64,000 bases of DNA. Source: Anaerolinea sp. (GTDB lineage Bacteria > Chloroflexota > Anaerolineae > Anaerolineales > Villigracilaceae). Position 1 is the first letter of the stretch, and each line of letters starts with the position of its first letter. Shown here piece after piece: positions 1-64,000 of the stretch. Position numbers and translations under genes: made by a program. The stretch is from contig JAIFNG010000065.1 in assembly GCA_020047815.1 (NCBI GenBank), forward strand, positions 1 through 64,000, read 5' to 3'. Below the pieces are notes generated by a model. It saw only the letters and a list, made by a program, of their open reading frames with translations, was not told where the DNA came from and did not search any database.

Positions 1-1
1 A

Positions 2-2092
2 ACCCCAACCGAGAACAATGACCTTGGTTCGCCCTCCCTTTATCTTAACCGCGAACTGAGCCTTTTGGAGTTCCAGCGCCGTGTGCTGGAGGAAGCTCAT
101 GATGAATCCAAGCCCCTGCTCGAGCGCGTAAAATTCCTTGCCATCTTTGGCTCAAATATGGATGAGTTCTTTATGGTACGAGTCTCAGGTATACGCAAGA
201 TGGTGGAGGCACGCATCATGGATGTTTCCCCAGACGGCATGACCCCGCCGGATGAACTTGCAGCCATTCGCAAGTTATCGCAGGAGTTGATGGTCGAAGC
301 CCAGCGCTGTTACCAGCGTAAACTTTTACCGAAAATGGATAAAGCAGGCATCCATATCATTGATTATCAGAAATTAAACAAGACACAAAAAGAACGCGTT
401 GACACATTCTTCAAGGAAGTTATCTATCCTGTGCTGACACCGCTCGCGCTTGATCCCGGGCACCCCTTCCCGCATATCTCGAATTTAAGTTTAAATCTTG
501 CCATCGTGATACGCGACAAAAAAGGCAATGAAAAATTTGCGCGCCTGAAAGTGCCTGATACCCTGCCTCGCCTTCTGCCCATTAAACGCTCATCGGGTGG
601 AGTCCGCAGCGATGGCACCATTCCACGTCAGCATTATTTTGTCTGGCTGGAGCAGGTGATCGCCGCAAATCTTGATGATCTTTTCCCTGGGATGGAAGTT
701 ACCTCCGCGCATCCATTCCGCATCGTGCGCGATGCTGATATTGAAATTCAGGAACTCGAAGCTGACGACCTGCTGGAGACCATGCAACAGAGTATCCGCA
801 AACGAAAGTTTGGATCGGTGGTGCAGGTGGCTGTTTATGATTCCATGCCCGAAAATATCCGTGAACTACTTGTGGATAATCTTGAAGTATCCCGCAACGA
901 TGTATACGTTCTGGATAGCCCGCTGGGTTTGAGCGGGTTGTGGCAGCTCTACAGTCACGTGGAACGACACGACTTGAAGGATGTTCCCTATAAGCCACGC
1001 ATTCCCAAGCCGCTAAAACATGCCACAACAGCGACGGATGTCTTTGATGCCATCAAAAATGGAAACATCCTTATCCACCATCCTTATGATTCATTCAATC
1101 CAGTGGTGGATTTCCTAAATGCTGCCGCACGCGATCCGCAGGTACTTGCCATCAAGCAGACCCTGTACCGCGTTGGTACAAATGCACCCGTGGTCGAAGC
1201 CCTGCTTGAAGCAGCAGAACGCGGCAAACAGGTGGCAGTGCTGGTAGAGCTCAAGGCACGTTTCGATGAGGAATCAAACATCGGCTGGGCGCGTGCGTTG
1301 GAGGAAGTGGGTGTTCATGTAGTGTACGGCCTCGTGGGCTTGAAGACCCACTGCAAAGTCACCATGGTTGTCCGCCAGGAGGGAGAGGGTATCCGCCGCT
1401 ATTTGCATCTTGCAACCGGTAATTACAATGCGCTTACCTCGCGTATTTATGAAGATATTGGCATCTTCACCTGTGACGATGCCATGGGCGCGGATGCAAC
1501 TGATCTATTTAATTATTTAACAGGCTATTCCACAAAGCAGGAATATCGCAAATTACTGGTTGCCCCCGTCAGCCTGCGAAAGAAAATGGAAGAATTTATC
1601 CTGCGTGAGATCGAACATGCCCGTCTAGGACGAAAAGCCCGCCTGATCTTCAAGGTGAATTCACTGGTTGATCCACAAATGATCCAACTTTTATACCGGG
1701 CTTCGCAAGCGGGTGTGCAAGTGGACCTGCTGGTTCGCGGTATGTGCTGTTTACGCCCCGGCATCAAAGGCGTAAGTGAACATATTCGTGTGATCAGCAT
1801 CGTTGGGAGGTATCTGGAGCATAGCCGCCTGTTCTATTTCCAAAACGACGGCAGGGAGGAAATCTATCTTGGCAGCGCAGACCTAATGACGCGCAATCTT
1901 AACCACCGTGTTGAAGTTGTCTTCCCTGTCGAAAGTAAGGATCACATCCATTATTTACGCCATCATGTTTTGGATGCATATTTCAAAGACAATACCCGAG
2001 CCCGCATTCTTCAACCAGACGGCACATATACCCGGCTCGCTCCCGAATCTGGCAAGGATGTTGTTGATGTTCAGGAAAGATTTATGGGTTAA
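2..2092 (+). CDS. ppk: Polyphosphate kinase (Ppk1), 5'-truncated by window start
   Basis: Frame is open to base 2 and reads ...SLYLNRELSLLEFQRRVLEEA, the Ppk1 N-terminal motif, continuing through FGSNMDEFFMVRV, HPYDSF and IKQTLYRVG; the track start (TTG at 65) is internal. Confidence 0.96.
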   Translation, partial: TPTENNDLGSPSLYLNRELSLLEFQRRVLEEAHDESKPLLERVKFLAIFGSNMDEFFMVRVSGIRKMVEARIMDVSPDGMTPPDELAAIRKLSQELMVEAQRCYQRKLLPKMDKAGIHIIDYQKLNKTQKERVDTFFKEVIYPVLTPLALDPGHPFPHISNLSLNLAIVIRDKKGNEKFARLKVPDTLPRLLPIKRSSGGVRSDGTIPRQHYFVWLEQVIAANLDDLFPGMEVTSAHPFRIVRDADIEIQELEADDLLETMQQSIRKRKFGSVVQVAVYDSMPENIRELLVDNLEVSRNDVYVLDSPLGLSGLWQLYSHVERHDLKDVPYKPRIPKPLKHATTATDVFDAIKNGNILIHHPYDSFNPVVDFLNAAARDPQVLAIKQTLYRVGTNAPVVEALLEAAERGKQVAVLVELKARFDEESNIGWARALEEVGVHVVYGLVGLKTHCKVTMVVRQEGEGIRRYLHLATGNYNALTSRIYEDIGIFTCDDAMGADATDLFNYLTGYSTKQEYRKLLVAPVSLRKKMEEFILREIEHARLGRKARLIFKVNSLVDPQMIQLLYRASQAGVQVDLLVRGMCCLRPGIKGVSEHIRVISIVGRYLEHSRLFYFQNDGREEIYLGSADLMTRNLNHRVEVVFPVESKDHIHYLRHHVLDAYFKDNTRARILQPDGTYTRLAPESGKDVVDVQERFMG

Positions 2093-2419
2093 TTTTTTCA
2101 CCTTCGGGATCACAACATGGAAAAAGCTTCCGTGTCTTCCAGAGCTCTGGACCCAAATATTCCCATCACGCGCCTCGACGATTTGTTCTAATTGGATAAA
2201 CCCAGCTCTGTGCACGATCCATCCACCCGATAAAATCTTTCAAAGATGCGGGATAAACTCTCCCCGCCGGGATTCCAATGCAGAACGTCCATCCCCGACA
2301 TTTTTCGCCGTACGCCCCCCTTTTTTCAGGCTATTGGCAAGGGCCACATGCAGGGAGAGTTCATCTTCAACCACAAGTATTATTTTAAGCCTTGAATTGA
2401 TATGCCTGACCATCCACAT
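2086..2419 (-). pseudogene. Decayed two-component remnant: response-regulator receiver start joined to frameshifted histidine-kinase ATPase fragments
   Basis: Minus strand reads MWMVRHINSRLKIILVVEDELSLHVALANSLKKGGRTAKNVGDGRSALE (stop at 2240), then IFERFYRVDGSCTELGLS in a second frame, then QIVEARDGNIWVQSSGRHGSFFHVVIPK in a third. Confidence 0.75.
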
Positions 2420-2494
2420 GGCATAAATGGAATTTCCTGTTAGTTATTATGCTGTTTTTCCTGATCTAAAATCTCCCCTCAAGTCAAGAACTCA

Positions 2495-3577
2495 TCAGCG
2501 CCATGGCAAAGGTAAAATCCCTTTCTCTCTCGCATCCCAAACGGTAACCCAGCCATATCCCTGTTCCTGGGCATCAAGATGTGGAAGGGCATCCTGGAAT
2601 TCCTGAGTAGCAAGATCAACCGCCTGCTTGAAACTGGACTGCCCAATTAAGGTGGTTTCAATAAAATAATAATTGGCGTTTTCCTGATCAATGCGTACGC
2701 CGACAAAGGCATGACCGGGAATACCTATAATGGCTGCTTCCAGATCCATTGCTTCGGCGGCAGAGGCGAACAACAGGGAGGTCTCGATACAGTTCCCGCT
2801 GTGGTCGCTCAATGTTTCAAAGGGCAGACGGATGCGTTGTACACTGCCCGGAGCAAAAGAAACCCAGGTACTGATATATGTCAGGTTGTAATCTTCCTCT
2901 GCCTTCCAGACCGATTCCAACCGATCCCAAACACTTCCGCTTTCATCATTTATGACGCCCCCGTATCCGCTTGTTATGATCCCGGATGATGTGTAATTGG
3001 CGGCATTACGGAGTAACTCTTCCACAGAGGGATCATTGGGCGTGACCATGGCAGCCAGCAGCTCAAAAGATTCAGAATTTGAAAACCCCGGAATGGATAG
3101 GGGGAAATCACGCCGCGCATATACAAGGGTGTCACCGGTTTCTTCCAAAAGCGGCTTTTCAATCCCATCATCCAATTCTGCCACCCGCAAGTAAAATTGA
3201 GCTGGCTTTTGAACATTAAGCTGGTCAATCACATCAGGGATAAGACGAGGATTCTGGCGTACTTCCAGCGTTTCCCCCTCAGCAACCGTCAGCGTATCAA
3301 TCGACCTGGTCGTATAACCGGTCACTTCACTTTCCACAATCACCTGGGCGGGTACGCTGCGGGGATTGGTTATGGTAATAATGGCAAAATCATCCAGCGT
3401 TGAACCGTATAAAGGATAGAGGATGGTGATTAAGTTGGAAGTATAGAGATAGTCCACCTGAAGCGCTTCCGTAACGGGCGTTGGTGTGACAGACGGCAAA
3501 AGTCCACAACTTAATATCAGAACAGCGGTCATCCCCACCAGCCACACTTTAGGGGCAATCAGAGCTCGATCTCTCAT
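2495..3577 (-). CDS. Transglutaminase-like domain lipoprotein/secreted protein
   Basis: Core HSGNCIETSLLFASAAEAMDLEAAIIGIPGHAFVGV...YYFIETT (Cys/His/acidic); start MRDRALIAPK chosen for RBS aaggtgg. Confidence 0.7.
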   Translation of the reverse strand: MRDRALIAPKVWLVGMTAVLILSCGLLPSVTPTPVTEALQVDYLYTSNLITILYPLYGSTLDDFAIITITNPRSVPAQVIVESEVTGYTTRSIDTLTVAEGETLEVRQNPRLIPDVIDQLNVQKPAQFYLRVAELDDGIEKPLLEETGDTLVYARRDFPLSIPGFSNSESFELLAAMVTPNDPSVEELLRNAANYTSSGIITSGYGGVINDESGSVWDRLESVWKAEEDYNLTYISTWVSFAPGSVQRIRLPFETLSDHSGNCIETSLLFASAAEAMDLEAAIIGIPGHAFVGVRIDQENANYYFIETTLIGQSSFKQAVDLATQEFQDALPHLDAQEQGYGWVTVWDAREKGILPLPWR

Positions 3578-3786
3578 ATCATCCACCTTTATACAAGGTT
3601 TACCCAACCATGCATTTGCTGTTGATTAATAGTATAGGCTAATCATCTGGAAAAATCCAGTGGTTTTTTTCTCACGCTTTACAGCTTGCCCCGCTTATTC
3701 ATCAAGACTATAATCTTTTCGTTGGATACATAACGACCCTCCATGACCGTGTTCCAACCGAAATTCACCCATAAAAAAGGTAAAAA

Positions 3787-4197
3787 ATGCAGTTTACACA
3801 AGATGAACTTGACACTTTGCTAAAAAATCCAAAGTCATTGAATCTGGCAGGCGCGGACCTGAGCAAGGCAGATTTGAGCGGAGCAGACTTAAGCGGGGCG
3901 TATCTGAATGCTGCAAGACTGCGCTATGCTGACCTAAGCAGGGCCAACCTAAGCGGCACCGACCTGAGCGAGGCCAACCTGCACGGAGCAACCCTTTCCG
4001 AATCTGACCTAAGCGACGCCAACCTGCGTGGTTCGGACCTGAGCGGAACCAGGTTGAACAATGCGCGTCTGCATTATGCTGATCTGCTTGGCGCAAACCT
4101 GCACGGGGCTGACTTGACCAGAGCTACTTATAACCAAGGGACTAAATGGCCCAATGGATTTGACCCACAAGCGGCTGGAGCCCTACTCGAAGAATAA
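3787..4197 (+). CDS. Pentapeptide-repeat protein
   Basis: Tandem A(D/N)LSx units: LAGADLSKADLSGADLSGAYL...ANLHGADL. Confidence 0.9.
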   Translation: MQFTQDELDTLLKNPKSLNLAGADLSKADLSGADLSGAYLNAARLRYADLSRANLSGTDLSEANLHGATLSESDLSDANLRGSDLSGTRLNNARLHYADLLGANLHGADLTRATYNQGTKWPNGFDPQAAGALLEE

Positions 4198-4267
4198 GCA
4201 CGTCATTGAAAAAACATAACTGGCAGTAAAAATGATGGGATCCATATGATGGCAGAAAACCGCTTCA

Positions 4268-4993
4268 TCAATTGGATCCTGTATAATTTTTATTGAACAC
4301 CCTGATCAGCGGATAAAACATCCGCGCAATGGGAAAGACAACTCGATACCAATTCGGCGCGACCAGTTGACTCTGTCCCTTACGCATTGCCTTAATGATG
4401 AGGCTGGCTGCTTTTTCGACAGGCAGGTCCAAACCCCGATACCAGTCCGGCTGTCCAGTAAGCGGATGCGTTATGGAATGAATAAAGTCCGTGCCGCGCA
4501 GCGGACCGAGGATGACCAGCAATGTCCGCCCGCCTTCGAGGTGGATGGAACGTGTGAACGCATGAACCGAGGTTTTACTCGCAGCGTATAAACTCATCGA
4601 AGGCAGGCTCATTTCTCCCGCCACCGACCCGATATTGACGACCAGCTCAAGAGGCGACAATCCGGCATAAAACTCCAGCGGCGCCAGCGTATTGACCTGC
4701 ATGATGCGCTCGATCTCATCCACTGTGAGTTGACCCGACTGCGAATGGCTCCCGATCCCTGCACAATTGATAAGAATGTCAACTTTAGCATTTATCCGCA
4801 TCTCTTCCATAAATTTCTTTCTTTGGGAAAAGTCACCCAGGTCGCAAACATATACCCGTGCATTTGGAAATGTTACCTTGTCACGGTCAACCAGAATGAG
4901 AGAACAGCCTTCCTTATCAAGAAGGCCGGCAAGTTCGCGTCCAAGTCCGCGCGCTGCACCGGTAATGAGAACTTGTTTGTTTCGAAAATTCAC
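4268..4993 (-). CDS. Short-chain dehydrogenase/reductase
   Basis: ITGAARGLGREL, NCAG, YAASKTSVHAF motifs. Confidence 0.88.
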   Translation of the reverse strand: MNFRNKQVLITGAARGLGRELAGLLDKEGCSLILVDRDKVTFPNARVYVCDLGDFSQRKKFMEEMRINAKVDILINCAGIGSHSQSGQLTVDEIERIMQVNTLAPLEFYAGLSPLELVVNIGSVAGEMSLPSMSLYAASKTSVHAFTRSIHLEGGRTLLVILGPLRGTDFIHSITHPLTGQPDWYRGLDLPVEKAASLIIKAMRKGQSQLVAPNWYRVVFPIARMFYPLIRVFNKNYTGSN

Positions 4994-5117
4994 TTGAAAC
5001 CCTTTATATATGAATACCTATGGATCAGGACGGCCTACCTGTCCTTCCGCCTTGGATTAAAGCGGCGGATACCACCCCAAAAAATCATCAACCAGCTGAT
5101 TCACTCCTACGTTTCCG

Positions 5118-6083
5118 TTAAGAATGTAAAATTGAGTCTCTGATCGACTCTTCCAAAGTAAAACCCGGCTCCCAGCCCATTTCGTTTTTTATCTTTTCGT
5201 GTGAACAGGGTTTATCAATGTCTATTTGCGAAGGGCGGCGGATACCGGGGTTGAGATACAACAGGTCGAGCAGCGCAATAAAACCATCTGCCAGTTTAAG
5301 ACCCAGGGGAGAAAGCGAAAAAACGCGTGTTTTTTTTCCTAATTGCCTGACAATGGCGCGGGTGAATTCGATCATACTTGCATTATGTGATGAGACAATG
5401 TATCGCTCACCGTTGTGGCCTTTGGTAAGCGCCAGCGTGACTGCACGTGCCACATCACGCACGTCCACAAACGCATTGACATAATCCATCATCGGCAAAA
5501 TGGGGAATTTTTTAATCGCCTTGATGGCGCTGCCCACTCGCTCCGAACCGGGACCCAGAATCACACTTGGATTGAGCATGATGATACGCATGCCATTTTT
5601 CATTTCCCCCAGTTCGATCTCACTCAAGCGTTTGGTATAACCGTAAATGTCATACTGCTTTTTATATTCCATATCAGGGAAAAAGGTCTCATCTGTGATT
5701 TGCGGTGGACGAAATTCCACAGCAGATATTGAACTGATAAAGATGAAATTCTTGCAGCCCGCCTCCAGCGCGGTTTGAGCAAGGTTGCGAGTGCCGATCA
5801 CATTGGCTTCAAAAACCTTTTGCGCATCCGCTTTAATAAAAGAGACCATTGCCGCGTTGTGAATGACCGTATCAACCCCTTTAAGCTGCCCGGCAAAAGA
5901 TTCAGGCTGGGTTAACTCGCCGCGCACCCATTTCACACGTTCCAATTTTTCAAGGTTTAAAAAAGTTTTACGTTGTGTACGCGTCAAAACCCGTAATTCT
6001 CCCTGCGGGTCAAAATCATGAACCGCCTGCACAATATATTGTCCAAGGAAGCCGAAGCCGCCAGTGATAAAGTATATGGTCAT
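5118..6083 (-). CDS. NAD-dependent epimerase/dehydratase family protein
   Basis: ITGGFGFLGQYIV, VIHNAAMVSF, YGYTKRLSE motifs. Confidence 0.88.
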   Translation of the reverse strand: MTIYFITGGFGFLGQYIVQAVHDFDPQGELRVLTRTQRKTFLNLEKLERVKWVRGELTQPESFAGQLKGVDTVIHNAAMVSFIKADAQKVFEANVIGTRNLAQTALEAGCKNFIFISSISAVEFRPPQITDETFFPDMEYKKQYDIYGYTKRLSEIELGEMKNGMRIIMLNPSVILGPGSERVGSAIKAIKKFPILPMMDYVNAFVDVRDVARAVTLALTKGHNGERYIVSSHNASMIEFTRAIVRQLGKKTRVFSLSPLGLKLADGFIALLDLLYLNPGIRRPSQIDIDKPCSHEKIKNEMGWEPGFTLEESIRDSILHS

Positions 6084-6127
6084 GGTTTTCCTTGATAAAA
6101 ATTATTCAGTGGGCTTGCAACATACTC

Positions 6128-7783
6128 TCATTCACATCCAAGAGTCATAATAATACGGGCATTGGGCAAAAAGAAAATGGTTTCATACCATGCAGGTTTT
6201 TCATTAACGATGCCGGGCTGAAAACTGCGCGACAGTCCTCCTACATAAATATGAGTCGCCTTTTTCAGGCAGAGCAGATCGTGCGTGCTCTGGGCAGCAA
6301 AGTCTGTCGAGTAAGGCAGAACAAGGATCAGACGCCCAGTTAAAGGTCTAACCCATATGCCTGCATCAGCCCCTGTTCCAAAGATGGGCAAGCCATAAGC
6401 ATCCAGACTCATATCTGCACCGGAGATGACTACCCGTGCGTTGGCGGGAAGGTGTTTATTCATCCAATCCAAAGCCACCGTATCGTCGCGGCTCACAAGT
6501 GTACAGCATGCGGACGGACTAAAGCTGTAAGCCGTCCATGCATGAAAAATGATGATGGTAACAAACAGTAGTAGGACAACTTTTGGCAGACGGATGGAAC
6601 CTAACCCACCAAGAAATGCCAGAGGCAGAAATAACGTCATTTCAACAAGCGGCCTGTCCAGCAGGGTCAACACAGAAGTAATGGGAATGAACATCCCCAC
6701 CAACATTAATAAAATTGCAAGGAGCGAGGCTGCGATCTGGCGGGGAAATGATTGGAAAACAGAAACAGCCAGAAGACCTGCCAGAAGCGTGACCCAAATT
6801 CCATAAGGCTCAAAAACCAGCCCAACAAACTGATTCTTATTAATCAGCACGATCGTCAATCCAAGTATTGCACCAGTCAAAGTAGCGAGGAGTACGTATT
6901 TCCTGCGTGGTACAGCAGTCAGTATCCATGCCATGCCAAAGATCGCCAACAAAATAACTGAGCGGCTGTGAATGAGTACCGCAGCAGCCATGCTCAATGC
7001 AACCAGCCAGCGTTTTTTTGTGAGTGCCGCGCCCAGCGTAAATTGAATCAAAAGCATGCTTAATAGCGCGGGATATTTTCCCCAGTTTACCGCATGAGCC
7101 GGCATGAACCAGCCAAATGCAACAAGCGTCACGCCAAACCATCCCGCCGCATTAGAGTGGGTGGTACGGTTGATAAAAAAATAGACCGGTAAAGGGATTG
7201 CCGCCAGTATGATCTGCCCAAATAACAGCATCACTTGTCCGGGATTTGCATTTGTGATCCATGTAAACGCTGCAATGATCACGTGATAACCGAGATGATA
7301 ATAGGGCAGCGATAACGCGATCTGATCCATGCGGATCAGCGACTGAACAAGCCGGTAGTGTTCGGCTGAGTCAAAATATGGGGGCAAAACCACATTAGCT
7401 AAAAACCCAAGGCGAATGAAAATTAAAAACAGGAAGATGAAAACAGGCAGGACAAAACCTGACGAGATATATTTCCACACAGTACGAAGGGCAAGTCCTG
7501 AACTAATGACGAATATGAGGAGCGAAATGGCTAAAATTAAACCTGCAGGAAGGAATAAACGTAAAGCCAGCAGGGACACAGAAAACAGGAGTACAGGCAA
7601 AGGAAATCCACCCAGTGCCAGCGCAGCCTGTTCTGAATTGGTAAATTGGGGACCCAGTATTTTTTTTAGACTTGCAAAAGTTAACAATGTCCCCCAACTC
7701 ACAAAAACCAGAATAGCAAGGATAATACCCAGGTTTTGAGCAAGGATGGATACACTATTAATGAACCAGTTACTGTTCATCAT
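6128..7783 (-). CDS. Multi-spanning membrane protein (DUF/glycosyltransferase-like)
   Basis: 551 aa with many hydrophobic segments; no confident family. Confidence 0.65.
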   Translation of the reverse strand: MMNSNWFINSVSILAQNLGIILAILVFVSWGTLLTFASLKKILGPQFTNSEQAALALGGFPLPVLLFSVSLLALRLFLPAGLILAISLLIFVISSGLALRTVWKYISSGFVLPVFIFLFLIFIRLGFLANVVLPPYFDSAEHYRLVQSLIRMDQIALSLPYYHLGYHVIIAAFTWITNANPGQVMLLFGQIILAAIPLPVYFFINRTTHSNAAGWFGVTLVAFGWFMPAHAVNWGKYPALLSMLLIQFTLGAALTKKRWLVALSMAAAVLIHSRSVILLAIFGMAWILTAVPRRKYVLLATLTGAILGLTIVLINKNQFVGLVFEPYGIWVTLLAGLLAVSVFQSFPRQIAASLLAILLMLVGMFIPITSVLTLLDRPLVEMTLFLPLAFLGGLGSIRLPKVVLLLFVTIIIFHAWTAYSFSPSACCTLVSRDDTVALDWMNKHLPANARVVISGADMSLDAYGLPIFGTGADAGIWVRPLTGRLILVLPYSTDFAAQSTHDLLCLKKATHIYVGGLSRSFQPGIVNEKPAWYETIFFLPNARIIMTLGCE

Positions 7784-7832
7784 GAATGAAAATCATGGGT
7801 TGGGATAGGCTGTTTCCGGTATGGGCACTGGC

Positions 7833-8378
7833 TCACTTTGAATTGAGGTGAATTGAGGGATCATTATCTCCCGGAACAGGCTCGGAAGTTGGAACTTTTT
7901 CCACACTGGCCGCATTTCCCGGCAGGCTGACTGGCGTTGCTAGAGCGATCGCCGAAACCAAAAACGTTCCGCGCGCGATCAACTTATCTTCGGCAATCGC
8001 ATATACTTCAATATCAATCGTTTCTCCAAGCGGTGTACGCACACCGGTGCAATATGCGCTGGTCGGCACAGACTCAACCACCTCGCACGCATATACACCC
8101 ACCGTTCCTCGATGATTCACCTTCACGTAGAACGGGGAATAATCTGGATTCGGTAATTGGAAATTGATCACCATACGGTTAACATTATTTGCGCCAAATG
8201 TGACAATGCATAGGCCGCTGGCATCCTCGTCACACAACGCCACCTCCGTCATCGGAGCACCCGCATCCTCACTTGACCGGCTCATGGTTTTGATAATTAA
8301 CGACAGGGCAGCAAACCAGAATACCAGAAAGATAAATCCGACAAATCCCAAAATAATAAATTTTTTTTTCTGCTTCAT
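7833..8378 (-). CDS. Hypothetical membrane-anchored protein
   Basis: MKQKKKFIILGFVGFIFLVFWFAAL anchor; RBS gaggt before the ATG at 8378. Confidence 0.6.
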   Translation of the reverse strand: MKQKKKFIILGFVGFIFLVFWFAALSLIIKTMSRSSEDAGAPMTEVALCDEDASGLCIVTFGANNVNRMVINFQLPNPDYSPFYVKVNHRGTVGVYACEVVESVPTSAYCTGVRTPLGETIDIEVYAIAEDKLIARGTFLVSAIALATPVSLPGNAASVEKVPTSEPVPGDNDPSIHLNSK

Positions 8379-8549
8379 ACAATACCTCAAAAATACTGCC
8401 GGGGGGTGCCCCGAACTTTTCAAAACTTATTTTTATCCTATGTGTTGATGATACATCAAAACAGGATAAATTTATTGCTCTCTTAAAATCACATAAGAGA
8501 TCAAATCCCTTGCTTGACTGTGCTTTGTTAAAAATGGTAATATGATTGC

Positions 8550-9839
8550 ATGTATCTTAAAGGAAGTAAATGGAGTATGAATCGCCGGCGGACGAGGCCC
8601 AACTGGTTTCGGATCATATTACTGTCACTGCTTGTGTTGGGTGGGGCGTACGTCAACCGGTTCATCCTTCCGAATCAACCCCAACTAGGAGTCCCCACTC
8701 CCACCGCAACCCGCTCGCCGGAGTCTTTTGTCACCGAAGCTGAGGAATATTTTACCCAGGGAAAACTCATTCCCGCAATCGAAGCCTACAAACAGGCGAT
8801 TGTCTCTTCCCCTGAAAACCCTGCCGTCTACGTGGCTCTGGCTCGGACGCAGGTTTTTGCAGGTCAATACAAGGAAGCGCAGGAAAGCGCTGAATCTGCC
8901 ATATTGCTCAACAACAACAACTCCAATGCGCATGCCGTGCGCGCCTGGGCGTTGGATTTTCAGGAGGAAACCCTTGAAGCCGAAGCCAGCATCAAACGGG
9001 CATTGGAACTGGACCCCAACAACGCGCTCGCTCATGCTTACTACTCAGAGATCCTGGTCGACTCTTTCTACAGCGGAACAGGTGCTGTCGGCGCCATCGA
9101 AAAGGCCATCGAGGAATCAAAGGTTGCCATTGCGCTCGCACCTGATGCATTGGAAACACACCGCGCACGCGGCTATGTGTATGAAGCCACAGGCAACTAC
9201 GAGGAAGCCATCCGTGAATATGAAGCTGCGATTGCAGTCAACACCAACATTGCAGACCTGCATCTTGCCCTCGGACGCAATTATCGTACGCTGGGCATTT
9301 ATGACAAAGCCGTTGAAGAATTCACGCGCGCCAATGCCCTCAACCCTGAAGACCCCACGCCCGACCTGTTCATCTCACGCACCTACGCCACCATCGGTGA
9401 ATACGCAAAAGCCATGCAGTATGCAGAATCCGCAAAGGACAACAACCCTGCCAGCGCCAGCCTGCGCGGCAACCTGGGTGTCATGTATTACCGCAACTCC
9501 TATTGGACTGAAGCCATCACCGAGCTTGGCTATGTGGTCAATGGTGGTGTGACGGATGATGGCGCCCAAATTGAGCCCATCAACCTGGCTCCTAACGATT
9601 CGCGCACTGCAGAATATTATGCCACGTACGGACTCGCACTTTCCCGCCTGAATCAATGCGGCAAAGCTTTGCAGGTTGCCCGTACCATCCTTGAGCGCAT
9701 TCCCGCCGATGAACTTGCCGTGGAAAATGCGAACGCGATCATCAGCCGTTGTCAGCAGAATCTTGATTCTCCCCCTGAAGCGACGGAGACACCGCTCGAG
9801 GCTGCTCCTGCTCCGACAGAGACACCCGCGGCCCCATGA
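8550..9839 (+). CDS. TPR-repeat membrane-anchored protein
   Basis: N-terminal TM, Thr/Pro linker, repeated AIEAYKQAIVSSPENPAVYVALARTQ-type units. Confidence 0.85.
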   Translation: MYLKGSKWSMNRRRTRPNWFRIILLSLLVLGGAYVNRFILPNQPQLGVPTPTATRSPESFVTEAEEYFTQGKLIPAIEAYKQAIVSSPENPAVYVALARTQVFAGQYKEAQESAESAILLNNNNSNAHAVRAWALDFQEETLEAEASIKRALELDPNNALAHAYYSEILVDSFYSGTGAVGAIEKAIEESKVAIALAPDALETHRARGYVYEATGNYEEAIREYEAAIAVNTNIADLHLALGRNYRTLGIYDKAVEEFTRANALNPEDPTPDLFISRTYATIGEYAKAMQYAESAKDNNPASASLRGNLGVMYYRNSYWTEAITELGYVVNGGVTDDGAQIEPINLAPNDSRTAEYYATYGLALSRLNQCGKALQVARTILERIPADELAVENANAIISRCQQNLDSPPEATETPLEAAPAPTETPAAP

Positions 9840-11272
9840 ACATTTATCAAAAACGCGGATTGTTTCGCCGCCGCCGCGATGAACCCAACATCTACCGCAT
9901 GTTCTTCTGGATCACATTGATCCTCGGAGGCGTTTGGCTCATTCGCTCTGTTAACAATGGTGAGATCAAACCGCTCTTCCAGCCCACCCCCACTCCCACA
10001 CGCTTTGCGACATCTTACGCCCTGGAAGGCGACGCACAATTCACAGCAGGCAAGCTGGAGGATGCGATCACTGCCTATCGTGAAGCCGCGAAAGTTGACC
10101 CCACCAACGCGCAGCTCCTGGCTCAGCTTGCACGCATCCAAATCTATTCATCCGCGATGCTCGTAAAAGATGAGACCATAAAAGCGCGTCTTAAAGAGGC
10201 ACTGGTATCTGCCGAGCAGGCAGTGGCGCTTGCCCCCGATGATAGTTTTACTCATTCGGTCTACGCATTTACACTGGACTGGAACGCCAACCCAACCCTG
10301 GTGGATGCTCGCGAATCCCAAAAATTCCTCACCAAAGCCGAACAGGAAGCCGTGCGTGCCCTGCAATTGGACAACACCAACACACTCGCGCTGGCTTTTT
10401 ACGCCGAAATTCTTGTCGACCAGCAAAAATGGACGCAGGCTGAACAATACATCCAGCAGGCCTTGGAACGAGATTCATCTCTGATGGACGTTCACCGTGT
10501 CCATGCTTATGTGCTTGAGTCATTGGGCGAATACACACTTGCGATTGAAGCGTATGACCGGGCCATTGCCATCGCGCCCAACATGACCTTCCTGTACCTG
10601 CGCGCAGGGGCGAACTACCGCCGCCTTGCATTTGATAGTCCCAACGAAACAGTTCAAACCGAACTTTATGAAAAATCCCTGGAATACTTCGCACAGACAG
10701 CGCGCATCAACGAGCAATTAAATGTGTTTGACCCCGTGCCCTATCTTTCCATTGCAAAGACCTATTCGCAAATGGGACAATTCTTCATCGCCATTCGCAA
10801 TGTGCAAAAAACAATCGAGTTCCAGCCAGACAACCCTGTCTTTTATGGCGAACTGGGTGTGCTGTATCATAAGAACCGCAACTATGAAACGGGCATTCTT
10901 GCACTTGGGTGCGCCGTGCGCGGATGCACCCCCGAAGAATCCTGTGCTGCACGCGGGGACTGCGGTACAAACGATGTACCCGCCGAAGTAATCGGACTGC
11001 CACTCTCAGCCAGCACCATCTATTATTACGATATCTACGCCTCCGAACTGGCCGCGTTAAGTACCCCAAAGAAAAGTTATTGTGAAGAAGCGCTGGCAAT
11101 CGCGTCAGAGATTGAAGCCTCTGAATTTGACGAAGACCCCAATATCGCCGCTGACGTGGTGGTAGTGCGGAATATCTGCACTTTTTCTCCCGAAGCAGAG
11201 ATCACCCCCACCCAGGGGCCGAATGCCACCGAACCTGCCATGCTGGAAGAAGAATCGACAGCGACACCGTAA
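9836..11272 (+). CDS. TPR-repeat membrane-anchored protein, paralog of the preceding gene
   Basis: Overlaps the upstream stop (ATGA); TM plus TPR units (AIEAYDRAIAIAPNMTFLYLRAGANYR). Confidence 0.85.
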   Translation: MNIYQKRGLFRRRRDEPNIYRMFFWITLILGGVWLIRSVNNGEIKPLFQPTPTPTRFATSYALEGDAQFTAGKLEDAITAYREAAKVDPTNAQLLAQLARIQIYSSAMLVKDETIKARLKEALVSAEQAVALAPDDSFTHSVYAFTLDWNANPTLVDARESQKFLTKAEQEAVRALQLDNTNTLALAFYAEILVDQQKWTQAEQYIQQALERDSSLMDVHRVHAYVLESLGEYTLAIEAYDRAIAIAPNMTFLYLRAGANYRRLAFDSPNETVQTELYEKSLEYFAQTARINEQLNVFDPVPYLSIAKTYSQMGQFFIAIRNVQKTIEFQPDNPVFYGELGVLYHKNRNYETGILALGCAVRGCTPEESCAARGDCGTNDVPAEVIGLPLSASTIYYYDIYASELAALSTPKKSYCEEALAIASEIEASEFDEDPNIAADVVVVRNICTFSPEAEITPTQGPNATEPAMLEEESTATP

Positions 11273-11356
11273 TTAAAATCTTCATACCAAGCCGCAGCCC
11301 GTCAGATTCAACACGTGAGACTTCATCAGAGTTTTGTAAGAATTTATATACTTACC

Positions 11357-11385
11357 TTGACTTTGCCCATTTAACTAGGTAATAT
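11357..11385 (+). promoter_or_regulatory. Sigma70-type promoter for groESL
   Basis: TTGACT (11357-11362), 17-bp spacer, TAATAT (11380-11385). Confidence 0.75.
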
Positions 11386-11390
11386 TGAAA

Positions 11391-11417
11391 TTAGCACTCG
11401 GGCCTATCGAGTGCTAA
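11391..11417 (+). promoter_or_regulatory. CIRCE element (HrcA operator)
   Basis: TTAGCACTC-N9-GAGTGCTAA, exact match, immediately upstream of groES. Confidence 0.97.
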
Positions 11418-11461
11418 AACTTTGAGATTATTGAAAACCAAAAAATCCTAGGAGAAAAGAA

Positions 11462-11758
11462 ATGGCAAAAGTAACATTCAAACCCTTGGGCGCGCGCGTG
11501 CTCATTGAAGCAATCGAGCAGGCGGAAGTGACTGCAGGCGGCATTGTCCTGCCCGAAACCGCAAAAGAAAAACCCCAGCAAGGCAAAGTACTGGCCGCCG
11601 GCCCTGGTGATCGCAACGAAAAGGGCGAACGCATTGTAATGGATGTTAAAGTCGGCGATACTGTTCTTTTCGCCAAGTACTCTGGCACCGAAGTCAAGAT
11701 GGATGGCAAAAAATTGCTCATCATGCGCGAGAGTGATCTTCTCGGTATTGTCGGTTAA
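11462..11758 (+). CDS. groES: Co-chaperonin GroES
   Basis: [43 protein letters not shown]. Confidence 0.98.
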
Positions 11759-11791
11759 TCCAAAATAACAAAAAATTAAGGAAGTATTACT

Positions 11792-13453
11792 ATGGCTGCT
11801 AAACAAATTGTATTTTCAGAAGACGCCCGCCGCAAGCTTAAGAACGGCATGACTGTTGTTGCGAACGCTGTTTCCGCAACTCTTGGACCCAAAGGCCGCA
11901 ATGTGGCTATTGACCGCAAGTTCGGTTCCCCCACCATTACACACGACGGTGTATCCGTTGCCAAGGAAATTGAACTCGAAGACCCGTTCGAGAACATGGG
12001 CGCCCAGCTTCTCAAGGAAGCCGCCCAGAAGACCAATGATATTGCCGGTGACGGTACAACCACCTCCACCGTTTTGGCTTATGCCATCGTGACCGAAGGC
12101 TTGAAAGCTCTCGAAGCTGGTTACAACCCGATGCTTCTCAAGCGCGGTATTGAACTTGCGACCGAGACCATCGTGACCGAGCTCAAGAAGAATTCCACCA
12201 AGATCGACACCCGCGAAGAAATTGCATCTGTGGCAACCAACTCCGCCGCAGACAGCGAGATCGGTGATTTGATCGCAGACGTGATGGACAAAGTCGGCAA
12301 GGATGGCGTTATCACTGTTGAAGAATCCAAGTCCATGCAGTTCGAAACCGAATTCGTGGAAGGCATGCAGTTTGACCGTGGTTACATCTCGCCCTACTTC
12401 ATCACCAACGGTGATCAGATGGAAGCCCAGATCAATGATGCCTATGTTTTGATCTACGACAAGAAAATCTCTGCCGCACAGGACATCGTTCCTCTGCTCG
12501 AAAAACTGGTCCAGGTTGGCAAACGCGAACTCGTGATCATTGCCGAAGATATTGACGGCGAAGCCCTTGCCACACTCGTGCTCAACAAACTGCGTGGCAT
12601 GTTAAACGTGCTCGCAATCAAAGCCCCTGGTTTTGGTGACCGCCGCAAAGCTATGATGAACGACATAGCCGTCCTCACCGCTGGACAGGTCATCTCTGAA
12701 GAAACCGGACGCAAACTGGAAACCACCACCATTCAAGACCTCGGTCGCGCTGAAAAAGTTGTTTCTGACAAAGAGAACACCACCATTATCGGCGGCAAAG
12801 GCAAGAAGGGTGACATCGAATCGCGGATTAAAGAGATCCGCATTGAAATCGACAAGAGCACCAGCGATTACGACAAGGAAAAACTTCAGGAACGTCTCGC
12901 CAAGCTTAGCGGTGGTGTTGCCATCATCCGTGTGGGCGCTGCGACCGAAACTGAAATGAAAGAGAAGAAACACCGCGTCGAAGATGCACTCTCAGCCGCA
13001 CGCGCTGCGGTCGAAGAAGGCATCGTCCCTGGTGGTGAGATCTCCCTCATCAATGCCGCTGTCAAACTTGACAAACTCGCCAAGGCACACGCCGAAGACG
13101 AGAACGAAGAGATCAAAGTCGGCATCAATATCGTCAAGAAAGCCCTCGAAGCTCCGATCCGCAAACTGGCTTCCAACGCCGGGCAGGATGGTTCCGTCAT
13201 CATTGACACCGTTCGCCGCACCGCCGCTGAGAAGAAGAACATCAATATCGGCTTCAACGTGCTCACCGGCGAATACACCGACATGATCAAAGCTGGCGTC
13301 ATTGACCCGGTCAAGGTTGTACGTGGCGCTCTTGAGAATGCTGCATCCATCGCTGCAATGATCCTCACAACTGATGTATTGATCACCGATGTACCCGCAA
13401 AGGAAAACGCTCCTGCCATGCCTCCTGGCGGCATGGGTGGTATGGACTACTAA
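11792..13453 (+). CDS. groEL: Chaperonin GroEL
   Basis: [24 protein letters not shown]-terminal [10 protein letters not shown]. Confidence 0.99.
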
Positions 13454-13473
13454 ACCGATCCATCAACAAATTT

Positions 13474-13508
13474 GTAGGGACACAGCGTTGCTGTGTCCCT
13501 ACGTTTTT
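13474..13508 (+). terminator. Hairpin terminator after groEL, also a palindromic repeat copy
   Basis: GTAGGGACACAGC-GTT-GCTGTGTCCCTAC (13-bp perfect stem) then GTTTTTA. Confidence 0.8.
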
Positions 13509-13525
13509 AACGTATAATTCCGTCA

Positions 13526-14407
13526 ATGCTTTCAAAACCCCTTTTTTTTCTTCAATTGATTCTGCTTCTGGGCATTTCCGCCTGCGCGGCTTTCGCGCCC
13601 CCAAACACGCCCACCCCTGCGCCTCCCACATTGACGCCAGTGCCTCCCACCGCCACACCCCCACCTTCAGTGGCTTTTGTGAATGGAGAGTACATCACCG
13701 CAGCAGAGTTCCAGGCGGAACTTGGACGTTATAAATCCGCACAGACTGCATTGGGGGTCTCAGTGTCGGATGAGGAAGCCAACCGGATCATTCTGGAAGA
13801 CCTGATTGCACAGGTTTTACTGGCACAAGCTGCCAGGGAGGCTGATTTCATTTTGACAGGATCAGACCTAAAGTCAAGAATGAAAACCCTGGCCGAATCC
13901 ATCGGAGGGGCAGAGGCATTATCCGCATGGCAGGCTGCTCATGGCTATGACGACACCTCTTTTCAAATTGCATTGCAGCGTTCCATCGAGGCGGCATGGA
14001 TGCGTGACAAAATCATTGCGAATGTGCCAACTGCTGTTGAACAAATTCACGTGCGCCAGATTTTGACCTATAATGAGGAAAACGCGCGCGCCGCATTGGA
14101 AGAGTTAAAAGCCGGTGCAGACTTTGATGAACTGGCTGCGCGATACGACTCGATCACATTCGGAGAGTTGGGCTGGGTACCACGCGGTTACCTGCTCGAT
14201 GCCAGGGCGGATGAAGTTGTGTTTGCCCTGCAAGCCGGCGCATACAGCGATGTGGTCGCAACCGATGCAGGTTTCCATATTTTTAAAGCCATTGAACGCG
14301 GGGAACACCCACTTGCACCTGATGCACTATTGACGGTGCAGGAACAGGCACTAAAGAATTGGGTTGCGGACCAGCGCGCAAAGGGCAATATTGTTCTGGT
14401 TCCATAA
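13526..14407 (+). CDS. PpiC/SurA-type peptidyl-prolyl isomerase lipoprotein
   Basis: Lipobox-like GISACA, then VEQIHVRQILTYNEENARAALEELKAGADFDELAARYD...FGELGWVPRG parvulin signature. Confidence 0.85.
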   Translation: MLSKPLFFLQLILLLGISACAAFAPPNTPTPAPPTLTPVPPTATPPPSVAFVNGEYITAAEFQAELGRYKSAQTALGVSVSDEEANRIILEDLIAQVLLAQAAREADFILTGSDLKSRMKTLAESIGGAEALSAWQAAHGYDDTSFQIALQRSIEAAWMRDKIIANVPTAVEQIHVRQILTYNEENARAALEELKAGADFDELAARYDSITFGELGWVPRGYLLDARADEVVFALQAGAYSDVVATDAGFHIFKAIERGEHPLAPDALLTVQEQALKNWVADQRAKGNIVLVP

Positions 14408-14448
14408 AACACATCATCCGTTGAGAAGTTATTGTTTGGAGTAATACG

Positions 14449-15186
14449 ATGAGCAAAGATAACTACAGTTACGAAGAGACATCTGTGCCAGTACAAAACG
14501 CCAGGCTTGAGATTTGGGATATGTTGAGCATCCTGACGCTTATTCTCACACTCTGCATCGGCACATATTATGTTGCGATCTTTCTCTTCCCGCAATCCGC
14601 TTTCAACCCCTTGAAACCTGATCCGGCAGCCATGGGTATTTTTCCCACGCCGACCCTCACACCCATTATCCTTGATGCCACCTGGACAGTGACTCCCACA
14701 CAGGCAGCAACAGAAACACAGACTCTTGTCCCCACCTATACACTTGCGCCGTCTTCAACACCTTTCTCACTCGTAACACCAACAATCACCTTCACACCGA
14801 CAGCCACGCCAAAAGCGCCCTTTTCAGCAACCATCACATACATCGCCAGTACGATCATTCACCAGGAAGACGCATGTAATTGGCAGGGGATCGGCGGAAC
14901 GGTTGTGGATGCAAGTAACACAGACATGCTTAGGATGACAATTCGTCTTGCGGGGAAATATAATGGCAAGTCCAAAACCGAGTTAACAGTCAGCAGTATT
15001 GCGCCCGCATATGGAAAATCCGGTTATGAGTTCTTTTTAGGTACGGTGCCAATTTTATCCAAGGGGGAGTTGAATTTACAGCTTTTGGACCAGGCAGGCC
15101 TGCCGCTTTCGGATGTTATTAATATTGACACCTTTAACGATTGTTCAAAGAACCTGGTGCTGGTGCGCTTCAAGAAGAACCCCTAG
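14449..15186 (+). CDS. Hypothetical membrane-anchored protein with Thr/Pro-rich linker
   Basis: One TM followed by a TPT-rich linker and extracytoplasmic domain. Confidence 0.65.
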   Translation: MSKDNYSYEETSVPVQNARLEIWDMLSILTLILTLCIGTYYVAIFLFPQSAFNPLKPDPAAMGIFPTPTLTPIILDATWTVTPTQAATETQTLVPTYTLAPSSTPFSLVTPTITFTPTATPKAPFSATITYIASTIIHQEDACNWQGIGGTVVDASNTDMLRMTIRLAGKYNGKSKTELTVSSIAPAYGKSGYEFFLGTVPILSKGELNLQLLDQAGLPLSDVINIDTFNDCSKNLVLVRFKKNP

Positions 15187-15199
15187 AATTAGGAAATAT

Positions 15200-15235
15200 A
15201 AAAAGTCCGCTGCTTATGAAGCAGCGGACTTTTTA
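15200..15235. terminator. Bidirectional terminator between convergent genes
   Basis: AAAAAGTCCGCTGCTT-ATG-AAGCAGCGGACTTTTT. Confidence 0.85.
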
Positions 15236-15252
15236 TATTTACACATCCTTTG

Positions 15253-16170
15253 TTAAACTTCCAAACTCCACTGCTTATATTTTAAATTCCCCGCATGGAC
15301 AACATCATCGAACAGGGCACGTAGTTTGGTTGTGATCGGTCCCATTTTTCCACTACCGATGGGACGGTAATCCACCTTTGTGGCAGCCACAATTTGAGCA
15401 GCTGTCCCTGTCATAAATAATTCCTCAGCAATGAATACCTCTGTCCGGTCAATGGAACGTTCCACGACCCGGATACCCAACTCATTGCGCGCAAGTTCGA
15501 TCACGGAACGACGGGTGATTCCTTCGAGAATATTGTCCGTCGAAGGAGGCGTGACCAAAACTCCATCACGCACCATGAAAATATTCATCGCTGAGCCTTC
15601 AGAAACCTGACCATCCTGGTCCAACACAATGGCCTCATCAAAACCCGCCCGGTTTGCATCGGTCTTGATGAGCGCTGAGTTGGCGTATGCTCCCGAAATC
15701 TTCCCGCGTGCCGGAATGGTATTGTCATCGATCCTCCGCCAGGAGGAAAAGGTTAAATGCGCATCCGAATCGTTTGAAAGATATTTATCAAAAGCGGTGA
15801 CGAACATGCTGAATTCATCCCGCAGGTTATGCAGACGCACACCAATACCCATATCTGCTTTGTAAATGGTGGGACGCAGGTAGACATCCTGCCGCCAGTC
15901 ATCTTTACGCAGGAGTTCAAGTGTCAGATCGATCAGCGCCTGTTCATCGTAAGGAATGGACATGGACATGATCTTAGCCGAATCCAATAGGCGGTGAAAA
16001 TGCTCGTAGGGACGGAAAACAAAGAGGTGCTGCTTCTCTTCATTCCAATATGCCCGCATGCCGCTAAATACGGTGGTCCCATATAAAAAGCCATGCACAG
16101 CGATATTAATTTTCGCATCCGCCAATGGGACAATCCCTCCCTCAAAGAACGCGTGCTTCGAGAGATCCAT
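15253..16170 (-). CDS. ilvE: Branched-chain amino acid aminotransferase
   Basis: ADAKINIAVHGFLYGTTVFSGMRAYW, GFDEAIVLDQDGQVSEGSAMNIFMV; RBS ggaggt before MDLSKHAF. Confidence 0.95.
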   Translation of the reverse strand: MDLSKHAFFEGGIVPLADAKINIAVHGFLYGTTVFSGMRAYWNEEKQHLFVFRPYEHFHRLLDSAKIMSMSIPYDEQALIDLTLELLRKDDWRQDVYLRPTIYKADMGIGVRLHNLRDEFSMFVTAFDKYLSNDSDAHLTFSSWRRIDDNTIPARGKISGAYANSALIKTDANRAGFDEAIVLDQDGQVSEGSAMNIFMVRDGVLVTPPSTDNILEGITRRSVIELARNELGIRVVERSIDRTEVFIAEELFMTGTAAQIVAATKVDYRPIGSGKMGPITTKLRALFDDVVHAGNLKYKQWSLEV

Positions 16171-16206
16171 AAAACACCTCCAGGTAAAAGTCAACGAAAT
16201 AAATTC

Positions 16207-17472
16207 CTATTCTGAAATTATACCCGTTCCACATTGATCCTCAGCCATGGCGGGGGGCTGTCTGTTCGCTCGGACGATCAACGGAAAGGCGAACATTAAT
16301 AAGGATCCCGACCCGGCAATGGCAGATGGTACGGAATACAAACCTGCGATCAAAGCCGCCAGCGGGCCACCGCCCACCTGACCGATGGCATCCACCTGTC
16401 CTGTCATGGAATGAACCGTGGCACGGGTTTGAGGATCAAGTTTTTGATTCACCCAGACAGAGTTGATCGGATTCCAAATCTCACGCAAAACATTGATGAT
16501 AAGGTACAAAATCAGCGTGAGAGGTAAAAAACGTGACGTGGCAAAACCGATCATGGCTGCCGAGATCATACCTGTCACAAGCAGCACGGTACGCCCAATG
16601 GCAGGTGAGCCTCCAGAATCCATACGCTTCTCCACAGAACGAAGTACAAGGATCGTCAGAATGGAGCCTGTAATGCGAAGCACTGCAAAGAATGCAATCT
16701 GATTATTCCCAAACAGGTTTGGAATATCAAAGTTATCAAGCAGATGCTTTACCCATAAACGATCAAAACCCTCGCTGTACAAACCATAAACAAAACCGAC
16801 GCCAAGAATACTCATCAGGCGCGGGCTGGCGCGAACGAATTTAACGCCTTCGTGAAAAGTATATGACATGTGCTGCCAGTTGTTTCGGTCTTCTTTTGGA
16901 GTGGGATGAAATCCCGTTTCGGGCATAATGAAGATGAGCACAACGCCAATTGACGCAACTCCGATCGCGCCGATTTGAATGGGTAAAGCCACGTTATTCA
17001 CGCCGATGAGCATGGCACCTCCCATCCCGATCAGGGATGCAACCAGGCCTGTGCGGGTGGCACGTAGAAAAAGCTGGTTGGCTGGCCCCTCACCGATCTC
17101 ATCCGAAATCCATGCCTGGGTAGCGCCGCTGGTAAAGGTATAGCCCAAACCCCAGATCACCTGCGCGAACAAAATTGGCAGGAAAGCAGGAAAGAAACCT
17201 TCCACCAAAAAACCAACCCCCATTAATATATAACCAATGATGATCGAAAGCCGGCGTGAGTATGCATCAGCAACCACGCCTGTAGGAATTTCAAACACAA
17301 AGGCGGAAATTTCCAGAGTGGTGCCAACCAGCACAAGTTGTACGGGGGTCAATCCTGCAACCGTGGCCTCGTACAATGACATGGTTACAAACATCATGGA
17401 GAAGAAAGCGGAACCTGTAAATTCAATGAACAGGTAAACTTTTGTAGCGTCTAATTTTAAGTTGGGGTGCAT
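16207..17472 (-). CDS. Major facilitator superfamily transporter
   Basis: About 12 hydrophobic spans; FEIPTGVVADAYSRRLSIIIG loop motif. Confidence 0.88.
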   Translation of the reverse strand: MHPNLKLDATKVYLFIEFTGSAFFSMMFVTMSLYEATVAGLTPVQLVLVGTTLEISAFVFEIPTGVVADAYSRRLSIIIGYILMGVGFLVEGFFPAFLPILFAQVIWGLGYTFTSGATQAWISDEIGEGPANQLFLRATRTGLVASLIGMGGAMLIGVNNVALPIQIGAIGVASIGVVLIFIMPETGFHPTPKEDRNNWQHMSYTFHEGVKFVRASPRLMSILGVGFVYGLYSEGFDRLWVKHLLDNFDIPNLFGNNQIAFFAVLRITGSILTILVLRSVEKRMDSGGSPAIGRTVLLVTGMISAAMIGFATSRFLPLTLILYLIINVLREIWNPINSVWVNQKLDPQTRATVHSMTGQVDAIGQVGGGPLAALIAGLYSVPSAIAGSGSLLMFAFPLIVRANRQPPAMAEDQCGTGIISE

Positions 17473-17610
17473 GAAAACAACTCCACCTGAGAGAAAAGAT
17501 TATGGGTCTGGAAATAATTCATGCAAAAAAGTAATCCTGATTTTTCACAGGAACAATTATTTTTTCAATGTCAGACTCTGCTTGATCGTCTTCAATCCCG
17601 GAAGTGACAT

Positions 17611-18942
17611 TCACGCAACAGGAAATACGTCCGAGAGTTTTTTGGGGAACAGGATCCCCAACAGGCGGTACGCCTCATTGCTGGACCAAAAGCAATCGGC
17701 AAAGGCATAATGCAGTTCGTCAAAGCTGCGGTAGCCAAACACCATTTGCAAAAAGGTCAAACCGGGGAAGGAGGCACTTTCCTGGTCTTCAAGTTTGGGC
17801 TTCCAGGATTCAACCCTTTGCAACTGCCCTTTCTCAAACACCATTTGCAAGCCATTTCGATAAAAACTTAGTCTTAGCGTACCACTGTACCCAACCGCAA
17901 TTGATTCGGCAAGCCGCTTTTCGAGCACAGGCCGGATATGGCCAATAAAGGCAGGCAGGTCGGGCACACGGATGTACCAGGCATACGGCTTACGCTCATC
18001 CGGCAGAGAGGAGGTCAGTGCTTCATACACGGGATGATGCAGGCCAAGCATAAAGCCGAACATGCGACATTCCTTGCCATCACGTTTAGCATATTCCTGG
18101 CCGCGCTGCCACAGGTAACGCGCCACACCTGGCGTGACTTCCAACCACGAAACGCCCTGTCGAAGTTCATAGCCAATGGCAGATACGCCCGACATTCCCA
18201 AATAAGTGGCGTGTTGAAAATATCCCACTGGTTTGCCCTGGGCATCTTCGATGATCATGATTTGATTGCAGTTGGCATTGTTTTCACTTTGCCCATCCAA
18301 TTCATATTTCCAGATCTCTGGTGTGCGTTGGCAGACCACTTCGTAGCGTGTAGACGCTTTCTCATAGACCTGGGCAATGAAGGGCAGGTCTGCTTCTACC
18401 GCGCAGCGGATGGGGTACTGCTCCGACTCACCTTCCTTCAACTTTGTTACATTATCTTCATAGCCGAAGCGTCGTCCGCCCAGATCCATCGTCATTTCGT
18501 AACCAAACAAACGATAGTAAAACGGGATGCCTGTGATGGCTTGAACCAGATCACCGCGCTCAGCACTCCATTTGTGGATTTCCTCAAATTGCACACGGAC
18601 CAAACCGCGATTACGATATTCAGGCAGGGTACCAACCAACTCAGGTCGTCCCACGCCAAAGGGAATCCCTTCATATGTCCACGTTTGTGGAATCATGGTA
18701 AGGGCTGACACAATTCGCCCGGTGGCGGTTTCAGCGATCACGGTGAAATCATCTGCATGGAAGGTTGGATGTGGTCTGGCAAGCAGATCACGGGTCCAGG
18801 CGGTTATACGCATATCTGGCTTGTCAGGGCCATCGTCGCTGTGAATACGCCCACAAAAATCTGCCAGGGGCTCAGCATCTGCCGGGGTCGAACGGCGAAG
18901 GATCAATCCATCGCCAAGGTCGTGAAATATATTATCTGTCAT
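17611..18942 (-). CDS. GNAT family N-acetyltransferase (two-domain, Eis-like size)
   Basis: LRRSTPADAEPLADFC, VGTLPEYRNRGLVRVQFEEIH acetyl-CoA loop. Confidence 0.8.
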   Translation of the reverse strand: MTDNIFHDLGDGLILRRSTPADAEPLADFCGRIHSDDGPDKPDMRITAWTRDLLARPHPTFHADDFTVIAETATGRIVSALTMIPQTWTYEGIPFGVGRPELVGTLPEYRNRGLVRVQFEEIHKWSAERGDLVQAITGIPFYYRLFGYEMTMDLGGRRFGYEDNVTKLKEGESEQYPIRCAVEADLPFIAQVYEKASTRYEVVCQRTPEIWKYELDGQSENNANCNQIMIIEDAQGKPVGYFQHATYLGMSGVSAIGYELRQGVSWLEVTPGVARYLWQRGQEYAKRDGKECRMFGFMLGLHHPVYEALTSSLPDERKPYAWYIRVPDLPAFIGHIRPVLEKRLAESIAVGYSGTLRLSFYRNGLQMVFEKGQLQRVESWKPKLEDQESASFPGLTFLQMVFGYRSFDELHYAFADCFWSSNEAYRLLGILFPKKLSDVFPVA

Positions 18943-19044
18943 GGGGCTCACCACTTCACTATTAAACGATCATCCCGCAGTTTTTGAATGAAGTCCAAAA
19001 GGGCTTTACTCAACCTGCGGGATGACTAATGAATAATGCAGATC

Positions 19045-19650
19045 TTAATTGGACTTCAACACTCGATTTAAGCGGTCCAGGGACTTTTCGGGGTCATTAA
19101 ATAAAACACCTGTCATACCGACTTTTTGGCAGGCTAAAATATTTTCAGGCATATCATCCACAAAGACTGCTTCATCCGCGCCAACATTAGCCTTTTCCAG
19201 CGCAAGTTCATAGATCTTTGCTGACGGCTTGACCGTACGGACTTCCGCCGAGATGATGACTGTATCGAACAGATCGAGCAGTCTCTCTTTGGCAAGGATA
19301 TCACGCAGCCCGCTCCACGCATTGGAGATCAACCCCATATGGAAACTACCGCGCAGAGAGCGAATATAGTCGACGAGGTGGCGATCTACAATATCTCCGC
19401 CAAAAAACTGTTCGCGGAAAGATTTGGACTCAGAGAGAGGTTGTTTGAAGCGCTTCAATACTTCTGTCCAATGCTCTTCTTCAGAGATCTCACCAAGGGA
19501 GGCGCGCCGCGCCGAGGCACTGGCAAAGACAGCCTTATCGATTTCATCGTAGTCCATATTGAAACGTTCAGCCAGTTTCTGACGCGGCGCCTGGTATTCT
19601 GTCCGCATGATGACACCGCCAAAATCAAAAAAAACTGCACGGATTGACAT
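19045..19650 (-). CDS. HAD-superfamily hydrolase
   Basis: FFDFGGVIMRTE, LISNAW, KPSAKIYELAL, AVFVDDMPENILA. Confidence 0.9.
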   Translation of the reverse strand: MSIRAVFFDFGGVIMRTEYQAPRQKLAERFNMDYDEIDKAVFASASARRASLGEISEEEHWTEVLKRFKQPLSESKSFREQFFGGDIVDRHLVDYIRSLRGSFHMGLISNAWSGLRDILAKERLLDLFDTVIISAEVRTVKPSAKIYELALEKANVGADEAVFVDDMPENILACQKVGMTGVLFNDPEKSLDRLNRVLKSN

Positions 19651-19662
19651 GATACAGTGCGC

Positions 19663-20082
19663 CTACTTTTTCTTTGTCTTGGATTCAGAAACTGTGGTCG
19701 TAGGCTTCTTAACCGCGTTTTTTTTATCGGCTGGCGTCTTGGCTTCTGCCGGTTTTTTCTCTTTCGAAGGTGTTTTAGCGGTTGTTTTCTTAACCGCCAC
19801 CTTTTTGACTTTTGACAGGGGTTCGGTCTTGGTCAGTACAGAGGCAGGCACTTCCTCTTTAAGGGCTGGCGGAGGAGCAGAAGCCAATTGCTTGGCGGCG
19901 TCCTGCCAATTGGGGAAAAATAGCTCCATCCGCTGGCGTGAAATGGAATTAGCGCGGCGGCAGCGCGGACAATGCGCGTCATAGTGACTTTGGTGTCTCT
20001 CGTTCATCGTAACGATGGCGCTCAACATTTCAGCGCGGGCGAGTGTGAACGGGGTCTGGCAATAGATGCAACGCAGGTTCAT
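19663..20082 (-). CDS. Zinc-ribbon protein with Lys/Ala/Thr/Pro-rich C-terminal tail
   Basis: MNLRCIYCQTPF...HCPRCRRAN (two CxxC pairs) then KKVAVKKTTAKTPSKEKKPAEAKTPADKKNAVKKPTT; good RBS (aggaaagga). Confidence 0.75.
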   Translation of the reverse strand: MNLRCIYCQTPFTLARAEMLSAIVTMNERHQSHYDAHCPRCRRANSISRQRMELFFPNWQDAAKQLASAPPPALKEEVPASVLTKTEPLSKVKKVAVKKTTAKTPSKEKKPAEAKTPADKKNAVKKPTTTVSESKTKKK

Positions 20083-20495
20083 AAGAATATCCTTTCCTAT
20101 CTGACGAGTATGGTTTGATTCTACACTGATTTGCCTTGCCCGCCGAACCAATTTTTGGCTTTGGATTCTGCATGTAGAATTTGAAGATTTTCAGTTTTTG
20201 AGCCAATTCAATCTCTGCCCATGGCAGTTTCTCTCGCAAGATACGAGCTCACCCGCGCGGTATAGGTTTCGCAGTGAACCGCGAAACCTGCAGTTTTAGC
20301 CCACTCTTTTTGCCACCCAGAGCCCGCATAGAATAAAATGAACTTTACATGTCATTTTCCAAAAGTCTTGGAGTGTTTTGCGGCTGGTCACAAGGACCCC
20401 CATTCGCTCCCTTGCAGGGACTTTATGGCAGGCAGCAAGAGAATAAACACAATTTTGAACCCACAGTGGGGGAGAACTTCCGAACTCCAATTATC

Positions 20496-23400
20496 TTATT
20501 TTGCCAGTGGCAATCGAATGATAAAAGTGCTGCCAGGAAGTTTAACTTCGTCATGTCCGCTGCTTTCCACCCAAATATTTCCCTGCAGGGCTTTTACAAT
20601 GCCAGAGGCAATAGCCAGTCCCAGCCCGGCACCTCCACCCTTGTAATTGGTGCGGCTGGAGGAATGCAGCTCCACTGTCCCCAATTGGAATAATTTCTCA
20701 AAGATGACCTTGTGATGTTCGGAGTCAATGCCAATGCCGGTATCCTTTATCCGCACCTCGGCACACCTGCCCAAGTGTATATCCTCCACAATCTGGGTGG
20801 AAACTTGGATCGAGCCTCCATCTGGTGTGAATTTAATGGCATTGACGATAACATGATCAAGCGCTTTTTTGAGTAATTCAGAGTCAACCCAAAGAGGGGG
20901 AATATCCTTGATTGCTTCGTCCAGGCCCATACTCAGATTTCGAGCCGCGAGGTCCTTTACATAATCCTTGTGAATCAAATGCAGGATCAAGCTCAGACTA
21001 ACCGGTTCCAAATGCGGGTTTGTGATTTGATTATCGATCCGCGCCACATCCAGCATGCTGTTCACAATTTGATGCAAGCGGTTCGATCCATGCAAAACAC
21101 CTTCAACGGCCTGGGATAACATTTTATTATCCTGAATGGATGCATCAGCCTGCAATATACCAAGGTAGCCTTTGATCACTGTGAGCGGCGTGCGCAATTC
21201 ATGCGCAGCGACCTGTATGAACGCAGATTTATTCTTGTCATATTTCGAGAGTGTGTTGTAGGCGATGTTCAACTCCTTCACACGCTGGTCAACAATGCGT
21301 TCCATCATTTGGTTGATACCTGTCACTTCATCATACAGGCGTGCATTTTCCAATGCAACGATTGCCTGTATTGCAAATGTGGTTGCCATCAAGCCATCGT
21401 CTTCACTAAAACTGCTTTGTGAACGACTTAATGCCAGTAAACCGATTACTTTATCCTTTGAATATAACGGCACACCGATCCATGAACGATCAAGTGGCAG
21501 CCAACCAGGCTGGGACCAATCCTTCACAGAGTTCACGTCACTAATAAGCAAGGTTTCCCCTTTGCGTGCAATCAGATCATAAAAATCCCTGTCTCCAACC
21601 CGCAGATAAAAACCGGAAACATTTATCCCGTCCGGCAACCCCTGGTGCGAACGGATGGCAGGGATGCCATTAAAATCTGCCATAAATAAAATCCCACGAT
21701 CATAAGGCAGGACCAGCCCCAATTGTTCCAGAATCTGCTCTGGAAGTTTGTCTGCCGTGGTTAATGAAGATAATTGGCGCGATGAGCGCGCTAGTGCCTC
21801 GGCTCCGCGGCGCCGGACTTGCTCGGACTCAAATAGTTTTGCATTCTGCGCTGCAGTTTTTTCAGCCACATCACGAGCACGGGCAAGTTCCACCGCCCGT
21901 TCACGCGCCTCATTCAACAACCGCTCCACTTCCTTTTGCGCCTGTTCACGTTGCTGCACAAGCATGGTTCGCAGAAGCGCACTGGAGAGCATGTTTTTCA
22001 AGCGGACATATACATCCCAGTCGGTGGGACCTATCTCTGTCCACATAAAACCAAAGCGGTTGGTTGCCAGCGCGAGCGGCATGACAATGGCTGTATACCG
22101 GCGATCCTCGGGGGTTTTTCCCCGCGGAACCAAACGCCCCGTAGCAATTGCGGATTTTTCCTCCGGGATCTGGAATTTATTCTGGTCGTATTGCAGAAGC
22201 AGGCGGTAATTTTCCGGCGGCGGGGAGGAAATCGAATTTGGAGAACCAGCATCGCTGTAGTACATGACAAACCAGCGTTTCAAACCAAGTAATGGAAAAT
22301 GGGTCGAAATTGCCTCTCCAATATCCTCCAAAGTCATGGCGGGCGCCATGGAGAAACCAAAACCACCTAATGCCTCCTCTTGTTGTTCAAATTGCAAACG
22401 ACGAAATGCTTGTGCACGTTGTGATAATTCCCCCACCAGCATACGTGCCTGTTGAAAGAGATTTTCCGCATGGAGCATGGCCGTATTGCTGGTGATACCG
22501 CCAAGTGCATAAGTCCTGAATGTTGAAATGACATTATGCCAGGTGGTGGGATCATGTCCCTGGCGCTGCAAGATCTCAACTGTGGATTGCAGCATTTTCA
22601 GAAAAGCTTCGCTATTATTTGATTCTCGCAGACTTGCAAGAAATACATCCCAGGTGCGTCCAAACACATCGCGATATTGAAACTGGGTGGGGTCATTATC
22701 CGAGATGCCCGCCGACTCAAGCAGTGCGCGAATGGCTGCATCACGTTTATTCTCAAGCCGGCCAGTACGCGCCACCTCGTTCGGCAGCACCACGGCTCTT
22801 TTCACACTTTCGGGCAGACAACCACAGGACCAGCGCACCACCATCTTGGCAGGCATGATACTGGTCTTATTCACATGTTCACCATTCATGCGCCTGACCA
22901 ATGCGCCCACGGCCAGTTTGCCAGCCTCGGTAAAGGATTGATGCACCGTGGTTAATGGGACACCCATGGACTGGGATTCGCTCACATCGTCAAAGCCAGT
23001 CACAGCAACGCTGTCCGGCACCTGAATACCACGCTGCTGCAAAACCTCTATTGCGCCAAATGCCATGCGGTCATTCGATGCTGCAATGGCTTGAATCCGA
23101 AGACCGCGTTCATCAAGCAGGGTCCGCACCGCGGCACGTCCACTCTCTGAAGAGTAATTTCCCTCCACGACAATGCGTTCATCAAAAGGAATATCATGCA
23201 ACTCCAATTCCCGCTTGTACGCCTCAAAACGCTGGTCTGCTTCCAACTGCCCACGCGGACCACAAATGAATGCAATACGTTTATAACGGTGAACCTCGAT
23301 CAAATGGCGGATGACAGCGCACATTCCGCCTTCATTATCTGCAATAAATGAATTTACGCCTTCAGCCTGTATTGCAATACTTGCAATTGGCGTAGGCGCA

Positions 23401-23702
23401 AATTTACGACAAAAATTTTTTATATCAACCGCAGATGGTCCATGCCCAATATCAGCGGCAAGTAATATTCCATCGAACTGTCCTGGCTTGATCAGGTCGT
23501 ACAAGCCATAAGAACGCCCCTCACGCTGTGGAGCAGCAAATGCCACCGGTTTTCCCCCAACAAAGTAAACCAGATTCAGGTCATGGGCGTGGGCGGCATC
23601 CAATACGCCTGACATGAACTCAGCGCCCCAGGCCCGGCTTAACTGTGCGCCGAGGACGGCAATTGTTTTTCGTTTGCTTTCAATTTTTACTGGCTCAGTC
23701 AT
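20496..23702 (-). CDS. LacI-type periplasmic-binding-fold sensor fused to GAF and histidine kinase domains
   Basis: N-terminal LacI/PBP1 motifs (SNDRMAFGAIEVLQQRGIQVPDSVAVTGFDDV) without HTH; GAF (RDFYDLIARKGETLLISDV); HisKA (VAAHELRTPLTVIKGYL); ATPase (VIVNAIKFTPDGG, DTGIGI, GAGLGLAIASGIV). Confidence 0.92.
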   Translation of the reverse strand: MTEPVKIESKRKTIAVLGAQLSRAWGAEFMSGVLDAAHAHDLNLVYFVGGKPVAFAAPQREGRSYGLYDLIKPGQFDGILLAADIGHGPSAVDIKNFCRKFAPTPIASIAIQAEGVNSFIADNEGGMCAVIRHLIEVHRYKRIAFICGPRGQLEADQRFEAYKRELELHDIPFDERIVVEGNYSSESGRAAVRTLLDERGLRIQAIAASNDRMAFGAIEVLQQRGIQVPDSVAVTGFDDVSESQSMGVPLTTVHQSFTEAGKLAVGALVRRMNGEHVNKTSIMPAKMVVRWSCGCLPESVKRAVVLPNEVARTGRLENKRDAAIRALLESAGISDNDPTQFQYRDVFGRTWDVFLASLRESNNSEAFLKMLQSTVEILQRQGHDPTTWHNVISTFRTYALGGITSNTAMLHAENLFQQARMLVGELSQRAQAFRRLQFEQQEEALGGFGFSMAPAMTLEDIGEAISTHFPLLGLKRWFVMYYSDAGSPNSISSPPPENYRLLLQYDQNKFQIPEEKSAIATGRLVPRGKTPEDRRYTAIVMPLALATNRFGFMWTEIGPTDWDVYVRLKNMLSSALLRTMLVQQREQAQKEVERLLNEARERAVELARARDVAEKTAAQNAKLFESEQVRRRGAEALARSSRQLSSLTTADKLPEQILEQLGLVLPYDRGILFMADFNGIPAIRSHQGLPDGINVSGFYLRVGDRDFYDLIARKGETLLISDVNSVKDWSQPGWLPLDRSWIGVPLYSKDKVIGLLALSRSQSSFSEDDGLMATTFAIQAIVALENARLYDEVTGINQMMERIVDQRVKELNIAYNTLSKYDKNKSAFIQVAAHELRTPLTVIKGYLGILQADASIQDNKMLSQAVEGVLHGSNRLHQIVNSMLDVARIDNQITNPHLEPVSLSLILHLIHKDYVKDLAARNLSMGLDEAIKDIPPLWVDSELLKKALDHVIVNAIKFTPDGGSIQVSTQIVEDIHLGRCAEVRIKDTGIGIDSEHHKVIFEKLFQLGTVELHSSSRTNYKGGGAGLGLAIASGIVKALQGNIWVESSGHDEVKLPGSTFIIRLPLAK

Positions 23703-23800
23703 TTTAGAATGCTAAAATTATACGTCAGGAAATTAAATCAGAATTACCAATTTCGCGGTAAAACAAGGTTACCGTTAAATACACGGACCGCAATCATAAA

Positions 23801-24124
23801 CTACAGGCGTATCATGGTTAAGAGCATTTTAAATTTTTGGGTTGCTTTTAGCGCATGCGGCTCGTTGGCAGGCATAATGACAGCCTCTCCGGCTTGCAGG
23901 TCGAAAGGTCTACCTGAGATACTAACTTGCGCCTGCCCCTCCAATATATGCACTAGCGCATCAAAAGGCGCAGTGTGTTCACTTAAGCCCTGGGCCTGGT
24001 CGAAGGCAAAGAGCGTTATGTTCCCCCCCTCGGTTTTGATGATCTGACGACTGACGACGGCGGCATCCTGATAGGCGATCAATTCTGCAAACTTTAGAAT
24101 TTCTGAATTTGGGGCTGTGGTCAT
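23801..24124 (-). CDS. Cupin-domain protein
   Basis: EHTAPFDALVHILEGQAQVSISGRPFDLQAGEAVIMPANEPHALKA. Confidence 0.9.
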   Translation of the reverse strand: MTTAPNSEILKFAELIAYQDAAVVSRQIIKTEGGNITLFAFDQAQGLSEHTAPFDALVHILEGQAQVSISGRPFDLQAGEAVIMPANEPHALKATQKFKMLLTMIRL

Positions 24125-24146
24125 GGTATCTCCTAAAAATATTAAA

Positions 24147-26174
24147 TCATTTTATCTCGAGTTGATATGCGGCATTTTCACGGGTGTAACGTGTCGTACC
24201 GGATACGATCAAGGTGGCATTCTCGCCATCCTGTAAGAAAAGCGGAATCTCAACATATTGGGAGGCATCAGTCTCGATCATTTGCACGGTTGTGCCGTTC
24301 GAGCCTTTCTTGATAAGTGCCAGACTGAAGGTCTGCGGAAGGATATTTTGAACACGCGTGAAACCCAATGCCTGCCAGCCTCCATCGTCAGCTTCAAAAT
24401 CGGCGGCGTAGTTAATCGCGTCCACTGATACATCTTCCAACAAAAAGCCCTCGCCGAGTACCGCGGCATCGGTTACATACTCAAAGCGGACTTGAATCTT
24501 TTTGCCTGCGTACTGTGAAAGGTCAATATCTTCCTGTATCCAGTCATTCGTGGCACCATTGTAGCCCCAGCCGTACGAATTGCCGGACGGGTTTTCACCT
24601 GTTCCCGATGGGGTGGTGATGATCTGCCAGGATTCCCCATCCTCAGACACTTCAAAATAAAGATAATCATAATCCTCTTCGAGGTCATACCAGGCCCGGA
24701 ATGACATGTTGATCTGCCCGCTGACATCAGTGAAATCAAATTCGCGGGTCAGGGTCATATCTGATTCGTTACCCTGGTTGGTAACAAAGGCATATGAACC
24801 TGAATATGGGTCTGAGGGCAGCAGCTGCACGGCAGTGGAACCGGTAAAGATAAGGGTGTGCTCGCCGGCGCAAGAGATATTAATATAGTCAACTCCATAT
24901 TGATGGACGTCACGCAGCACAGGCGATTGCGGACAAGCAGATATGGTCTCGGTATCAGCGGTCTGCGGAGCACTGGGATAATTATGATAGGTGTAGCGCC
25001 CGTCACTCACGCTTTCGTCCTGCAGGTACATGGCAGCTGCCCAATCCATGAACACATCATCGGCTGTGATCAATTCCCCTGTTTGAGTATCAATGGCATT
25101 AAGAGATGCAAGTGTATCATCCACGCTGGCAAGATCGTTTTCAGGATTGGCAGTCAGGGCCTTGGTGGCATCCTCGCCAAATCGGTCGAGAAAGTAGGCA
25201 AGATACAGAAAACTCTGCCCATAGTGTGCGCTAAAGTCGGGAGAGTCATGGGTGGCCCAGTCATTCAATTGCAGGTCAGGCGATTGGACGTAATACCAAT
25301 CCGCGCCGCCAACATCGTAACCGTTCAAAAATGCACCCAACTCGGCAAAACCTTCATTGAGCCAGGATACATCGTTACGGTCTGTGGGCCACTGTATCAT
25401 ATGGACGAATTCATGCGCGAGTGTACTGTAGGCATAATCATCATCAAGAGGCTGGGAACTGGTTAGCACAAAAGCCTCATGACCATTTGAATATTGGCGT
25501 ACCAGCGGATTATATTCATCCGATGAAGAGAAATACCCCCCGATGTTATTACCCAGCCCGCCCGCGTAGATGACATAAATATGCGGGTCGCCATCCACAC
25601 CTGGTGTCCACTCACTGCCGAAGAATTCACGGTCTGTGGGGATGATCTTCTGGTCGAAGGCATCCATCAGGGCTTTTACTTCCCCCTGATCCACCTGTAC
25701 ACCTTCCTCCGCCCAAAAATAAGTCAGAGGCGTGACGTACAGCAGCTTGGCATTGATTTGAAAATGCTGGTTTGTATCCCCGTCGAGCAGCCAGAACTTC
25801 TGTAGGGTGCCCACCGTTAAAGGCGCGGCAGGCGCAGACAGGGTGGGGGAAATATTGCATTTCCCCTGCAAACGGCAAGCCAGTTCGTACACATCATTTT
25901 CTGGCACAACAGACCGGGATAATGCTTCCATGGTTTCACTCGAAATCGAGTCCTCGACCGGGCGGAACATTTCCGGCGGGGGGGCGGGCACAATAGGTTC
26001 ATCAGGGAAAAAGGGATCACTGCCCGTGATGGGTGTCTCGATTTGGGTAAATGCATAATAGGCGTATCCCGCCATGCCTGCGGCCAGCAGGCAGATACAA
26101 CACAACAAAACCGCAATGCCAATAATAATGGCGGAAACCCCAGTCTTGTTTTTTGTTTTGTTATTTTCGTTCAA
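24147..26174 (-). CDS. Membrane-anchored gluzincin-type metallopeptidase (immune-inhibitor-A/MA-like)
   Basis: N-terminal TM; STLAHEFVHMIQ...WLNEGFAELGAF (HExxH + E); MSFRAWYDLEEDYDYLYFEVSEDG beta-sandwich region. Confidence 0.82.
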   Translation of the reverse strand: MNENNKTKNKTGVSAIIIGIAVLLCCICLLAAGMAGYAYYAFTQIETPITGSDPFFPDEPIVPAPPPEMFRPVEDSISSETMEALSRSVVPENDVYELACRLQGKCNISPTLSAPAAPLTVGTLQKFWLLDGDTNQHFQINAKLLYVTPLTYFWAEEGVQVDQGEVKALMDAFDQKIIPTDREFFGSEWTPGVDGDPHIYVIYAGGLGNNIGGYFSSSDEYNPLVRQYSNGHEAFVLTSSQPLDDDYAYSTLAHEFVHMIQWPTDRNDVSWLNEGFAELGAFLNGYDVGGADWYYVQSPDLQLNDWATHDSPDFSAHYGQSFLYLAYFLDRFGEDATKALTANPENDLASVDDTLASLNAIDTQTGELITADDVFMDWAAAMYLQDESVSDGRYTYHNYPSAPQTADTETISACPQSPVLRDVHQYGVDYINISCAGEHTLIFTGSTAVQLLPSDPYSGSYAFVTNQGNESDMTLTREFDFTDVSGQINMSFRAWYDLEEDYDYLYFEVSEDGESWQIITTPSGTGENPSGNSYGWGYNGATNDWIQEDIDLSQYAGKKIQVRFEYVTDAAVLGEGFLLEDVSVDAINYAADFEADDGGWQALGFTRVQNILPQTFSLALIKKGSNGTTVQMIETDASQYVEIPLFLQDGENATLIVSGTTRYTRENAAYQLEIK

Positions 26175-26324
26175 GCCATCCTCCGTCGCTAAAGGTACCC
26201 TATCATACTTCGTGCATGTGAAAGTGAGATTAAGAAATGCCAGGAAAGTTATGGAGGATAAAAAAAGCGAAGGCGGCTTTCACCATCCTTCGCCTTACAT
26301 ATCACCACCTTAATTTCCACCCAC

Positions 26325-28796
26325 CTAAACTTCGATCTTTTGTTTTGGCTTCTTCTTCACAGGCGAGGCCTCGGTGTGGAATATGATCTTGTTATCTTTC
26401 ACATCAATCAACACCGTCACACCATCCTTGAATTTTCCGCCGAGCAGTTCCACGGAAAGCGGACTCTCGACATATTTCTGGATCGCGCGGCGCAGAGGAC
26501 GGGCGCCAAAGGCCGGATCAAAGCCTTCCTTGGCAAGCCAGTTGCGGGCTTTATCGCTTAACTGCACGGTAATGTCATATTCATTCAGCCGATCCTGCAC
26601 TTCCTTCATCTGCAAGATCACAATCTCTTCCATCTGTTCAATAGTCAGTGGTGAGAACATGACTGTTTCATCCACGCGGTTAAGGAACTCAGGACGGAAC
26701 GCGCCCTTAAGCGCCTTCTCAATCTTGTCGTGCATGGCACGCTCATCATCATCGGCTTTTTGGGTCAGGAAGCCAAGCGTTCCACCCCTGGTCACGTATT
26801 CGGTGCCAAGGTTCGAGGTCATGATGAGCACCGTGTTGCGGAAGTCCACCACTTTGCCTTGACCATCGGTGAGCCGCCCATCATCCAAAATTTGCAGGAG
26901 GGCATTCCAGACCTCGGGATGAGCCTTTTCAATCTCATCAAAGAGAACAACACGGTACGGACGCCTGCGGACCGCCTCAGTGAGTTGGCCGCCTTCTTCA
27001 TAACCAACATAACCAGGAGGCGCGCCAAAGAGGCGGCTGACAGTGTGTTGCTCGCGATACTCAGACATATCAATGCGGACAAGGGAGTCCTCATCATCGA
27101 ACATAAACCAGGCGAGGGCTTTGGCAAGCTCAGTCTTACCAACACCTGAAGGTCCAATAAAGATGAAGGAACCGATTGGACGGCTGGGGTCCTTTAAACC
27201 GGAGCGGGCGCGGCGAATGGCATCAGAAATGGCGTGGATGGCCTCCTCCTGACCGATAATACGCTCGTGCAAACGCGCCTCCATGTGCAGGAGTTTTTCA
27301 GATTCAGTCTCCATCATCTGATTAACCGGGATACCCGTCCACTGGTGCACAACAGCGGCAATGTCATTCACATCCACCACTTCATCAAGTTGATGTTCGG
27401 TTTCCCATTTATCACGCTTCTCGGCGTACTCCGTTTCAAGGCGCAGGCGCTCGGCTTTCTTTTGTGCAGCGCGTTCATAATCACGCTCCAGACCAGCCTG
27501 CTCTTCTTCGGCACGCAGGCGATCAACATCGGTTTTCATAGCCTTCAAATCAGGAGGCATTGAATAAAGCGCAACACGTACTTTTGCGGCGGCTTCATCG
27601 ATCAGATCAATGGCTTTGTCAGGCAGGTGGCGGTCAGTCACGTAACGATCAGCGAGGCGGGCGGCGGCTGTCAGGGCTTCATCGGAGAAATGAACTTTGT
27701 GATGCGCTTCATAGCGATCGCGTAAACCGTGCAGCATCTTGATGGTGTCGTCCACGCTCGGCTCATCCACATGGATGGGCGCGAAGCGGCGTTCCAACGC
27801 GGCATCTTTTTCAATATGTTTGTGGAATTCATCCAGAGTGGTGGCGCCGATACATTGAAGTTCGCCGCGTGCGAGGGCTGGCTTGAGCATATTGCTGGCA
27901 TCCATAGCGCCTTGCGCTGCTCCCGCTCCAACGACAGTGTGTAATTCGTCGATCATCAAAATGACATCACCCTTGGCGCGCTGGACTTCATCCATAACAG
28001 CTTTGAGACGCTCTTCAAATTCGCCCCGGAAGCGGGATCCTGCGATCATTGCACCAAGATCGAGAGCAACGACTTTTTTACCTGAAAGAATTTCAGGCAC
28101 GTCGTTGGTGGCTATCTTTTGCGCGAGTCCTTCAGCGATGGCGGTCTTGCCAACACCCGCTTCACCGATAAGGACGGGGTTATTTTTGGTGCGGCGGGAG
28201 AGAATCTGGATGAGACGCAGGATCTCCTTATCACGCCCAATGACCGGGTCGAGTTTACCTTCACGCGCCAGCTGGGTCAGGTCGCGTGAGTATTTTTCAA
28301 GGGTCCGATAGCGAGTCTCCGCCTGAGGGTCGGTTACCCGCTGCCCGCCGCGCAGGTCCTGGATCGAATCATAGACACGGTCACGAGTAAGCCCGGCGCT
28401 TTCCAAAATGCGGGCGGCGGGTGTGTTGCGTTCCGTCAAAATGGCGAGGAAGATATGCTCAGTGGAGATATATTCATCCTTGAGACGGTTGGCTTCCTCG
28501 TTAGCCAGATCGATGATCCTCTTGACGCGGGGCGTGATGAAAATCTGTCCCGCGCCACCACCAAAAATGTTGGCTTTGGGACTGGCACGCAGGGTGGCAT
28601 CCAGGCGCTCTGTCAGGGCTTCAGGGTTGACGTTCAGTTTTTCAAGAATTTGGGGAATCACACCCCCCGGCTGCTCAATAAGGGCAAGCAGGATGTGTTC
28701 GGTGTCTATCTGGTTATGTCCATAGCGCTGGATGATCTCGGCGGCACGTTGGGCTGCCTCCTGCGCTCTTTCGGTAAATCGGTCAAATCGCATCAT
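26325..28796 (-). CDS. clpC: ClpC-type AAA+ ATPase
   Basis: Clp N-domain repeats, two Walker A sites ([26 protein letters not shown]), short middle domain, LGF candidate ClpP loop; start MMRFDRF preferred over track start. Confidence 0.95.
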
Positions 28797-29283
28797 TGGA
28801 ATTATCCTTTTCTCACAAAGAGACCCTAGGAAATTACTTCCTAAGTTATTTTTTACCACAACTGTCAACCGACACTTGCACTTGCACTTGCACCGCCACT
28901 CATTCCCTTTAAAAGAGAGTCGTGACAGCGACGCAAGGATCTGTGGTGAACTTTGAATTATTAAAACAGTATCCAGAGGTTTCGGAGACCTTTAGAATCC
29001 GATGAACGTGAATGATTATAACAAAAGCGGGACTGGCGGGTTGTATGTGGGGTATAAGAGGTATATTAGATTTTTAGAATTTCCTTCAAAGAAATCACTA
29101 TATTTGAAGTGAACCTGGGCATATTTTCCCCCTTACGCAATCCATTCCAGGACAATTGGTCCTTTCCAGCAGATGTATTGGTTGGTTATTTTCGTACTGG
29201 GTTATCCAGCACCACTCTTTTACAGCCTGCGGCTTCATGGCGGTATGTATCACCTCGGACAGAGCCTTGCAGAATCCAATACG

Positions 29284-29766
29284 CTATTCGTAACGCTTTG
29301 TATTCAAATGCGTGATCGCGATTGCCAGCGCATCTGCAGCGTCATCGGGTTTGGGGATTTTCTCCAGTTGCAGCAATGCACGCACCATATCCTGCACCTG
29401 GCGTTTATCTGCGCCGCCATAGCCGGCGACAGCCTGCTTGACTTCATTGGGGGTGTATTCAAAAGGGTCGATACCCGCTTTTTGCAAGCCGAGCATGATC
29501 ACACCGCGAGCCTGTCCCACTGCAAGCGCAGTTTTAACATTGCTTTGGAAAAATAATTTTTCAACAGCTGCGGTATCGGGTTTATATTCCCTGAGCAGGT
29601 CGTTGAGCTGGTCGAAGAGCATTTCGAGGCGTGCTGCCGGACTGGCTTCCTTTGGCGTGGAAATAATCCCAAATGAAACAGCCAACAATTCCCCGTCACG
29701 CAAAAGACGGACAAGCCCGTAGCCGGTAGTGGCAGTGCCGGGGTCAATTCCAAGGGCAAGGGTCAT
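29284..29766 (-). CDS. ruvC: Crossover junction endodeoxyribonuclease RuvC
   Basis: LALGIDPGTATTGYGLV, AVEKLFFQSNVKTALAVGQARGV, DDAADALAIAI. Confidence 0.97.
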   Translation of the reverse strand: MTLALGIDPGTATTGYGLVRLLRDGELLAVSFGIISTPKEASPAARLEMLFDQLNDLLREYKPDTAAVEKLFFQSNVKTALAVGQARGVIMLGLQKAGIDPFEYTPNEVKQAVAGYGGADKRQVQDMVRALLQLEKIPKPDDAADALAIAITHLNTKRYE

Positions 29767-29775
29767 TTAATATCG

Positions 29776-29802
29776 CAGGGACACGGCGCTGCCGTGTCCC
29801 TG
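29776..29802. repeat. Palindromic repeat, second copy of the groEL-terminator palindrome family
   Basis: CAGGGACACGGC-GCT-GCCGTGTCCCTG; core GGGACACGGCGCTGCCGTGTCCC vs GGGACACAGCGTTGCTGTGTCCC at 13477-13499. Confidence 0.75.
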
Positions 29803-29816
29803 ACTAAAGTTATATT

Positions 29817-30572
29817 TTACGCAGCTTCAAGGGCGGCGAGTGCTTCGTCAGAAACCTTGACGTTGTGGAAGACATCCTGAACATCGTCAAGTTCCTCTAT
29901 GGCATCAACCATTCTCATAAATTTCAAGGTTGATTCAACATCAAGTTCCATTTCCTGTTTGGCGATCATGCGCAGACCTGATTCCTGAGGGTGGACTTTT
30001 GCCGCGTGCAGGGAGTCAGCGATGGACTTGAAAAGTTCGACCGGGGCGTAAATTTCAACAGTGTCGCCGCCATCCACAACATCATCCGCGCCAGCTTCGA
30101 TACCAAGCTCGAAGGCTTTGTCGAAGGACAGTTCACTGGCTGAAAAGGCAAAATAGGATTTTCTGTCAAACTGCCAGGCAACTGCACCAGGCTCAGCCAT
30201 GTTGCCGCCGTATTTTGTAAAAGCATGGCGCATATCCGGCACAGTGCGGTTGCGGTTGTCAGTAACGCAGGTGACCATCAACGCCGAGCCATGCGGACCA
30301 TAGCCTTCAAAAGTGATCTCTTCAAAAACCGTGCCATCCTTATCTTCACCGGCGCCGCGCTTGATGGCGCGTTCGATATTATCCTTGGGCATGTTTTCTG
30401 CGCGCGCTTTATCCACTGCAAGACGCAGCCTGAAATTGGTGTCGATATCGCTGCCGCCTTCGCGGGAGGCAATTACGATTTCACGGGCAAGCCGTGTAAA
30501 AATGGCGCCGCGCTTTGCATCGGCTACGCCTTTTTTGCGTTTGATGGTTGACCACTTTGAATGACCTGACAT
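29817..30572 (-). CDS. yebC: YebC/PmpR family regulatory protein
   Basis: MSGHSKWSTIKRKKGVADAKRGAIFTRLAREI. Confidence 0.98.
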   Translation of the reverse strand: MSGHSKWSTIKRKKGVADAKRGAIFTRLAREIVIASREGGSDIDTNFRLRLAVDKARAENMPKDNIERAIKRGAGEDKDGTVFEEITFEGYGPHGSALMVTCVTDNRNRTVPDMRHAFTKYGGNMAEPGAVAWQFDRKSYFAFSASELSFDKAFELGIEAGADDVVDGGDTVEIYAPVELFKSIADSLHAAKVHPQESGLRMIAKQEMELDVESTLKFMRMVDAIEELDDVQDVFHNVKVSDEALAALEAA

Positions 30573-30626
30573 GAGAACTCCTTCAAGATAAGCACGTTCA
30601 TGAGAAATTACATAATAGCGGCAAAA

Positions 30627-31805
30627 TTATATCACGCCCAATTTCTTTCCCACACTCTTGAACGCTTCCAGTCCCTGATCAAGGTCTGCCTTTGCATGAG
30701 CAGCGGAGATCATCACGCGGATACGCGCTTTGCCTTGCGGCACGGTGGGGAATCCAAGCGCCATGGCAAAGACTCCCGCATCGAACAACTCTCGGCTGAA
30801 CTGTTGTGCCAGCGGAGCTTCACCAAGCATGACAGGGGTGATGGGAGTTTCGGTTACGCCAGTATTGAATCCAAGCGTTTTCATTTCAGCTTTGAAGTAT
30901 TTGGCATTATCCCAAAGTTTGTCCACCAGCTGCGTGGAGTCTTCAAGCATGTTAACCGCTGCGAGGCATGCAGCCGCATCGGGAACTGTCATGGCAGACG
31001 AAAAGAGGAAGGGTCGTCCGCGCTGTCTCAGCCAGTCAATGATAACCGCACTGCCGGCGACAATACCGCCCATCACACCGAAAGCCTTGGACATTGTGCC
31101 AACTTCCACGTCCACCTTGCCATGCAAGCCAAAGTGATCCACAATGCCACGCCCGCCATTGCCAAGCACACCCTCGCCATGCGCATCATCCACCATCAAC
31201 AAAATATCGTATTCCCGGGCTACTTCGTAGATGTCAGGCAGAGGGGCGATGTCGCCGTCCATACTAAAGACACCATCAGTGACTATCAGCGCACGACGGA
31301 ACTGGCTGAGGTTCGCCTGAATTTGCTCCTGCAGCGATTTCACATCATTGTGCTCATAGGCGATGATCTTCGCACCGGAAAGTCGACATCCGTCAATGAT
31401 CGAGGCGTGATTTAATTTATCCGAGAAGATCACATCATCCCTGCCGACCAGCGCAGGGATGGTTGCCAGATTCGCGGTAAACCCCGACTGGAACGTGATC
31501 GCCGCTTCGACGCCCTTAAATTGCGCCAGGCGCTTCTCAAGTTCCACATGCAGAGACATGGTGCCGGCAATGGAGCGCACCGCACCGGGTCCCACGCCCA
31601 TTTCGTCAAGTGATTTTTTCGCTGCCGCAACCAGCGCAGGATGATTTGCCAAACCCAAATAATTATTCGAGCAAAAATTTAACACCCGCTTGCCGTCCAC
31701 ATCCAACCATGCGCCCTGCGGTGAGTTAATGGTGCGAATGTGGTTATACAGCCCTGTATTTTGCAGGGCTTCAATTTCCTGTTTGATCCAGTCAGTTTTG
31801 GGCAT
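30627..31805 (-). CDS. kbl: Glycine C-acetyltransferase (2-amino-3-ketobutyrate CoA ligase)
   Basis: [49 protein letters not shown] site. Confidence 0.93.
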
Positions 31806-31941
31806 ACTGAACTCCTTGATTGGGAAAATTATCGTGCGTGAATTTATTATAGCCAGTTTCCGCCACGATGTTTGTCATGAAATTTGAAGGAAAAGTCCCC
31901 CCCGGGTTCCTGAAAAAAAAGAGTCTTGATTTTAGAATCGA

Positions 31942-31974
31942 GAGAGCCGGGGTCGCCTGTCCCGGCTCTCTTTT
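31942..31974 (+). terminator. GC-rich hairpin followed by TTTT
   Basis: GAGAGCCGGG-N9-CCCGGCTCTC then TTTT. Confidence 0.6.
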
Positions 31975-32116
31975 CACAAGGAGGAGAAGAAGATGAAATG
32001 TCACCTTACAGAGGTAACTTTATCACCGACCTGAAAACTCTACTTGACGCCAGGCCTACGCTTCTCCGATGATTACACAACGGTTAACAGTTCTGTAAAC
32101 TCGGATAAAACCTGGC

Positions 32117-32605
32117 TCAATGCGCATTAACGAACTCGCTGCTCCAGTCGAACTCTGCTGAATCCTCGTACCACTGCGGCCAATGACGGCACCACCCAGG
32201 CATATGCACATCACGAACTCGATCATTGGATGGATGATAAGGCTTGATATCAAGGATTGGGGTGTCATCTTCGGCATCCATCCAGGGAACGATAACCAAC
32301 CCTTTGTCAATATCCACCCCCAGGACCGCTACTGTCGAGATGCAAATGGGGTTGGGACGCACGGGAGAGCGGGTGGCAAAGATACCCAGACTGGAAGGTC
32401 CATGAACATAAGGCTGCTCAGACTCTGTGATTCTACGATATTCCGCGGTGTCCAAATAATGACTCCACCAGATCACATTAATATGACCAAACCCATCCAA
32501 TCCATTCAAGGCAGTGCGATATTTCGGAAAAATCTTCAACACATAACCATCCGGGCCAGCCTGCACCTTGCCAACGGGTGAAAGTTTATATTCTTTTTCA
32601 GACAT
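32117..32605 (-). CDS. TrmO/TsaA-like tRNA methyltransferase family protein
   Basis: Pattern L.GFGHINVIWWSH...GIFATRSPVRPNPICISTVAVLGVD. Confidence 0.88.
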   Translation of the reverse strand: MSEKEYKLSPVGKVQAGPDGYVLKIFPKYRTALNGLDGFGHINVIWWSHYLDTAEYRRITESEQPYVHGPSSLGIFATRSPVRPNPICISTVAVLGVDIDKGLVIVPWMDAEDDTPILDIKPYHPSNDRVRDVHMPGWCRHWPQWYEDSAEFDWSSEFVNAH

Positions 32606-32729
32606 GTTTTTACTCCTGTTCTTTTTTTATAAATTGGGTTTTCAAAACAGCGGCCGCTGATTTATCCTTTACTGAGAAATGAAATTCGCCCTGCCTTGCC
32701 ACAAATGAATCATTTTTTCATCCTGACAT

Positions 32730-33545
32730 TCAACTTTTAATGACCGGAACCTGCATCTCGGTTATGGCATCGGGATCACTGCGCGACTTGCCTGCCCTCG
32801 GCAGGCGCAAATAGATCTCACGATCCGGACCATTGCTTCGAAAACCATTGGCATCAATCCATCTTAACAGGCTGGCGTATGCCCCTGCAAATCCTGTGAA
32901 CGGCCCCTTGTGAAGCGTGCTTGCCATGGTCTCAACTGCAGGCAGGGTACGAATGGATAATCCACGGATCCCTGTCACAGCCGGTGATACTGCAATACAA
33001 ACCTCTGCATCGATCTCTGGTTCCCCGGCATGGTACATCGACAGGCTTGAGTTGAAGGTCTTGACTCCCCCCCGTTGTATTTGTTCCATTAGTTCAATCC
33101 ACAAAGGTTCTTCATCCCAATACGTGGGAATGATTCTCCGAAGCGATGCAACCCGCAACGGTGCAACCCGCTTGAGGATCACTTCATAGTCTGGCAGTTG
33201 ATTCTCCTGTTCGATCATACTCAGACGGGCTTCCAGTCTTTCGAGACGGTCAAGTTGTTCCTGCACTTGCTGGCACAGTTCATTTTTCTTGAGTTTCAGC
33301 ATTCCACGCAGTTCAACCGGGGACAAGTCTTCTTCCAGAAAACGCGAAATCTGTTCAAGGGAAAACCCCAGGTCCTTGAGCGCCAAAATACGGTGCAGAC
33401 GGGGTAACTGATCAAGAGTATAGTAACGGTACCCGGTAAGAGCATCCACCTCAACAGGCAGCAACAGCCCCATATCATCATAATGGCGCAAGGTCTGGAC
33501 AGTCACCTGTCCAATACGAGCAAAAGTGCCGATCCTTGTCTTCAT
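32730..33545 (-). CDS. MerR-family regulator with GyrI-like effector domain
   Basis: MKTRIGTFARIGQVTVQTLRHYDDMGLLLP; RBS ggag; the promoter lies inside the longer track ORF, so the start at 33545 is preferred. Confidence 0.92.
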   Translation of the reverse strand: MKTRIGTFARIGQVTVQTLRHYDDMGLLLPVEVDALTGYRYYTLDQLPRLHRILALKDLGFSLEQISRFLEEDLSPVELRGMLKLKKNELCQQVQEQLDRLERLEARLSMIEQENQLPDYEVILKRVAPLRVASLRRIIPTYWDEEPLWIELMEQIQRGGVKTFNSSLSMYHAGEPEIDAEVCIAVSPAVTGIRGLSIRTLPAVETMASTLHKGPFTGFAGAYASLLRWIDANGFRSNGPDREIYLRLPRAGKSRSDPDAITEMQVPVIKS

Positions 33546-33564
33546 GTCATCTCCATTTGTAATT

Positions 33565-33595
33565 ACTATACACCCTCTGGTAACCATAGAGTCAA
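33565..33595 (-). promoter_or_regulatory. MerR-type promoter with 19-bp spacer and internal dyad
   Basis: Minus strand TTGACT-CTATGGTTACCAGAGGGTG (19)-TATAGT; dyad CTCTATGGT/ACCAGAGGG. Confidence 0.75.
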
Positions 33596-33827
33596 GGGGA
33601 GGAATCGCGAAATTATAAATCCCTTCATGGGGAAAAATTTTAAAAAGGTTACGTATTCTGTTATGGACTGCAGGGGTGACCATTGTGCCAGACCAGTGCG
33701 CGATTACAAATCCTGGGCATGCAATCCGGTCTCATGTTGGCCTGCACCCATCCTCACTTATCTGATCTCTGAAGGGTAAAGCCTTTGTACTTTTCGATTT
33801 CCCTTTCCCCCCACCGCCCAGGTTAAA

Positions 33828-33857
33828 CAAACATACGTCCTGCAAACATACGCCCTG
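33828..33857 (+). repeat. Tandem direct repeat upstream of the regulator promoter
   Basis: CAAACATACGTCCTG + CAAACATACGCCCTG (14/15 identical), directly before C-TTGACA (33859-33864). Confidence 0.8.
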
Positions 33858-33924
33858 CTTGACACAATCCTGATTCTCTTATAGACTTACGATTAAGTTT
33901 TTCATTATCCGAAAGAGACACAAA

Positions 33925-34899
33925 ATGCAAAGAGTCGAATCTGTCCACACATTTGACCAGATCAAGCTTCTGGCGGATTCTCGTCGTATGGAAATTTTGC
34001 GCCTGCTGATGGGGTCCCCCGCCACGCTCACCCAGTTGGCACAGATATTAAAACAATCTCCAGCCTGGGTGCGGCATCACATCCTGGCGCTTGAATCAGC
34101 GAACCTGATCGAGATCAGCGAAACTCGCAGGACAGGCAAGGTAACCGAGAAGTTCTATCGCGCAAAAGGAGGAGCCCTTCTTTTGCAGGAGATCGTTCTT
34201 CCAAAAAGCAAAAAACCTGCGGTCATCTTTTCCGGCAGTCATGACCTGGCACTCGAAGAGATTGCCGAACATCTTAGCAAACATGTCACCCTGTTAAACC
34301 TGCCGGTCGGCTCACTGGATGGATTGATAAATTTACGGCAGGGGCTGTGTCAAATTTCGGGCGCTCATATTTTGGATGAAACTGGCGAATACAACACACC
34401 CACGGTTCGCCACCTCTTCCCTGACCGCAAGGTGGAAATGGTCACACTCGCCTATCGCACACAGGGACTGATCCTCGCTGCGGGCAACCCCAAAAGCATC
34501 AGGAATATCCCTGATATTGTGCGCGAAGATGTAAAGTTCATTAATCGCAATGCAGGTTCAGGAACGAGACTGTGGTTTGATGCGGAACTCAAAAAACAAA
34601 AAATCGATTCGGCACACATCAACGGCTATGACAGTTCCGTAAAAACACACAGCGAAGCCGCCGGGTTGATCTCTCAGAAAAAAGCAGACGTATCCATCGG
34701 TTTGCAAGCCGCAGCACACCAGTACGGACTGGACTTCATTCCTCTATTTGAAGAACGCTACGACCTTGTTCTACCGAGGGAAAACGAAAAAGTACTTTCT
34801 CCCCTGCTCGATTATCTGCAAACGATCAACTTTCGAACCGGACTTAATTCATTGACAGGTTACAACGCATCCCACAGCGGCGAACAGGTTTTAGTGTAG
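33925..34899 (+). CDS. ArsR/ModE-like HTH regulator fused to a PBP-like (molybdate/tungstate-type) ligand domain
   Basis: N-terminal LADSRRMEILRLLMGSPATLTQLAQILKQSPAWVRHHILALESANLIEI wHTH; C-terminal RNAGSGTRLWFDAEL...HSEAAGLISQKKADVSIGLQAAA typical of COG1910-type domains. Confidence 0.88.
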   Translation: MQRVESVHTFDQIKLLADSRRMEILRLLMGSPATLTQLAQILKQSPAWVRHHILALESANLIEISETRRTGKVTEKFYRAKGGALLLQEIVLPKSKKPAVIFSGSHDLALEEIAEHLSKHVTLLNLPVGSLDGLINLRQGLCQISGAHILDETGEYNTPTVRHLFPDRKVEMVTLAYRTQGLILAAGNPKSIRNIPDIVREDVKFINRNAGSGTRLWFDAELKKQKIDSAHINGYDSSVKTHSEAAGLISQKKADVSIGLQAAAHQYGLDFIPLFEERYDLVLPRENEKVLSPLLDYLQTINFRTGLNSLTGYNASHSGEQVLV

Positions 34900-34914
34900 G
34901 TCATTATCACGCTC

Positions 34915-35361
34915 ATGAAAAAACTCCTTACCATTCTTCTCTCTCTGATCCTTCTGCTCCCTGCCTGCTCGCCCGCAGCCACACTAACTGCGGTCGACCC
35001 TATTCAAACTCAGAAGACCGAAGCCACATCCACCCCCGCCCTCTTCCAGATTATCAGACCTGATGGCACGACATTTGGCGTGACTCTCGAAGCACTCAAA
35101 GCCCTGCCGCTTGCCACTGTCACTGCCGAGGGTAAGGTGGAGGAGGGACCCTTCTTGAGTGATGTACTGTCTCTGGCTGGAATCACCAGATTCACCGAAG
35201 TCTCGCTGACCGGCAGTTCCAATCCTGCCACCTTAACCTTTGAACAGGTGAATGAAAACACAATCCTGGATTTCAATAATCATGGCACACTAAAACTTTC
35301 AACCCTTTATATACCGAAGGCAAACTGGACAAAGGATGTGGCAAAGATCGTGGTGAAATAG
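34915..35361 (+). CDS. Small lipoprotein with one molybdopterin-oxidoreductase-like domain
   Basis: Lipobox LLLPACS; GTLKLSTLYIPKANWTKDVAKIVVK resembles the C-termini at 38327 and in the TupA fusion. Confidence 0.7.
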   Translation: MKKLLTILLSLILLLPACSPAATLTAVDPIQTQKTEATSTPALFQIIRPDGTTFGVTLEALKALPLATVTAEGKVEEGPFLSDVLSLAGITRFTEVSLTGSSNPATLTFEQVNENTILDFNNHGTLKLSTLYIPKANWTKDVAKIVVK

Positions 35362-35444
35362 TAAAAATAACCTTCCGAAAGATTTTGCCTGCCAGACATG
35401 GCTTTTGCAGATGATCCTCGGAATGATCTATTCATGGTAAAAGC

Positions 35445-35481
35445 GGTTGACTGCGCTCAGCGCAAACCCCTTTTAATTTTT
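35445..35481 (+). terminator. Intergenic hairpin in tungstate locus
   Basis: GGTT-GACT-GCGC-TCA-GCGC-A-AACC followed by CCTTTTAATTTTT. Confidence 0.5.
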
Positions 35482-35522
35482 ACAGTATCAATTAAGTATT
35501 AACTTATCTGACGAGAGAATAA

Positions 35523-36245
35523 ATGCACTACCTGCTTGGAATTGACGACACAGACAATTTGGAATCGCGCGGGACGGGACATCGTGTCCGCCAGCTGGCG
35601 GGCTGGCTTGCAGAGAATGGCCTGGCTGAACCTCTGGGAATTACCCGGCATCAGCTTTTGGTTAGCCCGCAAATCCCTTACACCTCGCACAATAGTTCAG
35701 CCTGTTTATCCGTCAAAAGCAGGAACTCAATTGACCTTTGGGAGGCTGCGCGCGAATTCCTTTTACGTGAAAGCGCGCCTGGTTCAGATGCCGGTCTGAC
35801 TCTTGCAAAATGGAACTCGATCAACAAGTGCACTGTTTCGTTTGCCCAGCGGGCGAAGATCGTGGTGTTGACCATGTCCGAGGCTGAGCAAACCGCTTCC
35901 CATTCGGGAATCCGCTGCGAGGGGTTAACCGGTACACACGGCGGAATCATTGGCGCATTATCGGCGATCGGATTGCATCGCGCCGGCAATGATGGACGCT
36001 TTTTGTGGCTGCCCGGCTTGCGTGAATTACAGGGAAAATATCCGGCTGGCGAAGTCTGCAAACTGGGGCATGTTGATCGTATCTGTTCTCTGAATAATTG
36101 GGATGTTCATTCGAAATCAATTGTGAATATCGGTGAATGGGCGCGCCCCATCCTGCGCGACGGAAAATCAATACTGTACGTGGAGAAAAAGAATGATGAA
36201 TGGCATATTATCCCCAGGGAATACATCAAGAAGTTATCCAACTGA
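35523..36245 (+). CDS. TiaS-like (GIDDTD motif) protein, short bacterial form
   Basis: MHYLLGIDDTDNLESRGTGHRVRQLAGWL, GTHGGIIGALSAIGLHRAGNDG; resembles the catalytic part of archaeal TiaS. Confidence 0.75.
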   Translation: MHYLLGIDDTDNLESRGTGHRVRQLAGWLAENGLAEPLGITRHQLLVSPQIPYTSHNSSACLSVKSRNSIDLWEAAREFLLRESAPGSDAGLTLAKWNSINKCTVSFAQRAKIVVLTMSEAEQTASHSGIRCEGLTGTHGGIIGALSAIGLHRAGNDGRFLWLPGLRELQGKYPAGEVCKLGHVDRICSLNNWDVHSKSIVNIGEWARPILRDGKSILYVEKKNDEWHIIPREYIKKLSN

Positions 36246-36771
36246 TTGGTCACTCGCATGGATTGAAGCGTTTCTGTTAATAGGCGGTGGTGTGATGGCG
36301 GTCATCCTGCACCGCTCCACCGATCTTTCGCTTGGGCTGCCCGGTCATCACGGCATCGAGTGGATGGCAATCATGATCCTCGGGCGCGCGTCTTCGCGGT
36401 ATCGCGGAGCCGGCACACTTACCAGTATCGGCGCATCGTTTACATCGTTGATACCAGGCCTGCAGAGCGGCAATTCCTTCGCATGGTTGTTCTATCTCCT
36501 GCCCGGACTGGTAATGGATTTCTCCATTTATTACTTTGCCGGGAATGCAAACAAAATCTGGTTTCTGGCATTGCTCGGTGGATTGGCCCACACTACCAAA
36601 CCGCTGGGACAATTGACCGTGAACTTAATCACTGGTTGGCCCTTTGGTTCGTTCCGTTACGGGGTGGCATACCCCTTCGCCAGCCATATGCTCTACGGGA
36701 CAATCGGCGGACTGTTGGGCGTATTGATCCTTTTTGGCATCCACTGCATATCCTCCAGGAATGAAAAGTAG
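36193..36771 (+). CDS. Multi-spanning membrane protein, possible ECF S-component-like
   Basis: About 190 aa, 5-6 hydrophobic spans, start MMNGILSP after gtggag; overlaps the end of the TiaS-like gene. Confidence 0.55.
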   Translation: MMNGILSPGNTSRSYPTDWSLAWIEAFLLIGGGVMAVILHRSTDLSLGLPGHHGIEWMAIMILGRASSRYRGAGTLTSIGASFTSLIPGLQSGNSFAWLFYLLPGLVMDFSIYYFAGNANKIWFLALLGGLAHTTKPLGQLTVNLITGWPFGSFRYGVAYPFASHMLYGTIGGLLGVLILFGIHCISSRNEK

Positions 36772-36857
36772 GTTCTTTTCGAGGCTCCAAATTCGCATCA
36801 TCTATACCGGAAATAACGGGCGCATGCGTACCCGATAAAACAAGGAGAATTAATTGT

Positions 36858-38327
36858 ATGAAACTGTATTTACGTCTGATCCTGAGCGGTGCACTTTTTC
36901 TTGCGCTGGCATTGACCTTTGCCGCTTGCTCGGGGGGAACCCAGGTCGAATCGTCACCTGTTGCAGAAGCTACGGAAGCGGTGGTTGTTGAAGCAAGCCC
37001 TGTCGCTACTGAACCAGCCATCCCTGTATTGGAAATCGCCGGGGAAGCCGAAGTCAAGTCTCTGAGCATGGAAGAATTAAAGACATTGCCCACAACAGAG
37101 GGCTACGCGGGCATTAAGAGCAGTACAGGCAAGATCACACCACCTGTCATGATGAAGGGCGTGGCGCTGAAAGACCTTGCTGAACTGATCGGCGGGATGG
37201 ATGAAACAAATGGCTTCAATGTGGTCGCCGAAGACGGTTACAGCATCACCTACTCGTATGATCAGCTTCAAAATGGTTCATTCATTGCCTACGATCCCGC
37301 CACCGGAGCAGAGCTTAAAAATCCTGTGGAATTAACCGCCATCCTAGCCTACGAAGCAGACGGCAAACCATTTGACCCCAAACAGGATGGTGCCCTGCGC
37401 CTGGCAATTGTCAGCGCGGATTTGACCCAGGTCACAGACGGCCACTGGGCTGTGAAATGGGTCAATAAACTCGAAGTCAAGAACCTGGGAGCAGAATGGG
37501 CATTACAACTGGACGGTGCGATTTCCAAGCCAACAGACCGCGTCAGCATCGAATCCTGCGGCGCACCGCAATGTCATGGAGCCTCCTGGGTGGACGATAA
37601 AGGACAGGAGTGGGCTGGCGTACCTTTGTATTATTTCGTCGGCTCGGTGGATGATGAGATCGAACATGAAGGCCCTGCGTTCAATCGTACGCTTGCCGAT
37701 GCAGGATATAGCGTGGACGTGATCGCCGCCGACGGTTACACCGTCACTTTCGATGCGGCACGTGTCCAATACAACAAGGACATCATCGTGGCGTACAAGG
37801 TCAACGAGAACCAGCTGCCTGATGATTTCTTCCCTCTGCGCCTGGTCGGTGACGACCTCGAGAAAAGCGAGATGGCTGGCATGATCGCCCAAATCAAAGT
37901 CGGCCTCGAGCCGCTTCCTGTTATCGAACCCGCAGCAACAGAAGCACCAGCCGCCCCTGCGGCTGCAGCAACGGGAAGTCTGGTTATCACAGGTCTGGTG
38001 AATCAGGAAATGGGGTTCATGGAAGCCGACCTGCGCGCGCTGGAAGTCTTGACGATCAATGCCGAACACCCAAAAAATGGGAAACAGGATTTTGACGGCG
38101 TCTCCCTGAACGCCCTGCTTGATATGGCAGGCGTGAAAGACGGCGCGAAGACACTATTCGTCACTGCAGCAGACGGATACACGTCGGAAATAAGTTTGAG
38201 CGATGTACGCGCCTGCACAGACTGCCTGCTTGGCTTCACCAACACGGCGGAACAGTTCAAGCTGGTCATGCCAAACCTGCCCAGCAATACCTGGGCAAAA
38301 GATGTGATCAAGATCGAAATGAAATAG
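36858..38327 (+). CDS. Lipoprotein with about three molybdopterin-oxidoreductase-like domains
   Basis: Lipobox TFAACSG; internal repeats (DLAELIGG...VVAEDGYSITYS; TLADAGYSVDVIAADGYTVTFD; ALLDMAGVKDGAKTLFVTAADGYTSEISLSDVRACTDC). Confidence 0.8.
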   Translation: MKLYLRLILSGALFLALALTFAACSGGTQVESSPVAEATEAVVVEASPVATEPAIPVLEIAGEAEVKSLSMEELKTLPTTEGYAGIKSSTGKITPPVMMKGVALKDLAELIGGMDETNGFNVVAEDGYSITYSYDQLQNGSFIAYDPATGAELKNPVELTAILAYEADGKPFDPKQDGALRLAIVSADLTQVTDGHWAVKWVNKLEVKNLGAEWALQLDGAISKPTDRVSIESCGAPQCHGASWVDDKGQEWAGVPLYYFVGSVDDEIEHEGPAFNRTLADAGYSVDVIAADGYTVTFDAARVQYNKDIIVAYKVNENQLPDDFFPLRLVGDDLEKSEMAGMIAQIKVGLEPLPVIEPAATEAPAAPAAAATGSLVITGLVNQEMGFMEADLRALEVLTINAEHPKNGKQDFDGVSLNALLDMAGVKDGAKTLFVTAADGYTSEISLSDVRACTDCLLGFTNTAEQFKLVMPNLPSNTWAKDVIKIEMK

Positions 38328-38340
38328 GTCATCCATGCAG

Positions 38341-38403
38341 CGTCCCGCAGGTTTCTTTCCAAAACGAAATCCGGTATTCCAATCTGCGGGACGTTCTTAT
38401 TTT
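38341..38403 (+). terminator. Intercistronic hairpin upstream of wtpA-like gene
   Basis: CGTCCCGCAG ... CTGCGGGACG then TTCTTATTTT. Confidence 0.6.
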
Positions 38404-39486
38404 ATGATGCGAAAATCTTTGGCAATTATCCTGCTTTTATCCCTGCTCGGGCTGTGCCTCGGTTCCTGCAGCGGTCAGGGGGCTGGGGCAGAGAAAACTC
38501 CCCTGGTGGTATTCGCCGCCGGGAGTTTGATCATCCCCTTCGACCATATTGAAAAAGCTTTTGAAGAAAAATACCCAAATATTGACGTGCAATCCGAATA
38601 CCACGGAAGCATTCAGGTCATCCGCCATGCAACAGAGCTGCACAAACCAATTGACGTGGTGACGACAGCAGATGCCGCATTGATCCCAATGCTGATGTAT
38701 GCGACCAACCTGCCAGAGACCGAACAACCGTATGCAAACTGGCATATCCGCTTTGCAAGCAATCATCTCGCACTGGCATACCAGACTGAAAGCAAATACG
38801 CCAACGAGATCAACGCGGAGAATTGGACGGAGATCATCAGCCGCCCCGACGTGAAGATCGGCATTGCCGATCCGCGTTTTGATGCTTCGGGCTACCGCGC
38901 TTTAATGGCTTTTGCACTGGCTGAAATTGCAAATGAAAATTATGGGTTGTTCAGCCCAATGTTTGACAGGCAATTCACATTCCCTGTCACGATCTTTCGC
39001 GGCGACGAATTGACAACCATCACCGTGCCTGAAATTCTGGAAACAAAATCCGGGTCACATATCGTTATCCGCGGTGCGAGCATCCAGTTGATCGCATTGC
39101 TTGAGTCAGGTGATCTGGATTATGCCTTTGAATATGAAAGCGTCATTCAACAGCATGATCTCAAGATGGTCAGCCTGCCCGCTGAAGTCAATTTGGGCGA
39201 AGATGAAAATAAGGAACTTTACCAGCAGGTTCAGGTGAATTTGGATTTCCAGCGTTTCGCCTCAATCAAACCGCAATTCCGCGGAGAGCGTATCGGTTAT
39301 GGCATAACCATCCCGGCGAGCGCGCTGCACCCAGATCAAGCCGCGCAATTTATTGCCTTTTTACTCAGCGCCGAAGGAAGGAACCTGATGGAAGCGGATC
39401 ATCATCCCATGTTTGAAACGTTCATTGCAGATGGCCACAAAAACCTGCCATCGGGTCTACAGGCGATCACAACACCGATGGAATAG
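38404..39486 (+). CDS. wtpA: WtpA/ModA-type tungstate/molybdate substrate-binding lipoprotein
   Basis: LVVFAAGSLIIPFDHIEKAFEEKYPNIDVQSEYHGS...DVVTTADAALIP; start MMRKSL chosen downstream of the hairpin. Confidence 0.9.
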   Translation: MMRKSLAIILLLSLLGLCLGSCSGQGAGAEKTPLVVFAAGSLIIPFDHIEKAFEEKYPNIDVQSEYHGSIQVIRHATELHKPIDVVTTADAALIPMLMYATNLPETEQPYANWHIRFASNHLALAYQTESKYANEINAENWTEIISRPDVKIGIADPRFDASGYRALMAFALAEIANENYGLFSPMFDRQFTFPVTIFRGDELTTITVPEILETKSGSHIVIRGASIQLIALLESGDLDYAFEYESVIQQHDLKMVSLPAEVNLGEDENKELYQQVQVNLDFQRFASIKPQFRGERIGYGITIPASALHPDQAAQFIAFLLSAEGRNLMEADHHPMFETFIADGHKNLPSGLQAITTPME

Positions 39487-39488
39487 CG

Positions 39489-40274
39489 TTGAAAAAAAGA
39501 AACCTGCTCTTTAACATCATTTTTTCCACACTGGGCGGGTTGCTGCTATTGTTTATCATTTTGCCGCTGGCCAGCATCCTGCTCGGTACTACACCGCATA
39601 CTTTATGGCTCGCACTGGTTGACACGGAAGTACTGCGCTCCATCAGCCTGACTTTCAGCGCGGCAGCGATTGCCACCTTGCTGGCTATTGTCACGGGCGT
39701 GCCACTGGCTTTTTTGCTTGCACGGAGAAAATTTAGCGGAAAACGACTGGTGGAAGCACTGGTTAATTTACCGATCGTGATTCCGCACACCGCCGCGGGG
39801 GTTGCGCTCCTGCTGGTCTTTGGCAGGCGTGGCTTGCTTGGTCAATGGCTGACACCCTTGGGCGTAACCTTTACTGATAACTTTACAGGTATCGTGGTTG
39901 CCATGTTATTTGTCAGCCTGCCGTTTCTGGTAAACCTCAGCCGAGAATCATTTGCGCTTGTTGATGAAGAACTGGAACTCGTCGCCCTGATTGACGGTGC
40001 ATCCCCATGGCAGGCGTTCTGGTATGTTTCACTCCCGCAGGCATGGCGCGGGATAATGGCAGGCGCATTGATGATGTGGGCTCGCGGCATTAGTGAATTC
40101 GGCGCAGTGGTCATTCTCGCCTATCACCCAAAGATCGTACCGGTACTGGTCTTTGAACGCTTTGAGGGATTTGGACTCGTTGCCGCCCAGCCCGTCGCCG
40201 CATTGCTTGTACTCGTGGCACTGGCAACATTTATATTTTTGCGATTATCTCTCCTGAGCGAGAGTAACGAATGA
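39489..40274 (+). CDS. wtpB: WtpB/ModB-type ABC permease
   Basis: LVNLPIVIPHTAAGVALLLVFG; EELELVALIDGASPWQAFWYVSLPQAWRGIMAGALMMWARGISEFGA EAA loop. Confidence 0.93.
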   Translation: MKKRNLLFNIIFSTLGGLLLLFIILPLASILLGTTPHTLWLALVDTEVLRSISLTFSAAAIATLLAIVTGVPLAFLLARRKFSGKRLVEALVNLPIVIPHTAAGVALLLVFGRRGLLGQWLTPLGVTFTDNFTGIVVAMLFVSLPFLVNLSRESFALVDEELELVALIDGASPWQAFWYVSLPQAWRGIMAGALMMWARGISEFGAVVILAYHPKIVPVLVFERFEGFGLVAAQPVAALLVLVALATFIFLRLSLLSESNE

Positions 40275-40296
40275 TTTTTATAAAAAGGAGAAAAAA

Positions 40297-40509
40297 ATGA
40301 AACTCAGCGCACGTAATTTATTGCAGGGGAAGGTCGTGAAAATCATCAAAGGTGCTGTCAATTCCGAGGTGACCATTGAACTACCCGGCGGCCAAAAACT
40401 TGTCTCCATCATCACTAATGCATCGGTTACCGCACTTGGATTAAAAAAAGGCAGGGAAGCGTATGCAGTCATCAAGGCGTCCAGCATTATGGTCGCTGTT
40501 GACGAATAA
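40297..40509 (+). CDS. Mop-domain molybdate/tungstate-binding protein (molbindin)
   Basis: MKLSARNLLQGKVVKIIKGAVNSEVTIELPGG...ALGLKKGREAYAVIKASSIMVAVDE. Confidence 0.93.
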   Translation: MKLSARNLLQGKVVKIIKGAVNSEVTIELPGGQKLVSIITNASVTALGLKKGREAYAVIKASSIMVAVDE

Positions 40510-40601
40510 ATCCATCTTGAACATCCGTTCCGAAGAATTATCCCAACCTGTCTTCGGAACGATTTAGTTCGCAAATCATATTATTTCAAGGAGAAAGAAG
40601 A

Positions 40602-41909
40602 ATGTCCCGTACCATTAAATTTGTTTTACTGATGGGGTTGACCCTCTCGCTGGTGCTGTCTGCCTGCGGAACCCCAGCCCCCACAGCGGCTCCCGTTGTC
40701 GAAGCAACCGAAGTTTCGATTGCGACAGAAGCACCTGCCGCTACCGAAGCCCCGTCTGCCGAACCGATCCTCACCATCAGCGGCGCTGTTGAGCAGGAAC
40801 TGGCTCTCTCCGAAGCCGACCTGCGCGGCATGGAAGTTATTAAACTGAATGCTGAGCATCCCAAAAAGGGTCCCACCGACTACGAAGGTGTGCGTTTGAG
40901 TGAAGTGCTTGCCAAGGCTGGCATTCAGGCTGGAGCCAATGCGCTCATCTTAACCGCCAGTGACGGCTATGAATCCGAAGTCGCGTATGCAGATGTGGAA
41001 GCCTGCGCTGATTGTCTGGTCGCCTTCGACGGCAGCGACCTCATCATGGTCATGCCTGGCTTGTCCAGCAAAGCCTGGGCAAAGATGGTCGTCAAGATCG
41101 AAGTGAAGGCCGCAGAAGCCGTAACTCCTCCCGCTAACCCGAATATCATTCTTGCCACTACCACCTCCACCCAGGATTCTGGCTTGCTTGATATCCTCCT
41201 TCCCATGTTCGAGGAACAGACTGGCTATGTAGTGCAGACCATCGCGGTCGGCACCGGCGAAGCACTCAAGATGGGAGAGGAAGGCAATGCCGATGTATTG
41301 CTTGTCCACGCGCCCTCCTCCGAAGTCACCTTCATGGACAACGGGTTTGGCAAGGACCGTATGTTGGTCATGCACAACGACTTTATTATCGTCGGACCTG
41401 CGGATGATCCCGCTGCCATCAAAGACCTTGCAACTAAGGACGCCTTTGTGGCCATCTACAATGCGGCTGTACCCTTCGTCTCACGCGGCGACGACTCAGG
41501 CACTCATAAAAAGGAAATCAGTCTCTGGGCAAAAGCTGAATTGGACCCCATGACCGGTAAACCCGCATGGTTCATCGAGACCGGTCAAGGCATGGGAGCA
41601 TCGCTAACTGTCGCATCCGAGAAAGGCGCATATATTCTCACTGACCGCGCCACCTACCTCGCCAACAAGGAAAACCTGCAGTTGGATATCTTGCTTGAAG
41701 GTGACAGTGCCCTGCTGAACGTCTATCACGTTATGACTGTCAATCCCGAAAAATGGGATGCGGTCAACTACGATGGCGCAATGGCGTTCTCTAACTTCAT
41801 GATCGATCCCGCCACTCAGGCGGTGATTGGCGAATTCGGTATGGCGGAATTTGGCATGCCGCTCTTCTTCCCCGATGCAGATAAGACAGATGCAGATTTT
41901 GGTCTGTAG
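40602..41909 (+). CDS. tupA: Lipoprotein: molybdopterin-oxidoreductase-like domain fused to TupA-type tungstate-binding domain
   Basis: N-terminal VIKLNAEHPKKGPTDYEGVRLSEVLAKAG...VEACADC; C-terminal IILATTTSTQDSGLLDILLPMFEEQTGYVV, SRGDDSGTHKKE, GQGMGASL. Confidence 0.92.
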   Translation: MSRTIKFVLLMGLTLSLVLSACGTPAPTAAPVVEATEVSIATEAPAATEAPSAEPILTISGAVEQELALSEADLRGMEVIKLNAEHPKKGPTDYEGVRLSEVLAKAGIQAGANALILTASDGYESEVAYADVEACADCLVAFDGSDLIMVMPGLSSKAWAKMVVKIEVKAAEAVTPPANPNIILATTTSTQDSGLLDILLPMFEEQTGYVVQTIAVGTGEALKMGEEGNADVLLVHAPSSEVTFMDNGFGKDRMLVMHNDFIIVGPADDPAAIKDLATKDAFVAIYNAAVPFVSRGDDSGTHKKEISLWAKAELDPMTGKPAWFIETGQGMGASLTVASEKGAYILTDRATYLANKENLQLDILLEGDSALLNVYHVMTVNPEKWDAVNYDGAMAFSNFMIDPATQAVIGEFGMAEFGMPLFFPDADKTDADFGL

Positions 41910-41940
41910 TAAAATCCTTATAAAAAGATAATTTGTGATT

Positions 41941-41982
41941 AGTAAACAGTAATACGCAGTGCGTATTACTGTTTACTTTTTT
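41941..41982 (+). terminator. Very stable intercistronic hairpin between tupA-like and tupB-like genes
   Basis: AGTAAACAGTAATACGC-AGT-GCGTATTACTGTTTACT (17-bp perfect stem) followed by TTTTT. Confidence 0.85.
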
Positions 41983-41989
41983 CCCCTCA

Positions 41990-42634
41990 ATGACCGATAT
42001 TCTTGAAATCACCGTTCTATCCCTGCAAGTCTCGACCATCGCAACCCTGATCAGCCTGTTGATCGGGCTGCCATTCGGGACCTGGCTTGCACTCGGCAAT
42101 TTTCGCGGGCGTTCATTCATCCTGAGCATTGTCAACACAGGCATGGCCCTGCCGCCCGTGGTGGTCGGTCTGGTGGTGGCAATGACCCTCTGGCGCAGTG
42201 GTCCGCTCGGCGGGTTAAAACTGATCTACACCCCCTGGGCGATCATCATTGCGCAGACAGTCATCTCTGCACCAGTGGTAACAGGGTTGACATCCGCTGC
42301 ACTGGCGGCACTGGATCCACGTCTGCAGCAGCAACTGCTCGGGTTGGGAGCATCCCGCTTGCAGATGATATGGATGCTCTGGAGGGAGGCGCGCCTGCCG
42401 CTGCTCGCCGCACTAATGGCGGGTTTTGGTTCGGTCATCTCAGAGGTTGGCGCATCAATGATGGTTGGCGGCAACATCCGCGGACAGACCCGCGTGCTGA
42501 CCACTGCCATTGTGCTGGAAACCAGCAAGGGAGAATTCGAGCGTGCCCTGGCTCTTTCCGCCCTGCTGTTGATCATCACTTACCTCATCAACCTGGCATT
42601 GACCTGGATACAGCAAAAGGGACAAAGAAGATGA
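41990..42634 (+). CDS. tupB: TupB-type ABC permease
   Basis: NTGMALPPVVVGLVVAMTLWRSGPLGGL; GASRLQMIWMLWREARLPLLAALMAGFGSVISEVGASMMVGGNI. Confidence 0.94.
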   Translation: MTDILEITVLSLQVSTIATLISLLIGLPFGTWLALGNFRGRSFILSIVNTGMALPPVVVGLVVAMTLWRSGPLGGLKLIYTPWAIIIAQTVISAPVVTGLTSAALAALDPRLQQQLLGLGASRLQMIWMLWREARLPLLAALMAGFGSVISEVGASMMVGGNIRGQTRVLTTAIVLETSKGEFERALALSALLLIITYLINLALTWIQQKGQRR

Positions 42635-43350
42635 ACGAGCTGATCTCAATCCGAAATTTGCTTATCAGGCGTAATCAGCGCGATGTGCTGGGTGTGGACT
42701 CGCTGGACATCCAACGCGGCGAAACGCTGGCAGTGGTCGGTCCCAATGGGGCGGGTAAGAGCACGCTTTTATTGGCGCTGGCACATTTGCTCAAACCAGC
42801 CAGTGGCGAAGTAAAATATGGCGGAAGGCATATCCACGAATGGAATGACTTGGAATACCGCAGAAAGATCGCCTTCGTTTTTCAGGATCCGCTGTTGATG
42901 GATTTATCTGTGGAGGATAATGTTGCCCTCGGCTTAAAGTTCCGCGGTGTGGAGAAAAAAGAATCACACCTTCGCGCCGAAAAGTGGATGAAAGCCATGG
43001 GTGTGGATTCGCTTGCGAAGCGGCGGGCAGGTCAACTTTCAGGCGGTGAGGCACAAAGGGTCAGCCTGGCACGGGCTTTTGTCCTTGATCCAGAACTGCT
43101 TTTGATGGATGAACCGTTCTCGGCGGTCGACCCGCAGACACGTGGGCAGTTAATGAATGATCTATCCGAACTGCTGGCTCAGGAACACCGCACGACGATC
43201 TTTGTCACACACAACTTGAAGGAAGCCGCGCAAATGGGCAGCCGCATGGCAGTAGTTATCAGCGGCAGGGTAAAACAGGTAGGCACACCGCAACAGATCA
43301 AGGAAAATCCAGTTGATAACAGTGTGAGGGATTTTTTAAGGGAGTTGTAA
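42631..43350 (+). CDS. tupC: TupC-type ABC ATPase
   Basis: Start MNELISIRNL after aaagaag; Walker A GPNGAGKST, LSGGEAQRVSLARAF, LLMDEPFSAVD; the track ORF starting at 42370 is over-extended. Confidence 0.95.
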   Translation: MNELISIRNLLIRRNQRDVLGVDSLDIQRGETLAVVGPNGAGKSTLLLALAHLLKPASGEVKYGGRHIHEWNDLEYRRKIAFVFQDPLLMDLSVEDNVALGLKFRGVEKKESHLRAEKWMKAMGVDSLAKRRAGQLSGGEAQRVSLARAFVLDPELLLMDEPFSAVDPQTRGQLMNDLSELLAQEHRTTIFVTHNLKEAAQMGSRMAVVISGRVKQVGTPQQIKENPVDNSVRDFLREL

Positions 43351-43502
43351 AACCACATTTTCTCATCCAGGGATCAAGCCCTTAAATGAGCAAAAATATA
43401 TTCCCCCCCTTTAACGGCATACACCGCGTGTGAACGCGGTGCAGCCAAAAGACCAACTCAGAGGGAGGAGAGAGTTTGGAAGAGTAACTTTTGGTTACTC
43501 AA

Positions 43503-43721
43503 TTACACGGGGTCAAGATCAGGATTGGTACCGCACAGGGAGCAGGATGCCTTGTCAAGTGCGTTGCATTCCAATGCATTGGAGCAACGATGGGCTACAA
43601 TTCTGGGCGGCTGGTCGGGCAGGTTTTCAGCGGGGTACACGACTTCGTTCTCGATCTGAATTTCGTGACCGACATGCTCACAATATTTGCTTTTCTCGAT
43701 CTTCCAAATTTTTTCTGTCAT
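43503..43721 (-). CDS. Small cysteine-containing protein
   Basis: 72 aa with CxxC (SLCGT region); RBS ttaggagtttgat before ATG. Confidence 0.6.
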   Translation of the reverse strand: MTEKIWKIEKSKYCEHVGHEIQIENEVVYPAENLPDQPPRIVAHRCSNALECNALDKASCSLCGTNPDLDPV

Positions 43722-43832
43722 ATCAAACTCCTAACAATAATGAATGTAGTGTAAAAGAAAAACATTTTTCGGGATAGTGACAGGCGTCATAAACTGCCAT
43801 GACGAAGCACCTATTTAGGACATGATATATCC

Positions 43833-45065
43833 TTATTTTTTTGTAAGGTGATAGATGGTACCTGTATCACTTGCAAGATAAATTTCGCCTGATTCATCCT
43901 GCCCGAATGTGGTGATCGTGACAGCCGTCTCGAACATAACTTGGGACTGCCACTGACCATTGACCAGGATCAATGCCCACACCTTTCCAGAACAATAATC
44001 GCCGTAAATGTAGACTCCGTTCCATTCCGGGAATGCACCACGATAGACATAGCCGCCCGTAATGGAACATCCGCCTTCAGCATGACTGTATTCCATCGCC
44101 GGGAGAAGCATACCTGATTGCGGCTCGCTGTCGTAGGCATGACTTCCTTCCATGACAGACCAGCCGAAGTTCGCCCCTCCTTCCCAACTGGAGGGAAGAT
44201 AATCCACCTCCTCCCATTGGCCTTGCCCCACATCACCGATCCACAGGTCGCCTGTGACGCGGTCAAAACTAATGCGCCAGGGATTGCGAAGTCCGTACGC
44301 CCAGACCTCACTTCCAAAGGGGTTGTCCACCGGGATTGAATACGGGGTTCCGTTGTTCACGTCCAATCGCAGGATTTTACCAAGCAGGGATGTTGTATTT
44401 TGACCATTCTTGTGCGGGTCACCTGCCAGGCCGCCGTCACCAAGAGCAATGTAAAGGTAACCATCGGCATCAAAGGCAAGCGCACCGCCATTGTGATTTT
44501 GGTAGGGTTGTTCGACGAGCAATAAGACTATTTCACTGTTTTTGTCGGCCGAGTTTTCACCGGCTTGAAAACGCGAAATACGTGTGTGCCCGTCCCCGCC
44601 TGTGTAGTTGACGTAGAAGTATCCGTTTTTCTCGAAGTCCGGGTGGAATGTCAGACCCAGCAAACCCATCTCATTGCCACCTGCATTAACACGATCGGTG
44701 ATGTCCAGGAAGGGCGCATCAAGCAACTGGCCACTTTCATAGACTCGGATGTACCCTTGTTTTTCAATGATGAATAATCTGCCTGAGCCGTCGTTCGCGG
44801 GTTGAATATCCACCGGACGCTGTAGTCCGCTAAGGATGGGTTGCCACTCGTAATCCGCTGCAATGGGGAAGGAATCTGCATAAACAGGAGTCGGTATGAC
44901 CGGCGCAACTGCTGCATCAGGTGAAGGCTGGGATTCTGCCTGGGGCGCGGGATCAATGATCGGCGTAGCAAAGGCAAGGGGGGTAACTGTTGGAGAAACA
45001 GACTCTGCCAATCTTCCACAGGCCACGAGAATTGGCAGAGTCAAAATAATCAACAGGTATTTCAT
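43833..45065 (-). CDS. PQQ-dependent sugar dehydrogenase-like lipoprotein
   Basis: LQRPVDIQPANDGSGRLFIIEKQGYIRVY, LGLTFHPDFEKNGYFYVNYT, GDGGLAGDP, WAYGLRNPWRISFDR, EEVDYLP. Confidence 0.92.
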   Translation of the reverse strand: MKYLLIILTLPILVACGRLAESVSPTVTPLAFATPIIDPAPQAESQPSPDAAVAPVIPTPVYADSFPIAADYEWQPILSGLQRPVDIQPANDGSGRLFIIEKQGYIRVYESGQLLDAPFLDITDRVNAGGNEMGLLGLTFHPDFEKNGYFYVNYTGGDGHTRISRFQAGENSADKNSEIVLLLVEQPYQNHNGGALAFDADGYLYIALGDGGLAGDPHKNGQNTTSLLGKILRLDVNNGTPYSIPVDNPFGSEVWAYGLRNPWRISFDRVTGDLWIGDVGQGQWEEVDYLPSSWEGGANFGWSVMEGSHAYDSEPQSGMLLPAMEYSHAEGGCSITGGYVYRGAFPEWNGVYIYGDYCSGKVWALILVNGQWQSQVMFETAVTITTFGQDESGEIYLASDTGTIYHLTKK

Positions 45066-45066
45066 T

Positions 45067-45420
45067 CTATTCTTTAACGTCGGTGGTTTCCGCATCCACA
45101 ATTTCATCCTGCGCGCTGATTTCCATATTGCCAGCGAGTTCCTTCATGTGTTCCGCCACCACTGCAGGAGGGCAGAGTTCGGTAAAAACGTAGGAGCCAA
45201 GCCAAAGCAGAGCGGCATCGTCCACCACACCGATAATGGGGATCATGATCGGGTCTGGCGAGAACAGATAAACCATTGCGCCAATGGGAATCAGTTTGGC
45301 AAAGATATTTACGCGACTGTCGCCCATCAGGCGAAAGATAAGTTTAAGTTGGTTGAGCACATTGCGAACCACGCCACCCTGCTGTGACACCATAAGATTG
45401 GAAGGTTTCTTTTCGTCCAT
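45067..45420 (-). CDS. DUF1232/YkvA-like protein
   Basis: ANIFAKLIPIGAMVYLFSPDPIMIPIIGVVDDAALLWLG. Confidence 0.75.
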   Translation of the reverse strand: MDEKKPSNLMVSQQGGVVRNVLNQLKLIFRLMGDSRVNIFAKLIPIGAMVYLFSPDPIMIPIIGVVDDAALLWLGSYVFTELCPPAVVAEHMKELAGNMEISAQDEIVDAETTDVKE

Positions 45421-45545
45421 TTAAATCTCCTTTGTTAAGCACATTATATTCGATTTACCATTATCTACGAATTGGCGCGGGGTTGGATGCGGGGTGAAAA
45501 CGCCAAATCCACGAAAAGTTATATTGGCTCTGATAAAATTATGTC

Positions 45546-46013
45546 ATGCCTTATCTGGTGGATGGACATAACTTAATTCCAAAAGTGGGACTCCGGCTTG
45601 ATTCGCCTGACGATGAATTGGAACTGGTCGCCGTTTTACAGGATTTTGCGCGGCTTAAGCGGCAGCAGGTGGAGGTCTATTTCGACGGTGCACCCATTGG
45701 TCAGTCGGGGACGCGCAGGTTGGGAACCATCCGGGCACATTTTGTCAGGCTGGGACAGACGGCTGATAATGCCATCCGCGCCCGGTTGATCAGAATGGAA
45801 AAAGATGCAAGGAATTGGATTGTGGTCTCATCAGACAGGGAGGTACAAGGCGCGGCGCGTGCGTCCCAAGCTCAGGTTATTTCTTCGGAAGAGTTTGTAA
45901 AAATGCTGAGGGAGGCGCGTAATTCAGCCCCAAAATCCAATGCAAACGAGAAAAAACTTTCAGCGGCAGAAGTGGACGAATGGTTGAATATCTTTGGAAA
46001 CAAAGGGAAATGA
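45546..46013 (+). CDS. NYN/YacP-like RNA-binding/nuclease protein
   Basis: YLVDGHNLIPK...VEVYFDGAPIGQSG...VVSSDREVQGAARASQAQVISSEEF. Confidence 0.88.
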   Translation: MPYLVDGHNLIPKVGLRLDSPDDELELVAVLQDFARLKRQQVEVYFDGAPIGQSGTRRLGTIRAHFVRLGQTADNAIRARLIRMEKDARNWIVVSSDREVQGAARASQAQVISSEEFVKMLREARNSAPKSNANEKKLSAAEVDEWLNIFGNKGK

Positions 46014-46088
46014 TTAAGACAATTTCAGTCTGAATTCTAATCTTTTATTAACCTTATTTGGACTGTTTTGGTGTATATTCTAGACATC

Positions 46089-46180
46089 GACACCTGCCCT
46101 CCCCTTTATTGGTATATAGGTGTCCCCCCGCCGCTTGATTAGCATGTCCCCCCCATGCTGATAGGCGGCGGGACCTTTTT
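46089..46180 (+). terminator. Tandem hairpins, second with T-tract
   Basis: GACACCT...AGGTGTC then CCCGCCGC...AGCATG-TCCCCCC-CATGCT...GCGGCGGG-ACC-TTTTT. Confidence 0.65.
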
Positions 46181-46199
46181 AACCAGGCAGCCAAAAATG

Positions 46200-47132
46200 C
46201 TATTTTTTCTGGTGCCGGGCTTCACGCCAACGTAAAATTTCTAAACGCAATTTCCCCAAACCAAACAAATTCAAGAGCACTGAAACCAAAATATTCAATC
46301 TCGCCAAAGCGGTTGGCGGATGGATGAACAAGGCACGCATCCAGGCCGAGAGGGCGGCGGCGGGCTGTCCACCATCGAGAAGATAGCGGGAGTCTACACG
46401 GTTGGCTGAAGCGTAGGCGCGGCGACGGACTCTGGCGAGAATTGGAGCAAAGGTCTTGTCGTGTTCTGCAAAATCCAAAATCCGGAAGGCATCATGCCCA
46501 AATTCGGAGGCTTTGGCACGGTTCTTTGCTTCGGCATGGTAACGCGCCGCAGCCCATGTTTGATCCACATGCAGGATCTTTCCCTGGCGGGCAATGCGAA
46601 TCCAGAGATGATGATCAAGCATAAAGTGCAGGGATGGATCAAGTCCGCCGGCAGATTCCAGGGCAGAGCGGCGCATAAAAACAGCAGGCTGACCAATGAT
46701 CTGGAAGCAGAGCAGATCTTCCAGTGTTAGTGAATTGTAGGTCAGTGTATTGAAGGTTTTCCCGTGCTCATCCACGGCGAGCATGTTTCCATAAACGAGC
46801 ACCACATCGGGATGTTCTTCAAAATATTCTACAGCTGCACCCACCGCGCCCGCCAGGTAATAATCATCCGAATTGAGCCAGGCGATAATATCACCCGTAG
46901 CGCGTGCAAACCCCTTGTTAATGGCATCTGCCTGTCCGCGGTCCTTTTCAGACACCCAATATGCAAGTCTGTCGGCATATTTTTTGATGATGTCGATGCT
47001 GGCGTCCAGTGACCCGCCGTCCAGTACGATGTATTCGATCTCCGAATACTCTTGATCCAGAACAGAGTTGATGGTCTGTTCAAGATATGCGGCTTGGTTG
47101 AACGAGGGGGTGATAATGGAAACAAGGGTCAT
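46200..47132 (-). CDS. Glycosyltransferase family 2
   Basis: VSIITPSFNQAAYLEQTINSVLDQEYSEIEYIVLDGGS; WLNSDD. Confidence 0.94.
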   Translation of the reverse strand: MTLVSIITPSFNQAAYLEQTINSVLDQEYSEIEYIVLDGGSLDASIDIIKKYADRLAYWVSEKDRGQADAINKGFARATGDIIAWLNSDDYYLAGAVGAAVEYFEEHPDVVLVYGNMLAVDEHGKTFNTLTYNSLTLEDLLCFQIIGQPAVFMRRSALESAGGLDPSLHFMLDHHLWIRIARQGKILHVDQTWAAARYHAEAKNRAKASEFGHDAFRILDFAEHDKTFAPILARVRRRAYASANRVDSRYLLDGGQPAAALSAWMRALFIHPPTALARLNILVSVLLNLFGLGKLRLEILRWREARHQKK

Positions 47133-47202
47133 AAGCGGCAAAGGATAAAACTAATGGCGAATCGTGGATCCGCCATTAGGATGGTTATGAAGAGATCATG
47201 GA

Positions 47203-48021
47203 TCAGAAAAGTGAATTGTAGTCCACTTTAGGGAAGATGGTCAGCTTCCCTCCAATAGTTGCATCCAAAACTTCTCGCCCCGCTTTTTTGTATGCATCAC
47301 GCGCCAGAGTATAACCAATTTCTGAGGTGTCAAGGTCGGGTAACTGCCATTTGATCCCTTTGCCAAAATAATTGGGGGAAACGTGGTTTGGATCATCGCC
47401 CTGCGAGATGACGGTTTTATTCGCCTCACCTTTGGAGGTGAAATTATGATCCACACCGATCAGGATGACTTTTTCAAATCCCATGTGAAAGGCAAGTTGC
47501 AGCGCGACATTGGTGACCGTGGCACTCTCCCAGACCCGTCCGCGTACATCAGGAGAAAAACGCGGGCCTGTGTACGAGGTGTAAAGAAAAGTCGGGAAGT
47601 TGGGATTGGAGGGGTGAAGGTCCTTAAAGTGGCGATGGGATCGCCAGGCTAAAAATTTTGGCATGGGAAGCGCGAGAATATCAGCGCTGAACTGTTCAAT
47701 GACCAGGTCATTAATCGAGCAAAAATACGTCGTGTGAAATCCGATTTCAGGGAACATCACGTAAATACGATTCATGCCAAAAGTGATTTCGTTTTTTAGT
47801 TTCGGTAGATCAGTCTGTTTGAGGCTGGGGCCGTTGCCGATGATGAAGGCTCGTTCCCCTTTATGAATATTCTTCAACCCAGCCAGACGGCGAATGCTTT
47901 CGCGCCGCCAGGGATGAAGATACGCAGATGGCAATTGCGGCAGGCGACGAAATACATCGTAGGTATTCCGTGCCATTTGAAACATTGGCTGCGGGAGCAT
48001 GGATTTAAAGTTTTTTTTCAT
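47203..48021 (-). CDS. DUF115 (MptE-like) family protein
   Basis: ERAFIIGNGPSLKQTDLPKL; FEKVILIGVDHNF. Confidence 0.85.
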   Translation of the reverse strand: MKKNFKSMLPQPMFQMARNTYDVFRRLPQLPSAYLHPWRRESIRRLAGLKNIHKGERAFIIGNGPSLKQTDLPKLKNEITFGMNRIYVMFPEIGFHTTYFCSINDLVIEQFSADILALPMPKFLAWRSHRHFKDLHPSNPNFPTFLYTSYTGPRFSPDVRGRVWESATVTNVALQLAFHMGFEKVILIGVDHNFTSKGEANKTVISQGDDPNHVSPNYFGKGIKWQLPDLDTSEIGYTLARDAYKKAGREVLDATIGGKLTIFPKVDYNSLF

Positions 48022-48425
48022 GGGGTTGGAAAATACTGTCTGCGGAATGGAATAACCGCCCAAAGAATGAGCAGGTCAAGCAAAAATGAAATTAAGAAGA
48101 ACAGATCTACAATATTGAACAGGCTCAATAAGATATTAAAACCAGTCACGCTGACCGCAAAAATGTATGTCCATTTTTCAGGCTTGCCAAGTTTAATGCC
48201 GCTAAAAAGCAGCAAACCTGCGTTGACAAATGCAAAGAGGGTCACAATGTCCGCCGAGGCGTTATTATTGTTTACGATCGCCATGTCATAATAAATATAT
48301 ACACCATAGCCAAACCAAAGAACAGTGTTCAAAATAAAAAATCCGCGTCCTATGTTTATCTTCAGCGGGTCGATTTTTCCCCGCCTTTTGGAGGATATCG
48401 CGGTACCATTTGCCTTCCTGCTCAT
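48018..48425 (-). CDS. Small membrane protein
   Basis: Four hydrophobic spans; stop overlaps the next start. Confidence 0.6.
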   Translation of the reverse strand: MSRKANGTAISSKRRGKIDPLKINIGRGFFILNTVLWFGYGVYIYYDMAIVNNNNASADIVTLFAFVNAGLLLFSGIKLGKPEKWTYIFAVSVTGFNILLSLFNIVDLFFLISFLLDLLILWAVIPFRRQYFPTP

Positions 48426-48446
48426 GGTTTTTTCCTGTACCCCAAT

Positions 48447-49244
48447 TTACTCGGTGCTAAGTCTTGCGGTGGCACCGCCATCCACAACCATTGCCTGACC
48501 TGTCATAAAGGAGGACTGTTCGTTATCAGCAAGGAAGTAAATGGCATGAGCGATCTCTTCAGGCGTCCCCACGCGCCCATTGACTGTTTTTCGGGCAAGG
48601 TTGTCGAGCCGGGCCTGCACGTTTTCACCGCCCAAATGCCCGCGTTGAAGTCCGGCGCGCAGCATGGGTGTATCCACTGCGCCGGGCAGTACGGCGTTGA
48701 CACGGATGTTATCAGGGGCGAATTCGATCGCCATGGCACGGGTCAAGGCGAGTAATCCACCTTTGGAGGCGGCGTAGGCGGCAATATTGGCGGAGGTTTG
48801 GATCGCATGCACAGAGGAAACATTTACAACCCCTGCGCCGCCACGCGCTTTGAGCAGGGGATGAGCCAGTTTGACGCCGAGAAATACCGAGCGCAGGTTG
48901 GCAGCCATGACCGCATCCCATTCTTCAACAGTGGTTTCGATCAATGGCTTGGCAATTTGCAGTGCGGCGTTGTTGACCAGCGCGTCCAACGTATCGGTGT
49001 AAGCGTGAGCCTTCTCAAAGATGCCTTGCATCTCTTCAGGACGCGCAATATCGGCTTGGATGAAAAGCCCATTTTGAGGGAAATCTTCGACTTCGCCCAT
49101 ATCGTCCCGCAGTTCTCTCGGGAGGAAAAAAGGGTTACGGTCCACACCAATGACGCGCCAGCCTTTTTCGGCAAACAACTTGACGGAGGCACGTCCAATT
49201 CCACCAGCCGCGCCGGTAATGAGGATCACATGATTATCTGTCAT
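48447..49244 (-). CDS. Short-chain dehydrogenase/reductase
   Basis: ITGAAGGIGRASVKL, NNAA, YAASKGGLLALTRAMAIEFAPDNIRVNAVLPG. Confidence 0.94.
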   Translation of the reverse strand: MTDNHVILITGAAGGIGRASVKLFAEKGWRVIGVDRNPFFLPRELRDDMGEVEDFPQNGLFIQADIARPEEMQGIFEKAHAYTDTLDALVNNAALQIAKPLIETTVEEWDAVMAANLRSVFLGVKLAHPLLKARGGAGVVNVSSVHAIQTSANIAAYAASKGGLLALTRAMAIEFAPDNIRVNAVLPGAVDTPMLRAGLQRGHLGGENVQARLDNLARKTVNGRVGTPEEIAHAIYFLADNEQSSFMTGQAMVVDGGATARLSTE

Positions 49245-49257
49245 ACTATTTTTCTTC

Positions 49258-50841
49258 CTAATTCAAACGAAATATGATGCAGGATTCAATTTCCTTTTCA
49301 ACATGATAATTTTCAGAAACAAACAAAAATATTTGTTCCATCCCGGGGTGAATGTACATTTTCCGTTTAACTCCGGGGGTTGAATACTGCTTTTTTCGTG
49401 TACTGGAGTCAAGGGAAGGGATGGCATCCACCACGGTGGCACAATCCAGAATTACCTCGGGGGGATCTAAAGCCAGCTCGTTGATATATGTGGATTCGAT
49501 TTCCGTGGTTAAAGAGCCTTCCAGGAAAAGAGGGTAATACAAGTACCTGACAGGCGACCTCCGCCCTGCCATAAAATTAATACCCATTTCCGGGTACCAG
49601 GTTAACAACAGGTCATCAGGCTGGGTGTTCTGCCGAATATGATCGGAAACCGGGTCAACATAGTCCAGCGCACCCGCGTGATCCAACAACCGGCTGAGTG
49701 TTTCATTATAGCGCGTAACCGTGACCGGAAAAGCAGCCAACAACCCCACCGCCAACGCCGCAGCAATATATGCATCCAGACTGTTGTTCCACCCTTGCAG
49801 AGCCGAAGTCTTGAATATACCCTGCCAAACCTCTGAAAAGATAAATGCACAATAGACCGCAATTGCCAATATCCAACTAATGTAATAATGTGTAAAGTTC
49901 CTGCCTGAGAGATTGCTTAATAGGATCTCGATCGGAAACCAGACAACCAGAAAGATTTCCAGGGCGGATAATTTCCGCTTGATGAAATTATTAAACGCAC
50001 GAAGCACAACAACACCCCATGCCAGTAATGTGACCCACCCATACCAGGACATACCATAACGTCCAAAACCGCTGAAGAGGTCGAGCCATCCCCGATCCTT
50101 GGCGGCGGAATACGAGAAGTTAAAGACGAGCGAACCATGGATCATCTCCCCTGCACTGCCAAGCAAGGCAAAGTATATTGTCCAGCCCAAAAACGGGAGT
50201 ACAAAACCAGCCAGCACAACAACAATTATTTTCAGCGCGTCAACAAGTCCACGCTTGAATAATTCAAACAAAAAAATGGAAATCAATATCCCAAATAATC
50301 CACCAATGTTGTTTGCGCGGAAAGTGAAGCTCAAACCGAACAGTACCCCTACCCAGAATTTTTCCCAATGTTTTTTTTCCAACCCCGCATCCACCATCGA
50401 AAGGAAGAGGAAGAGCCCCGCCGCATTAAACAGCAGGGCATACTCCTCCGTGTAATTTCCATACCCCAATGCCAAATGCAGTCCAAGCGCCGCCATCGTG
50501 AGTCCAAACAGGGCTGCCCCCATCCCCCAGCGCCGCGTTAAGACACGATACAGGATCGATAATGTTCCAAATATAAAGAGAAATTCCACCAGCCACACCC
50601 CCCATCGCGATCCGCCCCCCAGCCACAAACCAAAAGCATTCATATAAAAAATGGCAGGACCTTTACTATCCCAAAAATCCAGGTATGGAATTTTTCCATT
50701 TAATATCTGGCTTCCCGCATACAGAAAAAAACCACCATCCCTGGATGGTTTAGCAAATAACGGGTTGGCAAGGTCAAGGATGAGCGCAGTCTGCACAAAC
50801 AGGAAGACGAACAAAACTGCAGAACGGATTTTACCGATCAT
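49258..50841 (-). CDS. Multi-spanning glycosyltransferase-39-like membrane protein
   Basis: PFAKPSRDGGFFLYAGSQILNGKIPYLDFWDSKGPAIFYMNA, many TMs. Confidence 0.75.
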   Translation of the reverse strand: MIGKIRSAVLFVFLFVQTALILDLANPLFAKPSRDGGFFLYAGSQILNGKIPYLDFWDSKGPAIFYMNAFGLWLGGGSRWGVWLVEFLFIFGTLSILYRVLTRRWGMGAALFGLTMAALGLHLALGYGNYTEEYALLFNAAGLFLFLSMVDAGLEKKHWEKFWVGVLFGLSFTFRANNIGGLFGILISIFLFELFKRGLVDALKIIVVVLAGFVLPFLGWTIYFALLGSAGEMIHGSLVFNFSYSAAKDRGWLDLFSGFGRYGMSWYGWVTLLAWGVVVLRAFNNFIKRKLSALEIFLVVWFPIEILLSNLSGRNFTHYYISWILAIAVYCAFIFSEVWQGIFKTSALQGWNNSLDAYIAAALAVGLLAAFPVTVTRYNETLSRLLDHAGALDYVDPVSDHIRQNTQPDDLLLTWYPEMGINFMAGRRSPVRYLYYPLFLEGSLTTEIESTYINELALDPPEVILDCATVVDAIPSLDSSTRKKQYSTPGVKRKMYIHPGMEQIFLFVSENYHVEKEIESCIIFRLN

Positions 50842-51793
50842 TCCTTAAGCCTTTTGCATCCATTCCCAGACCCTCAAGCAGATTCCTGATCGTGCTCCAG
50901 TGGATCCTCTCCCAGGCGGTGGGACTGGAGTTGGAGTTGTGCGGCGCAAGCATGACGTTATCCATCTTCAACAGCGGACTGTCCTTGGGCAGCGGCTCAA
51001 GCTCAAAAACATCCAAAGCCGCACCACCGATCTGACCTGAGCGGAGCGCGGCGACCAGGGCAGTCTCATCCACAATGGGGCCACGCGCCGTGTTGATCAG
51101 GATCGCAGAGGATTTCATTTTTTCCAGTGTATCTGCGTTAATGAGATGCCTTGAGGTCAGATTCAAGTCACAGTTGACAGAGACAAAATCAGAATCGGCA
51201 AGCAGCGAATTAAGGTCGGTCATGTGGATCCCGGATTCAGAGACAAATACATGGTCAACTTCCACGATATCTGTGCCAAGGACTTTCATGCCAAAGGCAC
51301 GCGCGCGGCGGGTGACCGCCTTGCCGATATTTCCAATGCCAATGATCCCTAATGTACTTTCGCTAAGAGTTTTTCCTGGAATTTTCTCCCAATCACCCCG
51401 TTTCATGGCGGCATCCATCCAGGGTCCCCTTCGGGCAAAAGCAAGCATGTAACCCAGGATGGTGTCAGAGACCGGGGTGGTAAAGGCATTCAGCGTACGC
51501 CCCAGCATCACACCAAACTTTGAACAGGCTTCGGCAGAGATCGAATCCACTCCTGTTCCCCACTTGGAGATGACCTTCAAGCGCGGGACGCACTGTTCGA
51601 TCACACGCGGCGTGTAACGATCGTCACCGCAGATGGTTCCATCAAACTGCCCCGCATACTTAAGCAGGTCTTCCTCTTCCATGCGTTCCTGAACATCAGG
51701 AACAATGAGCTCAATGCCATAGCGGGCAAAGACAGGCTTGAAGCGATCCAAAAATGGGATCATGTAGGGGGCGGTCATGAGCACAGTTGGCAT
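50831..51793 (-). CDS. D-isomer-specific 2-hydroxyacid dehydrogenase (phosphoglycerate dehydrogenase-like)
   Basis: LKVISKWGTGVDSI, LGIIGIGNIGKAVTRRARAFGMKVLG, NTARGPIVDETAL. Confidence 0.93.
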   Translation of the reverse strand: MPTVLMTAPYMIPFLDRFKPVFARYGIELIVPDVQERMEEEDLLKYAGQFDGTICGDDRYTPRVIEQCVPRLKVISKWGTGVDSISAEACSKFGVMLGRTLNAFTTPVSDTILGYMLAFARRGPWMDAAMKRGDWEKIPGKTLSESTLGIIGIGNIGKAVTRRARAFGMKVLGTDIVEVDHVFVSESGIHMTDLNSLLADSDFVSVNCDLNLTSRHLINADTLEKMKSSAILINTARGPIVDETALVAALRSGQIGGAALDVFELEPLPKDSPLLKMDNVMLAPHNSNSSPTAWERIHWSTIRNLLEGLGMDAKGLRNDR

Positions 51794-53323
51794 TTAATCA
51801 CCACAGGTATTTGAAATTTTAGAAAAGTCATACAATTTTGGAACAGGCGAAAAGTAGCTGACATCTTCAAGAATATCATACCCACCGCCAAAATAAGTAT
51901 TGAAAACAATACGGAAGGTATTAACAGGTGTGATGGTGGAATATAACTCGTCGTTATGCTCCGGCAGATAATACGCATTGAGTATCCACATGCGGCGATC
52001 CTTCGGCTGCATCCAGGGTCCGTGGTCACCTTGCAGGATGATGATCGGCGGTGTATCTGATTCAGCAAGCAGGGTGTCGATCGCAGTCAGTGTTTTTTTG
52101 TTGAGCCAGGTCAACTGATTGATGTAACCCTCCGCATATGAATCGGAGGGATACTCGCGCTGTTCGTTCCAAAAATCGGGCGGATAAGTGGGATTACCCT
52201 CGGGATCAAACACAAACGGCGGATGCGGTGAAATGACGTGGACATACGCAAAAGTTGGTTCAGGCATGTTGGCGAGGCTGCCCATGCTGTTAAATATGTT
52301 ATTGAAACGGTCTCGGAATGCCTGCCCCATGACCGCATCGGGGTCAACCCAGCCAAGATCCTGGGCATAGCGGCCAAGCGTTGTTCGCAGGAAAAGGCCT
52401 TCGAACTCGCTCATACCTGAAGTCAGGGGTGGCGGCTCGACAAAAACATCTGCGTCATCAAGTTCGTTCCATGCAAAACCTGTCGCAAAGTTGACCGCCT
52501 TATAGCCCATGCTTTCGAAGTTGTAACGTGCAGCACTGTGCTTAAGCGAATCCCACAAGGTGCGGCGTGCCGTGCTTTCAGGTGTAAATGCATCATCGAG
52601 TTGCTGCAAATACATCATGTTCAAGGATGAGGCAAGCGAAATCTCGGTCCGAACATAATTGCTCTGACTACACTCGGCGATGTAGAAACCACGTTCCCTC
52701 AGGGCATCCAAAAATTCAGTGTTGTCGTAGCCAAAAGCCGACTTCAATAGATCCTGGCGCGTGTATGAGTCGAGAATGAAATAATAGACATCGGGCGGAT
52801 TCGCAGGCAGGACAAGGTCAGTTTGAATGGGAGCATTATCCGCACCGAGAGCGTGTGCGCTTTGCGTCCCGCTCGCGGCACTGATCTGCCATCCAGACAT
52901 GACCAATAGGGCAAGCGCCATCGTGTTCAACGTCGAAGCACTTGAGGCGAAGGTTAACTTTGGGCGCGCCACCCAGATAAGAGTCAGCGACAACAGGATA
53001 CCCCAGACAAGGATCAACCAGGATTCATAATTGGCATCGGGATATTTTTTGTCAACATAGATATGGGCATGTCCAAACGAGAAGAACAACGCCAGCCAGA
53101 GCGTGGTTAAAAACGCAGATTTGTGCGCCCGCCTAAAAAACAGCCAGAGAACAAAATACAGCAACCCGCCAAACACGATCGAAGCCAGCAGGGGGCGAAT
53201 CGCCGCATCAGGCTGGACCTCACCCGAGTTGGCGTTAAGCAGAGCCAGCGCAGGATAAGCGCTAATGGCAAGGGGATACCAGGGTAAATTGGAGATCTTG
53301 GATAGCGTTTTTTTCATAAACAA
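51794..53323 (-). CDS. Membrane sulfatase/phosphoethanolamine-transferase-like protein
   Basis: N-terminal TMs then PDVYYFILDSYTRQDLLK...YVHVISPHPPFVFD...IILQGDHGPW. Confidence 0.85.
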   Translation of the reverse strand: MFMKKTLSKISNLPWYPLAISAYPALALLNANSGEVQPDAAIRPLLASIVFGGLLYFVLWLFFRRAHKSAFLTTLWLALFFSFGHAHIYVDKKYPDANYESWLILVWGILLSLTLIWVARPKLTFASSASTLNTMALALLVMSGWQISAASGTQSAHALGADNAPIQTDLVLPANPPDVYYFILDSYTRQDLLKSAFGYDNTEFLDALRERGFYIAECSQSNYVRTEISLASSLNMMYLQQLDDAFTPESTARRTLWDSLKHSAARYNFESMGYKAVNFATGFAWNELDDADVFVEPPPLTSGMSEFEGLFLRTTLGRYAQDLGWVDPDAVMGQAFRDRFNNIFNSMGSLANMPEPTFAYVHVISPHPPFVFDPEGNPTYPPDFWNEQREYPSDSYAEGYINQLTWLNKKTLTAIDTLLAESDTPPIIILQGDHGPWMQPKDRRMWILNAYYLPEHNDELYSTITPVNTFRIVFNTYFGGGYDILEDVSYFSPVPKLYDFSKISNTCGD

Positions 53324-53349
53324 TAAATAGGGGCTTTAGGATGAATTGC

Positions 53350-54372
53350 TCATGAGTAATACCAGGCAAAGATTTTGTTATACACGGCAAGCAAAATCTT
53401 TTTGACAAAGCCAATTTCCAACACGCGCCGCACAAAACCTGTTTTCTTTTTACTTTTTACACCTGTCCTTCCCAACTCGCCGCGCAGGTAGCCCAGCGTA
53501 TTTGACATGTTCATCGCCAACGGATCAGAAACCATCAGCCGCAACAAGCCCGCATCGTTCATGCGCTTGTCCAATTGACGGACTTGTCCCATCGGTTTAT
53601 CCATCTCGAACGGCAGGAATTGTTGCAGCGTGGATTTATATGCAGTGAACTGCCAATGCGACGCACCGGCCATTGCGATCACATCCTTCGACTGTGTCCT
53701 CTCGGAGCTGTGTTCAGGGCGAAAAGTAATGCGCCAATCCCTTGTCTCAGCATATACTTTTCGATTCTCCTCCTCGGTCTGTCCAAGCGAGAGGTTGAAT
53801 TCCAGGAATGTTTCCCAGGGGATGAACTGGCCGTCGTCAAGTGTCGTATGCTCCGCATTTTTCGCCCACTTTAGCGTGGCCTCGTAAAACTCAGGCGGTG
53901 TGCGGAAGGGTCGCGCAGTCACCATACCTACATTCGGAAAGGTTTCAAGAATTTCCACGGAACGCGATAGCCAGTTCGGGGAAAACAAAACGTCGCTGTC
54001 CGTGTAGGAGATGATCTCGCCAGGTGCACCGGTCAGCATTACATTCCATGCGCCGCCCTTGCCCATATTCTTCGCGGAGAGAATTAAATATTGAATTCGC
54101 CCCTCTTCCTTTTCTTTAACAAGATACTCACGGACCTCTTTGCAGGATCCATTATCGAAGACCATCAGGTCAAACGGCAAGCCAGCGTCCCTGCGCATGG
54201 ACTCCAGGGAGACTTTTAACACATCAAGCGTCTCGGCGTAAAATCCGCTCAGGAAGGGAATGTAATTAAGCAGTGCAACGGTGATCCGCTCGGGGCGGGC
54301 TACATCTTTGACAAATTTAGCAGGATTTTGACCTTTTCGCATATCGATTCCAGATTTCAGGTGTCGGAACAA
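53350..54372 (-). CDS. Glycosyltransferase (GT2-like)
   Basis: PFDLMVFDNGSCKEVREYL...NMGKGGAWNVMLTGAPGEIISYTDSDVLF. Confidence 0.88.
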   Translation of the reverse strand: MFRHLKSGIDMRKGQNPAKFVKDVARPERITVALLNYIPFLSGFYAETLDVLKVSLESMRRDAGLPFDLMVFDNGSCKEVREYLVKEKEEGRIQYLILSAKNMGKGGAWNVMLTGAPGEIISYTDSDVLFSPNWLSRSVEILETFPNVGMVTARPFRTPPEFYEATLKWAKNAEHTTLDDGQFIPWETFLEFNLSLGQTEEENRKVYAETRDWRITFRPEHSSERTQSKDVIAMAGASHWQFTAYKSTLQQFLPFEMDKPMGQVRQLDKRMNDAGLLRLMVSDPLAMNMSNTLGYLRGELGRTGVKSKKKTGFVRRVLEIGFVKKILLAVYNKIFAWYYS

Positions 54373-54375
54373 CGT

Positions 54376-55290
54376 TCAACGCTGTTGAAATATTTTTTGA
54401 ATTCGCTTCTTCCAGCGCTTGGGACGGACAATATTTTCAACTACATTTTCGGGAAGGAAGAAAAATATCTTCCGCAGGAATAACTCAAGTTTGCGCGTAA
54501 AACGCAGGGCGGTCATCTGCGGGCGCGCAAGTTTACCACCTTCGGCCAGGCGATGGGTTGAATCCAAAATAGTGTAGCGAATGTGCGCATGTCCGCCCGC
54601 AAGGCGAATGTTTTCATTGGTGTCTGGGTGGTTGTAATGCGCTTGACCGCCAGGCAGATGGCTATAGTCGTGGTTCTGGTGTACGATCATCAGCGACGAC
54701 GTGCCATCAATTACCGCCCAACCTTCGCGGCAGGCTTTGTAGATCATCCAATTGTCCCAGCCTGCACGCCCGATGGTGAAATCGGGGATGTGCTGATAGC
54801 AGAATTTGGGGAAGAGGAAGAAGTCACTGCCTGCAGGGCGGTGGAGATTATTCTGACTTAGAACTGAGGATCGAAGACGTTCCTGCCAGCCCTCTGTGAA
54901 CTCGATGGATTCAGAAATATCCAAATCCCAGCGCTGACTGAGAAGGACAAATTGGTCCCGTTGAAAACCAGACCTGCGGGCGGCTTCCACAAAATCAGGC
55001 ATTAGGATCATATCCGCATTGATGATGCAGAGCAGGTCACTGCTGCTGTTCTCACGCGCCAACTGAAACATGGATGAAATCAAAGGGATGCCGCCCGCAT
55101 TGCATTCCACCTGAGGAATGTGCATCACGCCAAATTTCAGGGCGGCTTCAGCAAGACCTTCCTCCTCGCCAAGCAAAATGACTTCGACATCGGGAAGCAG
55201 TGTCCATGAGTGGATCGCATTGCGTTGGATCAACGCAATGTGTGGGTTATTGAATGGTTTGGGGGCGGAGAAGAGTGTGATTAATGGCAT
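54376..55290 (-). CDS. Glycosyltransferase-like protein
   Basis: MPLITLFSAPKPFNNPHIALIQRNAIHSWTLL...LLCIINADMILMPDFVEA. Confidence 0.75.
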   Translation of the reverse strand: MPLITLFSAPKPFNNPHIALIQRNAIHSWTLLPDVEVILLGEEEGLAEAALKFGVMHIPQVECNAGGIPLISSMFQLARENSSSDLLCIINADMILMPDFVEAARRSGFQRDQFVLLSQRWDLDISESIEFTEGWQERLRSSVLSQNNLHRPAGSDFFLFPKFCYQHIPDFTIGRAGWDNWMIYKACREGWAVIDGTSSLMIVHQNHDYSHLPGGQAHYNHPDTNENIRLAGGHAHIRYTILDSTHRLAEGGKLARPQMTALRFTRKLELFLRKIFFFLPENVVENIVRPKRWKKRIQKIFQQR

Positions 55291-55326
55291 GGGAAGGGTA
55301 ATGCAGGAACCATGTTCTATAAAAAT

Positions 55327-56136
55327 TTACAGGGCACGGGTGTCCAGGTCTTTTAAGGTCTTGTGTTGAACACCTGCGTTTATTTTCATCAACCCGGGGT
55401 CATCGTGGACCACATCCAGAACTTCCTTCCAGGTGAAATCATCACGTCCGTTAAAGCAGCCGTAGACCTGGCGCATGAACTCGAGGTCTTCAGGTGTGTC
55501 CACCGTCCAGCGGTAGTCGCCAAAGTCGGTGGTGTGATGCAGAAGAGCAACATTGAATCCACGCGGCGAGATGCCGGTCTGCCGGGTGCGGCTTTCATTG
55601 AGCAGTTTTACGCCTTCATAAAAATATGGCATGACATGTTCGCGGTGCTGTGGTTCTTTAGCTTCCTTCCACGCCTTCTTTAATATTTTGAAAGAGCAGG
55701 CTTCAACATCCAAACCAATGGGGTAGGTGCGGCTCCACGGAGGCGGCAGGCGGTTGCATACAAAATCGTATTCACCGTCAAGCAAAGTATTGACCACATC
55801 ATCGATCAGGTCGGGGTCAATCACGGGACAATCCGCTGTGATGCGGACAACTACATCCGCTTTGGCCTGGGCTGCGGCTTGATAATACCGGTCAAGCACA
55901 TCGAACAGACTTCCACGGATGAAGGGAATGCCGGAGAAATCACAGTATTCCGCCACCGGGCCGTCAGAGGTGTCCGTCGTCGTGGCGAAGATGACCTCGT
56001 CAAGAGTTCGTGCCCGTGAAGTCCGCGTGAAAACACGGGTCAACATCGGCTGCCCGGCAATGTCGGACAGAATTTTCCCCGGCAGGCGCGAGGATGACAT
56101 GCGCCCTTGAATGATGGCAACGATCTTTGGTTTCAT
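55327..56136 (-). CDS. SpsF-like cytidylyltransferase family protein
   Basis: IVAIIQGRMSSSRLPGKILSDIAGQPMLTRVFTR; VRITADCPVIDPDLID. Confidence 0.92.
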   Translation of the reverse strand: MKPKIVAIIQGRMSSSRLPGKILSDIAGQPMLTRVFTRTSRARTLDEVIFATTTDTSDGPVAEYCDFSGIPFIRGSLFDVLDRYYQAAAQAKADVVVRITADCPVIDPDLIDDVVNTLLDGEYDFVCNRLPPPWSRTYPIGLDVEACSFKILKKAWKEAKEPQHREHVMPYFYEGVKLLNESRTRQTGISPRGFNVALLHHTTDFGDYRWTVDTPEDLEFMRQVYGCFNGRDDFTWKEVLDVVHDDPGLMKINAGVQHKTLKDLDTRAL

Positions 56137-56166
56137 GTTTTTTTTACAGTTTCGGCCAGGTATTTA

Positions 56167-57492
56167 TTAAGCAGATTGCGCTTCGGATGGAATTGGCAGG
56201 GGCGTGACAAATCCCCTGGCACGGAATTTTTCGATGTATTCACGCACCATGAAATAGTCAAGCCCAACTTGTTCAGCAATATCAAAGACGGATAGTTCGC
56301 CCTCGAAGCGCATCATGATCTTTTCGATGGCGCGGTTGAGCGCCCAGTTCTCACGCCAGTCCACCCAAAGACCGTTGCCGCTGAGGAAGACCGGTCCGCG
56401 GAAGTTCCGCTTTGGAATGTAATTGGTGGCGTAAATGCGGACAACCTGTTCTCCGATATCCGCCGCACCGACAAGCATTTGTTCGTCCATAATGTCGAGA
56501 TTGTCATCGGTGGTGTGGTATTCATCGTAAGGCCAGCGGTTGATGGAGATGCACGGCACATTCACACCCGGTCCGTTGATGACACGCTCATCATTGGCTG
56601 GGGCGGCAGCGAAATCGCGTTCATCATGCGCAACATTCTTCACAACATGCTGTGTGATGCGGTCCAGCAAGTGCGTGTGCTGTCGAGTATGGTGCCAGGC
56701 GATCTTGTTTTTGTTGCCTGTCATTTCCATGAAGATGCCGCCACGCAGGTTTTGGATCAGGTGCTCGTTGTGTGAGAGGTAAACGATGGTGCCGATGGTC
56801 TCAGGTCCAAACCAAAAGCGGACGCTCATCGAGCCTGCGGGCAGGGGCTTTTCAGCCAAACGCCGCGCCAGTTCGATCATACTGACCACGCCCGCGCCAT
56901 CATCGTTGGCTTGTGCGGGGTGACAGGTGTGTGCCTGCACGATAACTTCCCCTGCCGCCGCGTTTGCCCCGCCTTCAGGATGAATGACAGCCGTTGCCAT
57001 TTTGAATCCCTGCTTTGGGTCGGTCAGGAATTCCGACTTGATGACGGCACGATATTTTTTATCACGCGGAAGTTTATCAAAGAGATTCTTCGGTAAACAG
57101 AAACCCCAATCGCGGTCATAATATTTAAAAACCCAGGGGATGGCATGCGGGCGTTTTTCATTGAAATACAAATGCGGTTGGAGTTCTTCGAAGGAGAGAA
57201 TTTTATCAATGGGCGGAGAATAGGAAACAATATGCAGCGGATTGTTCTTAAACTCCACCACACGCTCGCCACCCTCCACTTCAAGATATGCCTCATGAAC
57301 AACGTATCGCTCAGGGACAAACCATGTCCACGCCTTTTCCAGTGGAGCATAAGTCTCGATGGTGTAGTTGGATGAATCGGGCATATACGTGCCGATGATC
57401 TCCAGTGTTTTGTCGTGATCGTCGGACGCTAAAGTCCTATGCAGAGGAAAAAACTCTGCAAGAATGGATTTAAGAGAGGTGAATGGTTTCAT
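56167..57492 (-). CDS. DUF4910-type aminopeptidase-like protein with C-terminal winged helix
   Basis: VIVQAHTCHPAQANDDGAGVVSMIELARRL; YHTTDDNLDIMDEQML; C-terminal wHTH-like segment. Confidence 0.85.
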   Translation of the reverse strand: MKPFTSLKSILAEFFPLHRTLASDDHDKTLEIIGTYMPDSSNYTIETYAPLEKAWTWFVPERYVVHEAYLEVEGGERVVEFKNNPLHIVSYSPPIDKILSFEELQPHLYFNEKRPHAIPWVFKYYDRDWGFCLPKNLFDKLPRDKKYRAVIKSEFLTDPKQGFKMATAVIHPEGGANAAAGEVIVQAHTCHPAQANDDGAGVVSMIELARRLAEKPLPAGSMSVRFWFGPETIGTIVYLSHNEHLIQNLRGGIFMEMTGNKNKIAWHHTRQHTHLLDRITQHVVKNVAHDERDFAAAPANDERVINGPGVNVPCISINRWPYDEYHTTDDNLDIMDEQMLVGAADIGEQVVRIYATNYIPKRNFRGPVFLSGNGLWVDWRENWALNRAIEKIMMRFEGELSVFDIAEQVGLDYFMVREYIEKFRARGFVTPLPIPSEAQSA

Positions 57493-57503
57493 ATTTTTCT
57501 CCC

Positions 57504-57641
57504 GTCACTACAAGGATGCTCTTGTTTTCCATGGCACTGCCCGCCATAAAGTGGAACGAGTGGGAGGGCAGGTGTTCCCTGAAGCGGTCTCCTGACAATT
57601 GGGGATCGCTTCATCGGAAGGAGCATCCTCCCTGCAATGAC
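57504..57641. repeat. Decayed inverted-repeat element (GTCATTGC-type)
   Basis: Left GTCACTACAAGGATGCTC; right GAGCATCCTCCCTGCAATGAC is its imperfect reverse complement; interior also has GGGGATCGCTTCATCGG. Confidence 0.6.
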
Positions 57642-57651
57642 TTACGATCAA

Positions 57652-58413
57652 TTAATACTTTGGCTCTTCAATGTAATGCAATTTCTCAGGATGTTCGCGG
57701 ACGATCACAGACATATTATCAAAGAACTCATTGGCGGTCAGGTAATGGACTTTCGCCGCACCGACCTCAATTTCCTTGATAACACCTTCCGCAAGCAGGT
57801 CATTCATACCTGGCACAATATAGGTTTTCACACGGTCGTTCAAACGCACGAACATTGAATAGGTCCTGACCTGGGGCTTGCGGTCATAGCCCATATAAAT
57901 TCCCGCGAACTCTTTCACCCGGCGATAGTTACAACCAACATTATATTCAATATAGTGGTGCATTGAGAATGAACTATTGAAATCCAGCCCGATGCTAATG
58001 ATGGTGGCATTCAGCTTGTGAAACAACGCAAACGCAGAATTCGGGCCATAAGCTTCCACGTCCTCTGTTTTGGAAAACTCATCTGCCAGCGCACCCGAAA
58101 CAGAGAATGAATAGATCGGGTGCGGCGTGCGTCTGGCATCAGGACGCAGGCGGGCCAACTCCGTGATCATGCCCATTTTCGAAGGCGTCTCGGTCACATC
58201 AAAATAATGCGTCTCGGTCCACGACTGAAAATTGAACGCGGGAAACAGCACTGTGCCCTTCGGGCCCACCAGTTCGCCCAGGGCATCAATAACAGTATCA
58301 GCACCGCCCTCCACCCCTCCCAGCGATTTATAAGAAGTGTGCACCACGATCGTCCCACCCTTGCTTACATTCGTTTTTGAAAAACCATCCAGCAAATCTT
58401 TTTTATTAAGCAT
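57652..58413 (-). CDS. AAC(3)-family N-acetyltransferase (surface-sugar type likely)
   Basis: GGTIVVHTSYKSLGGVEGGADTVIDALGELVGPKGTVLFPAFNF; RRTPHPIYSFSVSG. Confidence 0.93.
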   Translation of the reverse strand: MLNKKDLLDGFSKTNVSKGGTIVVHTSYKSLGGVEGGADTVIDALGELVGPKGTVLFPAFNFQSWTETHYFDVTETPSKMGMITELARLRPDARRTPHPIYSFSVSGALADEFSKTEDVEAYGPNSAFALFHKLNATIISIGLDFNSSFSMHHYIEYNVGCNYRRVKEFAGIYMGYDRKPQVRTYSMFVRLNDRVKTYIVPGMNDLLAEGVIKEIEVGAAKVHYLTANEFFDNMSVIVREHPEKLHYIEEPKY

Positions 58414-58426
58414 ATAATTTCCCTTT

Positions 58427-58534
58427 CATGTCATTACGACCTTTCATACCGCCATTCTGCCTGGCTCCGTCCGGGAGATCTTTAACACACACCAATTGCA
58501 TCGGCGGGGAATGCACCCGCTTCGCAATGACATG
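58427..58534. repeat. Decayed inverted-repeat element (GTCATTGC-type), second copy
   Basis: Starts CATGTCATTACG and ends CGCAATGACATG (11/12 inverted match). Confidence 0.6.
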
Positions 58535-59617
58535 TTAGATTAAACCTCGATATACCTTCATCAACGCCCCGGCATTCCTGTTCCAGTCTGCTCTAAGTTC
58601 GGCCGTCTTTCGGCTTGTATCACCAACTCTGGGCAGATCCTCCCTTTGAGCAATAGCCGCCAGGATCTTTTCTGCCAGATGATCCGCATCTCCGTCACGG
58701 AACAGCCACCCATTCTGTCCTTCGACCACCCATTCCTTGTTGGCGGGGATATCCGAAACCAGACAGGGTAAACCACAAGCCAACGCCTCCATCAGCGACA
58801 CAGATGAACCATCCACATGCGATGGCGAAATGTACAAATCAGCCCGATGATACCAGCCTGGCAAAACTGTTTGCGAGATCTGCCCTCCAAATGCGACCCG
58901 ATCCAGCACGCCGCCGCCCTCCAAAATCTGACGAAGGGCGTGTCCCTGTGAGCCGCCTCCCAGCAGAAGCAGGTTCACACTTCCATTCTGCTGTGCCACT
59001 TTGATAAATGCACGCGCCAGCACATCCACCCCATAACGAGTTTCCCAGGCGCGGTTGCAAAATAATGTAAATGTTGAACGTTGGGCAATGGAGGCTGCAG
59101 GCTTGAAGTGCTCAAGGTCAACACCCCAGGGGAATACGATCGTCTTCCCGGGATCCATTCCGTAAGCCACCGCTTTATCGCGCGTGACCATTGCATCGCT
59201 GGTAAAAAACGTTGAACGTCTTAACGTGTAACGTGTGACCCATTCCCACCACCTGCTTTTGTGCACATCATCCATCAGATCAAAGCCCCAGGACATCGTA
59301 AGGATGGGACTAAATCCACTGAGAACCGCAATGAATGCGCAGGTTTGAATGGGCCCCGCATGGACAAGGTCAGGTTTGATCTCCCGGGTCAAACGTCGAA
59401 AGTCCAGTACCAGTTGGGGTAGATCTCTCCAACGAAAGGGGTTCCGCCCACCCTTCCATAAAACCAGTTGAACATTGGGCGGTACAAGACGATCTTCCAC
59501 CGGGCGGCTGTTCCCTTCCAGTTGGACAAAAAAGACCTCATGCCCTCCCTCTGAAATGGCTTTCAGAAAACGGTGGTCATGTGTGGAGTAACCGAGAGAG
59601 AAGTAAAGAATTTTCAT
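58535..59617 (-). CDS. Glycosyltransferase family 4 (GT-B)
   Basis: MKILYFSLGYSTHDHRFLKAISEGGHEVFFVQLEG; ADLYISPSHVDGSSVSLMEALACGLPCLVSDIPANKEWV. Confidence 0.93.
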   Translation of the reverse strand: MKILYFSLGYSTHDHRFLKAISEGGHEVFFVQLEGNSRPVEDRLVPPNVQLVLWKGGRNPFRWRDLPQLVLDFRRLTREIKPDLVHAGPIQTCAFIAVLSGFSPILTMSWGFDLMDDVHKSRWWEWVTRYTLRRSTFFTSDAMVTRDKAVAYGMDPGKTIVFPWGVDLEHFKPAASIAQRSTFTLFCNRAWETRYGVDVLARAFIKVAQQNGSVNLLLLGGGSQGHALRQILEGGGVLDRVAFGGQISQTVLPGWYHRADLYISPSHVDGSSVSLMEALACGLPCLVSDIPANKEWVVEGQNGWLFRDGDADHLAEKILAAIAQREDLPRVGDTSRKTAELRADWNRNAGALMKVYRGLI

Positions 59618-60121
59618 ATTCAATGGCAATTGTACCGCGTCAAAATGCCATTCCCGCCAATTGACTGTCGAGCAGGGAATTGGCAGAAATGCAGGGGGAG
59701 TGTCAAATGAACTTATGCCGCCTGCAGAATATGACCTGAATAACGCATCTACGCATGACCATTTTGCAGCGGCAATTACCACAGCACCATCAAGCCTCCC
59801 CCCGCTTGGTGTGCGCAGGTATTATCTGCAAGACAGGCATGTTTCACCTCACTCCATTTTATTGTAATGCGATTGGATTAGCTGTATATTTGATTCAAGA
59901 TGCTGGGATGATTATTATTCCACAAAGATTGCTGTCTGTGCCAGACACAAGGCATGTTTCTGGACCGTACACAATGATACGGTTGTTCAAGTAGATGCGG
60001 CACCCACCTATCCGAAGGAGATAATGTCAAATGTCTTCTTTACGCTGCTTATCCATTCTTGAACAATGAGTTGGGTTGGCTTATTCATGGACGACAGTTT
60101 TTTTGGTCTGCCTATGGAATA

Positions 60122-60157
60122 AACAAGGATTGGCAAATGCCAGTCCTTGTTTTATTT
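60122..60157 (+). terminator. Strong hairpin terminator without an assigned upstream gene
   Basis: AACAAGGATTGGC-AAAT-GCCAGTCCTTGTT followed by TTATTTT. Confidence 0.8.
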
Positions 60158-60212
60158 TCGAGTATGATTACCCGAATATTTTATCGCCCTGGGTCCACCT
60201 TGAAAGGAATTT

Positions 60213-61691
60213 ATGTCACGTAATCGTATCATTCTTGTCACGATCGGGATCATGCTCAGTCTGTTCCTGGCTTCGATGGAATCGACTGTTGTTGCAACCG
60301 CCATGCCGACCATTGTCGGTCAACTGGGGGGGTTGGAACATTACTCGTGGGTCTTTTCGGCCTTTATGCTGGCATCCACCACATCCGTTCCGCTATATGG
60401 CAAGCTCTCGGATATTTACGGTCGCCGTCGAATCTATGCGATTGCCATGGCGCTCTTTCTTCTTGGTTCAGTCATGAGCGGACTGGCCAACAACATGACC
60501 CAGTTGATCTTTGCGCGCGCCCTGCAGGGACTTGGCGCAGGCGGAGTCCAACCACTGGCATTTATCCTGATCGGCGAGATGTTCAATTTAAAGCAACGCG
60601 CCAGGATGCAGGGTTTTTTCTCGGGTGTATGGGGATTCTCCTCCATAGTAGGTCCGCTGCTCGGCGGCTTTATTGTGGATCAATTCACATGGCGTTGGGT
60701 CTTCTATATCAACATTGTGCCTGGCTTGCTTGCTGCAGCGCTGGTCGCATTTGCGTGGCAGGAACAGGCTCAACATCACGAAAGGCCGGCCGTGGACTAT
60801 CTCGGTGCGGCGCTGCTGACTGCCAGCGTTGTCTCACTCTTGCTCGGCCTCATGGATTTTGGCACATTCAACAGTTGGATCCTGATCGCAACTGCCGCAG
60901 CCCTGTTCATCGCATTGGTCTGGGTTGAAAACCGCATCGCAGACCCGATCCTGCCGATCAGACTTTTTCGTGACCGCCTGTTTGCCACCTCCATTGCGCA
61001 TGGGGTCTTCACAGGCTGGGCCATGTTCGGGAGCGTTTCCTTCTTCCCGCTCTTCGTCCAATCGGTGATGGGAACCAGCGCAACGCAAGCCGGCATCACC
61101 ATCACACCCATGCTTTTGGGTTGGGTAACAGCAAGTATCATCGGCATGAGACTGATCCTGACTGTAGGTCATCGCAGACTGGGCGTGATCGGAACAACCG
61201 TATTTGTCACAGGTTCATTTCTAATGACACTGATCGGCGCAGAGTCGAGCCAGGTCATGATGATGGTCTTTGTCGCCATGATGGGCGTCGGCATGGGACT
61301 TTCCATCCCATCGTTTTTGGTCGCGGTCCAGACCAATGTAGAGCGGCGTCATCTTGGTACAGCGACTTCCACGCTTCAATTCAGCCGTTCCATGGGCGGG
61401 ACTCTCGGAGTAAGCGTGATGGGCGCCGCCTTGAGCATTCGCCTCGCCTCGAACCTGAGCGCATCCGGCCTTGACCCAAAATTGGTGGCGCAATTACTCG
61501 ACCCTTTACCGGGCACGCAGATCGTCGTTGACGCAGGCGTACGTCTCGCAATGGCAGACTCGATCCACCTGGTCTTTGTCATCGCTTTTATATCCGCCAC
61601 GCTTGGACTGGTGGCAGTTTTCTTTACCCCACACCAGGAACTAAAGGAGCAACCGCCTGAAAGTAAAATTCCAGTGGTACACATGGATTAA
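60213..61691 (+). CDS. DHA2-family MFS drug/proton antiporter
   Basis: FLASMESTVVATAMPTIVGQLGG, PLYGKLSDIYGRRRIY; about 14 TMs. Confidence 0.94.
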   Translation: MSRNRIILVTIGIMLSLFLASMESTVVATAMPTIVGQLGGLEHYSWVFSAFMLASTTSVPLYGKLSDIYGRRRIYAIAMALFLLGSVMSGLANNMTQLIFARALQGLGAGGVQPLAFILIGEMFNLKQRARMQGFFSGVWGFSSIVGPLLGGFIVDQFTWRWVFYINIVPGLLAAALVAFAWQEQAQHHERPAVDYLGAALLTASVVSLLLGLMDFGTFNSWILIATAAALFIALVWVENRIADPILPIRLFRDRLFATSIAHGVFTGWAMFGSVSFFPLFVQSVMGTSATQAGITITPMLLGWVTASIIGMRLILTVGHRRLGVIGTTVFVTGSFLMTLIGAESSQVMMMVFVAMMGVGMGLSIPSFLVAVQTNVERRHLGTATSTLQFSRSMGGTLGVSVMGAALSIRLASNLSASGLDPKLVAQLLDPLPGTQIVVDAGVRLAMADSIHLVFVIAFISATLGLVAVFFTPHQELKEQPPESKIPVVHMD

Positions 61692-61837
61692 ATGAGTGAT
61701 CGTGAGCAACCCACTAAGGCGGACGGCTGAGTCTGTCAACAGCATGCGCCTCGCGTGTAACTCATCAGAAAAATAAGATAGGCACAGCGGTATTTGAGGT
61801 TATTCCTCACAAAAAAAAGATTTTGATATACAATATG

Positions 61838-61853
61838 TGTGATAAACATCACA
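61838..61853 (+). promoter_or_regulatory. CRP/FNR-family operator candidate upstream of rubrerythrin
   Basis: TGTGA-TAAACA-TCACA, exact TGTGA-N6-TCACA dyad. Confidence 0.65.
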
Positions 61854-61874
61854 AACTGACTCAGGAGGTTTTAC

Positions 61875-62372
61875 ATGAAAAGCACACAGGACAATTTAAA
61901 GGAAGCATTTGCCGGCGAGAGTCAGGCAAACCAAAAGTACCGAGCCTTCGCAAAAAAAGCCGAACAGGATGGATTCGCGAACATTGCACGGCTGTTCCGC
62001 ACCACCGCAGAAGCAGAACGTATTCATGCCGAAGGGCATTTCAAGTCGCTGGAAGGCATTGGCACCACCGCCGAAAACCTGCTGGCAGCCATCACAGGTG
62101 AGACACACGAAACTGAAGAAATGTATCCGCCCATGTTCAAGCAGGCGGAAGCTGAAGGTCATAAATCCAAACGCATGTTCGGCTACGCATTGGAAGCAGA
62201 AGCAGTCCACGCCAAACTATATCAACTGGCTTTGGAAGCAGTACAGCAAGGCAAGGATCTGACCGAAGTTGATTTCTACCTCTGCCCGATCTGTGGTTAC
62301 ATTGAATTCGGCAAGCCGACAGATGCCTGTCCTGTCTGTGGCACGAAACCTGAGAAATTCATCCTGGTTTAG
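61875..62372 (+). CDS. rbr: Rubrerythrin
   Basis: FAGESQANQKYRAFAKKAEQDGF, C-terminal CPICGYIEFGKPTDACPVCGTKPEKF rubredoxin-like domain. Confidence 0.97.
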   Translation: MKSTQDNLKEAFAGESQANQKYRAFAKKAEQDGFANIARLFRTTAEAERIHAEGHFKSLEGIGTTAENLLAAITGETHETEEMYPPMFKQAEAEGHKSKRMFGYALEAEAVHAKLYQLALEAVQQGKDLTEVDFYLCPICGYIEFGKPTDACPVCGTKPEKFILV

Positions 62373-62497
62373 TGACCCACCTTCACGGAACATTACGAAT
62401 ATTCGCTCGAACCACGCTTTTCAATTGACCAAGCCTTAGGCACGGTTAGTAACATAAGTTGGCCGGAACCGTATTTTGGGAAGCGAAACATGTGATC

Positions 62498-62532
62498 AAA
62501 ACCATCCTGTCAACTGGCGGGATGGTTTTTTT
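62498..62532 (+). terminator. Hairpin terminator downstream of rubrerythrin
   Basis: AAAACCATCC-N12-GGATGGTTTTTTTG. Confidence 0.75.
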
Positions 62533-62563
62533 GTTCCCATGCTTTAAAAATCAGCAATATATA

Positions 62564-62630
62564 ATACCCACGGTCACAAATTGCGCTTCCCGCCTTCTAA
62601 AAAAGCGCAGTTTGTGACCGCCCTGGGTAT
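62564..62630. repeat. Long inverted repeat
   Basis: ATACCCACGGTCACAAATTGCGC vs RC of the right arm ATACCCAGGGCGGTCACAAACTGCGC. Confidence 0.85.
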
Positions 62631-62670
62631 AATTTCACGCAGAAACCAACACACTCAAGGACGAACCCTC

Positions 62671-63180
62671 ATGACCGTTATTGAAACCGAACGCTTAACG
62701 CTCCGCAAATTAACCGTGGAGGATGCCGAGTTCATGCTTGATCTGTTAAACCAGCCCTCCTTTATTCAATTCATTGGAGATCGCGGCGTGCGAACATTGG
62801 ATGACGCGCGCAAGATAATTTTAGCTCGTTATATTGAGTCCTATGAGCGTCTCGGCTTTGGTGTATACCTGACCCTGCTGCAGGAAAGCCAGATACCCAT
62901 CGGTATTTGTGGACTGATCAAACGCAGCGGGTTGGACAATGTGGATGTAGGCTACGCTTTCCTGCCGCAATATTGGTCGCAGGGGTATGCGTCCGAATCT
63001 GTTTCTGCGGTACTGGCATACGCCAGGAACACGCTGGGGATTGGCCGGGTTTTGGGCATCACCACACCTGACAACATCGGTTCGATCCGAGTGTTGGAAA
63101 AAGCCGGGTTGAAATTCGAGCGGATGATCAAATTACCCAATGAGGAATCAGAACTCAAACTGTTCACATCAGGATCCTGA
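62671..63180 (+). CDS. GNAT family N-acetyltransferase (RimJ/RimL-like)
   Basis: IETERLTLRKLTVEDAEFMLDLLNQPSF, DVGYAFLPQYWSQGYASE; start at 62671 rather than inside the inverted repeat. Confidence 0.92.
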   Translation: MTVIETERLTLRKLTVEDAEFMLDLLNQPSFIQFIGDRGVRTLDDARKIILARYIESYERLGFGVYLTLLQESQIPIGICGLIKRSGLDNVDVGYAFLPQYWSQGYASESVSAVLAYARNTLGIGRVLGITTPDNIGSIRVLEKAGLKFERMIKLPNEESELKLFTSGS

Positions 63181-63337
63181 TGGCAATGGACATCGGCGGA
63201 AAATTATATTTCCGAAAAGAAACTGATAAAGTTTTTTAACATAAGCGTACTTGTTTGCATAATTGATATGGGGTATTATCATTTGGTCAGGGGCATACAC
63301 TGCCCCATAAAACTTGTATCTCTTAAGAGGAGAAGAT

Positions 63338-64000
63338 ATGAATAAACGTTTCGTGTTCGTCCTATTGACCCTCGTCGTAGCCGCTTCGCTGGTATTGTCG
63401 GCTTGCGGCGCCCCCGCGACTGAAGCTCCTGTCGCTACAGAAGCCCCTGTTGTTGCAACCGAAGCCCCCACCGAAGCGCCCGCTCCCACTGAGCCGCCCA
63501 TGCCCGCAGTCGGTTCCCCTGAACATCCGATCAAAGTATTGTTTGTTCCCTCCGTGGATGCAAACATCATCACCACCGGCGGTGAAGTGATGGCTGCCGC
63601 TTTAAGCGAAGCCACCGGCTTGACCTTCGAAGTTACCGTCCCCACCTCATACGCCGCCACGATCGAAGAAATGTGCGCCTCCCCGGCGGACACCATGGCT
63701 TTCATTCCAGGTCTTGGTTATGCCATCGCCAGCCAGTTGTGCGGCGTGGATGTTGCTTTCAAAGCCGTCCGCTATGGCTACCCCGTCTACTGGGCTGAAT
63801 ACATCGTCGCCCGCGACAGTAAATACCAAACCCTTGCCGACCTCGAAGGCGCAACCTGGGGCTTTGGAGACCAGGGTTCAACCTCCGGCTACATGGTTCC
63901 CGCAGTTGAATTCGCTGCCGCCGGCATCACCCCCGGCGAACAGGTTCAGACCGGCGGTCACAACCAGACCGTTACCGCTGTGTACAATGGCGAAGTCGAA
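63338..64000 (+). CDS. PhnD-like phosphate/phosphonate ABC substrate-binding lipoprotein, 3'-truncated by window end
   Basis: Not in the ORF track. MNKRFVFVLLTLVVAASLVLSACGAP lipobox, then IKVLFVPSVDANIITTGGEVMAAALSEATGLTFEVTVPTSYAATIEEMCASPADTMAFIPGLGYAIA; RBS taagaggagaagat. Confidence 0.9.
   Translation, partial: MNKRFVFVLLTLVVAASLVLSACGAPATEAPVATEAPVVATEAPTEAPAPTEPPMPAVGSPEHPIKVLFVPSVDANIITTGGEVMAAALSEATGLTFEVTVPTSYAATIEEMCASPADTMAFIPGLGYAIASQLCGVDVAFKAVRYGYPVYWAEYIVARDSKYQTLADLEGATWGFGDQGSTSGYMVPAVEFAAAGITPGEQVQTGGHNQTVTAVYNGEVE

Follow-up and report, generated by a model that had tools for sequence, protein, structure and literature searches.

What does a protein built around the catalytic domain of the tRNA-modifying enzyme TiaS do in a bacterial locus for tungstate uptake? 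This question is raised by a gene at positions 35523–36245 (+) of a 64,000-nucleotide stretch of DNA from an Anaerolinea sp. (hereafter the window). The gene is a single open frame of 240 codons plus a stop with an ATG start, and the strand opposite to it is full of stops. Its product, called T below, is a TiaS TCKD-like protein that contains both LLGIDDTDNLESRGTGHRV and GTHGGIIGALSAIG, the two motifs on which the original prediction based a match to the TiaS superfamily. Profile and fold searches demonstrate that this match is real and that it covers only the catalytic domain, over approximately 153 aligned residues.

The relationship of T to TiaS has been probed using the single sequence, the family, and the predicted structure. 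Searched alone, T matches no Pfam family and finds nothing in the PDB. Its matches to NCBIfam fall far below the curated cut-offs, with 29.9 bits (2.9e-7) against a cut-off of 255.8 for TIGR03280 (methanogenesis marker 11), which is also a partial match, and 20.5 bits (1.5e-4) against a cut-off of 600 for NF040849 (TiaS), placing T outside both families. A collection of species-level genomes contained 182 stretches encoding relatives of T, 80 of which were kept; the aligned relatives share 37–89% identity with the window protein. TIGR03280 is matched by all 66 relatives examined, TiaS by 58 of the 66 (best 1.7e-15), and Pfam TiaS_TCKD by 29 (best 1.3e-6). The profile of these 66 members did match the PDB, retrieving crystal structures of TiaS with E-values of 3.3e-9 to 2.5e-8 over residues 1–152. 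Similarly, a fold search with the AlphaFold model of T (pLDDT 93.6) recovered TiaS structures with E-values from 2e-10 to 2e-7 and no other structure below E 0.001, the matches extending over approximately 153–159 columns at 2.2–2.5 Å for the better ones. As the profile, family-wide and fold matches all point to TiaS, the homology of T to the TiaS kinase domain (TCKD) is secure and more than chance.

The conserved residues of T indicate what has been kept from TiaS. Conservation among the 66 members is 90% or higher at I7, D8, D9, T10, D11, and T18, while R42 and N57 are invariant. In the gap-free alignment of the N-termini, Thr18 of T pairs with Thr18 of Archaeoglobus fulgidus TiaS, the residue behind the name Thr18-Cyt34 kinase domain. 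H43, Q44, D157, G158, and R159 are also invariant in the 66 members, and the first two are not common to TiaS in the profile alignment. The invariance of these T-specific residues suggests that T may have a substrate pocket of its own. Binding of ATP by T would be expected from its homology to TiaS, at approximately 24% identity.

The tRNA-binding part of TiaS, in contrast, is absent from T. Homology stops near residue 152, no OB-fold or zinc ribbon follows, and the protein ends at 240 amino acids, its last 85 residues forming a small α/β part that is confidently predicted by AlphaFold. The suspicion that a protein of this length would be too short for the full tRNA-binding C-terminal domains was therefore correct, as none of those modules is present. 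The accompanying suggestion to look for tilS was also fruitful; the gene is found in the same genome with 183.9 bits, above the cut-off, and T is not a replacement for TilS. Although T retains the IDDTD motif and Thr18, the absence of the OB-fold/zinc-ribbon part and the presence of tilS indicate that T is not TiaS and is a TCKD-only protein of a separate, un-annotated family.

The genes surrounding T, all on the plus strand, agree with the proposed tungstate locus. The first (33925–34899) encodes an ArsR-type helix-turn-helix with a PBP-like domain, PF12727 (Pfam PBP_like 2.4e-60, HTH_5 2.6e-9), and is probably a Mo/W-responsive regulator; most loci from Chloroflexota, and a few from proteobacteria, have an ArsR-PBP gene 5′ of T. 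Next is the gene for a small lipoprotein of 148 amino acids (34915–35361), assigned to the SUOX-like group (SUOXlp) through sequence cluster 10 and without a Pfam match when searched by itself. On the 3′ side of T, the gene for the membrane protein S (36196–36771, described below) is followed by that for a 489-residue lipoprotein with three Oxidored_molyb (SUOX-like) stretches (36858–38327; PF00174 7.6e-17). The tungstate importer genes come after this and encode the tungstate/molybdate-binding protein WtpA (38335–39486; TIGR03730, 288 bits against a cut-off of 242.75), a WtpB-like permease (39489–40274; NF040839 2.6e-84), a SUOX-like domain fused to a TupA-like tungstate-binding domain (40602–41909; PF00174 3.2e-7, PF12849 2.9e-48, NF041772 TupA 6.6e-69), a TupB-like permease (41990–42634; NF038017 2.7e-78, TupB 2.8e-44), and a TupC-like ABC ATPase of a tungstate importer (42619–43350; PF00005 3.3e-36, with importer ATPase models including WtpC at 1.2e-54). 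The one locus encodes three SUOX/Oxidored_molyb-type proteins located outside the cytoplasm (34915–35361, 36858–38327, and 40602–41909), one of them fused to TupA, and these three are possibly pterin- or cofactor-binding proteins. An additional open reading frame at the edge of the window (63314–64000) groups with the TupA/SUOX-lipoprotein cluster.

Co-occurrence of T with its neighboring lipoproteins was suggested as a check on the original prediction. In 15 loci, the gene immediately 5′ of T encodes a cluster 10 lipoprotein, and in one operon from Bacillota, relatives of SUOXlp separate the genes for EcfT and S. The closest partner of T, overlooked in the original prediction, is nevertheless the overlapping downstream gene for S and not the lipoproteins. 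The start codon of this gene lies inside T, giving an overlap of approximately 50 nucleotides (36196–36245 in the window) in different frames. An in-frame ATG is found at this place in 61 of 65 adjacent pairs from several phyla, and 30 of these 61 overlapping pairs have no later ATG up to 70 nucleotides past T. The protein S is an integral membrane protein of 191 amino acids that matches no S-component or other family in Pfam and NCBIfam, and its sequence retrieves only chance antibody matches from the PDB. The AlphaFold model of S (pLDDT 91.2) is most similar to the ECF S component 5edl (Foldseek probability 1.00, TM 0.63, E 0.029), followed by ThiT 4tkr (probability 0.93), with Foldseek E-values that are weak overall (0.03–0.28). 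Despite these modest E-values, S is a probable ECF S component, as genome linkage to ECF genes agrees with the predicted fold. Relatives of S adjoin EcfA, EcfA′, and EcfT in loci L075, L133, L137, L140, L142, and L145 (Sporomusa, Desulfobacterota, and Bacillota), and in Sporomusa ovata S is located with all three, opposite T. EcfT is CbiQ (3.7e-41). In the window locus, no EcfA, EcfA′, or EcfT gene adjoins S.

The family is found in at least six bacterial phyla (Chloroflexota, Bacteroidota, Pseudomonadota, Desulfobacterota, Bacillota, and Acidobacteriota) as well as on haloarchaeal plasmids, with T present in 19 of 300 genomes of the phylum of Sporomusa (here Bacillota) and 19 of 247 of the phylum of Geobacter (Desulfobacterota). 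In a tree of 106 rows, copies of T cluster by phylum; the window copy falls with L001 and L002 in Chloroflexota, while the Bacillota/Desulfobacterota copies form two other large groups. This grouping by phylum points to T as a widespread and probably old family in which some transfer or paralogy has occurred. Individual copies deserve separate mention. Nitrobacter winogradskyi (L067) carries a second copy that is split into two open reading frames (7203–7975 and 8545–9282) beside an intact T and looks like a decayed duplicate. The copy in L144 (NZ_CP097987.1) is found on a 3.8 kb plasmid record of Pimelobacter simplex, an unusual place that is possibly an assembly by-product. The copy in L034, a MAG titled Klebsiella pneumoniae, is nearest to that of an unclassified gammaproteobacterium, and the name is probably wrong.

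Synteny with Mo/W genes, another expectation of the original prediction, is firm and extends to other phyla and to Moco/Tuco riboswitches. Of the three results that would have refuted that prediction, none was obtained. In Chloroflexota, the gene order is ArsR-PBP regulator, SUOX-like lipoprotein, T, S, a further SUOX lipoprotein, WtpA/WtpB, and TupA/TupB/ATPase. The order in Bacteroidota is (ModE)-T-S-lipoprotein-TonB receptor, in some cases with WtpA, permease, and ATPase, although many Bacteroidales loci have S, the lipoprotein, and the TonB receptor only. Pseudomonadota have (ModE)-T-S-TonB receptor-(TupA). A ModE domain adjoining T is recognized at 5.9e-22. Desulfobacterota contain a TonB receptor with ECF genes or with FecCD-ATPase-MolA-like-T-MoSto, or contain T-MoSto. 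Bacillota contain either T-ECF or an Ig-like secreted protein followed by FecCD-ATPase-MolA-like-T and a small protein with a CYNCRYRRW motif. On a haloarchaeal (Natribaculum) plasmid, T (34% identity) is divergent from a MolA-like gene. The MolA-like binding protein of T loci matches HI_1472 (MolA), a known molybdate/tungstate binder (PMC4031551), at 1.1e-23, a match that ranks behind the one of the same protein to 4ovk, at 3.9e-31. The MoSto (molybdenum storage protein) adjoining T matches the beta subunit at 7.8e-66; homologues share T loci at L001:15734-16777, L002:15300-16208, L040:10760-11593, and L116:2540-3370 (Chloroflexota, Acidobacteriota, and Desulfobacterota), L001 and L002 carrying the two closest relatives of the window T. 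The CYNCRYRRW protein (66–105 amino acids) is encoded directly 3′ of T in Bacillota and Desulfobacterota (L123:6862-7074, L142:6845-7054, and L074:10705-10980) and matches no family in Pfam and NCBIfam.

T usually adjoins one importer, and TonB receptors, Wtp/Tup tungstate transporters, ModE-type regulators, or MoSto frequently accompany it. Within 5 kb of T, an S/ECF gene is found in 72 of 112 loci and MolA/FecCD in 15, while both are found in none, as expected if the two are interchangeable importers of one ligand that replace each other. A Mo/W marker is located within 5 kb of T in 62 of the 112 loci and is absent in 50, in part because the contigs fetched were short.

Further support for a tungsten connection comes from the riboswitches. 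In L123 and L129, the operon of T and the MolA-like importer begins with the Moco RNA (RF01055), which scores 70.2 and 62.7 bits, respectively, both above the gathering score. The Bacillota genome G321, which contains locus L145, has two copies above the gathering score (62.3 and 64.4 bits), one located 5′ of T-EcfA-EcfA′-EcfT and the other 5′ of SUOX lipoprotein-S-Ig protein; the RNA in this genome at L145:6016-6135 is of the tungsten type and stands directly before the SUOX lipoprotein-S unit. The third consensus hairpin, taken as P3, is missing from all four RNAs, which come from three Bacillota genomes. RNAs without P3 are proposed by Regulski et al. 2008 (PMC2408646) to sense the tungsten cofactor (Tuco). 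The RF01055 RNAs upstream consequently place the T and S transcripts in a tungsten-cofactor regulon, independent of protein annotation. RF01055 was not found in the 64-kb window or in the seven Bacteroidota, Pseudomonadota, and Desulfobacterota T loci scanned. The puzzling "sulphite oxidase" genes behind tungsten-type riboswitches of Syntrophomonas wolfei, which are exceptions in that study, may by analogy encode SUOX-fold ECF binding proteins.

The distribution of the tungsten enzyme AOR was also compared with that of T. All 19 Bacillota genomes with T have an AOR-family gene, compared to 157 of 281 without T (Fisher 2.6e-5, kinship ignored). Across mixed phyla, AOR is found in 40 of 49 genomes with T, and the nine without it include several Gamma- and Alphaproteobacteria. 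AOR was therefore rejected as a universal partner of T, and the T system is not linked to any single tungsten enzyme.

Due to its linkage to importers and gene switches across phyla, T is likely part of the Mo/W uptake machinery and not a tRNA enzyme. The reading we prefer, with a probability of about one half, is that T is a partner, on the cytosolic side, of a module for tungsten(/molybdenum) uptake and depends on ATP to phosphorylate or activate the ligand that is imported. This proposal starts from the directly established features of T, namely its homology, fold, and catalytic motif, its loss of the tRNA-binding modules, and its linkage to Mo/W importers, regulators, and riboswitches; from these we infer that T uses ATP, that it transfers a phosphoryl group, and what kind of ligand it acts on. 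First, in Gram-negative organisms, a TonB receptor would bring the ligand into the periplasm. Next, the ECF transporter (with S overlapping T) or a MolA-like ABC importer of the FecCD/BtuCD type would transport it into the cytosol. There, T would hold ATP through the conserved aspartates of the IDDTD motif and phosphorylate a metal-borne organic ligand at a carbonyl or hydroxyl, or activate that group. Finally, this step would either trap the ligand or free the metal for the assembly of MPT/AOR-type cofactors or for a Mo/W storage protein. The favoured ligand is a W/Mo chelate, as would fit TonB together with siderophore-type or ECF import, the swap with MolA-like importers, and MoSto as a sink. 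More tentatively, bacteria and haloarchaea may possess a dedicated pathway for the uptake and assimilation of a W (or Mo) chelate or a cofactor-derived pterin, in which a TonB receptor and either S components of a new ECF family or a MolA-like importer might work with a TiaS-derived small-molecule kinase, all under the control of tungsten-cofactor riboswitches.

Of the other explanations, the salvage of a pterin or cofactor, the kind of substrate that the original prediction considered plausible, survives best, although it is unlikely. Here the ECF/TonB/type II importer would take up a dephosphorylated molybdopterin-derived or related pterin, the SUOX-fold lipoproteins would present the pterin, and T would re-phosphorylate it or ligate it into the MPT/Tuco pathway. 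An ECF system that has an S component of the vitamin type and is controlled by a cofactor riboswitch is reminiscent of other salvage systems, and SUOX-fold lipoproteins flank T. The SUOX-fold protein PruR binds pterins and shares the Oxidored_molyb fold of the T-locus lipoproteins (PMC13259868), a hint that does not decide the question; in addition, the sole PDB match of the lipoprotein at 36858–38327 is 7rkb, "Pterin Binding Protein" (E 0.006). T itself is weakly similar to the pterin kinase HPPK (probability 0.97–0.98, E >0.01), but the HPPK and PII likenesses are common to ferredoxin-like folds and consequently were not used as proof. The gene content of the genomes argues against salvage. 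In tests for the presence of MoaA, MoaC, and MoaE, MoaC was found in 67 of 67 other genomes with T (one set) and in 17 of the 19 Bacillota, and a moaA-like match was found in 50 of 50, indicating that organisms with T usually make their own molybdopterin; obligate cofactor salvage was rejected on this basis. In G321, a riboswitch-T-ECF operon, MoeA, and AOR are present while MoaA, MoaC, and MoaE were not found. This assembly is fragmented, however, and MoaD- and MoeB-like genes are kept, so the gaps may reflect assembly losses and no claim of salvage rests there. Furthermore, T is present in just 2 of 26 Bacillota with AOR and without MoaC, about the base rate.

It is doubtful that T handles the oxyanion or metal itself through an ATP-dependent tungstate/molybdate step, such as delivery to MPT insertion or the loading of MoSto. 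Such a step would be consistent with the Wtp/Tup oxyanion importers in the window T operon and with the MoSto genes that neighbor T in Desulfobacterota, in one genome of Acidobacteriota, and in the Chloroflexota closest to the window. However, MoSto is missing from most T loci, and T is accompanied more constantly by an S component, a TonB receptor, or a MolA-like importer than by Wtp/Tup. The chemistry of TiaS, moreover, is directed at a nucleobase and not at an oxyanion.

A role as a sensor or regulator that has kept the fold and lost catalysis is improbable; the ModE and ArsR-PBP regulators adjoining T would fit this role, but many loci already have a dedicated regulator and others have a riboswitch, and different phyla have retained the catalytic IDDTD/Thr18 motif. 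A tRNA/RNA-modifying function as a bacterial TiaS, to which the TCKD homology would otherwise point, is highly improbable and was rejected on the architecture of T, the NF040849 score, the presence of tilS, and linkage to transport and not translation genes.

The preferred reading, in which T acts on an imported tungsten or molybdenum ligand, is of interest since the ways in which bacteria scavenge W and Mo beyond ABC transporters for the free oxyanion are poorly known. The T gene is the marker of a widespread module in which import through TonB and an ECF (or siderophore-type) system would be coupled to a kinase-like enzyme in the cytosol, under the control of the tungsten cofactor, with the TiaS catalytic domain recruited outside tRNA modification. 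If the dedicated pathway outlined above exists, the TiaS fold would have in T its first known small-molecule enzyme, and the transporter would be the first ECF system for Mo/W. The open-access literature contains no description of the T family, its S component, or an ECF system for Mo/W, although subscription journals may differ. The domain and each type of transporter are known; it is their combination and physiological setting that are new. The gene set provides a starting point in the search for a metallophore or a cofactor-salvage route, and Sporomusa ovata, Methylophaga, and Nitrobacter winogradskyi are available as cultured hosts.

Comparison with known systems places T and its partners as follows. 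T shares with TiaS (PDB 3amt, 3amu, 3au7, 4rvz, 5xob, and 3u02) the N-terminal TCKD of approximately 153 residues, including the IDDTD motif, the position of Thr18, and a conserved G-IIGALAAIG segment. In contrast to TiaS, T has only approximately 24% identity to that enzyme, lacks the OB-fold/zinc-ribbon part, coexists with tilS, and is linked to Mo/W uptake. Methanogenesis marker 11 (TIGR03280) has the same domain as T and is the best NCBIfam match of the window protein; T differs in that only profile positions 136–284 are matched, the N-terminal half is missing, and the family is found beyond methanogens. S has the predicted fold of ECF S components such as YkoE and ThiT, and its relatives adjoin EcfA/EcfA′/EcfT, but S belongs to no named family and is linked to Mo/W and not to a known vitamin. 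MolBCA (HI1470-1472), a low-affinity type II molybdate/tungstate importer, has in common with T loci a FecCD permease, an ATPase, and an HI_1472-like binding protein; no T gene was observed here with the Haemophilus influenzae system, and the T-locus protein is closer to the uncharacterised binding protein 4ovk. Finally, the Moco/Tuco riboswitch regulon (RF01055), whose members named in the available portion of PMC2408646 include neither an ECF transporter nor a TiaS-like gene, heads T operons in the Bacillota relatives.
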